A DNA stretch of 53,620 bases, taken from Gonapodya sp. JEL0774. Lineage: Eukaryota; Monoblepharomycota; Monoblepharidomycetes; Monoblepharidales; Gonapodyaceae. Of the stretch, positions 1-53,620 are shown one piece after another. The translations under genes and the position numbers were made by a program. Each line of letters starts with the position of its first letter. Within the stretch, counting starts at the first letter, position 1. The notes under the pieces are model-generated. The model was not told the DNA's origin, did not search any database, and saw only the letters and a list, made by a program, of their open reading frames with translations. The stretch is from positions 1-53,620 of the forward strand of contig JADIIX010000148.1 in the NCBI GenBank assembly GCA_027604505.1, read 5' to 3'.

Positions 1-2036
1 ATCATCTTATTCTTTCTTACAGAAATCAAATAACTTCAACAGGTGGAGTGTACGATGTCACTTCAGGGCAATGGACCTCGCCACGTTCTTGGGCAACGAA
101 CACGAACTGGATCAACGACAACTTAGCTTCCATAGTCTTGCAGTAAGTTTGGAGTTGCTACCTCCCACAATACTGGCTCTTTTCATGTGGTGTTGGATTT
201 CGGATTTTAGATCTTCAAATCCTATGACATCTACCATCACCGCCGTTGCAACCACCGGTACCACTGCTTCTGCCCAGCTTGAATTTACTACCGTCTCTTC
301 AACGGATGTTTCTATTACATTTACAACTTTTGAAACGACCACGTCAGTCATGCAAAGAAGTTCCACAATTACTCAGTCTGCTGAAACATCAGGTTCGACT
401 ACTACTTCAATAAACGAACCAGTGGAGACTACGGGCAGTTCAAGCTTGTCTACTAGCTCGAATGTGTTTAATATTTCGTCTACGGCGACTACCTCTGTTT
501 TGCCATTCTATACAACATTCACTTCAGAAAGTACCACCATGACACCTCAGCAAACGTCTGTGGAAACTGCCCCACCAGAAACTTCTCAGTACTCCACCAC
601 GTTTGTCTTGTCGACAGTTCCTCTTGACACCCACACTACATCTGGGACCACTGACCACACGTCCAGCACAAAATTGATTTCCACAACCGAGCTGAGCCTC
701 ACGAGAGTGTGAGTCAGCCTTCTGTTAGACTGCACGCACCTGTTTTGATATCGATCACTTGGCTGTGTAGCTCAACGAGTGCTGCCACCACATCGAAGAC
801 GGGAATCACGTAAGCAGTGTCTGATGGTGCTTTGTGGAGCACATGGAGCTATGTTTTAATTCAAGGGATGGAAACACAACCTCCAGGACCAAATCAGTCA
901 CGCGAACGACGACAAAAACGCCCGCTTATTCCAGCACCTCCACAAAAGGGCTGCGTACGAGCTCCACTGCGCGGAAGACTTCGAGCAGGAGTACAAGCAC
1001 GACAACTTCGAAATCGAAAACTAAAAGTGCGACCACATCGGGGACGAGAACTACGACGTAAGTGCCCCGTTGGTAGAGCACCATGGCCTCCCGCACCAGT
1101 TTGCAATTTTCCCTGTCTGTAGGAGAAAATCTACATCTACTACCACTCGCACCAGCGCTAAACGAACGACTAGTGTGACGTGGGTACTAAATGTACCCAT
1201 CACGATTTGAAACGCAAATTCTACCAACCCCGCATGTTGTAGTCGAACCCGCACGAAAACTCTCACTACCACTCAGAAGAGAACTTGTGACAGCATTTAT
1301 GCCGCACACAGTCATGGTGCTCCCATGTCTGCGCAAGACTTTTTGGACTGGGAGCAATGGCGATGCTCGATCTGTAAGCTTGCCTGACCAACACCGGAAC
1401 CTCAATTGTATGCTAACACCGGTCAAACACCAGGGTTCCCTTACGGTATCGGGAAACGATCATGCGACACAATCCACGATTGCTTTATGGCAGGATCCCC
1501 GATGGTCGATGCAGATTTCAAGGACTGGAAAGCCTGGTATGCTTGGGCTTTCTTTCTCGGACCGCCATAACTGCTGACCAAACTCCGATTTGCGCGTGCT
1601 GTTATTAAGGTCTTGTCAAACGTGTAGGTTTATTTGAGCTACTTTCTCACTGTTACTTTGAACTGAATTGTTCACCTACAGGGTTCCCTGGAGGCATTGT
1701 GAAGACTTGTGATTCGATCTATTTCGCGTACAACTCCGGTGTTCTCATGACTGTCGAGGACTATCTCAACTGGGAAAGCTGGTGCGTTGCTTTGACTGTG
1801 TATCCCTTGACAGGAACATTCCGGACCTAGGAGGTATTCACCCGGTTCCTTGCTTCGGTACCCTCACACAACTACAGGAGCTGCAAAACATGTAAGTTTC
1901 TATCCGACTTTGACTTACTTCCTCTCCAGCAACTCATTCAATTAACTATTTAACAGGGTACCCTCGTGGGATCTCCTGTGGTGGCAACTGGCAGTGCCAG
2001 AGTGATCGCTGTCTCGGAGGTCGTTGCGTTGCTTGA
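1..2036 (+). CDS. Secreted Ser/Thr-rich protein with C-terminal tandem Cys/Trp modules (5' end missing)
   Basis: Partial gene entering from the left edge. Exons read as 23-142, 211-708, 771-809, 866-1057, 1123-1179, 1243-1373, 1434-1536, 1610-1623, 1682-1781, 1878-1891 and 1957-2036, all with GT-AG introns and consistent phases to the TGA at 2034-2036. The first exon (GGVYDVTSGQW...NWINDNLASIVLQ) looks like the end of a folded domain that I do not recognise. It is followed by a long Ser/Thr-rich, probably O-glycosylated linker; exons 771-809, 866-1057 and 1123-1179 are all multiples of three and phase 2. Then come three copies of a Cys/Trp module (see the repeat entry) and a Cys-rich tail (GISCGGNWQCQSDRCLGG). 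The same module ends the GH5 gene at 11620-14237. A cell-wall or substrate-binding extracellular role is inference. Confidence 0.75.
1610..1623 (+). other. 14-nt micro-exon of module 2
   Basis: GTCTTGTCAAACGT, preceded by an AG (ttattaag) and followed by gtaggt. Joined to TG of the upstream exon and GG of the downstream exon it reads W-S-C-Q-T-W. It converts phase 2 to phase 1, exactly what the next exon (starting GG-TTC) needs. Confidence 0.75.
1878..1891 (+). other. 14-nt micro-exon of module 3
   Basis: GAGCTGCAAAACAT, between an acceptor (actacag) and a consensus donor (gtaagt). It reads W-S-C-K-T-W across both junctions and restores phase for the last exon (YPRGISCGGN...), which ends at the stop. 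Confidence 0.8.
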
Positions 2037-2836
2037 AGAACAATAACTTTACCCTAGAGTTCGTAAATCATACTTGACTGAATGGAGATCAACAAAAATG
2101 ATGTAGTACGGTTTAAAATATGGGGATCAATACATAAGAGAGAGAGGCATTTCGCCTTCCAAGTTCACCTTGTGTGCTTGTAACCGAATGTAATTCACTC
2201 CTGGAACGCTTTCCGTGTGGTCACTCACGCTTGGAGCGAACATGGAATGTGTAATGCTTTACGTTGACTTGTTTATACCTTCTAATGGAAAGCTCAAATC
2301 CATCCGTACAGTAAAATCTCAATAATGCGTAGTTCAATATATGTTCCACTCATATGAATGAGACTACACCATAAGGAGCATTAGGATCAGGGACAGTAAA
2401 AGGAATTGAGATGCTAGTTGTCGATGATGTCCAAGTATAAATGAGTACAAAGAACAAACCGCCGACGGATCGATCACTAAATGACATAGCACAAGAGCAC
2501 ACTAGCACACTACAAGATAGAAATAAAGGAAAGTACCACGCACCACACGCTCCGCTAAAAATAGAATTGGCCACCCCAAATACCGCAAACTCCACCGCTT
2601 ACTAGCTCCCTGGCCTCCTCAACCCACCACTCTCACCACTTCCCCCCACCCCACCAACTCCCGCCTTCTACACGTGCGTCTGCCACCCCCCCACCCCCGC
2701 CCTCACCCCAACTCCTCAGCTTTCCATTTTCTCATTTGTCGTTTCTAAATAATCATGAACAGCATTCACACAACAGATTCGAAGCATGTTGTATTTGCCG
2801 TGATCTATGACACTATTACAGACATAAAATACTGAT
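2037..2836. other. Intergenic, nothing supported
   Basis: Convergent gene ends meet here. A short open frame at 2350-2595 on the minus strand has no recognisable domain and I do not call it. The stretch 2600-2720 is C-rich and of low complexity. Confidence 0.5.
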
Positions 2837-5202
2837 TCAACGAGACAATATACCTCCAATAAAAGCGCCCACCACTGCTGGCGACAGCGCAACAAACTGA
2901 GCAAGAATTGCCACATACCATCCTTGCCTCCACAGCGCCAACCATTCGTTCATGGTTCCATCTTTGGTCTTTGCACGCACGGAGAGTGGCGTGTAATTGA
3001 CTTTCGCCTGAGCCATGACTTCCCACGCGAGGAAAAACGTGCACAAGGCGACGATGGTGGTCTCGGAGTTTTCAAAAGTGGCATCCCACAGTTCCCCAAG
3101 CGCATCCTCGTAGCTTTTATCCTCTTTCAGGTGAGGGAAGTGCCCGCGGAGAACGTTTTCAGGATCCATGGGCACGTTCGGGAGCAGTTGACAGATCCCA
3201 GACAGAGACTCCACAAGTCCCAAGTAGCCTTTGCGGCCAACGCGCTCAACTTTCACTTTCTCGGCCATTCCAAGCTCTTGGTTACGCCACTTCATGAACC
3301 CTTCCAATAGATGTTTTTGTTCGGTAAAGAGATTCCGGTTGGCGAAAAGCACATATTCAGCGTGGACCAAGAGAAGGAGAATTGAGGACGAAAGTGGGTG
3401 GTAGAAATTTAAATCTTTAGAGAGACATTGGTCTGTCTGCTTTGTTTGCATGGCGATGGCGCCCATACCTGTGTTAAATATGTGGAGTACTCAATGGTGT
3501 CCTATCTGTTCGCCATTGGAAGTGCACACGATGAGACTCACTGTTTATCTGAATCACAGTTGAGGCCAATTCGCCGAGCACAGAAGAATCTGCAACATTC
3601 GAATGTAGCACGTTACGAGATACTCATGGAGTGTTTGGAGTGCATATTTAGATGCTTCGCTCGTATTAAACGCCGATACGTACTCACAGGAACCTCCCTG
3701 ACTTTCGTAGACCAAAGTTGACGTCGAAAGCCGTGACCCTGAGACACGGTGCATCCCTTGACCTATTGGTACCACTGACCGAGTTCGGTCAACGTTGGTA
3801 GCTGTCGCTGCTGGACCAGTGGCTAATTGCTGTGTTCCGCTCTGCACTGACGCGCGTTTGTTGCTCTCCTCCTCGGTGTCCCGTGCCATGACTGCCAACT
3901 GCAGTAAGTCGTGTGGATCCTTGGCCCCAGGTATAAGTGTTGCGCCAATGTGGCCACGCTCTTCGCCGTGCTCCGCTGCGTCCGGCTTAGCTCGGTCACT
4001 TTTGTCACCCGCAACATCACTGCACTCTGTCTTTTTCTCCAGAAGTACCGCTGAGTCGTCCAATGGTGGGTTTGCTTTGCAAAACCACTCCGCCAACTTG
4101 ACAATGTCGTCCTGCGGCATGACGTAGAGGTGGTAGGTTTCGATCACAGTCTTGCGTACAGCATGCTGGAGTTCCATGAAGTGTTTCCGTAGCGCTACCA
4201 TTTCCCCTTTGTGAAAGCCTTCCGTCAAGGCAGCTCGAAGGGCGATCAAGCTCGGAAAGTAGTGTTTAGCCTGGATGGCGAACTCAGAGGTGATCTTTGG
4301 GTGCCACACAGCGCCAATCCCACCACACAGACCGGTAGGTAAAAGGTAGGCAGTGCCCTCATTATGGTCCGTCCACAAGATGACCTGGACAAAACATAGT
4401 AAGTGCTCTCTCTCATAGAAAAAGTGACCACTTACGCCAACATCGGTGCTGTACCTTGTATCTCCCTCGATAACGGTGCACAGCTTGATCGTATGGATTG
4501 TGTCCAACAGCATGAAGAGCGTACACAAGTATCCCGACAATGTTTAGAACACACAGAGTATATGTGCGCACTTGCGCAGCACCTGATATGACACCCACGC
4601 CAGCCTAAACGAGGTCGGGGAAGAGCAAAATTTCAGTGAAGTTGCGCTGACCTGTAAAACACCATTCAACATACCATGAGCATCAAACCTGCAGTAACCA
4701 CAAACCATAGCGGCTTCAAGTTGGGGAACCAGCTCTTGTAGCCGTTGTGAGGGTCGTACTTCCACAGCAGCTCCCCGGCCTTGAGCCCACGCGTGTACGT
4801 GAGAGTTGCCCAGACCAGGAATGCGATAGAATGACATATGGCAATAATTGGTGTGTAGATTAGCACGGCCATACACTGCTGCCACCCTTGAGTGCACGCG
4901 GGAGTTGTCGGATCATCTGTTGAGGAAACAGATTGGTCCACTGGTATAAACAAAGCTGCCAAGATGACGATTAAGGTCCATACAAGCAGTATGGCGATTG
5001 TTGACGCGGCGACGAGGAGATCGGTGGATTGTTGCCAGGTTCCGGTGGTGAACCCCGAATCCAGGAGGGCACGGTGGACAGTGCCGAGGAGTGTGAGCGC
5101 GCCGAGAGATGCAGCAGCGTGGAGTGTCTGCGATGTATCGAAAGAAAATTGGGTGTCGTCGGGCATGGCGATCACTGAAGGGCTGTTTACGGGGGTAATC
5201 AT
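2837..5202 (-). CDS. Multi-pass membrane protein of unknown family
   Basis: Four exons fit in phase: 5202-4675, 4604-4455, 4384-3688 and 3468-2837, about 668 residues. Exon 1 has hydrophobic segments near residues 25-50, 65-90 and 105-130; more follow at the end of exon 1 and in exon 2 (LNIVGILVYAL). Exon 3 encodes a long soluble, charged region with no motif I know. Exon 4 has a mid hydrophobic stretch (SSSILLLLVH) and ends with a hydrophobic C-terminus (VVGAFIGGIL). The donor of exon 2 (gtacag) is weak, but the stronger gtaagt 14 nt downstream would lead to a stop, so this join is the least certain. The start could also be the second Met at 5166. I do not recognise the family; a polytopic plasma-membrane or organelle protein is all that can be said. 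Confidence 0.55.
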
Positions 5203-8200
5203 GGAGCAACCGGCCGGTGAGGGAGATCCAACTGTTTTTCAACCAAGCAACGAAGCAACGCACGATGAAAGAGCACTGTGTATTTGGATGGATGAATTAT
5301 GCTGTGAATCTTGGCTGAGACAGCTTATTTGCTCAGTTGGCCGAAGTCTTCTGGGGAATCCACAGCGAGCCACAGCAGGCGAGGCTGACCTTTGGCTGGC
5401 CGCCTAAACGACGACCACCGTGACAGTCACAAGCGATGTCGGAAACCTATCCGAATGGTTGAATGTAAGAATCCAAGTAATCTTCTTGTGCTCCAGTCGG
5501 ACGGTCGGGTCTTCATCTTCCTGGCTCTGCTAGGATAAGGGATAATTAGCGATTCATGCCCGTTGAAGATGAAATAGAAGGTGTGCGTGGGTGGGGCTTT
5601 AGGGGTGGTGGTGCGTGGGACTTCTTTGGCCGAGCGGGCTTCTTTGCCTGAGTGCCGCCTCAGAGATTTCACAGCAAATATATGAGTTCGCAGCAAGTGG
5701 ATGTATTGTGGGCAAGGGCACGTGTTCTTTGCGCAGAACAGCTGGCTGTGCACAATACATCCGATTGGGTTAATTTACGAATCTCATTTATAAGGTACTC
5801 ACATTGTTCTAATTCACTGTCTGTTCCTCCCCACCCCCCGCATCTATCCCATCCCTCATACACTCTTCTCGCCAACAACAACGGAAGCCACCACTCCCGT
5901 TTGTGCCTCTCACGTATCCTTCCTCGCGTCCGGCTGCCCGTTCTCGTTGCCTTTCGACGCCACTTCACCTTGTATGTTGGCCATCCTACATATCGGACCC
6001 GAAGGCAGAGTCCGTTACTCGGTATACTCGCCCTGAGCTAGTCCTTGCATGCCACTGCACCCTGTCGTGACGGCTTCTTGACGCTCCAAATCAGGGATGA
6101 ATTGCACTGGTAACTTTCTTCCACGTGATGTATGCTTTCTCGCTATAACTGTACATGTAGAACGTATTCAGTAACATTTGAGGTGTCTATGGCCGCCGAC
6201 CGAGACTCTGTGAGTTCTTGAGACAGTGACGGTAAAAGAGGTCCCGTTGAAAAGGTTTTCATTGGCTCATGTGCATGCAAGTGGCCGAAACACCACACAT
6301 CTCGGGGAGACCCTTATGCACGACACGGTCTACGCGTGCACTGCAGCTACTCTCCACTCCGTGTATGTGACAGTTTTCCTAGAAATAGAAACGTGTACAA
6401 ATCCGAAACAAGCCGCAGAACTTGGAGACTTGGACTTGGGGCTGAGGTCCCTTCCGACTGAAAACACCCGCCGAGAGACTCCCCGGGTCCGGCGGACGAT
6501 TCAACCCTGCGACCGATGAGTTCCGACCGCGGGGGCAACCCACTCCGACCGAGCACCCCCATCCGTAAGAATCCCACGACCCCACGACGACGAGGATACT
6601 CGGCCCTGCGAATGCCGAGTGCTGCTGCTGCTGATTCTGCTGAGCGAGTGGTCGAGGAATGCGCGAGGTGGGCGTGTTCCTGCCAAGTGCACTCAACATG
6701 TGCCTCGGGTCATCGCCCGCCACCTGACCGTCTCAATTCGGCAACGGCACCGCCTGTATATATAAGTTCACTGCCACGCTCAGCGGCGATTCGCGCTGGA
6801 CAGGTTCGTTGGGAAATATTCGGTTTGAAATAGTTGATTATAAAATTCCACTGCGTGTCTTGCCTGGTGCACGGACACCGAACAAAGAAGTGCCAAATTT
6901 GAAAATGTAGACAACCAGTTCGGCAGTTCTGTTGCTTCAGAGCGTGATTTGGTGTGGTGAAACGGCAACCTCCAAGACTTCCGAGGTTGCTGCCAAAAAT
7001 GAAAGACATCAAGATTTGATTGAGAGAGCAAATAATATTTTTGGAGAGCCTCCAAAGTTGTGGAACTGAGTAAGTGTTCCTCACTGCCAGCTTGCCTGCT
7101 GTTGAAGGGGAGATGCCGTGAGTGACCATCCAAATGTGACAAGCGAGGAGAGGGTGAGGACGGACAAGGAGGGAAAAGGACGCCTGAGAAACGGAATGGG
7201 AGAGGCCACTGTTCATGGGTGGGTAACGCAGAAAGGATGGTGTGTTGTCAGGGTAGTGGGACGGTTTCCGTCAGTGTGCGACGGTAAAGGTGTTCACGGA
7301 ACGGAGTGGGGCATCCAGGGTACTAAGAGCAAAGAGTGTCCGACACATGCAGCTCCAGGTTTACATCAAGATGCGTTTGGACAAGGCGATGACCCCGCAG
7401 ACTAGACGTGGCGGGAAATCGGTCGATTGGCGACAGCCTCCGCTTCCCATCATCACACTCTTCCAAGTCCATCTTCCCATCTTACCCAATTGTCGAAGCT
7501 CCTTCCGCTCGAGCTATTCCGAGTTCGACTTCTCCCCTGCACACGAGACAACCGTCTCGCACTCCAGTCCCAGTTTCCCACCATTGGAGCAAACGCCACT
7601 CGTTACCATGCACGACACTGAGCCCCAGCGATGCCTGCTTTCTCTTCAATCACCTTCTCATCCCCGAACGCACCTGCGCAGCGGGAAGCCTCCACCGCAC
7701 TGTGTTCCTGTTCGCGTCTCTGACACTGGAACTCGCTCCAAACACGATGGCGAGTCCGAGGAAGAAGGTGTGAAGAGAGGCGGGAGGAGCGTCAAATTTT
7801 TGGGTGAGTGGGCGTCGGAGGGAACAGGTACGAGACGGAGGGGGGGAGGTGTTAGAACGGACTAGAATGGGAGAACAACGGGGTACAAATAAACCTGGTC
7901 AAACTAGAATGAGAACGGAAAAAGCGTAAACGAAGACGGAAATGAGTGGACGGGTCATTGCCGTGGCTGCCAGTGTGAGTCTCCGAGGCCCCGAGGGACA
8001 ATCTCACGGCGAGTGACACAAGATTGCTGCTGATGTTCCACCAAACTTGGTTCCACGCAAGACTGAAGGACACAATGCCCGTACACTGCTCAATTTCCAA
8101 TAGGTGCGCTTGCCCTACATATTGCCAAGGACACAAGTGGGATTGTTGTCTCCCACCAATATGTACCAGTACCACATCAGAGAGTTTGTGAGGATACGTC

Positions 8201-8653
8201 TTACATATTTCCACTGATCTCGACCTTCTGAATATTGTTAGAAGACCTTTCCGAGAGGAACAGTCTTTCAATCTGAATTTATTGGTACCATGTATGTAGC
8301 TACAACCCAGTGCCAAGACAAGGTTCAGGCACCCGGTGAGCTCAGAATCGTAGATTGCTTATTCGTTTTATGCTATTGTCAATTTTAGAATGAATCCGCC
8401 GTCTTTATATCCGCCACGACACCAGCCTCCGAACCCTTCCGCCGCCAATTTCAAAAACTGTGCACATGAAATCCCCTTCAGATTGGTCTGGCTTATGTCG
8501 TTTCACGATGTGCTGTGTTGGCAGTGTTCAAATGTGAACCATAACTGAGCCAACCGGCAATATTGATCTCGAGGATCTGGCGTTACCTTGAAAATCCCGC
8601 CGTGGCCTCAGAAGATGGCCAGTCGTAATCAATGTCTGTTTGAGGATGGCAAG
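5203..8653. other. Long gene-free stretch
   Basis: About 3.4 kb between the starts of two divergent genes. Open frames such as 5652-6041 (+), 6226-6519 (+), 6710-7216 (-) and 7290-7865 (+) have no domain, no signal peptide and no convincing exon partners, so I call none. Pyrimidine-rich tracts lie near 5820-5870 and 7440-7560. Promoters of both flanking genes should lie here, but I see no distinctive element I can defend. Confidence 0.5.
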
Positions 8654-11169
8654 ATGGCTCGCTCTGCATCTCTGCTAATCGGCACCGTGGCAGCAGTTCT
8701 CGCTGTCACCGTTCCTCGGCATGTGTGGGCCCAATCACTGGCCGATGACTGTGCGTTCATCGAGAAGATGTTCACACAATCAGGTGTTACCATTCCTTGG
8801 ACTGTCGGACAATGTTGTGACTATAGTGGAGATCTCAATGCCATCCAGTGTTTTCTGGGACGCGTGGTCTCCATAGCCTTCCTGTCCGTTGGACTGAGTG
8901 GCTCCATCCCCGATCCGCGAGGATTGACATCCTTGAGGGTGCTTGACTTGTCGAGCAATTCATTGACGGGAACTCTACCTGACTTTTCCGGATTGAGCTC
9001 ACTTTCGACCCTTGAACTTCACAATAACGACATCACGGGCAACATTGACGGCAAGATTCCCTCCAACGTAAATCTATGCGTTCTCGTTTTCGATGGGGGC
9101 AGCACGGACAATCCAAATATGTACAGTTGTGCTGGAAACATTCCCGGCAGCTGCGCCAACGTGAAGAGGGGAGGAGCGGATTGTGGAGGTGGCGCTCCTG
9201 CCCCTCCTCCTCCCCCTGCCCCTGCCCCAGCACCTCCTCCCCCAGCACCCCCTGCACCTGTCCCAGCACCCCCTGCACCTGTGTCTGCGACACCGCCTGC
9301 GCCTGTGCCAGCGCCTGCTGTAACTGGCGGTTCTGTTTCCAGTACATCTACTGCACTCAGATCTTCATCCGGTATTCTAATCTCATCTATTGGCACAATC
9401 TCCGTTAAGCAAGGAGCTTCAGATAGCTTCATAAGTACATCATCAACTAAATCGCCGAGCACGCAATTAACCACGGGATTGGATTCTACGATGTCTACCA
9501 GAAGTATGCCTGGTACAGTTACTGTAACAATGTCCAACCTTTTGAGGAGTACCGCCACCGACACCGATGTTAGTTCACCTGCCAATCCAACTCAATCAGA
9601 GCCTGGGTCTGGATTTCCAGTTCCAGCCGTGGTTGGCACGGTTGTAGGTGCAGTCGTAGTGGTGATGGTGGCACTCGTGTCTTTTATTAGGTATGCGTCC
9701 TTCCTCCTTTCAGAACTGTCCTCGTGAGCATTTTTCAGATTTCCCGAATTTTGCAACATGACAATCAAGCTGGAAAAAGTACAACGCAACACCGGCTCAG
9801 CCACAAAAGGAGGGATCGATCAATCATTTCAACGGTGAGCTCTCCTTTTCGGATCTTGTGCAGATTATCCCGGCTCCCTGATGTGTAAACCCTCTCACTA
9901 CTTATGCCATTCAGCATGGTCGGCAAATTATCCGTCACATGTTCCTCCAGGGAACACTCTGTATGGTCCGCCGACGCCTCAAAGATACGCTCCAATTAGC
10001 TTTAACGGTTCCCAGTCTTTCCCGGTATACCCGTCGTACCCTGTCGGAGATCGCCCAGCTGGCCCTGTATACCCGTCACAGCGTGCCGGAGATCCCCCAG
10101 CAGAAACTCCAAGCAGGAGTGTGTCAGCGAGCGCAACGATCAGCAGTTCAGGCGTCACTGCTCAGAGAAGCACCGTGAGTTCACTGTTTGAACCGTGTGA
10201 TGAACTGCGGCGAGTTTCGCAGTCTTGTGTGGTTCCCAAGATTCTGATCGCGTTCACGTCACTGTGTGTATTTGTTACTTGATTCAGCCTCACGTGAGCC
10301 ATCTATTGCCTAGTTACTAAAAACCGCCGACTTACATCAATTGGTCTGTGTATGCGATCGGTAACTCAGTGGTTTTTCAGCTTCGTATCAAGCTCTCAAG
10401 GCCTCTCCAGCAGCTCGAGTGTGGACTATCCAGGAACTGAAACGCTTGCTGTAATGACCGACGTGGGTTCTACGTCCGTTCTTGGAGTTACATTTGAAAC
10501 CTGAACGAGCATGGGTACTTCCTCGAAGTTTACGCCGAGCAATGAAGATGAAATGCAAGTGCAAATCGGGGAGTACGTTCGAATCCGGACTTTGTTTGCG
10601 GACGGTGGGTCTTCTTACTTTGGAACGATAGCGAACGGTGACTTCAGATCACACTCCTCACTAAAACAATGTCGAACAATGAAACTAGGGTGGGCCATAG
10701 TCGAAAGACCGTCCACTAGGGAGTACGGCATGCTTCCCCTGTGAGTGCGTGGCTGCAATGACGGCCAAAAGTAAGATATTGAAAACCTACCTTCTTCTCG
10801 GAAACAGTGATTGTCTAGATATTCCCCGACCCACAATTGAAGGGTCATTCAAACGTCAAATCCAGAGCCGAAGGACGGAGTCCGCATCTCCTTTCGCTAT
10901 TGATGCTCTCCTCTCAGCACGGCAAGGTAATGGGACAATCATTCCCACCAACGTCGTAAGAAGTGACCATGTGAGCATAGCAAAGCCTCTACTTTTAAAC
11001 TCCACGGTAAAACTGTGTACTTTGAATGACCCATGTGGTTCTTCAGGTGCAGTCACTGCAGGCTTGGAGTCGTGATGTCCGAGGTCCTCCGCCTTCAGCG
11101 CCTGCCCCACTCAACTCTCGTACCGATTTTTACTCTGCAGCAGAAACACTTCCCACAGTACCTCGTTGA
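8654..11169 (+). CDS. LRR-transmembrane-SH3 protein, possibly disrupted
   Basis: Starts at 8654 with a signal peptide (MARSASLLIGTVAAVLAVTV), then an LRR domain (GLSGSIPD, LRVLDLSSNSLTGTLPDFSG, STLELHNNDITG), a Pro/Ala-rich stretch, a Ser/Thr-rich stalk and one TM segment (VVGTVVGAVVVVMVALVSFI) in exon 8654-9690. Exons 9770-9834 and 9915-10174 follow in phase with a basic then Pro-rich cytoplasmic tail. After 10381 a Ser-rich frame leads into an SH3 domain: PSNEDEMQV, IGEYVRIRTLF, ADG|W, YGMLPL, spread over exons ending at the DG (near 10605) and about 10671-10742, with further exons from about 10820 to the TGA at 11167-11169. An in-frame TGA at 10502-10504 precedes the SH3 part, and I could not find a phase-compatible join over 10175-10380. 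So either a small exon is missed or the gene is broken. Likely role: wall-to-cytoskeleton signalling (inference from architecture). Confidence 0.65.
10502..10504 (+). other. In-frame TGA upstream of the SH3 domain
   Basis: The Ser-rich frame beginning at 10382 (FVSSSQG...) and the SH3 frame (GTSSKFTPSNEDEM) are the same frame, interrupted by this stop. No GT-AG pair that I can see removes it. Confidence 0.6.
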
Positions 11170-11619
11170 TTTTATGTGATTATTTTATCCTAGACTCACA
11201 GCACCCTGGAATTACCGGACGCGATGTTACTTCGTGACTCATTGTTTTTATAGAACCGCAGCTGCACCCCGACACGTCATCGTACCCAGCTACAGATCGT
11301 TGTATCCGACCATAGTTGGGACAGTATTTCAATGTTAACAAATGTACTGTACTTCGTTTTGATGATCAACACAAAACGAAAACTATAAATAAACTTCACA
11401 GATGCGATCCACGTAGATCAACTACGCAACGCGCGTACAAGCGGCACATGTACTACTGTGCATGTTTCTCCGAAGGGCTATACCAGACGCCCGGTCCAGA
11501 CCGTTCTAGATACCACTCTCCTGGCTGCACGACTCGTACCAGACGAACCAATTGCACTGTGAACCATCTCAACCACCAACGCCATCTCTTCATGGACTTA
11601 ATCCACATTCTGTCAGCAA
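11170..11619. other. Short intergenic region between convergent genes
   Basis: Contains the 3' ends of the LRR-SH3 gene and the GH5 gene. An open frame at 11316-11627 (+) has no features and overlaps the GH5 terminal exon antisense; not called. Confidence 0.5.
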
Positions 11620-14237
11620 TTAACTGACAATGACATTCGGGAACCCTGGAAACAATATGTTAAAAAGAAGATGCGTGAATCGACTATTTTACTCACAAGT
11701 CATGCATTTCCTGACGCGTCCAAAACCGACAAACAATTAAAGGGGTTCTCGTTCATAAACGAAGACTCATCAACGTCAACGTTCTGAACTCAACTCACCA
11801 CGCCGCCCAATCTGACACGTCCTGCGCGGTCATAGTTGTCCCCGACTTGAAGGATTGGTAGATCGTATCGCAGCTGCGAACGGCACCGATTCCACTTGGG
11901 AACCCTAGTATCCGAAGATTAAAAAGCGCGGATTACAAAACGGGTAACGCTTTCTGAGACCCATCTCTATAGAGCGGACTGATTCGGACTTACAAGTTGC
12001 GCAACCCCTTCAAATATACGAGACAAACCATCATTGCCGTGGGAAGTATTCGAGTGAGAGGATGTGGTTTCGTTTCTATAATTGAGCACTGTCATCCTCA
12101 CCAAGAGTCCCAGTCCAGATGGTCTTGTGCAGTGACAGTCGCACCACTTGTATATGCCGAGTAGATCACATCGCACGTGCGTGACTTGCCAATGCCGTTG
12201 GGAAACCCTTCGAATGCATGCAAATATCAAGTTGAAGAGTTCGTGAGCAATCGGAAAGCGGAGTTGGGGGCATCGCTCTCAATCCAGCGATCGACTTATC
12301 GGTTTTGCATGACCTACAGCCCAAGTAGCGAATGGGATTTCATCGTATTTTGAGTGAAGTCTTCCTCAATATTACACAACCATCCAACGCTGCCGAGATT
12401 GGACTCACCAAGCTTCCCAATCCTGATAATCCGAAACCGTCACCGCACCCACACCGCCCGCGATGTATGCTGCGTAGATGCTATCACAAGTACGTTGCAC
12501 CGTTGTGGGAGTTTGAACACCTGCGACGGGAGTCAAGGTTGCGGAGGTGGAATCTTGAGCTGATTCCGCGGCCAAGTTATTTGGGAGAACCGCTGTGCTT
12601 GTGAGTGTCGGGATTCCAGATGAGATGGTATTCGTGCGCGTAGTAATGGTCTTCAGCTTCTTGGTTTTGGTGGTCTTGACGGGTTTGGGTCTGGTGGTTA
12701 CGACCGAGTCCAAGAGTGTTGATTGGACTTGAGGTAGCGCAGCGTTTGTAGGTGTGGAAAGGAATGATGGTGCTATTGTAGTCGTTTTTGGAAGAGAAGG
12801 GACTGTCGTCGTACTGGAGGGTAGTGCGGGGACAGTCGTCGTACTCCTAGGTGGTGCAATTGTTTTTGTGGTCGTTGGTGGTTGTGGTGGAGTCACGGTG
12901 GTTGTCAGACGTGCTGGTACCGTTGTGGTGGTTGTCACGCGTGCTGCTATGGCAGTGGAACTTGTACTTGTCATGACCGGCAACCCTGTATCGGCGGCAA
13001 ACGAAATTCCTGCCGCTTTCATAGGGTTCGCGTACTGTGCTGGGTCTGTTACGTCACCCGACACTCCCGTGGGCGGAATGTGCAAGAAAGTGAGCCACGA
13101 CACGCCCTGCTGTTCCATGAATTTGGTGAGCGTCGTGTCTTGGCCGCCGTTGGGAGAGGTGGGGCTGGTAGCCGACGCAAATTCGGTGAGAACGACGTTG
13201 TAACCAGCTTTGATGAGAGCTGCAGCAGCGTCGGAGGCACCTTGAGCTCCCCAGTATCCTAATTTGGAGAAAGGCAAGGTGACGTGGGTTTCGATCGGAC
13301 AGTATCTCACTGCCGTGACATCACCACAGCATCGTGACCTCACCATGAATTGCCACTGCCTCATTGGTAAAAATGTGAGTTGCATTGTTGAAGACCAGTG
13401 TCTTGAATGCTTGAAGATCCTGGACTGCTCCTGCCGCGCTGGATCCACCTCCGATACTTGCGTACGTCATGAGGAGCACCGGAGTACTTGGAGCCTCGGA
13501 GCGGATAATCTTGTAGCAATCGGCCATCATGTTGATTGCGCCAGGAGATTGAGTCGAGGTGCTGTACGGTGGACCCCACTGGACGGGCTCGTTGTGGATT
13601 TCGAAGAGAACGTGAGTCTCAGCAGCGTATCGTTTGGCGTAGAAGGACCAGAAGTCGCGAGCATATTGAAGGCTAAACTTTCCATTGTTCGCACTGTTAG
13701 CTATGAAGCCGATATTTGTGAAGGTGTCACGGAGGGGAATTGGGGTGGGCAACAGCCAACATTATGCAGGAAGACCAATGCAGACATGAAAAAACCAATA
13801 CGAGCAAATCATAGACCATTAAAAAACGAAGGAGAACTTCTTAATGCTCATTGTCCGCTTGTCAGCGACTCTTGCACGTACTTACCCAACACAATGACGA
13901 CATACATGTTTGCCGCCTTGGTGCTGGCTACGATACTGTCAACCCTGCTTGCAGCATACCCTGGCTTGTTCCCCGTTCCAGCGGGGTAGTTCGGATCGAA
14001 TGTCTCCGCGTACAGGTGCACCGCATTGAAGTTGTAGGTGAGCATGTTGGCGATCTGAGCAGCAGGGACCGCGGGCGTCCATTCTGTGGAGGTGAAGGGA
14101 CCTCGCAGTGGTACGCCGGTGTCAGAGACGAAAGTCTTGCCGTTGAGCCTTGGACGGCCGCGATCGGCATACACCGACGGTGAGGGGACTACGAGTGCCA
14201 CAATCGCGGCGATGGGGAGCCAAGTGAGGAGCTTCAT
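11620..14237 (-). CDS. Secreted GH5-type cellulase/glycanase with Ser/Thr/Pro linker and tandem Cys/Trp modules
   Basis: Exons 14237-13886, 13700-13344, 13258-12409, 12313-12300, 12207-12102, 12007-11994, 11904-11799, 11710-11697 and 11645-11620; phases close at the TAA (about 612 residues). The Met at 14237 begins a good signal peptide (MKLLTWLPIAAIVALVV); an upstream Met at 14303 would add 22 residues. The catalytic domain shows FEIHNEP (acid/base Glu) and VVLTEFA (nucleophile Glu), plus IHGYWG, as expected for clan GH-A, family GH5-like. Endoglucanase or mannanase activity is inferred from the family. A Thr/Pro/Val-rich linker (SSTTTVP, TTTTTVPAR) leads to three modules like those at 1243-1891 and a short tail (FPNVIVS). 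The first micro-exon (12300-12313) has an AT instead of GT donor. Head-to-head with a second GH5 copy at 15381. Confidence 0.8.
11697..11710 (-). other. 14-nt micro-exon of module C
   Basis: GAAATGCATGACTT between an acceptor (cgcgtcag) and gtgagt. Reads W-K-C-M-T-W and puts the terminal exon (FPNVIVS, stop) in frame. Confidence 0.8.
11994..12007 (-). other. 14-nt micro-exon of module B
   Basis: GGGTTGCGCAACTT between an acceptor (atttgaag) and gtaagt. Reads W-G-C-A-T-W across both junctions. Confidence 0.8.
12300..12313 (-). other. Candidate 14-nt micro-exon with altered donor
   Basis: GTCATGCAAAACCG after a normal acceptor (gctgtag) encodes W-S-C-K-T like its paralogues. The following intron begins ATAAGT instead of GTAAGT, and the last exon base is G where the others have T, so the junction codon would be GGG (Gly), not TGG (Trp). 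Confidence 0.5.
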
Positions 14238-14303
14238 GGCGACGGCCCCACGTTTGCGGCGAGAAGCAACTGAGGTGAGAACCGTGATGGATCGATTGCT
14301 CAT

Positions 14304-15380
14304 AAGCCACCAGGAACGGGACCCTTGTGCATTGTAAAGGGATGTACCTCGGGAAAACTAAGTTTGGTGTCCTCACTCTTGGCTCCGCTGGCTAATGTGG
14401 GGTAAACAGCATAAACAACAAGGGGTAAAACAGTCCGAGCACTATCTGAAAACCATGTACTTTTGCTACACTTACCACAATCTCTGTGGAGGGACCGGGA
14501 GCATGAGATCACGGTGCCGGCACGCGGTGTGGCTCGAGTGCGGCAAGGCGAGCGCCGTATGGTACACTACATATATGTATATGGTATGTTGCCTGGTTTT
14601 GTAAGCTGACAGTGGAAAATGCTGTAAAGTGCTGTGATGGGACTCGTGTTTAATACTTGGCACGGCTATTCTCCGTTTCTCTGTCTGATTTCCACAATGC
14701 TCCCATAACGCTCTTTGACGCACACAACAAAACATTATGAGCGATGTCTTGTTAGCGCTAAAAAGACAACCCTACCTCACGTAAACCCCCGAAAGTTCGG
14801 TCCGCGCAGGTAACCGTTGAAGCGCAACCTGGAGCGGGCAAAATAATGGTCAAATCAGTTTGCCGGATACCCGCTCAGTCAGTACCCACAGACTTCTTAG
14901 CCTGGACTGCCGGCTGGATGTTGTTCGCCCGTCTTATCCCCAGATTCGAAACTTGTTTGCTTTTGTTTACTTCCCGCGGTAGCAGGACTCTTTTAAGCCA
15001 AGTATACGCCCATGATAACACATGTTTGTATTGGTGGCAACCATTTGCAATCTGATGCAACCTAGAAAGCGTTGGCAATGTTTACATGGAAGTACCTGAT
15101 CACCACCCACTGTCTCCCGCTCCGCAACATTGCATAATAACCAGCATAACCAGCTCCCCCATGATAAACCTACATTAGATGTGTCTTTAAGCTGTGATTG
15201 AATGCCGACATCATTCGACGCAGTCTGTTATACATGCATGCGCCGGATTCTTGGAGAGGTAAACTTTGGAACCCGCCGATTTGTCATCTTCCGACATCCT
15301 CCGTTTTTGCTCCCTGACATAATCGCCGTCAAGATCGTCACAATAAAAGCCCACCCCAACATGTGATTGCCATCGTAACG
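14304..15380. other. Divergent promoter region of the GH5 pair
   Basis: About 1.1 kb between two head-to-head starts. Small open frames (14395-14604, 14846-15055) have no support. I see no clear TATA or repeated operator-like element; the shared position suggests co-regulation is possible but this is inference. Confidence 0.45.
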
Positions 15381-16554
15381 ATGTCCGTTCGCCTTTCACC
15401 TCTTTCAAAAGTCCTCCTGACAGTCTCGATCGCGATTGCTTTGTTGGTTGCCGGACCGACAGAGGGAGCCCGCGGTCGTCCCAAACTCAATGGCAAGACC
15501 TTCGTCTCTGACACCGGTGTACCATTGCGTGGACCTTTCACCTCCACCGAATGGACTGCCGCAGTTCCGGCGGCTCAGATCGCCAACATGAAGAACTACA
15601 ACTTCAACGCCGTGCACCTGTACGCGGAGACCTTCGATCCCAAATATCCCGGAGCTGGAACCGTGAACAAGCCGGGATACGCCGCGAGTCGGGTGGACAG
15701 TATTGTGGCTAGCACCAAAGCGGCGAACATGTATGTCGTGATTGTTCTGGGTGAGTGATGGAGCTCATTCAATTGTTCCCACTCGAAACTCTTTAATGAT
15801 GGATTTCCCATTTCACTTCAGCCAACGGCGCCAACAACGGAAAGTACAACCTCCAATACGCCCGTGACTTCTGGTCCTTCTACGCCAAACGATACGCTGC
15901 TGAGACTCACGTTCTCTTCGAAATCCACAACGAGCCCGTCCAGTGGGGTCCACCGTACAGCACCTCGACGCAATCTCCTGGTGCAATCAACATGATGGCC
16001 GATTGCTACAAGATTATCCGCTCCGAGGCTCCAAGTACTCCGGTACTTCTCATGACCTATGCCAGCATCGGGGGTGGAACGAGTGCAGCTGGTGCCGTTG
16101 CAGACCTCAAGACCTTCAAGACCTTAGCTTTTGGCAATGCGAACCAAGTTTTTACAAATGAGGCAGTCGCAATTCATGGTGAGTGCTGTCGAGGGGAGCG
16201 ACGTCTTGAAGGACGTGATTATACCTTTCGAAACTCATTTACTATGAATTCTCCTACTACGCACTCTTATTAGGATATTGGGGCGCTCAAGGTGCCTCCG
16301 ACGCCGCCGCGGCTCTCATCAAAGCTGGTTACAACGTCGTTCTCACCGAATTTGCCGCGGCTACCAGCCCCACCTCTCCCAACGGCGGCCAAGACACGAC
16401 GCTCACCAAATTCATGGAACAGCAGGGCGTGTCGTGGCTCACTTTCTTGCACATTCCTCCCACGGGAGTGTCGGGGGACGTAACAGACCCAGCACAGTAC
16501 GCGACCCCCATGAAGGCGGCAGGTATCTCGTGGAAGGCTGACCCTGGTCTGTAG
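15381..16554 (+). CDS. Secreted GH5-type glycoside hydrolase, single domain
   Basis: Three exons 15381-15750, 15822-16178 and 16274-16554 (335 residues), all phase-consistent. Signal peptide MSVRLSPLSKVLLTVSIAIA; an earlier Met at 15363 is possible. Catalytic domain nearly identical to the copy at 11620-14237: GKTFVSDTGVPLRGPFTSTE, FEIHNEP with the catalytic acid Glu, VVLTEFA with the nucleophile Glu. It ends right after the catalytic domain (SWKADPGL, TAG), with no linker or modules. Exon 2 is 357 nt in both copies and intron positions match, so the pair arose by an inverted duplication; gene conversion is possible. Expected to be secreted and to cut beta-linked plant or wall polysaccharide (family knowledge). 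Confidence 0.85.
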
Positions 16555-17062
16555 TACGGGACACGCACCTGGGAGGAGAGAAATGTTGTGTAGTCAGAGT
16601 CTCGGCGTTGATCGTCGATAATATATTTACCCCCTCACTTGAGTTTCAGATGGCCTCTTGGAATCTGATGCCAAATATTGCACCGCGCAAATGACCTATA
16701 TTTGGAGAATTCAAAGTGCTTCCAAAAACGATAAACTAATATGCCTACGACGAAAGCTCCGCTCGAATAATTCCCAAGCTCGTATCAACTACCTCCACCC
16801 CAATATTTCGATCAGCATCATCGGAGGTAGCATCCCCCAGAGTCATTACGACTGCATTCTCAAGTTCATTCCCATTATGCAAGGGATATGAGGGCGACCT
16901 TGTCCCCTTAGTCACAGCGAACATTTTCCAAATGACAGAAGCAGAACTGTCCGCCACCCAATCAACCAACGGATCCCCAACCTCCGGGAAAAGTTCCGGC
17001 TCAACGATACTGTCATACAGGCGCTGAATCAGACGAGCCGCCGCTGCGAAGAGTCCAATTGT
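16555..17062. other. Intergenic, convergent 3' ends
   Basis: No gene seen. Open frames here are short and without motifs. Confidence 0.5.
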
Positions 17063-19477
17063 TCAATCAGCTCTGGGGAAGAGGCTCTCATCAAAATTAT
17101 GGTGCAGCTCACCAGTAGCCCTCACCACCTTGAACGACCTTATTGCTTCAGTAACGGTATCTACTTGCGCACGAGTTTGCTCGAGGAGCTGTAAAATAGC
17201 ATGATCAAGCTCTGTCACAGGAAGACTTCGTTCCGGACGGGAGTACAGCGTCGGATGGCCGCGAAGACTTTCCTTCAATGCGAGTAGCAAGGGGATGAAG
17301 GCGATACCAACTTATATAATAATAGAAATACAAAATTAAGAAAAGACACTTCTGCAATCCTTTTGCACAACTCACCAAGGAAACCCCAACCGTAGAATGA
17401 AGTCTGGCTCAACTCGTCCTGCCCGTGGAGGACAGTAAACTCATTCAGTGCCGAGATTGCAGTCGTCACATGTTCTAGACACAAGACAAATGCTGGACTT
17501 GCAATCCACGCTTTGATGAATCGAGGTGCTTCTCGATAAGGAATCCTCTCGAACTGGGCCGATGTCTGGGTCTGTGTAAAGACCAACGAGGAGCCAGCTG
17601 TATTCCAGAATCCGCAGACACAATGGTATTGAATGAAGAGCGAGTATGCCCATGGTGTTTGAACAATTATTGAAGGAGGCCCACTCGAAGAAGTTGTTGG
17701 TGAATCGTGAGGGAGGCCAAGCACAGCTAAGAACCGTCCATACCATGTCCGAAGGACACGTGCAACCTCCGTGTACGCCTGGTGTGATGGGTTTCTGCGC
17801 TGGAAACATTCGCGGGGTTCAATTTGGAACCGCAAGTTTCCATTAGTTCAAAGAACAAACGATACGCACATATTCCAAAACCAATCCAAAGCAGTGAACG
17901 TTCAATGCGACGGACAACGACAAGACTCCCACCGAACCCCATCTGGTTGTTTCGAGTGGCCATGACGTGGTATCAAAGAAGAGATGAGCAGAAGGTTCTA
18001 TGAGGGGCACCTGACTATCAAGAATGATAGAAGTAGATTTTGCGATGTCGAAATTGGATGACCATAGAAATTCGTGACATGGACTAATGTTGGGAGTGTT
18101 AGCACCTCTATGGGATCAACAGCCCCTCATGCAGTTCACTCGTAAACGGAACGACTCACAGAGGCAACAAGTCCAATTCTGCATTCGGCAGGCGGCATGG
18201 TCGCAGAATTCCGGCAGAAATCATCCGTTCAAAGTAGGATACGTACCAAATCGTACGTCGGCGTTCTTCTTCTTCAATCCAGTCATGGCTTCCAAACAAT
18301 GAGCTCTGCGCCGGCTTGAATACGGCAGCGTCTGCGGAAGCAAGCATGGTGCGTGAAGTGGTAGTACATTCAGAGAGAATGGATTCGATCGGGTCGAGAT
18401 AAACTTCAGGTACGACGAGAAGCAACGTGTGGAACAGAGTATGCAAGGAATCGAGGTTGGGAAGAGAGGCACGAAGCTGTGGAATAGCTCTAGCTAGTCG
18501 TTTTCGAAGTGAGTGTTTGTGTTGTGAGCGAAAGGAGGGTGAAGGGTGGTAGCGGCAGCCGAGATTGAGCATACTGGATTCCGAACGCCAGGTGAACTGA
18601 GTGTACAACATTTTGGTATCCAAACTAACAGGAATAGGCCGTACCTCAAAACTAAGAGTTTATTGCTCGCCCGCCCTGCAGTGAAGAACCGTTCTTTGTG
18701 AAGGATCGGGAATGTGGGTGAGATCTCAATAAAGTATAGATTGAGGAGCTCGTTGCACTCAAAAACGTCGGGTAGGGGAGGAAGGTCGTGATTACTGTCA
18801 AGTGTTCGAATGGCGAGTGGACTCGGTTGATGGTGTGCAAATATCTGATTTGGGCTCGCGTAGGCAAAGTAAAGGAGAGTTTCGAGTGGCAGAGTATCAC
18901 CCCCGGGCAAGCTACCAAGCCCGATGCGCTTCTCCCAACCATGGCGTGACAACTCAATGGGGAACTCGTTGCCGTCCTGGAATATCTGCGCAGGACTCTG
19001 ACCCCAATGAAAATCAGGTGGCTCCAACGATCCCGCTGAGTTTGCCTGACTATCGAGATCCTCGTCAGTTCCCTCACGATCCGATACAAATCCCGTTGAC
19101 TCATAGATACTAAGAGGTTTGTGTGAGGAGTTTGGAGTATTTATCAGAGTGAGAAGACCAAGTCCATGTTCGAGAGTCTCAGGATCCCGGGAAAAATATG
19201 AGGCGTCTTGAGGAAGAAAGTCTATATTGATATTCCGATCCCGTGTTTCTGCTTTCTGGTACTGGGGAGCCGATGTCATATTCAGTTGATGTCGAGCGTG
19301 AGTGTTTCGGAGTCGCTTCCGCGGCTTGGGCGGGGGCAGCGACTGGCCGATTGGGTCGTTGTCATTCTTGGGATGTACGCCGAGTAGATGTTCTAGTCTT
19401 GCTATGCGGTCAGTTGCTCTGTTGGAATCAATATCCAATTGCGAGTCAATGTAGCACAGATTCTGGTTTGGATCCAT
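17063..19477 (-). CDS. Fungal-specific transcription factor (Fungal_trans domain)
   Basis: Five exons in phase: 19477-18645, 18573-18160, 18083-17870, 17799-17376 and 17310-17063, about 710 residues. The N-terminus carries a linker-like heptad stretch (RIARLEHLLGVHP) that normally follows a Zn2Cys6 cluster, then a disordered acidic region, then the middle homology region: LLNLYFIEISPTFPILHKER, a join giving LLVLSMLNLGCRYHP, EEERRRTIWYVSYFERMISA and LEYRRNPS. The C-terminal half is hydrophobic and helical, as in this family (SFYGWGFLGVGIAFIPLLLA). The cluster itself is not visible: only what looks like its last Cys (NLCYID) remains at residues 6-9. A nuclear regulator is expected from the family; targets unknown. 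Without the cluster it may not bind DNA in the usual way. Confidence 0.75.
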
Positions 19478-20187
19478 AATGTCTCACCGTTCCTGTTTGT
19501 GATGTCTTATTCGACGCCGTTCCGTGGGTCTTTCGTGGTTTTCGGTCATTGTATAGTTCTGTTTCTGTTTCGATTTGTGTTCTGTTGGCTGCAATTTCGA
19601 TTCTTCCACCCCTGAGGAATAGGTACAGCGGCATGCTCATCTCAGCAGGTCTGCGCAAGCAGCACAAAAAGTCATGTAGCACATACGAATAAAACAATTC
19701 TTTATTGAAATAAGCAGTCAAAGCACAATTTGCCATATCGATGATGGAGACCTCCGGGTGAACACGCAGCTTGGGGGTCTCTAGTTGTCTCCCGTACTCA
19801 AACATCAGAGGACATATTGGAGCTTTGATATGCCGATTCGAGGCCAAGATTAGCTCCGCAGCAACTTGCTATATGAATTCTAGTTGCATGCGCCACCTCA
19901 TGCCTGCTTGTCGTGATTTTGCCATAAGCGATGGCAGTTAGCAATCCGTATAACTCCTCTATTATGAGTGTTTATCTATTGCAATCAAATGTGAAAACGC
20001 CAGAATCTATACCAAGTGCATTCACTGCGCACTTCAACCGACAAAAGAGGTTAACAGCTTTCCCGCGAGTGTTCGTATCTACATTGTCACCGCAGACCGT
20101 CCGGGCCCACTGATATCATGTTAATAGTCAATTAATCCGGCCTGCGGATTATCGCTTCTAGATCTTGATGTCTCCTGGACTTTCGCA
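19478..20187. other. Upstream region of the transcription factor
   Basis: On the minus strand a Met at 19549 opens a short basic peptide (MTENHERPTERRRIRHHKQ) that looks like the usual lead-in to a Zn2Cys6 cluster, but it reaches a donor-like gtgaga only about 25 nt before the next acceptor-like site, too short for an intron. No exon with the Cys pattern was found in the rest of the region. Confidence 0.4.
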
Positions 20188-21362
20188 TTAGTTGGCATGG
20201 CAGACATGAACAGGTTGGGACCAAGACGAGGTCCGCGGTGGAGGATTGACGATAAGTTGCGGCTGAGGTTTCGTGCAGTCATCCAGTGGCTGAGATTGTG
20301 GGAATTGCAGTTGGTGTTCAATTGTTGGTGGAGAAGTAAAGTGGGACCCACACACTCCGCAAGGAATTGCTGACGCAGCTGAGGATGATCGCACATTAGA
20401 GATAGTGTTTCCAAAAGGTGGACACGGCAGGGGACGTGGAATGAGACAAGTCTGTGGGGGCGGCACAGATCGACAACGTCCAAGGGAAGCTGTGCGTCCA
20501 AACTCTTCTGCAAAGTACCTCCGTGGCGGAACTTGCGACCTTTCCAAGTTGTCAGGTGAGACAACTTTCCGAGGTCCGGTGTCACTTTGAGCACGGCGAT
20601 GGGACTCAATGGTAAAACGGCGAGCTGAAGTACCAAGAGCGAAACTATTCAAGTTCGCAGGATGAACTGTCGCTATGGTAGTTCGGTCTAGCTCGTTCAA
20701 GGTGGTGACGTCCGTCTCAACGCGAGCTAAGGTCACACTTGTCATAGAGCGGAAATTTCGAGTCGTGATAGTGTCTGATGACGAAGTCGTGGATGAGGAT
20801 GACGCGCGGTGATGTGAGCGTCCCACAGAGTTCTTGTGGTGGTGTGATGCCAACGATGAGGGACTTTTCCCGTCCTTGGATTGTGGAATTTGCGCAGCTG
20901 GCGGTAGCTGACTCTTGTGGGTGTCAGGCTCGGATAGTGAACTGGATCCGGATGTGACAGAATTGACGAGGGTAAGGGAACTGACAGGTGTATACGGGAT
21001 GTCCTCGTCGGAGTCGGAGGAGATGAAGGTGACCTGATTTTCCGACGACAACAGTGGGCGTTTTAGGCTTAAAAATCTGGGGAGAGTGGTCACGACGGGT
21101 GTGTGTGGGCTCATGGATGATGCTTGTGCTAACGGCGGGTTTCCTACATTGAAGGCCGTCTTGAAAGAGTTTAGGAGTCGGAAAAGAAAGCTCAACTCCA
21201 CTCACGTATTTCGGAGCATATCCATCTGTCACCATCCTCTCCCTTGTGTTCCCTATTCCTGGGCGGACCTCTTGAAACGGTGACCATGATGTTTTCCTCC
21301 GGAATGCCGATATCGTCCCTTGCAGCGCGCCGTTTGACTTTCGACAAGAAATCTCCAATCAT
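20188..21362 (-). CDS. Ser/Pro-rich disordered protein, paralogue 1
   Basis: Two exons, 21362-21206 and 21143-20188, phase 1 join, about 370 residues. The first exon is compact and basic (MIGDFLSKVKRRAARDD). The second is low-complexity: DSDEDIPYTPVSSL, runs of Ser/Thr, His/Ser stretches and a Pro-rich C-terminal half (CLIPRPLPCPP). No catalytic motif or TM segment. Closest relative in the window is the gene at 22284-23538, which shares the S-K-[VL]-K-R-R exon, the intron position and phase, and the Y-[TR]-P-V-S motif. Could be a scaffold or a polarity/signalling adaptor, but no function can be claimed. Confidence 0.6.
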
Positions 21363-22283
21363 GATACAGTGCGAGACAAGGAAGGTCGGGAAGACAGAGA
21401 GGGAAGCGTGCAAGCACGATCGATGTTTGTCCACTTTACTCTGTGGAGATTCGGTGCAACGAGCGCACGATGGTTCAGCGGCTTGCTCATTTCGTCAGCT
21501 TTGAGAAAAACTCGATGTGGATCCTCTGGATCCTGATAATAATGAACTGGCCGAGAACCAAATACATTGCGCCCCCAGACAATCCAACCTCCGCGATCCG
21601 CTGCCTAGTCAGAGTAGCGTCTCGCACTCCATTGCATTTTTTCAGGTCAAAGTAATTTCGCGCCAATTGCAGTGACTCTTTCCCGATTCCATCCGGCATG
21701 TTCAACGTGAAACTGTGATATTCATTCCGATGGAAGTGAAGCCACAGCACCGCCCTCAGGAAGCCACAAAAGCCAAATCTTCCCAAGCGCGAAGTTCAAT
21801 GTTTCGTATATTGAGCAACGACAGATATAACCTGTGATAGTGGCTGGCTCCTTGTTTGATGTTGTTGCTTCAAAGGTGACATTCCAAAGAATACTCTATC
21901 ACTTCACCAAAACTGGCTTCTGTTGGATCACTGAAAGTACTGCGATATTACAAATAGTGAACTACTAAACAACTTTGCAGGAATTACAGGAAAGGGGAAG
22001 TCAAATGGGAGAGTAAATGCAGGTCTATGTCTACAGAATGTTCCACTCTTGCAAATCGATTGTAAAAGAAAGGGAAGACTTTTTCAAAGCAAAGAGCATC
22101 TTGTCACGCATTGTCCCAAGAACCGTACGTCGTCCACCCGCCGTTTTGGGATGCAGGAGGAGTCGAGCTGATTGTCCCCATTCAAGCACGACTGATTCCC
22201 AACAGTCTCACAACTTCAATCATTCCACACACAGCTCTCCGTGCTTTCTCACCACTTCCGTTTACATCCTCCTTCGAGATGCT
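21363..22283. other. Intergenic between the two paralogues
   Basis: No supported gene; short overlapping open frames only. Confidence 0.5.
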
Positions 22284-23538
22284 CTACCACTCAACCTGAT
22301 CCACATGAGAGTCCAAGGGTGATTTCCGAGAGTTTCCTGACTTTCTACCAGTTTTGCCAGCACGAGTACCACTCGAGTAGTGTTGCGACTGGGATTCGGC
22401 GGATTGGGGAATTGATGGGGAAGGCTGTTGGGTCGAGCTGCCAACACCAACCACCCGCTTGGATGAGGATCGTGGTGGGTGTTGCGGAAGAATAGACTCA
22501 TGTGTTTCAATGCCACGTGGAGGTGTTGACCGAGAGCGGGGCTGATGGGTTGTGAGGGGTGTATCAGGAAGTGGCTTTTCATCCTCATAGCCAGTAATTC
22601 GAGCCCCTGAACCCGACACCAGAGGCAGCTCTTTTGTCCGGAGTGGTGGCGATGGGACTGAATCCCAGGGAGGTGAAGGGGTCCTGTGCGCGGGAGGTGG
22701 AGGGACTCGCCTGCGATCAGGGTGGTGGCGGGGAAGGCGCTCAGTGCCCGCGGGGAGGGAAGCTGTAGTACTAGAGAAGTATTCGGGTGGTGGTGAAACG
22801 ATTATCGGAGGTGGATCGATGTATCTCCGTATCGATGGTCGCCTGGTGGCAGAAGCGGACCGAGATTTGCGCTCCTCGTACTCCAATCGGGAATTGGTTT
22901 CGACCACAGCACCAAGTTCGTGGGGTGTTCTACTGTTATCAGTAGATGTTCGCATGGAAGCCGAAGATGGAGCCAGACGAAGGTGTCTGGACTTGTCGGA
23001 ATCCGTGGAGGTGTTCGAGGCGGAAGATGTCCGGTTGCGTTTGTGAGCAACTGACAATGTTGAGGAGGAGACAGAAGATGCATCGGAGCTACGTTGGACT
23101 CCCGCACCCTTGGACATGGACTGCTTCCGCCAGATAGGAACGGCTCGTTCCGGGGACGAATCGTAATTTGACCTTCCAGCAGTTGCAGATGTGAAAGAGT
23201 CAGAGAACCATATTGATACAGGACGGTAAGGGACGTATTCCGAATCCGACCGAGGAGACGGGGATGCAGCAAGAGTTGCGTTGAGAATGGGAGCAGGCTG
23301 GCTCATCTGGATGGACACTAGTTGAGATTTGGAACAGTGAGTCCCGGAAGGGCGGAAGTGAATGAAATTCAAAGGTGCCAGTATCAAATAAATTTCAAGA
23401 AAACTCACTTCCTGTGCGAGAGCCAGCTCCTGAAGGCCCTGTTTCGTTGTCAATGTCTCCAGATGTTCCGGGTTCCGAGGTCGCTTCCACCCTATGATCC
23501 CCCCGACGCTTGAGCTTCGACCACAACCCGGACATCAT
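22284..23538 (-). CDS. Ser/Pro-rich disordered protein, paralogue 2
   Basis: Two exons, 23538-23409 and 23317-22284, phase 1 join, about 387 residues. Exon 1 reads MMSGLWSKLKRRGDHR and is acidic afterwards. Exon 2 has SDSEYVPYRPVS, a Ser-rich middle, RRPSIRRYIDPPPIIVSPPP and a Pro/Arg-rich C-terminal part (HPDRRRVPPPP). The many PP and RS/SP motifs resemble SH3- or kinase-binding segments, but this is only composition. A longer single-exon reading from 23453 is possible but would skip the better basic exon shared with the paralogue at 20188-21362. Confidence 0.6.
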
Positions 23539-24888
23539 CGGAAGCAAAGTCCGACTTTACCGGCCTTGGCTATGATGAGGAGGGAAATACGTCGGTGGGC
23601 CGAAGTGTGTGAGCCCAGCGACTGGTAATGCGCTACAGATCGAGCTGGTAGCCGTTTCCTCACAGTCAAATTCTGCCGCGTAGATAGCATTGTGCATATT
23701 GCAACTTCAGTGACAACGTGGTTCCGACGGTCGGGCGGCATGGTTTCGAAATCGAGTGGAAGGTTCGAGATCCATCCCCTGCACCCTGAAAGGCGGGTTT
23801 GCTTGGTTCAATAATACACACCAGTTTTGCCGACAACATTCGCACAGTCGTACTAAGTTCTCATGGGAAAAAGAAACTAGTGAGCACCACTCTTATTCAT
23901 TAATAAATTGGACGGCGTTTCCCATCCGGCATGGGTTTTCGCGGGGTTCTCGATCAAGCTGAAGGACCCACGATCGAGCTAAAGGATCGTGACACACATT
24001 CCGCTTTTACGTACCCGTGCATTATCTACTGGGAGTCCCGCACTCCTGAATTCTCGCGAGGAAATAGTTCAACTGAAAATAGCAAAACTCTGCCCAAGAT
24101 ACGTACTCAGGACTTGGTAGAGTTCAGGGTAAGCGTAAGTCCGGTTTTGGTCTGCCGACTAGATGAGCCTTCCCTAGAATCCGTGGTTTCGAGGTTTCAT
24201 CAAGCTGTTTTCAGCCACGTGGGTCACGTCTTTTTTTTTCTGCGGAATCGCGTCGTTCCTTATTGTCCACTTGGAACCCATCCCAGAAAATTGTATCGGA
24301 TCCCATTTCTGGCAACTTCTTGACACGACGAAACAGAAATTGCAATCGTGTAGTGCCCGAGCAGGTCTTCTTGGACTTCGAGCACGTTCAAATTGGGCGC
24401 TGACTGCGCTGACCGACGATGGAAAGAACGAAGGCGAGCACGTCAAGTCTCTCTCCGACTGACCTTTGTTCTTGCCTGCAGTGGAACTCTTTCGAAACCG
24501 GACACTGTAACAATGCTCTTCTCTCTGTCCACAAGTGATCCCACGGATGAACTCTTGTTTGTTTGAACCACGAGTACTTCACCAAAACCCTGCCGATTCG
24601 AGACATTTACGCGGAGATGCCAGAGGTTCTTAATCTGTCCTTGGACGAGGCATGTTCCGTAGAAATCTTCATGGCATCTCAGTAGTTTGTTCTTTCCCTC
24701 TCACGAGTCGTTGTAAATTCTCGCAAGGTTTGGGATGTGAGGCAAATGGGTACACCGCAGGACAGCCTTCACTGATGAGTTGCTTTCTTTCAATTGCGAT
24801 AGCGAAGTAACGATAGGAAGATTGTCGGGGTCTAATGGGATACAACAAAGCCGATACTACGTTCTATGTATACGACCATCCTGGCTTA
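23539..24888. other. Intergenic
   Basis: No gene supported. A short imperfect direct repeat (gatcaagctgaagga / gatcgagctaaagga) lies at about 23952-23990. Open frames at 23931-24323 (+) and 24174-24446 (-) have no motifs. Confidence 0.45.
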
Positions 24889-26130
24889 TCACAAGGACTC
24901 ATTAAAGAAAGGAGGAACAGGACTTTCCCAACCTCCATTACATCCGACTCTCTCAGAATTTGATATGTCTCTTCCTCCCCGCATTTTGGAGTCCAACGTG
25001 TCCTTCCCCCTCTTCCCGTTGAGCTCCTTTTCCCCAAGAATATAGTCCCTGTCCTTGAAGGACTTGCGCTTCCCCCCTTTCCCTCCCTTTTCCCTCTTGA
25101 CACGCCGACCCGCACTCGTGTTGACGATCTGGGTTGGTTCCTCGCCGGGCTGCAGATCCACGCCAAGGGGTTGTGGTGCGGCGCGGTTGACAGTGGGAGA
25201 AGAACCGGCGTTGAGGACCAAAAAGTATTTTTTGGCCTTGGTGGAGTTTGGGCAGTCCACGACCAGCCCTCCAGTGAAGCCGGCCACCATGGCACTGGAC
25301 ACAATGAGTTCGACCTGGTGGGGGTTCTCTGGGTAAAACTGGAACACAGCTCGGCGCCTCTGGCTAGTGCAGAATAGGCGTGGAGAAGAACCTCGCTAGT
25401 CGACGATGAGGCACATGGGAGGATTTGTCCGAGTTACAGAGCTACTGGAGGACAGAGACGGAGACGGCACCGTCAAAGGTGCCCGGGCGAAACGAGAAGA
25501 CTGTGCCGATGTCTTGGAGGAAGAGGTCACCTTCTACTTCTCGCTCTTTGGCGACAGCTGAGAGATGGGATTGATAAGGAGGAAGGACAGGTTAGTATTT
25601 ATCGCGAGAGTAATCGGTAAAGCCTAGGTCCTGCATTTCAAATATCATCAAGCTAGTTCTATCACTCTCCACTGGGCTACAAGATTGAGCTGTTTTCTCC
25701 TTCATTTTTCCATAATGGGCGAGACTATCAAACACATCGCTGTCCGATTAGCACTGAGAGTCTCGATTTCGCTGTGCGGTCAGCATCGAGTGCAACCGAC
25801 CCATTAACCACACGGACGTTCTAGCAAAGGCACTGAAATTGGCATGCGCACTCATGCGGTCGTTCACGCGAAACCCGCCATCTGTGTAGTAACAACACAC
25901 AGGCCGTACTCACCCAACATTGCTTCACTGACGTCGACTCCCACCCAGACATGCCCTTCTTCTTCAAGAACCTCTCCAGACAGTCCGGATCCACATCTAA
26001 TGTCCAACAAGTTGCATGATTCGTCCTCAGGCAAAGCCAGGAGCTCCAGTGCGCGATAGGTCATATCAGCCTGGATCTGGATGATGCGGGAGTTGGAGAT
26101 GTACTTTGATGCCTCGGCTTCATTATAATA
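24889..26130 (-). pseudogene. BUD23: Decayed BUD23-type 18S rRNA (guanine-N7) methyltransferase
   Basis: Strong family match in pieces. Exon 26130-25914 encodes [16 protein letters not shown] and the SAM-binding region, where the first Gly of motif I is Arg ([13 protein letters not shown]). After a 356-nt intron the frame continues at 25557 (AKEREVEGDLFLQDIG, FRPGTFDGAVSVSVLQ) and then hits TAG at 25444-25442 exactly where the family has Trp (ALQW). The region to about 25350 shows two further frame slips before [13 protein letters not shown] resumes. The C-terminal basic block is well kept ([20 protein letters not shown]) but the end is garbled. The usual first exon with the start Met is not found. 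BUD23 acts with TRMT112 in small-subunit ribosome maturation. Introns are retained, so this is a segmental copy, not a retrocopy; a functional copy is presumably elsewhere. Confidence 0.8.
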
Positions 26131-26885
26131 CTTTGCGATTCGAGTAGATTCGGATGAAGTGTGGGTGGACGTCGGTTCGATTTGGCAACTTACGAATCAC
26201 AAACCGCGCAACTCCACCAAGACCGGGACCCCACTCACAATCTCTCTGGTGGAGCTGTATGTTCCGGTCTCGACATTTCTTTAGGGTTTTCTGTCAAAAG
26301 TCGTGTAGAATTGGATTTTCAAAGTATTTCTTTTCCGGTCGAGACTTGAAGGCCATCAACCACAGCACCCTGTTAGGAGGTAGCCATCGGCTCATAGAGA
26401 GGGCACCAGCACCAGAACGGTTTGCCTTTAAAAGGACAAATAACGAGAACGAACTCGAGAACGGCGAAGCGGAGGAATGCAGGGAGGTTGACGGGGCGAT
26501 TGTAGTCCACAATATGGATCGATTAGATGTGAGAGAGGGCTGTTCCCCGGATTGGTTACTCAGCAGCGACCCCAGGATGAACTGACACGAGTTGAGCATG
26601 TTGGAGGCTCTTCATGCTGGAATTAAGGTGCAGGGTAATATAAGTAGATACATGTAGCCGTTTGTGGCTGAGGATCAAAACAATCTATGGCGTTGCTCAT
26701 GCAGGCGTGAGTCCACGTTTCTACGGTGTCATGACACGGGCTTTCGCAAAAGTCCAGTCCACACCACACAAATCTGTCCATACAGCATTGCAAAATCCAG
26801 AAGTCAAAAATGTCAAAACTACAGCACCCAGTATTCCCAGCTGATCTCTCACAATGGGAAAAGCTTATATAATATATAACAAAAA

Positions 26886-27458
26886 TTGATATTTTCTTCT
26901 CATTCGATGCGTTTGATGAGGAGAGGGTCAGTCGAAAAAGAAAACTTTCAACTCCACTGCCGTATCTGTGCCAGTAACATGATCCACATGGCCGATTTCA
27001 GTATACATTGGTCCGCATTATATTCACCCAGGATGGACGAGTCACCAACTTCAAATCAAAAACCGTCCATGCCCACCGCTTTTATCATAGAATCGGCCAA
27101 CCCGGAGAACCGACACTCCAATCGTGCGAGTGAAGAAGGTGGAAAGGAACTTTGCCTGGCGTCGGAGGTTGCCAGTCGCTCCGAGTATCCTTCACTGCCC
27201 GTCACAACAAACGCCCTTGCCTGTCTGGAACGCAATAAGAGTGAAACTCGTTTTATAGAAACTTGGCTTTTCTTTCGATTTATACAAGAGACCGTGCGCA
27301 AACGAAACTCCCCAAGCCCGGATGCTTCTTATAAGGAAATGCGAAACATATCGGTGCCACCCAAGTCCAAACACAGCCGAGCACCAGTTCGAGGTTACAA
27401 ATTAGATGGATACTACGAAACTGTTTCCTCACTATTCATGCTTCACGGAAGGATGTAA
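26886..27458 (+). CDS. Uncertain open frame, 190 residues
   Basis: Single open frame from Met at 26886, antisense and 3'-proximal to the ankyrin pseudogene at 27443. No domain, signal peptide or TM segment; composition is ordinary (Ser, Arg, Glu). Could be a terminal exon of an unrecognised gene or chance. Confidence 0.25.
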   Translation: MIFSSHSMRLMRRGSVEKENFQLHCRICASNMIHMADFSIHWSALYSPRMDESPTSNQKPSMPTAFIIESANPENRHSNRASEEGGKELCLASEVASRSEYPSLPVTTNALACLERNKSETRFIETWLFFRFIQETVRKRNSPSPDASYKEMRNISVPPKSKHSRAPVRGYKLDGYYETVSSLFMLHGRM

Positions 27459-28223
27459 GAGATAGATGTTTGATCCACTTTGAACCACAGCTCCCAAAGC
27501 GTGCCCAAGGTACTTGCTTTCGCTGCCCACGAGCAAACCTTACATCGTCCACAGTGTTTAAAAATGAGCTTTAACACTTCCGTCGCTCCCTTATTTTGGG
27601 TTTGTTCCAAAGCGTTATCTTTTACCAATGACTCTCCCCTTGCATGCGCTCCCCTCTTGAGCAACAACTCCACAACCTCCAGCCTCCCATTCGCAGCTGC
27701 AGTCCACAGCGCTTCATCAATATCCTTCCGACTATTTAAGCCGGTATCAAGCAAAATGGACACCACTTTCGTATGACCGTTCCCGGCTGCATGGCAGAGA
27801 TTGATGCCGCAGACCGAGGGGGCAAGCCCAAGTTCTTGAGCGAGAAGGAAGCGTACGACTTCATCTCTACCACTTTGGGAGCCCGCAAAGAGCGCGACGT
27901 GATTGAAAGCGCGAATGTCCGCACCGTTTTCCACCAGGAGTCGCACCATGTTGACGTTCCCTCCCTCACACGCATACGCGAGAGGAGGCCAGTTACTCAT
28001 CCCATCACCTCGGACGTCCGCGCCCCATTTCAGTAGCACGGAAAGAAACTGTTTCGACATGCCCGTACAGCACTGCTCCCTCCAGTGGGGTCATTTTTCT
28101 CCCACGTGGACTGCGAACGGATAGGGCAGGGATCGCTTTAGTGACGAGTGATAGATGTAAAGTGCGAGAGCAGCACTGACAGCTGTGGAACATGGCGGCA
28201 AAACTCTTTGAGTTGCACAACAA
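27443..28223 (-). pseudogene. 5'-truncated, frameshifted ankyrin-repeat copy
   Basis: The C-terminal 205 codons are open and contain about five ankyrin repeats (LLKWGADVRGDG, MVRLLVENGADI, EVVRFLLAQELG, KVVSILLDTGL, LEVVELLLKRGAHARG). Upstream, KMTPLEGAVLYGHVETV lies in a different frame: near 28041-28052 one extra base separates GHVETV from SVLLKWGAD. The F-box region present in the neighbour at 28430-29386 is missing; only a weak match to the segment before its first repeat remains. Repeats match that neighbour closely (MVRLLVENGADI is identical), so it is a tandem duplicate that has decayed. It could still express a short ankyrin protein from the internal Met at 28060. Confidence 0.65.
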
Positions 28224-28429
28224 ATTTATTTATCGCTCTCATTGAGGAAGCAGTGATATATGTGGTATTTGCGTGTCACGCAGTTCATTGCGTCGTCGGT
28301 TTTCTACATAATTTGTCGCCATTCGCAACCAGCGGAAAACCCCTTTGCAGATCTTGTTGAACAGCATACGGCAGAGTGAAATTTAGGCGACAGGGAAGAA
28401 TGTATATCTAATAGACGTTGGAGGTCGAA

Positions 28430-29386
28430 CTATTGGTCATGAGTCCCGCTTCCCACCAAATTTTGAGGTAGGCCCGCTGCAGTTTCCGATCCCATGTGCG
28501 TTGGCCCAGCGCAATGCTTCCAAATAAAATGAGTCACATTCCCATGTCCGATCTTCCGTGCAGTCGCGAGGGAGAATTTCCTTTGGTCAGAGTTTCCGCC
28601 GGCGTTCGCTCCATGCTGCAAAAGTACTTTGACAACGTCCAATTTCCCGCTGCGCACTGCATTCCATAGAGCTGCATTGTCTTGCAGATGAACGTTCGCC
28701 CCATGATCAAGCAGTAGAGAAACAACATGTTTGTGCCCGTTCCAAGCCGCTCCTCGTAGAGCTCGCCCTTTTAAAGCGTCCACGGTGGCTCCCTGATCCA
28801 GCAGGAACCGAACCACCTGAACGTGACCGGCCCTTGCAGCCATGTGCAGCGCATCATCATCGTTTTCGTGAATGTCTGCACCGTTCTCCACCAGGAGTCG
28901 AACCATTTCAAGGTTTCCGCAGTGACATGATTCTATGAGAGGTCGCCAATGACCGTTCGATTCCACACCCTGAACGTTCGCGCCCAGCTTCAACAAACTC
29001 CGCACGGTCTCTATATTGCCAGCATCAACTGCAGCTTCCAGTGGTGTCACTCTTCTCCTGGGACCCTCGGCGATTCCGTTCACATCAAATCCCGGCCGAC
29101 CTCTCACTCGCTCATAAATCGCCTCGACGATAAGATGCTGTCCAGTTTCGAGTCTCGAGGCCTCCCATACCAGGGCCCTCGCCGAGAGTTTGTAGTGCGC
29201 GATCGCTCTGCGCGCGATTCTCGTCGGAGTTGCGAACGTCTCCACCAGACGACGGTTGAGAAGACCCGTGGGGAATCCGAGACGGCAATCGAGATATTTT
29301 ACGATATGGAGGAGGATTTCGGTCGGGAGGTCGGTGAGACTGATGGGAGGGCCAGACATCGAGAGAAACTTGAGCTCAACCTTCAT
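28430..29386 (-). CDS. F-box and ankyrin-repeat protein
   Basis: Intronless, 318 residues from Met at 29386; a second Met at 29359 starts just before the F-box (PISLTDLPTEILLHIVKYLD). Six or more ankyrin repeats follow from about residue 110: TPLEAAVDAGNIETV, RSLLKLGANVQGV, MVRLLVENGADIHENDDDAL, VVRFLLDQGATVDALKGRAL, VVSLLLDHGANVH, VVKVLLQHGANAGG. The F-box would bind SKP1 and the repeats a substrate, making this a likely SCF ubiquitin-ligase adaptor (family knowledge). Tandem with its decayed copy at 27443-28223. Confidence 0.85.
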   Translation of the reverse strand: MKVELKFLSMSGPPISLTDLPTEILLHIVKYLDCRLGFPTGLLNRRLVETFATPTRIARRAIAHYKLSARALVWEASRLETGQHLIVEAIYERVRGRPGFDVNGIAEGPRRRVTPLEAAVDAGNIETVRSLLKLGANVQGVESNGHWRPLIESCHCGNLEMVRLLVENGADIHENDDDALHMAARAGHVQVVRFLLDQGATVDALKGRALRGAAWNGHKHVVSLLLDHGANVHLQDNAALWNAVRSGKLDVVKVLLQHGANAGGNSDQRKFSLATARKIGHGNVTHFIWKHCAGPTHMGSETAAGLPQNLVGSGTHDQ

Positions 29387-29619
29387 ATGCTGGGTCTGTC
29401 ACTTGTTTGGATAGCGGCGGACAATGACAGGTCAGGCGCGTAGCGATGGTGCTAAAGCAACGGAGTGTCAATCGAGCAGAGTTGTGAGAGCGAGGAGGGC
29501 GCTACCAATGACTTAATTTAATGGTTGAAAGCCACTTAGAACACTGAATATCACAAAACTCTAACGAGCAAGCGAATGCTATATCGCTATGAAATCCCAG
29601 ACAGCACCCGTCTGTGATT

Positions 29620-29970
29620 CTAATACCTTTCTTGTGCCCTCACTTTCCTCAGCCACCAGCCTGCACCCAGCTGGGACGACGGATGACTGAAAACACGATG
29701 AACCAGTTTTTTTGGTTTTTTTGGCTTTGACTTCTGCATCGGTGTTGCTCCGAGACTGGCACCCGGCTCGATAGTGATGGCCTGAGCTGAACCTGCCACG
29801 TACTCTTCCTTCATTTCATCCATCAGCTTCCACGTATAATCCTTACCAGGGTATGTGAAGATAGCTTCTGCAGATTGGTCAAGTCGCGGCACAACAAGTT
29901 CGTTGTATTGAACAACTGCAGGACGTTTCCAAATATCGTCCATCACCGTGTCCCACACTTTGGCCGCCAA
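29620..29970 (-). CDS. Uncertain open frame, 116 residues
   Basis: Reads MAAKVWDTVMDDIW, FTYPGKDYTWKLMDEMKEEY and a Lys/Pro-rich patch (KSKPKKPKK). The middle is plausibly a real protein segment, possibly the remnant or last exon of a larger gene, but I recognise no family and found no partner exons. Confidence 0.3.
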   Translation of the reverse strand: MAAKVWDTVMDDIWKRPAVVQYNELVVPRLDQSAEAIFTYPGKDYTWKLMDEMKEEYVAGSAQAITIEPGASLGATPMQKSKPKKPKKLVHRVFSHPSSQLGAGWWLRKVRAQERY

Positions 29971-31279
29971 ATCTTCAAATCCCTACTGATCTGCCAGCAC
30001 CAGCAGCTCCACGTGTGATAGAGACTGTGTGCTCTGGAGGTAGAGACGGATGGCTTGGCTTAAGTTAGGCACCGCGTTGCATCACGTGCTTCAGCTTTGC
30101 GTCATGTTTGTAATCATACCCCGGCCAAAGACAAGACACCGAAAACAAAGTCTCAAATAGAATTCTTATCGCTCAACCGTTACTCTCTGCCCGATGAAAT
30201 CCCTGACGACGACTTCCCCTTCCCTTTCCTCAATGCAACGATACAACACTAGTTCAACACAGAGGACCATGTCACTGTTCGTTCGTCCACCATTTCAGAC
30301 GAAGAAATCACGGAACACGGGCCGCAAGAGGCTCGATCCGCCGATTTTGTGGCTGGTGGAGGCTCGGCGAATTCCAGGGAGCTGAGAGGAGGTCCCGTGC
30401 CTCCCAACTGGCGACACCGAACTCCCCGTCCATTTTGCCTTTGCGAGTCCGGAACAGGATCTAAGACAATCCAGCAGGCAGGCCCGGTTGAGAAGTCCCG
30501 TACTTCTTGAGTTGGCAACCAGCAACTGCCCCGTTCAATGTCCACCTGTTCCATTGATCACGCTCAGCCCATGCCAAAAATCTCTTCTCTTGGACTGGAG
30601 CTTTTTTCCGCCCCCGGACGCCGCCGGCCCCGTAGCGACCTCGTCCCACGTACGATGTTGGTGGGTGATGACTCGACATCATCGATATCTACGTGAGACG
30701 AGACCGCTACATCAACCGTTGATTAATCGGGCTGTACTTCTTGCGAGGTCATTAAAGGCAATTGGGCTCCGCCAGGTCGGGTGAATGCCGATCTGGCGTG
30801 GGGATGGTACAGTGGGACGGTCCCTCGGACAGTGAATCCTGCCTGCCTTCCGCGGCGGGAAACTCAAACCATCACGTCTGTTTTATGGGACAGGTTTAGT
30901 TTTTGCTACTTAGTTTGAGCGATGCTCTTTTCTGCAGTGGACGAGTCGAGGGCGACACAGAGCTCTTGTATACAACATGCCGGTACGCGGGGAAGTTGCG
31001 GATGCGTGGGCCAATGCGGTGTATAGATGCGTACTCCGAGAACCACAATCATGGAAGGAACAGTGGGCCGGAGAAATCGAAAATCCATTAACCCTCAACC
31101 CTCACTACAATCATTATTCATTACGTCAAGAGAATCAAAAGAATCAGTGGTACCATGCACAGAATTGCATCACAGTCCTTATTACGCGCAAAACAAGACG
31201 GGACTGGTCAGCAACTGGATCTCGATATCCCACAGCCGTGAACCGTACTCACCTCTCGAGGTCAAACAGTGGAAATCCA
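29971..31279. other. Intergenic or relic sequence
   Basis: A plus-strand stretch around 30140-30480 translates partly as protein-like text (PDEIPDDDFPFPFLNAT, SSTISDEEITEHG) but contains stops and no start, so it may be a relic exon. Nothing else supported. Confidence 0.35.
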
Positions 31280-32128
31280 TCACGACTGGGGGACATTGTC
31301 CATCTCACTCCCCACTGCGAACCATTTCTGCCCAGCATTGATGGTTGTGGGCGGGGCAGCGACGACCACGGCTGGAGGTGGCGGGGCTGGAGCCGGTTTT
31401 GGTGCCGGAGCAGGTGCTGGAGAAGGTGATGGTTTTGGCGCGGGTGCAGCAGCAGCTGGCGGTGTGGGAGGAGGTGGAGGCGGTGAGGTAGGTGCCTTTG
31501 CGGCGGGCGGCGGGGCAGGTGCAGGTGCAGGTGCCGGCCAAGAGGGTGCCGCAACTGGTGGAGCCGGTGCGGGAGCGTTTGGCGCTGGTGCAGGTACAGG
31601 TGCACTTGGAACCGGCGCTGCGGCAGGAGTTGGTGCCATGACCGGTGCAACAGTTGGTGCAGCGGTTTTGACCGGTAGAGAAGGCATCGTGGTTGAGGAA
31701 GACCACATCGTCGAAGATCCCATCATTCCACCCCCCACATTACTGGTGATTTCACCCGCGGCAGCAGCTGCAGCTGTGGTCCCAGCCGCGTCTTTCTCAT
31801 TCGCAAGTACCGCAGCATTCTTGCCATTGTTCGTATCCGCCATCCCATCCGCCATCGCTGCCGCCCTGTTCTTGCTCACGACCACCCCAACAGCCGTTCC
31901 CACCGCGACGACCACCAGAGCTCCCACCACGATCAACGCGGCGACCCATCTGCGCTTGGGAAGCCACGATCTCCCCGATCCGCGAGCGCCGGATTCGTCC
32001 GTGACGCGGGACGAGACGACTGCCACGCCGCGAGGCAGGTGCTGGGCGTGTTCGAGGTGGGGACCGCCTTGGCCGAATCCGGAGTAGAGTTTGGAGTGTG
32101 CGGGCGTGAAGGTGGTCATTGAAAACAA
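31280..32128 (-). CDS. Single-pass membrane protein with Ala/Pro-rich ectodomain
   Basis: Single exon, 282 residues; Met at 32119 is an alternative start. A short cytoplasmic N-terminus ends in basic residues (LPKRRW) followed by one TM helix (VAALIVVGALVVVAVGTAVG). The rest is Met/Ala-rich then a long Pro/Ala stretch (PAPAPAPPPAAKAPTSPPPP), ending in INAGQKWFAVGSE. The layout matches the N-terminal part of the genes at 33107-34291 and 37345-38776, but no expansin-like domain follows here. A further exon cannot be excluded because the C-terminus may be spliced near 31290. Confidence 0.6.
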   Translation of the reverse strand: MFSMTTFTPAHSKLYSGFGQGGPHLEHAQHLPRGVAVVSSRVTDESGARGSGRSWLPKRRWVAALIVVGALVVVAVGTAVGVVVSKNRAAAMADGMADTNNGKNAAVLANEKDAAGTTAAAAAAGEITSNVGGGMMGSSTMWSSSTTMPSLPVKTAAPTVAPVMAPTPAAAPVPSAPVPAPAPNAPAPAPPVAAPSWPAPAPAPAPPPAAKAPTSPPPPPPTPPAAAAPAPKPSPSPAPAPAPKPAPAPPPPAVVVAAPPTTINAGQKWFAVGSEMDNVPQS

Positions 32129-33106
32129 ATACGGTGGGACGCAACGTGAAACGTGTTTGGAAAGTTGCGCGGACTGTTTCTTATATGAAAAAGACCTGGT
32201 GAAAGGGTCTCAGGGGTTGTCACGATGATCTGGGTGCCCCTGATCGAGACCCACACACAAGCCGCCATCATCACAGGTCGCCTGAACTTCGCAACGGAAA
32301 AGACCATAACAAATATAAATAATGAACGGTTCTTTTGTGCGGAGAGTCTCGTGCAGCACTGATGAGTGTCAGAGAGCGAGGAAGATGAACCTTTGTCGGC
32401 CATAATCTTCGAGGGCCGGGTTCGCTGTTAGATGAATGTAATACTGTCGATGATGTAGTATGATATGGAACGAGCATCACCGGTAGTCCTCGGCGTTCTG
32501 ATTGGCTCCCTTGAATGGTTGTTTTCCCCGTTCTCTCTCCTGCTCTCCGTGCTGCGGTTGTACTCGTCCATGGTGCAGGTCGGACCTGTTGGCTTGTAAT
32601 GATACTGTTTGGGGCATCGTCAAAGCCCTCAATCGTTTGATTCAACGATAAAGATTTAATCACTTGGCAAAAGTGTTTGTACAGATACAGCGGGTCGCGC
32701 GTGCGAAGCAGCGATTGCCCTTATCCCACCAAATGATAGGCGATACCACACGAGCACTTCATCTGCCTTCATTTGTTCGACGAAATGAAACCTCTCTTTC
32801 TGCGGTATGCGTACACTCGATGGAGCGTTTAGAAGTTGCAACCTTTCACCCTCGATATAACGGACGGATTTGAAACATTGAAAGAAACGAACATACAAAC
32901 AAATGACTATAATCAACAACTCTCCCAAAGTGCAGAGCGCCTACGCGCCCGCATCCATCACGACATAATATCCGGATTACCCAGCTATTCTACAACCCGC
33001 CATCGACCCGCAACAACGAGGTGAAAAGTCCACATATACAACCAGGGGTTCGATAATATCACCGTCTGATGCAGCCGAAACCACGTCCTGGCGTAATGAC
33101 ACCGAC
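32129..33106. other. Intergenic
   Basis: No supported gene. Open frames at 32271-32663 and 32656-32928 (-) have no motifs. Confidence 0.45.
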
Positions 33107-34291
33107 CTAGAAGTGGTTGCCCGCCTGCACGGCCCTCTTGGTGGTGGTTGCGGCAGCGACGACGGCGGGGGTGGGTGCCATGGGGACGAGGACGGAGGAC
33201 GTCTACGCATAGAATGAGGACAACCGAAATCAATTCATTGACCCCGCTGAGTGCGCGTCCCTCCCCTGCCTCTTCACTCACCGCGACTTGTTGCCTCTGA
33301 GTCGTCTGCGCTCTCGTCGTGGTGGCCAAGGGTCTCATGAGCGCACTCGAGGTAGGCACTGCAGCCGGTGCAGGTGCCGTTGAAGCCACTGCCACCGCGG
33401 TCGTGGCGCTCAGTGCAGCAGTTGAAGCAGATCGGGATTGCACGACGACCGACCAGCTGCTGGCCACGTTCATCACGGCGTTTGTGGAAGCCATGACGAC
33501 GGCTGCGGAGCTCGTCATTGTGGTGGCTTTGGTGGTAGTCTTGGAGGTGGTCTTGGCGAGATTGGAATGGCGACCCGAGGTGCAGGGCGAACAAGAACCG
33601 TTAAGCCGACCGACCATCATCAGCGACTGCATCGATCGACCCATACGCCCACCTTCATCATCATCGTTGTCGAGCTCATGCTCATATCCGTCTGCTGCTG
33701 CGCGACCACGGCTCCAACTCCCGCATCGTTGGCTTGTGCGGCCACCTGGTTGTTCCTCACGACCACCACAACCCCCACCACCGCGGCAACGATCACAAGT
33801 ATGGCACCGATGGCGATCCCTACGATAATCTTCGTTCGGTTCTTCGAGCTTGCGCCGGGAAGGTCCTGCTTATCCGGCTGGAAGATGGCTCGGCCTCCGG
33901 GACCCCGCCCGGCCCCTGTGTTGAAGGCCCTCACCCCGCCAATCCGCCTCGACTCCTCCTGCGTCCGCCACTGTTTTGAGTCCCATTGACCCCACTGCAC
34001 ATATTGCTGCGACGAGCTGTCCCACCGTCTGGAATCTCCCTGGGGTGGTGGGCCGACCGCATCCCACTGCAGCTGGCGAGAATCGCCCGCCCCCTGACCC
34101 TCGTCCGACGGAGCGAGACCCCACTGAATCGACTCTCCGGGCGTCTGCGGCTGCATGTACTGGGACTGCGCTCCGTAGGGCGCCATTGATTGAGGAGGAG
34201 TCCGGCGGGAAGTGCCGGTGTCCTGGACGTACTCCATCTCCGGAGGCATCTGGGAGTACGGGAACCGTCGGTCGTTCGGGTAGTTGGACAT
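33107..34291 (-). CDS. Single-pass membrane protein with Ser/Thr-rich ectodomain
   Basis: Three exons in phase: 34291-33653, 33551-33282 and 33202-33107, 334 residues. The cytoplasmic N-terminus (about 150 residues) is Gln/Pro/Tyr-rich with repeated QWD and QWG motifs. A basic patch precedes the TM helix (IIVGIAIGAILVIVAAVVGV). Outside, a Met/Ser/Thr-rich stalk (KTTSKTTTKATTMTSSAAVV) ends at QAGNHF and a TAG. The first donor (gtgggc) is not consensus, so that join is moderately certain. Similar in layout to its neighbours at 31280-32128 and 37345-38776. Possibly a wall sensor or anchor (inference). Confidence 0.6.
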
Positions 34292-35208
34292 GGATGCCGG
34301 GTTGCAAACGTAGATTTTTCGTGCGGGTTGGGTTTTGGGTTTGGTCGGTGCAGAACAAATGCGCCCAGAACTTGTGCTGTGAGGCGTCTGCGGCAACCTA
34401 CACCTGTGGTCCCAAGATCAGCCAGCCGCAAAGCTCGAGAATACAATGTGTATTTGTTTCTTGCAGTCCAGATCAGTAGACAGTTCACAAATGGGGACCA
34501 TAAAAGTGTTTTGTCTTACCCCGCAAAATCAGAGCGGGTTGACCCCCCTGTTGATTTCCTTCTTGCCCTTGCGGACGTGAGAGATCCGTGTTCACTCAAG
34601 GGTCGTCAACGTCAACGTCAACGCAAATAAATCAAAAGCCTCCTGCCGAATGCTTGAAGCATCATAAGGACCGCTTTTGTTGATGTCTGGAATTAGGTGG
34701 GCCGATGGGTCTTACCATAATATGAAAACATATCCGTTGCAGGGGACAAGGGACAAAAAGTCCGTCGATTTGGGAAGAGTGCAGTGATAAGGTGCGTTGA
34801 GGATGCGCAAGTGTCATCATCTAAGAGACGAAACAGGAGTCTTTCGGTATGTTAGTGGTAGTCCAACAAAAATGCACCTCAACGAACACATAGCACAATA
34901 TCCGAATCCACCGTCACCCTCATGCCCTCCCCACCACCCCTCCATCCTCCAATATCCATCCTCGAAGTCTCACTCCCTCTGGTTTCTAGTTCTGTTTTCA
35001 GCACCCACCCCGCCGACGACAAACAAACCTCGCTGGCTTCATCGTTTCCACGACAAGAGCGCTGCGACTCCAGGCCACCCTCGGGGTTCTTCAGGGGACA
35101 TGATGGCCGATCTGAACACAGTGCAAAACGAACGGAGAACAGATTGGTGAGCTCTTCCGCGGCCGGTTTGGTGGATGGGGTTTTGGGTGCGGGCTGGCTG
35201 TTAAGTGG

Positions 35209-35587
35209 ATGACGTGGACATGGCCCATGACCACCGCATCATCCCACGACATATCCTCCCTACCTTGCAGATCATCCCTCTCCCAGAACCCCACTCGATC
35301 GTCCAAGTATACTACGCTTGGCTTACTTGCCATCCTGTGTCGTCCTTTGATGCTCTCTATCCTGAGTCGCCGGCGTGTGCTGTCCTTTGCGGACGAGTAC
35401 GGACGTCCCCACGGCTCACAAAGGGCATCCAGCAGTACTTCGTGGGGAGACACACACAACCCGCTTTCAGCTCTGGAACTCTTGGTGCTTGCGGATCGGT
35501 ACAGGACGAAGTGGGTTGGAAGAGAGAGTGATGGACAGGGCGGTGGAGAGTGTGGGGGGAGGGGGGGGGGGGGGGGGGGACCCCAAG
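35209..35587 (+). CDS. Possible exon cut off by the assembly gap
   Basis: Open frame with a hydrophobic start (LGLLAILCRPLMLS) and protein-like text afterwards (RVLSFADEYGRPHG, LELLVLADRYRTKW), running into a G homopolymer and the N gap. Could be a real gene fragment, but no family is recognised. Confidence 0.25.
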
Positions 35588-35735
35588 CATGATATGGTGT
35601 CAGCTGTCATCAGAAACCCTGGTACGGNNNNNNNNNNGCGCCCCCCCCCGGCCCGCGCCGCGCCGGGCGCCCCCCCCCGCCCCGCCCCCCCCCCCCGCCC
35701 CGGGCGCCGCCCCCGCCCCCCCCCCCCCCCCCGAC
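35560..35735. other. Assembly gap with homopolymer-rich flanks
   Basis: Ten N at 35628-35637. A run of G ends near 35580, and 35638-35732 is almost pure G+C with C runs up to about 18, unlike anything else in the window. An imperfect 28-nt direct repeat (tcagctgtc[ag]tc...) flanks it at 35600-35627 and 35754-35781. Likely a misassembled or unresolved repeat rather than biology. Confidence 0.8.
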
Positions 35736-35799
35736 GACAAGGAGTCTCTTGGTTCAGCTGTCGTCTGAAACGCTGGTTCGGTTGTTGAACGCAAAAAAG

Positions 35800-37344
35800 T
35801 GGAGGAGCTCAAAGTGAACCGAATGGAGGCCGGCGATGAGCCGCACAGAGTTGGTCACAAAGCTTTTCAAGCGCCGCATGGGTGTTCACACATTCATACA
35901 AAGGTCTCCTCAAGCAGAAACCCCGAAACCTTTGGCTTTCGCTACAGCGTTTATTCTGTAGATTGTCCCGGTTGTGGTATGCTCTGGTTTCAGATGATGT
36001 GTAGCAGGGACACGCTCAACTCGTGGGAGGAACACAGCAGAACATGTGTTAAGTCCAAGGGGAAGGAGATGGGAATCCTACTTTGAAACATTCTTGGTCT
36101 CGTTGTTTGTGCAATATGTAGCTGACCTGTTCGCTGGGAATGAAGGTTTCAATACAGTATGACTCTCTTCATTGGCCGTTTCAAGTCTTGTTCGACAACT
36201 GGCACGAGTCACGAACAACACATGGACTCCCTTTGCTTCGGTAGGTCTCTTTCGCACACCTCTATTTCGTATCTCTATTTGAATCACGTTCGGGGTCGAT
36301 TACAGGTCAAGAGCTTCGTGATTCGTCATAGTTCTTGATCTCGGCCAAGCATATATGCATGGAAATGAAAATCCATCAGTACAGGGTTGGGTACTGACTA
36401 CCTAAATGGGAGAAGATCTTGATGGTCAAAAGACAAGCTTATAAAAATATCGAACGGTCATCGCCCAGAGATTCGTAGCATCGTATTGACGAGAGACTCA
36501 GTCATACCATTGATCTCACATGCCGCAATGAAAGAGAAAAAACACTTCGGGCTTGTGTTGCTTCCGCAAGCATTTTTCGTTCTTCGTTCCGATTGCCGGG
36601 CCGACGGCACAACATCCACATTCCGGAACGACGGTCACGGTGACGACATGCCGCTTCCAAGGCATGACATGTGACATGCCAGACGAACCTGGGTGCCTGA
36701 TTGAGAAACATGCACGGTTCGGGACGGGTTATGAGCCGAGGGACGGATATGTAATATGTATTTGCGTGGTGCGGTTGTCTATCAAGGAGGATCAAGGCTT
36801 CCAGATTGGTGGTGATATGGACAGGATGGGATTTTGGATTGGTTTCGTAAACATTTGCACGAATGTTTCCGAGTCGAAATGTCAAACAGGCAGAGCAAAC
36901 TAAGAATCAAAATTTAATAATTGAATTCAAATTTTCTCTTTCCACGCAGCCACACTGTTCCAAATATGGCAGGTATTATTATTGACATTGGACGCCCTTT
37001 GGACATGACCATGCAACGCTGGACTGGTCCAGAAAACAGCAGAAAACAAAGGGAAACATGAGCACGCAAACACTGGCGCTTGGTTCCCTGTACCTGTACG
37101 TTGCTTTGATTACTTTTACGTGTTGTAATACATTCAAGTAAAGTAAGGTTGACATGGGGGGGCTTCCACCGATGGGCTTGCTAAAGGTTGGCTTGCACAA
37201 ACCTTCCTTTTCAGGCCGTGCAGGGATGCAATGACCCTGAGGTGTTGACTTTACCAGGAGCAAGCCCAGCGGAAGGAAACTCTTGACATCTGATTTGATT
37301 CGAATCTCCCCTTTCACGCACACATAAAAGAAAGAAAAGGAGAG
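35800..37344. other. Intergenic
   Basis: No supported gene. An AT-rich stretch at 36900-36970 and CT-rich tract near 37300 may belong to the promoter or 5' UTR of the next gene. Confidence 0.45.
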
Positions 37345-38776
37345 ATGGAGCAGCCTCAGTTGGAAACCCAACTCGCAACAGGCGCATCAAGACACCACGC
37401 CAACTCGCTTCCCACTCACCACTCCCCCTCAATGTTCCCTTCCATCGCAGCCGCTGCCACCCCATCCCCACTATCCGCTCTCGACGCTAAAACCCACGAG
37501 GGTCTTCTTCCCGCTGATGCCCACTCTCCCAACACCCTCCAGGACCCACCAATGGCCGCCGTCAAAGTTCCCAGACGCCGCCTGCTGGCTCTCGTCGCAG
37601 GTGTCGCAGCCGCTGTCGCTATCGCAGTCGCCATCTCCGTAGGCGTGGTCGTGTCCAGGAGGAACAACGATGCAGCGGTGTCGGCCGGTGATGCCGCGAG
37701 GGCGGTCTCTGCGTCGGGCCAAGACGCTGTCGTGCCGGTCAGCGTGCAAGCCCAGGGAGCCGCTGTCACACTCGCCGTGCAAATTTCCACGACCACGGCT
37801 GCTCCTCTGGCCGCCACCTACACAACCACGACATCTCGTACTCCGAACGCGACGGTTGCGTCCGCCATCGGTGCCGCAACAACATCGGCACCTCCGGTCA
37901 TCGAGTACGCAGCGAGGCGCACCGTCACGTCTCCTGCAGCTGCAGCACCGGCACCGGCACAGCGAACGACAACTCGAGCCGTCTCACCTCAGGTCCAGCC
38001 CTCTCCGCCTCCTCCCCCACCTCCCCCACCTCCCCCACCTCCGCCTCCGCCTCCCGCGCCGGCTCCTCCCCCTCCTCGTCCTTCGCCTCCGCCCCGTGAG
38101 TTTGGATTTAGTTGTTTTGGTGGTTTGAACTTCATCTTCTGACCATTGTGTCATGCTCGATTAGCCCCTCCTCCACCCCCTCCTCCTCCACCGCCAACCG
38201 GCGGCTCTGGCCAGTACTCTGGCCAACTCACGTACTACTACCCTGCGGTGAGTGTCGCGTTTGTGTTTTCGTTGTGGTTCTGCGTTTCCGTTCGGACACA
38301 AAGAGTTTGTCTGACACCGCGCTTCACGTCTGTTTTTTGTCCCTCTCTCTCGCTTCTCTTTTATTTCTCCTTCCTAGGGCGGCCTCGGCTCGTGCGGTGC
38401 CCCCATCGGCGACTACGACAACGCGGTTGCTATCGTAAGTCTTGTCGCGTGTCGACATCGACACTTCCATCTCAACCCGCCCTCTCATTCCCCAACTCAC
38501 CTCATGCTCCCACCCCCATCTCCCTCTGGCCCTTCCCCCCCCCACCCCCCCCACCCCGCCCACAAGAACGTTGCCCAATCCTCCAGCAACGGCAACTGCG
38601 GCCGCACGGTGTGCATCTACTACCAGGGCCGGATGACGACCAGCGTTGTCCGTGACATGTGTCCCGGGTGCGCGTACGGGGACTTGGACGCCACTGTCAC
38701 GGTGTGGAACAATCTGGGAATCAGTTTGGGAGTCGGGAGGGCGAATGGGATGAGCGTGAGTTGTTTGTCTATTTAA
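37345..38776 (+). CDS. Membrane-tethered expansin-like (double-psi beta-barrel) protein
   Basis: Exons 37345-38095, 38165-38247, 38378-38434 and 38567-38776, 366 residues. Cytoplasmic N-terminus of about 75 residues ends in PRRR, then a TM helix (LLALVAGVAAAVAIAVAISV), a Thr/Ala-rich stalk and a polyproline tract. The ectodomain is barwin/expansin-like: GQLTYYYPAGG, LGSCGAPIGDYDNAVAI, CGRTVCIYYQG, VVRDMCPGCAYGDLD, ending GRANGMSVSCLSI. The Cys pattern and GDLD motif fit the DPBB fold (RlpA-like/expansin families). Such domains loosen or bind wall polysaccharide; here the protein would be held at the cell surface (type II topology, inferred). Confidence 0.85.
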
Positions 38777-39611
38777 GTTTTATTTTTGAGGGGATTGGGG
38801 GGGTGGGGTGGTTTTTGGCTGTTGGAAGGGCGGGGGGGATTGTCGCGGTCGAGTATGTGCTCATTGTAATTCGGTTTCGTTCCGCCACCACCAGTGGTCC
38901 TTCTGTTAGCCCTCGGTATCTTCGTTCTCGTCTCTGTGCCACTCCAATTTTGTCCTCCTCGATGTAATACACCCACCCCCCGGCCCCGGCCCACTCGGCC
39001 ACTTTCCCCATTGAAAACCCCATTTCATTTTCTGCATCTGCACTCAGACCTTTGTTCCCTCCACTCGCAACCCTTTTGCACCATATGTAGAACACCTAAC
39101 CCATCCTCGTAGAACACGAAAACGTCACCTCCCTCCCCGGCGGAGTGGTGGCGTCGGTTTTCACATCCCCATTTGTTTCATAGTTTGTAATCTCACTGTC
39201 TCGTCTGTGGCGAGACGGTAGGTGGGGAATCAGTGTAGATTGGTCAGGATAGAAAAAATAGAACATTTTTTGGACACGGGCCTGATATTTGAGCTGGGAA
39301 ACAAAGTTTACAGTTTTTTGCCTGTTTCAGCAGCAGGCATAAGCTAATATTTCGGCGCCAACGAAGTCTCTTCCGGGTAGTGCGCGTTCTTGGATCTTGG
39401 AAAACACGTGTGCAGGTGGTGCGGATGGGGCCGTCGGCACAAGTGGAACAACCGGCTGTATGTATCGGGTCCCCGCCACCTCAACTCCCTCCAACGTGCT
39501 TCTTGCTGACGTTATTCCCCACACGGATCCCGCGTGGACCCCGCGTCCACTTTTATTTATTTATTTTATTCCCCTCCCCCTTTCCCTTCCCTCCCAACTC
39601 GGATCCGTCCG
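38777..39611. other. Intergenic
   Basis: 3' region of the expansin-like gene and promoter of the next. No gene seen; G-rich tract at 38790-38835. Confidence 0.5.
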
Positions 39612-42600
39612 ATGTCGCACGCTGATGGCGTCTCTGCCCCTCCGGGCGACCCAGACACCCGACGACCCTCCACAACTCCCGCATCCACAGTCCCCGCCGC
39701 CCACGCAACCATCGACATCACTCCACCCGCACCCGCTCCCGCACCCGCACCCGCTCCCCCACCCGCACCCGCACCCGCCCACCCTCCATCCGACGACTTG
39801 GCCGACGAAGTCCGCGCCTTGTGGGCCCGCGGGGCAAAACTGGCCTCCCAAGCGGCCCCCGCGGCAGAAGACCGTGACGGAGGCATATGGAACCGGCACA
39901 GCATGGGGTCCCTGGGGAGGATGATCGGACTGGCTTCGAGGAATGGTGGGAACGGTGGTGGTGGGGGCACTGGGCCCAGCGGGTTGAGCGTGGAGGTGGT
40001 GCGCGGGGGCATGGGCATGGGGGTAGACGAGGTGCAGATCGTAAAGGGGGACGAGTTCGGACATTATTTCAAGAACTGGGCAGTGACTTTTTTCAGGTTC
40101 TTTCATGGGGTGAGTGGAGTCGCCGTTTGTGTGTGGAGGGAGTCAAGAGAGCGACTGGTGGATGATTAAGTACCTGCTGCTCATACGAACCCCTCGACGA
40201 CCACCCGGCACCCGGGGAACACAGTACCTCTACCTCGTCGCGTTCGCACTCGTCGTCAGTATCGGCGTCAACTTCCAACTCTCTGTGTTCTTCACCTTGT
40301 TTTCAAACACAGCGAGTAACGCTAATTACGCCGGAGTCATGGTGGGTAACCGACTACCGCTGTCCAAAACCGCGAACCACACCTCTGTCCGGCCCTGGTC
40401 CCTGACACGCCCCCATGTCCCACACCCCCCCCTTCCCCCCCCCACCCCCCCCCCCCAAGGCCCGTCTCTCCCTGGCTCTCCTCTTTGGCGTCGTCATCTC
40501 CGTCATCGCGACCATCGTCTGGCGCCATTTTTCAAACTCCATCGCCGGTGTCGGCACCCTCACGCTCCGCAAAACCCCAGCTGCCGTAGACGACTACCTC
40601 GTCAACGGGCCCGCAGACTCGGCCGCAGGTGGAGTGGCGCCGGTGGGGGCCAGCCGGTCGACCGCCACCAACACCGCTTCCGGAACCTCTGCGGCTGGTC
40701 CGCACGCGATCCCGCTGTGGCTGCAGGGTGTCGTCGACCTAGCAGTTCAGATCATCGGGGCATTTGCGCTGGATATCATGCCCATAATGATGGCGGTGCT
40801 GTATCACAGATCCAACGTTTACGAGTGAGTCGTTCGTGAAGACATAGGTGCTTCCGAACTTCTGACCCCACCCGTCCACTCCAACACACCCACCCACAAA
40901 AACGTTCCACCCCAGCTTCCTTGCCGGCTGGCTCCAATGGGCCATCCTCGGCGCCCTCTTCGTCTCCCTCTTCTACTCCCTCGCCGAGGCCACCAACGTC
41001 GTCTCCCAAACCCTGGTCAACATCGCCACGGCCTTCGCGTCCACCCGCGGACAACCCTTCTTCTCCCGCGTCCGCCTCATCCTCGCCGCGAGATCCTCCC
41101 GCGTGTCCACCCTGCACAACTTTGTCGCCGCACACGGGTTCCGCCTGCTCAAGACCGGCGCCACCTACATCACTTCGAGGTCAGCGAAGCTCTGGCTGGG
41201 ATACCGGTTCATCGAACGGTGGTACTATCTCGGGTGGCTGCTTATCGCGGCGTCGGGCTTGTTCGTGGTGGAGGCCGCGCTCTTCGTCAGGGCCATCGTC
41301 CTCAGCGGCCAGACTGGGTCGAGCCTGCTGTCGTCCGATACGGCACCCTTGCCGACAGCGTACGCGCCGACCATGTTGTTCCTGGCGTCTATTTGCCACG
41401 CATGGTGAGGTCAATGTAGTCTCTGACTGAGCATGTGTTGTGGAGTTTTACCTCAATGTTTTCATCCGCTCCCATCTCGCCGTCCAAAACCCCATCCACC
41501 AGGGGCTGGCTCCGCCCCTGGGCGAAAATCGCCGAGCACTACCGCACTGCTCCGTCCAGAAAGCATGCCCGCGAGCTTCCCGAATCCACCCTCTCCAACC
41601 TCGACCTCTCTCGATCCCCGGAACCTTTCTCCTCCACCACCACGCTCTCCCGCGACGGAACCGCCGCCCCAGCGGCCGCCACGAGCAGCGCACCCAAGTA
41701 CACCCGTGCACTTGCGGTGAAGGGTGGCCCGAGGGAGCTCGAGCCCTTGACGGGCGCGGAGATCGAGGAGCGGTTCGTGACGTACGTCATGTTCGACGGG
41801 AAGTGGAACTCGTGGATATCGGGGGTTTACATCGGCTTGTTGCTGGTCGATGTGGTGCTGGCGGGGGTGGCGTTGAGCAAGATGGACACGGACGGGTACA
41901 ACACATACGTGTTGGTTCTGACGCTCCGTGAGTTGTTCCCGTCATTATCACTTGGGCGGTCACGTGGCACGTTTTATCGGAAAAATCCATCGTCGTAGTG
42001 TTTGTCCTCCCGTATCTCCTCAACCTCGCCGCGTATTCCTTCATCGTGACTCGCGCCACCCTGGAAGCGGCCAAACGCGCGGGGAATCCCGAGGCGCCCC
42101 TTCGCCGGTTTTACTTCTTCAACAGATGGATCGGCAGTGTGTTCTTCATCGTGTTGCCTCTTGCGGCCATCGTTTTTGGACTGGTTTGGTGGGTCAAGAA
42201 ATTTTGAATGGTAAACTATGCCGTCATAGTTTGGTTAATCTATCGCCCGAAAAAAAAAAGGTATATCATCCAGTACGGAAGTGTCGGCACGAAAGTCGGC
42301 ACAGTACTCTCTGCCATCATCTACATCGTTTTGGCGTTACTTCTCATTGTCTTCCTTACCCATGTGGATGGATTCCCGACCACAATTTTCCTTGGGGTTA
42401 GTGTCACCTAGACAATCTCCGCGACGGTCGCTTTTCTAACTAGTCACGTTCTAGGTGTACGGTATCCTCTTCCTCCTCTTTATCCTCATCTTCATCACCG
42501 CCGCAACATTCACGAGCGGTAGCGTGCCAAACGAAGCGTACGCGGGATTTATCGCGTCCTTTAGCGTGAAAGCACTGAAAGTGAAGCCGGGAGATGTGTC

Positions 42601-43878
42601 ATTCGGGAGTGGTTCTGGATACAGGACAGGACCGCCGGTGAGTCTTTAATTTGTTGCACTCCTCCAGTATGAAGCCTCCCGCTCACCTTCACGCCCCCTC
42701 GTACCTGCTTGCAATTGCTCAAGGGTGTTTGTGGGATCGACGTTGCGAACCTGAGCGTGGTTGATTACGTGAGTTTCTGCAGGTTGAGCATTGACATTAC
42801 TGGAACGGAGCTCTGACCTTAGCCACATACTCCCCTGCGTAGGCCATGATGGCCATGACTGCGTACGACAACCGGGAGAACGTCTCGCGGGATCTGTCGA
42901 CGTGGATGGGTTCCGATTGGGTGGTCAATCACTACAACTCCAAGTGAGTTATCCAGTTTCCACGAAAACAAGATCCAAATGCAAGACACTGATGCCTTGC
43001 GTTTCCTTCAATGTTTCCGACAGTCCGCTACTGAACTTTTATGAGTTTCGCAGCCCCTCACGCAACCTCTCGGTGATCGCTGTCCGGGGAACGTATTCGT
43101 TGACGGATATTCTCACAGATATGGACTTGTGGTCCGAGTCAGCACTCCTCCAAGTGTCGGATTTCTTGCTGCCCACAGTGAGGATATGGCCCGTTGAGTT
43201 CACTCAGAACTTGGTGGACATTGGCAGTATGACTTCGTGGTATGTGGTCTCGTTCCCCGTTCCGCTTGGCTGGGTTGCTCACCAAGTCGTGCTGGGTACC
43301 CCCATATCTGAACGATATGACCACGAACAGGCTCAATGTCACGGAGTTCAAGTTCCAAAATATTACCAACCACGTCAGGTCTATCCTCCAGAACGCCACT
43401 CTAGAGGGTCGAGAACATGACGTGGTGCTCACTGGCCATTCCCTCGGCGGTGGACTTGCTTCTATTGTGGCTGCGCAAGCCGGAGTGCGGTCTGTGGTGT
43501 TCTCACCGCCTGGAATCCTGTTCTCTGCAAAGGTGAGCGACATTAACCATACCAATGAAACGAGATATCACACGCTGAGCTGGTGCCTTTTTCTCGCAGA
43601 AATTCGGCATCTCGCAAGAGCGGACGGATACATTGGCAGCATCGCTCACGTCCATCGTCGTCGACAAAGATGTGGTCTCAAAAGTTGACGACGTTCCTGG
43701 CGCTGTATTCCACGTGCCATGCGACGAGACGTTCATCTCCTGCCATTCGCTGGTACGGACGACCGCGATGCTCCAGAGTTGGTGTGGGGACACGGGCAGA
43801 TTTATGTACTTGTCGGGGTACTGTGACTACCTGGAGAAGTTTGGTGGAGGGAACTGCACTGCTGCGATGCGAAGATGA
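39612..43878 (+). CDS. Multi-TM protein fused to a class-3 lipase-like domain
   Basis: Thirteen exons join in phase: 39612-40109, 40225-40341, 40460-40824, 40916-41404, 41446-41927, 41999-42188, 42261-42396, 42455-42637, 42724-42768, 42843-42943, 43024-43239, 43331-43532, 43600-43878; about 1,100 residues. The Pro/Ala-rich cytoplasmic N-terminus is followed by at least ten hydrophobic segments (YLYLVAFALVVSIGV, LALLFGVVISVIATIV, GWLLIAASGLFVVEAAL, FVLPYLLNLAAYSFIV, IIYIVLALLLIVFL and others). After exon 8 an alpha/beta-hydrolase part begins: SVIAVRGTYSLTDILTDMDL, VLTGHSLGGGLASIVAA with the nucleophile Ser in GHSLGG, and VVDKDVVSKVDDVPGAVFHV, which probably holds the catalytic Asp. Start chosen at the Met (MSHADGVS) because the upstream Met lies in a T/C-rich tract. 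Likely a membrane lipase; substrate unknown. Confidence 0.8.
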
Positions 43879-44892
43879 TGCGAAAAAAATCCCTTGCATG
43901 GATCGAAAGATATTTATTGTCTGACGAAATGGATGTTTTGTGGCACATCAGCCTCTACGTATTTATGGCAGAAGTTGGTTCTATCTTGAATCACATATCT
44001 CAATATAGAATCCTCGGCGAATGATTACTAATGTATATGGATCTCTCAATTTCGCATTGTATCTTTTACTAACTAGAACATATTCACGGACGACGGACCA
44101 TCCACAAACAGCGGTACAGTTCCGTCTGAACCCATAAGCTATGATGTATAAATACTAGTAAAAGAAAGGTTTTGGGTTTCCAGCATAAAAGAAGATCCAG
44201 AAAAGCTGAGCACGTCACGTTCAAACCTTCTTTCCAACCCCGATCGATGGGTATGGTAAGGAGCCTTTGAATGCGATAAAAGAGATACGTGAGCACGAAT
44301 GGAGTCAAGGACGCAAAGCCACGATGCTCCCGAGAGCTGCCAATTGAGCGCGCAGCATTTCTTGACTCTTGTAGACGCCTGAACTGTTTTGCACGGCATT
44401 GGGCGTGGTTCAAATATGGCTTCAAACAACATCGTCACAGCCTCTCTTTTGATAATCACTGCTCTTTTATGTATAATAGTTTGGACAAAATATCCTGAAT
44501 TATTTCCCCATAACGGCCGGTTTGCCGTAATCGAAAGCACTTCTTCTTTCGACTTCTGATAATAGCGGACAACACGGAGTCGTCGCAGTGGCCGGAAAAG
44601 TGAATTTCGACTGAAACTCAGATTTTATGTTGTGTTTACGGGTCGCCTAAATTTCGGAATCCGATCGAACACCATGGACCTCGGACTTTCGAAACCTTTC
44701 TCAGAAACGAAATATCTCAGCTTGGGAAACAACACAGACCTTTGCATTTCCAGTGAAACCTCAATTGTCTACAGAAGGGACTTTAAGCTCTCCCGGTGAG
44801 TGCCACATACCCTGTCTTCGCCTTTCTGATGCGAATCCGAACCACTTTTAAGTTGACCTGACCCACCAAACCGTTGATAACAGGTATCTAAC
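43879..44892. other. Intergenic, with a probable 5' UTR intron of the RING gene
   Basis: A donor-like site (cggtgagtgcc) near 44794 and an acceptor (gataacag) just before 44885 suggest a spliced leader exon for the gene starting at 44893. Otherwise nothing. Confidence 0.4.
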
Positions 44893-46908
44893 ATGACTTC
44901 AAACTCATCGAGTCAGTCGTCTCCGCCGGAGTCTCCGTCCATTCCAGCAACGCGACCGGGAAACTCTGGTGACTCGGCTGGTCGGACCAATTCGGTCATT
45001 CCCGCACCACCCCATCTGTCAATCCCATCGCAAATCAGTCTCTCATCGGCGACTCCAGTTACGCCACCTTCTTCTCTTCCGCCTTCACCCACCGGAACTC
45101 CCAGCATGGGATCGGGTCCAGGACTGCTCCAGAGAATGCGAATACCAATTCTAGTGGATCTGCTACCTTCCCCGGACGGAAGATCGTTCATCGTATCTCC
45201 CCCGTACGTATACGAGAGAAATACTGGGAGCAGTCGAGAGACCTACCAAATGCCCCCATTGATGTTAACACCGGCTGCTCATCGCAGGTACACTTACGTT
45301 CCACTCGCCATTGCTGGTAATGGGCGTACTCAACCACCCCAACAAACTGTGCCTGATGATTCTCAACCGCGAGTGGTCATTTCTACTCCGACTAGCACTT
45401 CCGCTCGGCCTCCTTCGCCTGTGATTTCACCGGGCAGCCCCGCAACATCCGCTGCAATCCACCCTGAGCCCGGCTCCCCCCACACCAGCACCGCCACTCC
45501 TCCTCCTCCCGCCATTCCCAATTCTACCTCATTCGGGATGACCTTCATCCCTGTGTTTTTCGGGCCACCCATCGGAGGTGGCAACGGACACCAACTCGCG
45601 TCCGCTCCAACGGCAGAAGCAGCTGGAACCACTGAGCCTGTCTCGAATGCTTCAATGGATGGTTCACAGACGAATTTCCACACACCATCTACGACTGACG
45701 AGACATCGACCTCCGCTGCATCTGAGCCCACACCGATGGATGTTGGTGGCGACGGTAGCTTTGCTGAGCCACAAACCTCGACTCAAATTACCACCTCAGA
45801 TTCCTCACTCCCTCCACCGCCAACCTCACCACCGGCAAGTGGCCCGTCACACGCCACACCGCTTACCCGGCCATCCGCCTCGGCCACCCATCACCCTCGT
45901 CACACTCTGAACTTCCCCTTTGTTCCGCTCTCGCCAACCTCTGGTCTCGTTTACGATCCGACCACTGGCGTTCTCTATCACATTGCATTCCCTTCTCAAC
46001 CCAGTCAAGCTCAACCTGAATCTCAAGCCCAGCCAGCCGCCTCCCCTTCTTCCATCTCCTCACTTCCAACTATCTCTCACCTCACACATCAAACGCTCTC
46101 TCTCCAACCCCACTGCCCAATATGCCTCGACTCGTTCCGACGGGGTGATCAATCTCTTTCGGGAGGACACTCTGTTGTGGCCCTACCGTGCAAGCATATC
46201 TTCCACCGCGGTTGCGCTGAAGAATGGTTGGGCAGATGCAACGCCTGTCCGGTATGCCGATGGGAGATGAAGACGGGCATAGATGCGTACGATCTTGGGG
46301 TTAACGAGAGGAATAGCAAGAGGATGGAGGGGTGGAGGAAGACAGCCGCGGGGGAGACTGCAGACTTACGAGTAGGCGACGGAGTCCAGGAGCATCGTAA
46401 GGAGATTGGATGGGCCGACGTTACCTATGAGACTATCGCCACTCCCTCTTCCGGTGCCCTCGAGTATCTCGCGTCGGCACCGACACATTCATCTCCCACC
46501 CCTCCGCTCGCCGGCACTCCATCGTCTCAACTTGTCGCGACCAACCGCTCCCCCTCCATACGCATACACGCAGCGCCATCGTGCTCACTCGAAAAGTTGG
46601 GGACGTGTCTTTGCGCCCCGGCACCGGTCGGTGATAGCGACATGGCCATGGATGACCTGGACTCGGTGGCACCAGATCCCAATGTGCGGATATGTGGGTG
46701 CGAGCACGTATTCCACTCGCAGTGTCTTGCGGCTGCATTGAGGGTCCGCGGATTCAGTGAAGAAGCTGACGCACTCGAGAAGCCCGGTGCTGAACGCAAT
46801 GATCTGAGTGTGCGGTGCCCGGTCTGCAGGAAGAACGGCACGGTTGCTGAGGTGGAGAAAGTGGTTCTCGGTGTTCAAGAAGATGATTTGGGAGTGGTGG
46901 CGGCGTGA
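44893..46908 (+). CDS. Protein with two RING-type zinc fingers
   Basis: Single exon, 671 residues. The first 390 residues are disordered and rich in Ser, Thr and Pro. A canonical RING-H2 follows: CPICLDSF, ALPCKHIFHRGCAEEW, CNACPVC. About 125 residues later a second, irregular RING has a broken first pair (CLCAP), then ICGCEHVFHSQCLAAALRVR and a delayed last pair (VRCPVCRKNG) after a charged insert. RING-H2 proteins act as E3 ubiquitin ligases; the presence of two fingers separated by a spacer is not the RBR arrangement because no IBR is seen. Cytosolic or nuclear; no TM segment. A spliced 5' UTR is likely. Confidence 0.85.
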   Translation: MTSNSSSQSSPPESPSIPATRPGNSGDSAGRTNSVIPAPPHLSIPSQISLSSATPVTPPSSLPPSPTGTPSMGSGPGLLQRMRIPILVDLLPSPDGRSFIVSPPYVYERNTGSSRETYQMPPLMLTPAAHRRYTYVPLAIAGNGRTQPPQQTVPDDSQPRVVISTPTSTSARPPSPVISPGSPATSAAIHPEPGSPHTSTATPPPPAIPNSTSFGMTFIPVFFGPPIGGGNGHQLASAPTAEAAGTTEPVSNASMDGSQTNFHTPSTTDETSTSAASEPTPMDVGGDGSFAEPQTSTQITTSDSSLPPPPTSPPASGPSHATPLTRPSASATHHPRHTLNFPFVPLSPTSGLVYDPTTGVLYHIAFPSQPSQAQPESQAQPAASPSSISSLPTISHLTHQTLSLQPHCPICLDSFRRGDQSLSGGHSVVALPCKHIFHRGCAEEWLGRCNACPVCRWEMKTGIDAYDLGVNERNSKRMEGWRKTAAGETADLRVGDGVQEHRKEIGWADVTYETIATPSSGALEYLASAPTHSSPTPPLAGTPSSQLVATNRSPSIRIHAAPSCSLEKLGTCLCAPAPVGDSDMAMDDLDSVAPDPNVRICGCEHVFHSQCLAAALRVRGFSEEADALEKPGAERNDLSVRCPVCRKNGTVAEVEKVVLGVQEDDLGVVAA

Positions 46909-47429
46909 TAGGGCGAACACGAACAGCGATTCAAGTGGAGTTGAGCACAAAGTTTTCAGTCGTTTGGATTGACTTTCTCTTTGATATAGATATGATATGC
47001 ATATAAAGATCATCAATTGTAACTGCGTAATTGGCAATGAAGGACTCGGGAGGGTGAAATGAGCAATTACTGCGGGTGAGACCGATCAATGACGGAAGAA
47101 TCGGACGAACCGGCATTTGGCGCGGCACTAGCGATGTACAGAGTGCTACTTCTAAAGTCCACGAGACGCGATATCATGACAGGCGGGCGATATTATTAGC
47201 TATGATGACACGTCAAGCCCCAGTGAACATTCGTTTTGAGAATTACAGTAATTAATTATGCTTTTCGATGCAACATACATAAAGTACAAGATTTTCCGAC
47301 TATCTCTGTAACAAGTCGTCAGTTGAATGGCAATCTCCCAATGATAATAATTACTCGTTATAATTATGCAAAGTCAAGCACACATTACCACCACTCAAAA
47401 CGTCCTCCGCCCAGGAATGGCACCCTCGC
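46909..47429. other. Intergenic, convergent 3' ends
   Basis: AT-rich, no open frame of note. Confidence 0.5.
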
Positions 47430-50400
47430 TCACATTTGTTGATATCGATGCACTTGCAAGCGGGTTTTATGGGTGATCCCTGTCCGTCCGGTCACTCCCA
47501 TGTCTGCAAGTGCTGCCTTCGCTGCCGCCGTGCTCGCCTCCATTGCGGCAACATCAACTTCTGTCAGTCGTGCGATAGGTCCAGTATACCATTTGCGTGC
47601 GCTGAAATGCCATGATGCCCACTACAAAACGGGGAAATCGTGCGTTACCGATTGTTGGAGCTGACCCCCAATATACTCACGGTGAAGAAGAAGACGACAG
47701 CACCCATGACCGATGCATAATTAAAATTATCAGAAGTCACTGGAAATATACTGTAGAAGTGCCAGAGTCAAACACAATGGACCAAGTTTAACTCCGTGTT
47801 CTGTTCATCCCAGAGGAGGAGTACCTACTATGGCAAACACAGCACAACCGACAGTAAGCACACCCAGCATATTGAAATCCACCCCATAAAAGTAGAAAAG
47901 GGTCCCAAACTAAATTCTCCTCTCTAGATTTGGTAGGTGAACACCAGAGCGCGTCGTATGAGCCGAAGCTATGAAGTGCCCAGAAATCAAGTGCTCACGA
48001 CAAACATTTCACGCGCAAAAGCCAGCTTGCAAAAAGTTGGTAGCGCGTACTGCTCAAAAGATTTCATCACGCGACCAGGAAGCACATCTGAGCGACCTCA
48101 GTAAACAATCACTCACAGCCACCATCAGGCCTAGTGTAGTAATAGAGATAGCTCCCTGAACTCCTTGAGCGCTTCCAAATCCAAGAGCGAGAATAAGAGT
48201 AGCAACTAAGCGCGAACCACAATTGGTGAGTCCGTGAAGCTCAGCCTACAGAAAGAAAATCAAACATTGACGCACCAAAGCACCCTAGCCAAACAGTTAG
48301 CACAGGGAGTCGCGTGACAGGGTGAAGCCATCTCAATTTAGAGGAGACTCGAGGGCCGAAACCGTCATCGCGTGCAAAGGCGTACACTAAATATAACATA
48401 CCACGCAGGAACATGACCGATAAGAATGGAGAAATACGAGCGGGAACTGAAAAGAGCGTTGACTCACTCATCCTGGAGTTCCTGGTAGATGTACAGCGCA
48501 GCTGATCAGCTTCCCTCACTTAAGAGAGTGTCGAAGGGGTATTACTCACGCAGTGTTTGTTGCAAGACCACAAAAATAAACGGCAATTCCCACTATGGTG
48601 GTCAAAATTGTTGAAATGACGGGACTATTGGTGGCATCTAAGGGGTAGAGTTAAAATGGTCTCTCGATAATCATGGTCGAAGGCCGGACTCCTCACTTAA
48701 GAAGAGCCCCATCGGGGTTAATGCAAATCGTCCATCCCAGCCCACCACTGTTTCAACGTCTTGAACAGCGGTCAGCATGCCTTAGTGCGGGATAAGTATA
48801 TCGCTGACTGTCAATAACGACCCACAGAACACCACGCACAACTTACCGATAAGCAGAAACAAGCCGCAGAGACTGGACGTGGCAACCGAATAAATGATTC
48901 CTTTGGGAGCATCTTTGTAAGCGTTGATAGTTTCTGAGATGAGAATTGTGTCAGCACCAATGAGCATCACAAAAACACCTCCACGAACACTTCACCTTCG
49001 GAGAGATGCGCTGAGGCGTCGTATCCTAGATAGATTAAAATGAATAATTGAGCATTTTGGTAACCGTTGAGGTAAATGAGGTCTCCGCTCTGCCTTTGTT
49101 GTATGATATGTTGCAGTTATGCTCAAACGTGATACCCACCTACGAATGACCAACTGGGGATAATCAGACTGAGTAGAACAGCAAAGCCTAAATTCTCTTG
49201 CCCAGTGTAGTTGAAGACGGTGGTAAAGATGAATTCTGGACTCTAATAAGCAATGACTCAGGAATTGGAAACTAGGCAAGGGCATTGAATCTCGCAGGAA
49301 ACACAGGATCGATACACACCTGGCGGGACGGAGAAACTACCATCAAAGTGACAACAATGGTAATCTGTAAGGTGTTTGATGAAAAGGCGGTTCTCTGTAC
49401 GGGAGGGATCAGAACATTGGGAATTTACGAACCGTCCCCACAATCTGTATGAATATGGCTGCCAGGATCACGATCAAACAAGGCAACGTCTTTCATCCCG
49501 GAGATTCTGCGTTTGATGACTTACCAAACTCCATCACCCTCGCCAATACAATATCATTTGTGGAATTGATGGCTCCCCAGGTGACAACGAGAAAGATTGC
49601 CAAGAGCGTGATTTGCCATCCAGTGGGATCAAAATCAGACAAGTGCACTTCCGACAATATTCAGTTCGGTGGCTTTAAGAACCTGATTCATTCCTTTGCA
49701 ACTCACCTCGCACACAAGAGAACACGAGCAACGACAGTCCATACGCAACGGAGGATATTCCACCAGTTTCTCCAAACAAATTAAACCAAGCAGTGTACCA
49801 TCTGAATTGTCATGACACGGCAGTCATCAGTTGCTGCTTGCTTTGCCAATGAATCATGAAGGAATACCGACGATAGTACGGGTCCGTAACGTGGACCTGC
49901 AAGTTTTGCACTCCAGTAGTAGAGACCACCCGAACATGGAAATGCAGAGCAGATTTCGGCGAGTGCAAAGGAGACTGTTTATCCGGAGCATCTGTCCGTC
50001 CAGCGTTTACTGTGATGACAGGAGACCGGGATAGGTGACTCACCACACAGATTCAACACCCCAACTAAAAGCCACCCCCAGAATAACGCCGCTGGGCCCC
50101 CATAAGCCAGACCGATGCCAACGAACACAGTGGCTCCCAAAGGGCACAGATGCGTGATTGAGAATCCAAAATTGTGTCTGAAGTCACGGCAACGTAAGCG
50201 ATACGAAAGATGTACGGAAGGCGATGGATGGAATCTCACGTCCATCGAAAAGTTCGTCTGAATGCTAAGAAAACAAAAAGAACGGAAGAAACAGATTGCC
50301 TCGTACGTATGACCTTGGGCAAGGTCCGGAACCAAAAAGATTTACCCACACTGCCCGTAACCCATCTGCAGGACGAGGGAGAGATCATAGATTCAGTACC

Positions 50401-50563
50401 ATGATCGACAGGTCGATGCTTCCACCTTTACTTTGACTTTACCAGGAATGTTCCTACTCACCCGTGCAAGGCGCACCTCATCCTCTGAAATCGTTATCAA
50501 TCGCTCAAGCTGAGCTGCAGAAGAATCACCCTGAACTTGCTCCGTTCGCATCCACATAGCCAT
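47430..50563 (-). CDS. Amino-acid/GABA-type permease (APC superfamily)
   Basis: At least a dozen short exons; not every junction was resolved. Recognisable blocks in order: LERLITISEDEVRLAR, MGYGQCG, an 18-nt micro-exon at 50257-50240 joining to give RTFRWTHNFGFSITHL, GLAYGGPAALFWGWLLVGV, EICSAFPCSGGLYYWSAKLA, WYTAWFNLFGETGGISSVAY, WQITLLAIFLVVTWGAINST, LIVILAAIFIQIVGT, GYDASAHLSE, SETINAYKDAPKGIIYSVAT, NSPVISTILTTIVGIAVYF, YLVYAFARDDGFG, FPVTSDNFNYASVMGAVV and a cytoplasmic tail (WYTGPIARLTEVDVAAMEAS) ending at TGA 47432-47430. These match the fungal Uga4-like family (GABA, choline or other amino acids), normally 12 TM segments at the plasma or vacuolar membrane. Start could be 50602 instead. 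Confidence 0.8.
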
Positions 50564-50605
50564 CTTTCCAATCCGTAAGAGAGTATGGAAAGACCCGCAC
50601 AACCC

Positions 50606-51251
50606 GGTGAATCCTCGTCATCCCCCAGCAAACCGTGAGGCAGAGTTGAGAGGCTTTTATTCCGCCCAATATATTATGCCATCACAGCAACAGAAAGTTT
50701 TGATCAGATATGACTCTCTACAGTAACACCGACAATGTTTTTTCAAGACTTCGCCTATGACTCTTGGCTTCCCGACTTTGTGGTTGTTCATCTTCACTGG
50801 TTCATGGCATCCCAAGTTTCCAAACAAGCCGCCAGCTCGTGTGTTTCTCAACGCGTCTCACCATCGCAGGGTGAACGCATCTATGGGCTCCCATTGTGTC
50901 ACCACCATGCGTTTTCATTACATATATATAATGGCCTGCTGCCGGAACAATCCCGATTTGGTCAAGTTTTTTTCATCAGCAATATTGCCCAATAACCGGC
51001 TAAGATTCTGCTAGCGCCCAGCTTATGGCAGCACTATTGCCATCATCAAGCTCGGAAGCGATGATATGGTGTGTACGTCGACCCCTAATCCTATTTTCTA
51101 CCCAGTTATGCGCATAAATACATTGGGAATTGTAATGCTATGAAATTCACCCTCTTTTTCCAAACATTCTTTGATGTCGGTTGTTAATCGAGATCTGACT
51201 AACCTGATCGGCGCCGGATCGAGTTTATCACACACCACAACTTCGCGAACG
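50606..51251. other. Divergent intergenic region
   Basis: Between the starts of the permease and the cyclotransferase-like gene. No gene or clear motif. Confidence 0.45.
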
Positions 51252-52379
51252 ATGCTTGCCGACAAGAATTTTGTTTTCGGATACGGTTCATTAATACGTG
51301 CGGTAGGATTGTGCGATGCCTCGAAAGTCAGCCGCCTGGATTGACGCAGGAGACTGGGTCCACTCCTCTCGTTTGTGAAGGATTCCCGGTCTCGAACAGC
51401 ACCTCCGAATCTTATTTATCCCCCAATTCCAGTTCTCGCCCACTCTTTGAGGAGGATGTGGTCTGTCCGGGACGTTGAGCGGCGTTACACGTGTCTGGGG
51501 TGTCTGCATGTTGAATGTCCCTGCGAGGACGATGTTCATTGGAAGAGCTGCCAGAACGTGGTGAACGGTGTGGTTTTCTATGTGGGATCAGAACAGGACA
51601 TGGTTGCTTATGGTAAGACCTGTACAGTGTCGTTCCAACGTTTGTCCTCTTGACAATTTCTTATTCCGATACATGATATACATAACCCTCGACTACCTCG
51701 CCGACAAGACGTGCGCGAGACAGGGGTGAGCATAGCTGCACCACTGTGCGATTCCCGGAAAGTCTGATCTTGGTCTTCACACCTGCAGTATAGTCGAGTA
51801 CTCCTTGATCCGCGAAACATTGTCCTTCATCCCTCCCCGGCCAATAAATACAATATCTCCGCAACTGAAGCACCAGAATGGCTTTTTGCTTCCGACACTC
51901 GTATCTGGGTGTACGTGCATTCCAGCTTGGAGGATGTGTTTCTTCCGACAGCGATGTATCCGGTGATCCAATCGTACGTTGATATTGTCGTTGCTGGCTG
52001 CCTAGAATGGGATGAAAAGTTCGCAAAAGACTTTGTACGTGAGTGTACCCACAATGACAGGTCAATCCAACAATCCAGTTATATTGACTCGGAGTCCACT
52101 TCAGGGCTGACATGGCTCCACACGTATCAGCAAATTGCCGCCTCCCTTCATAACTTCGGTGGATGTGGCCAAAGATGTTCGATCTCAACTATAGGCGAAG
52201 CGCTTGAAGTTGAATCGGTACGCACCACGACCCTGCGAGGTGATTCGTGCACCTGTGTCTCTTGGCTGAACGACCGGGAAGAACCCCGCTATGAGAGAGC
52301 GGAAGGTGGCATTTCTTACGCTGCAATAGATTCGATCCTAGGTGATGTTGTACATTCTCGTCGTGATAGGTGGGAATAG
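51252..52379 (+). CDS. Gamma-glutamylcyclotransferase-like protein
   Basis: Exon 51252-51302 gives the signature FVFGYGSLI. Exon 51381-51612 continues in phase: SRSRTAPPN, LRRMWSVRDVERRYTCLG, VNGVVFYV. Exons 51789-52038 (TRIWVYVHSS, PVIQSYVDIVVAGCLEWDEK, FAKDFV) and 52201-52379 (SWLNDREEPRYERAEGG) complete a protein of the GGCT/AIG2-like type, which makes 5-oxoproline from gamma-glutamyl compounds. Exon 2 ends in phase 1 and the exon at 51789 needs phase 0, so a small exon between 51613 and 51788, which should carry the Asp/Arg-Arg-Glu block with the catalytic Glu, was not identified. The gene is either incompletely read or damaged there. Confidence 0.6.
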
Positions 52380-53620
52380 AACTTGACAACAACCGACACA
52401 TAACATATTGTTATCCCACCTGAGAAAGATCCACCAACAACCACACTTTTTCCACATCAAGGTCAACTTATAGGTCTGTGTCATTGTACGGCAAGGGCTT
52501 TGTTAAGGTCATTGTACAATATCAAACCCCCGTTTCTGTGAAACGCCAGAACTTCTCCGAGCGTTGTGTGGTCTGACTGAGAGACATGCTGGACTTCCTC
52601 AATATGAATGATTATAACGCTGTGGGACTTTGTCATATCCTTCCACGGACGGACGAGGAAAAGTTTTGAGCAAGTCCCTCTCCTAGTATATCTGTTTGTT
52701 TAAAAACTGGGCGAGCAAATGGTCTTCGAGTACGGAAAAAACGGCAGCAGTCGAGTTACTGGTGGAGTGCGAAACCTATTACTGTATTATTGGAGCCATT
52801 GTCTAGAACAACCAGAACAATCGCGATGTTGACGATCTTCATTATGTCCACAACGCATTTCCACTTCCTTCAACCATGTCCACCACCACTCCTGAATCGT
52901 ATTCCCCTCTCGCCCATGGAGTTTAATGACTCAGTCATGGTCCCACCTATTCCATCCACACATCCGCCCTCCACCACATGCAGGACGCTTGGAATCGAGC
53001 AATCCTGTACATATCGCAAGTACCACATCAGCCTCTCCACGGACGCAGTCTTTTTCCATTTCGGACCTCCAAGTCCAGAAACTCGAAGAACACGGCTGTT
53101 GCACGCGTCCGCATCATCATCCCGCCCTCCTCTTCCCCCCCTTTCGAAACTCACAATCACTCTGCGATAGATTCGCCTCCCCCATCAGCACTTTCGCGAG
53201 CCACGCTGGTCCCTTGACCACACTGCGAAACCACCTCTCAATGCCGCTCCTCTCCTTTTCCCTTCACTGACGTCTGTGCCAACACAGATCCCCACTGTAT
53301 TCCAACATACACCTCTACCAATTTTTCTGCATCCAGTGACGGTAGTTCCATCCGGTCAAGTCAACGCAGCCATGCCAGTGGGGCAAACTCGAGAATCGTA
53401 GTCCACGTCACCCGATTCTTTCGTCTTCGACATTCCAACTCCCGTTCAGCCTCTGCAATTTTGACAGACCGCAAAGTGCGCGAGAATCCCTCCGATGAGC
53501 AACGCGCGGGCTCCGGCTCGAGCAGAAAGAGAGGAGCCACTTTTGTCACGCCTAGGAGACTCTGACCAATAGAGATGTATCATGTGAATATACAGCAAGG
53601 AAAATAGGCGGCTAGAGTCC
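52380..53620. other. Right-edge region without a supported gene
   Basis: An open frame at 52790-53170 (+), with an overlapping one in another frame, is Pro/Ser/Thr-rich without motifs; it might be an exon of a gene continuing past the window, but I would not call it. Confidence 0.4.

What the first reader, a model, noticed from the sequence alone, without database searches (positions are those of the whole stretch)
1243..2036. Undescribed Cys/Trp module encoded by alternating long exons and 14-nt micro-exons with split Trp codons
Direct joining of the module exons is always out of frame (each ends TG, next starts GG-TTC). In each interval an AG...GT pair frames exactly 14 nt (1610-1623, 1878-1891) that reads x-C-x-T and completes Trp codons on both sides (TG|G and T|GG). 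Phase then closes to the stop at 2034-2036 through the Cys-rich tail. Module 1, where the tail is not interrupted, shows the same W-x-C-x-[IT]-W order, an internal control. I know no named domain with this pattern (W-[FY]-P-x-G-I, C-D-x-I-Y, D-W-x-x-W-x-C).
Basis: partly seen in the sequence, partly recalled or inferred. Interest (0 to 1): 0.85.

Follow-up and report, generated by a model that had tools for sequence, protein, structure and literature searches.

The report
New fungal enzyme module with micro-exons
A water fungus carries dozens of copies of an undescribed small protein module, many of them next to its wall-digesting enzymes and often partly encoded by an exon of only 14 bases; it is probably a new kind of sugar-binding tag that ordinary gene finding can miss.

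Summary
At 1243-2036 three ~39-residue Cys/Trp modules are spliced from long exons and two 14-nt micro-exons (1610-1623, 1878-1891) that split Trp codons (TG|G, T|GG). A splice-aware profile, built from paralogues uninterrupted across that stretch, recovers exactly this structure. Of 55 modules modelled in the genome, 25 carry the same 14-nt micro-exon at the same positions and phases. A genome-wide pattern search gives 26 hits, 24 of them these micro-exons; the reversed control gives 0. The organism is Gonapodya sp. JEL0774, a zoosporic fungus.

No Pfam family reached its cut-off and no PDB chain matched convincingly. In 12 of my 20 gene loci the modules lie beside GH5, GH7, GH16, GH18, GH28, GH45, polysaccharide deacetylase, pectinesterase or M60-type peptidase domains on the same strand; two of the 12 (both GH5) are below Pfam's cut-off. 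One GH5 gene is in this window. A G. prolifera GH26 protein has five modules.

Best reading: a new family of carbohydrate-binding or anchoring modules. Binding, fold and splicing at RNA level are untested.

The parts
22..1179 (+). Upstream exons of the same gene (truncated by the contig end): a 40-residue piece, then a Ser/Thr-rich stretch; modelled as 22-142, 211-708, 771 or 780-809, 866-1057, 1123 or 1126-1179
   Evidence: Splice combinations scored: 4 of 16 have no stop; no Pfam hit for the N-terminal piece
1243..1373 (+). Exon with module 1 up to RCSI; its only internal intron is in W32
1434..1536 (+). Long exon: end of module 1 (FPYGIG) and module 2 up to W27
1610..1623 (+). 14-nt micro-exon of module 2, (W)SCQT(W)
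1682..1781 (+). Long exon: end of module 2 and module 3 up to W27
1878..1891 (+). 14-nt micro-exon of module 3, (W)SCKT(W)
1957..2036 (+). Last exon: YPRGIS and Cys-rich tail CGGNWQCQSDRCLGGRCVA, stop; the tail matches only itself in the genome
13465..13671 (-). Second module gene: GH5 (PF00150) stretch, 24.9 bits, above cut-off
12405..13466 (-). One open frame of the second gene: GH5 C-terminal stretch (18.3 bits, below cut-off), Thr/Pro-rich linker, first module up to W27
12102..12205 (-). Second gene, module 2, long exon
11994..12007 (-). 14-nt micro-exon, (W)GCAT(W)
11799..11904 (-). Second gene, module 3, long exon
11697..11710 (-). 14-nt micro-exon, (W)KCMT(W)

Best explanation
1243-2036 is the C-terminal end of a Ser/Thr-rich, probably secreted protein with three copies of a new ~39-residue module: R-T-C-D-T-I-Y-A-A-Y-x-A-G-x-x-M-T-A-Q-D-Y-S-D-W-x-A-W-x-C-x-T-W-F-P-x-G-I-G. 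The family is an accessory binding module of carbohydrate-active enzymes. Proposed mechanism: each module is a small helical hairpin closed by its two cysteines; W24, W27, W32 and F/Y33 form an aromatic patch that holds polysaccharide; tandem copies add avidity and keep the enzyme on wall material. At gene level, introns inside two Trp codons leave a constitutive 14-nt exon; a long exon plus a micro-exon is a 39-codon unit between phase-1 introns, so modules can be duplicated in frame. Shown here: the module family, the exon structure by comparison, the phases, and nearness to enzyme domains (in single open frames in some genes). Inferred: secretion, fold, disulfide, sugar binding, constitutive inclusion. 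The exon structure alone I hold at about 0.95; the figure below is for the binding function.
For: Modules lie on the same strand as and next to GH5, GH7, GH16, GH18, GH28, GH45, polysaccharide deacetylase, pectinesterase and IMPa/M60 domains in 12 of 20 gene loci (GH5 at C39 and C140 below cut-off). One open frame holds module and enzyme at C148 (second gene) and C204, linker and enzyme at C119 and C79; C52 joins by ordinary introns into three modules plus GH45. G. prolifera GH45 has four modules and a GH26 five. Several GH45 relatives of other fungi carry CBM1 (PF00734) instead, e.g. P0005, P0007; this genome shows only 4 CBM1 hits. Over 55 modules W27 and C29 are invariant, W24 54 of 55, W32 53 of 54 (C3 and D4 were demanded by the seeds). 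Exon structure.
Against: No binding data and no confident structure (one 43-residue model with window rows only, pLDDT 69, pTM 0.42). The attached enzymes act on very different substrates, and one is a peptidase, which fits a general anchor or dock as well. In 8 of 20 loci, the finding's own gene among them, no enzyme domain was found (flanks partly unscanned). At C1, C31, C39, C105 and C140 membership in one gene rests on same-strand nearness; at C29 the open frame from the module ends about 350 nt before the first peptidase-family domain. No transcripts.
Confidence: 0.6

Rival explanations
1. Docking module: like fungal dockerins, the modules bind a partner protein or scaffold and gather many secreted enzymes into a complex.
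For: Small tandem Cys/Trp modules on enzymes of very different substrates, also on a peptidase, resemble the way dockerins are distributed; a Piromyces set lists dockerins on GH5, GH6, GH8, GH9, GH10, CE6 and others (passages of PMC12421816).
Against: No match to the fungal dockerin family CBM_10 in the module scans or in the genome (whose control rang nowhere). No scaffold was sought or found. The aromatic residues suit sugar binding.
Confidence: 0.18
2. Self-anchoring: the modules bind the fungus's own wall or sheath and display enzymes at the cell surface, rather than target the food.
For: The breadth of attached enzymes, including deacetylases and a peptidase, and module genes where no enzyme domain was found but Ser/Thr-rich stretches are long (by eye).
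Against: No localisation data; cellulases and pectinases with modules fit substrate targeting equally.
Confidence: 0.13
3. The micro-exon is a regulated switch: skipping or including 14 nt shifts the frame and truncates the protein on purpose, as with Xlr2 in Trichoderma.
For: 14 is not a multiple of three, so skipping shifts the frame; a switch-like micro-exon is reported in Trichoderma virens (abstract and passages of PMC11121469).
Against: Genes with several modules would need several skips; paralogues without the introns exist, so the switch is not needed for the module; flanking introns and splice sites look ordinary.
Confidence: 0.07
4. Artefact: the 14-nt pieces are chance AG..GT frames and the modules are not spliced this way.
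For: No transcripts; eight AG..GT pieces of length 3n+2 exist in the second interval.
Against: 25 modules with the same length and phases and 25 different sequences in which the third bases of the Cys and Thr codons vary; 24 of 26 genome-wide pattern hits in modules, control 0; 0 of 4,474 control seeds.
Confidence: 0.02

Closest known systems
CBM1, fungal cellulose-binding domain (PF00734)
   Same: Small Cys-containing accessory domain beside Ser/Thr/Pro-rich linkers on secreted plant-wall enzymes; present on several GH45 relatives where Gonapodya has these modules
   Different: No sequence match of the modules to PF00734; here about 39 residues, two cysteines, in tandem, and also on chitin- and pectin-active enzymes
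Fungal dockerin / CBM10 (PF02013) of anaerobic gut fungi
   Same: Small tandem modules on many enzyme families (passages of PMC12421816)
   Different: No sequence match; no hit in this genome (control silent); no scaffold known here
LysM / CBM50 (PF01476)
   Same: By eye: C-x-x-I near the start, Cys-to-Cys spacing of 26 against 23 residues in this genome's LysM rows, similar length
   Different: No Pfam match; profile-profile probability under 1%; the genome's LysM hits lie on other contigs
Conserved plant micro-exons (1-15 nt, fixed size and phase)
   Same: Tiny exon of fixed size and phase inside a conserved domain; a 14-nt case in Arabidopsis AT2G30695 is shown (passages of PMC8831610)
   Different: Fungal, and multiplied with a repeated module within one genome
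Xlr2 micro-exon of Trichoderma virens
   Same: A fungal micro-exon; the abstract says functional micro-exons had not been described in filamentous fungi
   Different: A single regulated switch in a transcription factor; here 25 copies, probably constitutive

Membership tests
Carbohydrate-binding module (CAZy sense, definition recalled) | Part of a contiguous carbohydrate-active enzyme | tested here: met
   Module and enzyme stretch in one open frame at C204 and in the window's second gene; GH45 and GH26 proteins of Gonapodya with modules. Only nearness at several other loci
Carbohydrate-binding module (CAZy sense, definition recalled) | Discrete fold | tested here: inconclusive
   Two helices at pLDDT 69, pTM 0.42, on an incomplete module; further fold jobs were not accepted
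Carbohydrate-binding module (CAZy sense, definition recalled) | Binds carbohydrate | not testable with these tools
   Needs a binding assay
CBM1 (PF00734) | Matches the family profile | tested here: not met
Fungal dockerin CBM_10 (PF02013) | Matches the family profile | tested here: not met
   genome search 77 also empty, but its control rang nowhere
LysM (PF01476) | Matches the family profile or the genome's own LysM rows | tested here: not met
   the LysM rows themselves find LysM chains in the PDB. Both profiles are of low diversity
LysM (PF01476) | Strand-helix-helix-strand fold (recalled) | not tested
   Fold search not accepted
Conserved micro-exon | Internal exon of 15 nt or less with fixed size and phase in a conserved coding context | tested here: met
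   25 of 55 modules
Conserved micro-exon | Inclusion seen in RNA | not testable with these tools
   No reads or cDNA at hand

The most novel reading that the evidence does not exclude
Gonapodya uses this module as a general attachment system of its own, a docking or wall-display domain that collects cellulases, pectinases, chitinases, deacetylases and a peptidase at the cell surface, parallel in function to cellulosomes, with module number multiplied through long-exon plus micro-exon units bounded by phase-1 introns.
Probability: 0.2. Interest if true: 0.85.

Novelty: new variant of a known kind. Interest (0 to 1): 0.68.

Why it matters
If right, a family of accessory modules on the wall-degrading enzymes of an early-diverging fungal lineage has gone unnamed, and in this genome it outnumbers CBM1 as far as the searches see (55 modelled modules, against 4 CBM1 hits in a search that ignores introns). 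It gives enzymologists a small new tag to test on cellulose, pectin and chitin. The recurrent 14-nt exon is a natural repeat experiment on how a fungal spliceosome handles very short exons, with paralogues lacking the introns as controls. It also warns annotators: the public protein for the C52 GH45 gene is fused to a dehydrogenase and lacks the first module.

Tried and rejected
LysM as a diverged relative: no support at sequence level (control 101, whose two best rows are designed proteins and whose further rows include LysM chitinases).

Pfam near-hits DUF7025 (0.012), DUF5419 (0.021, 0.62), EndoU_bacteria (0.08) and others above 2 are below their cut-offs or seen in single members; taken as chance. 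PDB near-hits at E 0.041 and above taken as chance.

The first two protein searches found nothing, probably because the allowed length range shut out long enzymes; the full GH45 query then named the organism (best 120 of 787 hits listed). Scan of viral contigs: 40 pattern matches, none a relative. My first genome pattern was mis-spaced and gave 0; the corrected one is.

Tree of modules: unresolved (0 starred branches), so no claim on single origin or on gain against loss; the micro-exon label is clustered (10 changes against a shuffled mean of 18.4), which near-copies alone can cause. For that count of 55 I kept alignments of 54 bits or more, dropped seven by name because their first exon belonged to another module or a false seed, and added two by hand (C2_47951, C148_12175). 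Seeds demanded a codon pair close to Cys-Asp, so the invariance of C3 and D4 is built in. Modules at C140, one more at C204 (5686) and one on C31 (167778), seen, are not among the 55. The first module of the second window gene counts as W27 only, as its micro-exon lacks a GT donor.

In some searches my minus-strand references for L033, L035, L024 and L078 all fell in one frame; the other frames were scanned. Not scanned with Pfam: flanks upstream of C66, C79 and C260 (before 6500), upstream of the first and downstream of the second C162 gene, L072 (C35) and L082 (C2).

U12 snRNA (for the AT donor): nothing, but the control rang nowhere. No Rfam family or tRNA in the window (ARAGORN with bacterial code).

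Nothing on such a module or on Gonapodya micro-exons in the listings of searches. Passages were read of PMC11121469, PMC6690862, PMC4494064, PMC8831610, PMC12421816; no paper was read whole.

Full report
What was claimed.

The sequence. Exons are 1243-1373, 1434-1536, 1610-1623, 1682-1781, 1878-1891 and 1957-2036, between AG and GT. The product is three modules and a six-cysteine tail: CDSIYAAHSHGAPMSAQDFLDWEQWRCSIWFPYGIGKRS / CDTIHDCFMAGSPMVDADFKDWKAWSCQTWFPGGIVKT / CDSIYFAYNSGVLMTVEDYLNWESWSCKTWYPRGIS / CGGNWQCQSDRCLGGRCVA. Omitting either 14-nt piece shifts the frame. Exons modelled from 22 on encode a Ser/Thr-rich stretch; the contig begins inside the gene, so its N-terminal part is unknown.

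Independent test of the exon structure. The window's own genome is held (25.0 Mb, 381 contigs). One module as query gave 60 places at E <= 1, which is also the number of candidates scored, so more may exist. Genes on C52, C2 and C1 hold modules that run without interruption across the W27-W32 stretch. From 11 of these I built a profile (in at least two rows the last columns read into a later intron) and aligned it to DNA with GT-AG introns allowed in all three phases. Over the loci I modelled 55 modules: 25 with introns in both W27 (TG|G) and W32 (T|GG), hence a 14-nt exon; 6 with the W27 intron only; 7 with a W32 intron only; 17 with neither. The 25 lie on eight contigs: C35, C39, C66, C119, C148, C162, C204, C260.

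Controls. 0 of 4,474 seeds in other DNA reach 20 bits; the six modules of the window score 54-90. In 7,200 shuffles of the spans of 24 micro-exon modules, 8 show a fitting frame and 0 one with Thr. The exact pattern AGGNNNTGYNNNACNTGTRNGT gives 26 hits in the genome, 24 of them among my 25 micro-exons (the 25th, C119:48357, has the donor GTAAGC), one in a truncated copy on C180 that resembles C260, one unrelated at C1:182817; the reversed pattern gives 0. The 25 micro-exons are all different; bases 1, 5, 6, 11, 12 and 14 never vary while the third bases of the Cys and Thr codons do. The Trp and Cys positions are favoured by the profile itself; the synonymous variation is not.

Organism. The spliced GH45 protein of C52 matches HDU93_007668 of Gonapodya sp. 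JEL0774 at 100% over 79% of the query, a monoblepharid fungus. The genome also has RIB43A, a flagellar (axonemal) protein family by general knowledge.

What the modules are attached to. Frames on the module strand were scanned with Pfam. Window minus strand: GH5, 24.9 bits, and a second GH5 stretch of 18.3 bits (below cut-off) that shares one open frame, 13466-12405, with a Thr/Pro linker and module 1. C204: GH7, with module end, linker and GH7 start in one open frame. C31: polysaccharide deacetylase in two genes. C39 and C140: GH5-like, below cut-off. C29: IMPa helical and N-terminal domains above cut-off, Peptidase_M60 below. C52: GH45, joined to the modules by an ordinary intron in my model. 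C79: pectinesterase, linker and enzyme start in one open frame. C119: GH18, likewise. C105: GH28, and C1: GH16 with CBM1 upstream. That is 12 of 20 gene loci as I divide them; at C2 (two), C35, C66, C162 (two), C260 and the truncated gene of the finding none was found, and some of these flanks were not scanned. In G. prolifera a GH45 has four modules and a GH26 has five. Of 121 proteins scanned (the 120 listed of 787 hits, and P0001), the profile finds modules in four, all from Gonapodya.

Is it known? No Pfam family reaches its cut-off and no PDB chain matches convincingly. LysM was the best guess by eye; profile comparison gives under 1%, while a four-row LysM profile finds LysM chains. Ten literature searches listed no description. 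The passages I read on Gonapodya enzymes name cellulases and pectinases (PMC6690862; PMC4494064) and do not mention such a module.

How it most likely works. A small domain with two cysteines, three nearly invariant tryptophans and a further aromatic, in tandem, beside enzymes for insoluble polysaccharides, is what a carbohydrate-binding module looks like. Several GH45 relatives of other fungi carry CBM1, and this genome shows only 4 CBM1 hits. The breadth of attached enzymes, a peptidase among them, also fits docking or wall display, which I keep as rivals. A low-confidence model of an incomplete module shows two helices, residues 15-24 and 30-38 of 43. For the RNA: the introns flanking 24 micro-exons are 51-147 nt; recognition across such short introns (intron definition, general knowledge) would allow a 14-nt exon without special help. 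As 14 is not a multiple of three, skipping it shifts the frame; I infer constitutive inclusion.

Limits. No transcripts, no binding assay, no confident structure, no DNA of G. prolifera; the tree of modules is unresolved.

Noticed in passing
window 12300-12313 (-): In the second window gene the first module's micro-exon GTCATGCAAAACCG is followed by ATAAGT instead of a GT donor: a possible AT-type intron, a decayed module or a sequence error.
   Followed up: partly
C52 (L023); public protein P0002: The public protein HDU93_007668 joins 2-hydroxyacid dehydrogenase sequence to the GH45 and lacks the N-terminal start and the first module; it looks like a chimeric gene model.
   Followed up: partly
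C39:73682-73879 and C140:14700-14512: A longer relative of the module, C-x-A-L-S-x-A-F/Y-x-S-G-K-Y-M-T-E-S-D-Y-L-x-W-A-T-L-x-C..., sits between the modules and the GH5-like domain in two genes.
   Followed up: partly
C180:24320-24600 (L085): A piece of a module with its micro-exon, very like part of C260, without the first half nearby: a truncated copy.
   Followed up: partly
window 31280-32209 (-), 33620-34417 (-), 37294-38142 (+): Reading frames with a hydrophobic stretch and Pro-rich or low-complexity sequence after it; a Gonapodya GH45 (P0006) has a similar N-terminal anchor, so these may be membrane-anchored secreted proteins (by eye).
   Followed up: no
window 8567-9727 (+): Leucine-rich-repeat-like protein with a Pro/Ala-rich linker and a C-terminal hydrophobic stretch; C35 shows a similar repeat-like frame upstream of its modules (by eye).
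   Followed up: no
C31, C29, C119, C2, C79, C105: Some modules have other introns, for example phase 1 in G13 or phase 0 after position 25, or the W32 intron in phase 2 instead of 1, so intron positions in the family are varied.
   Followed up: partly
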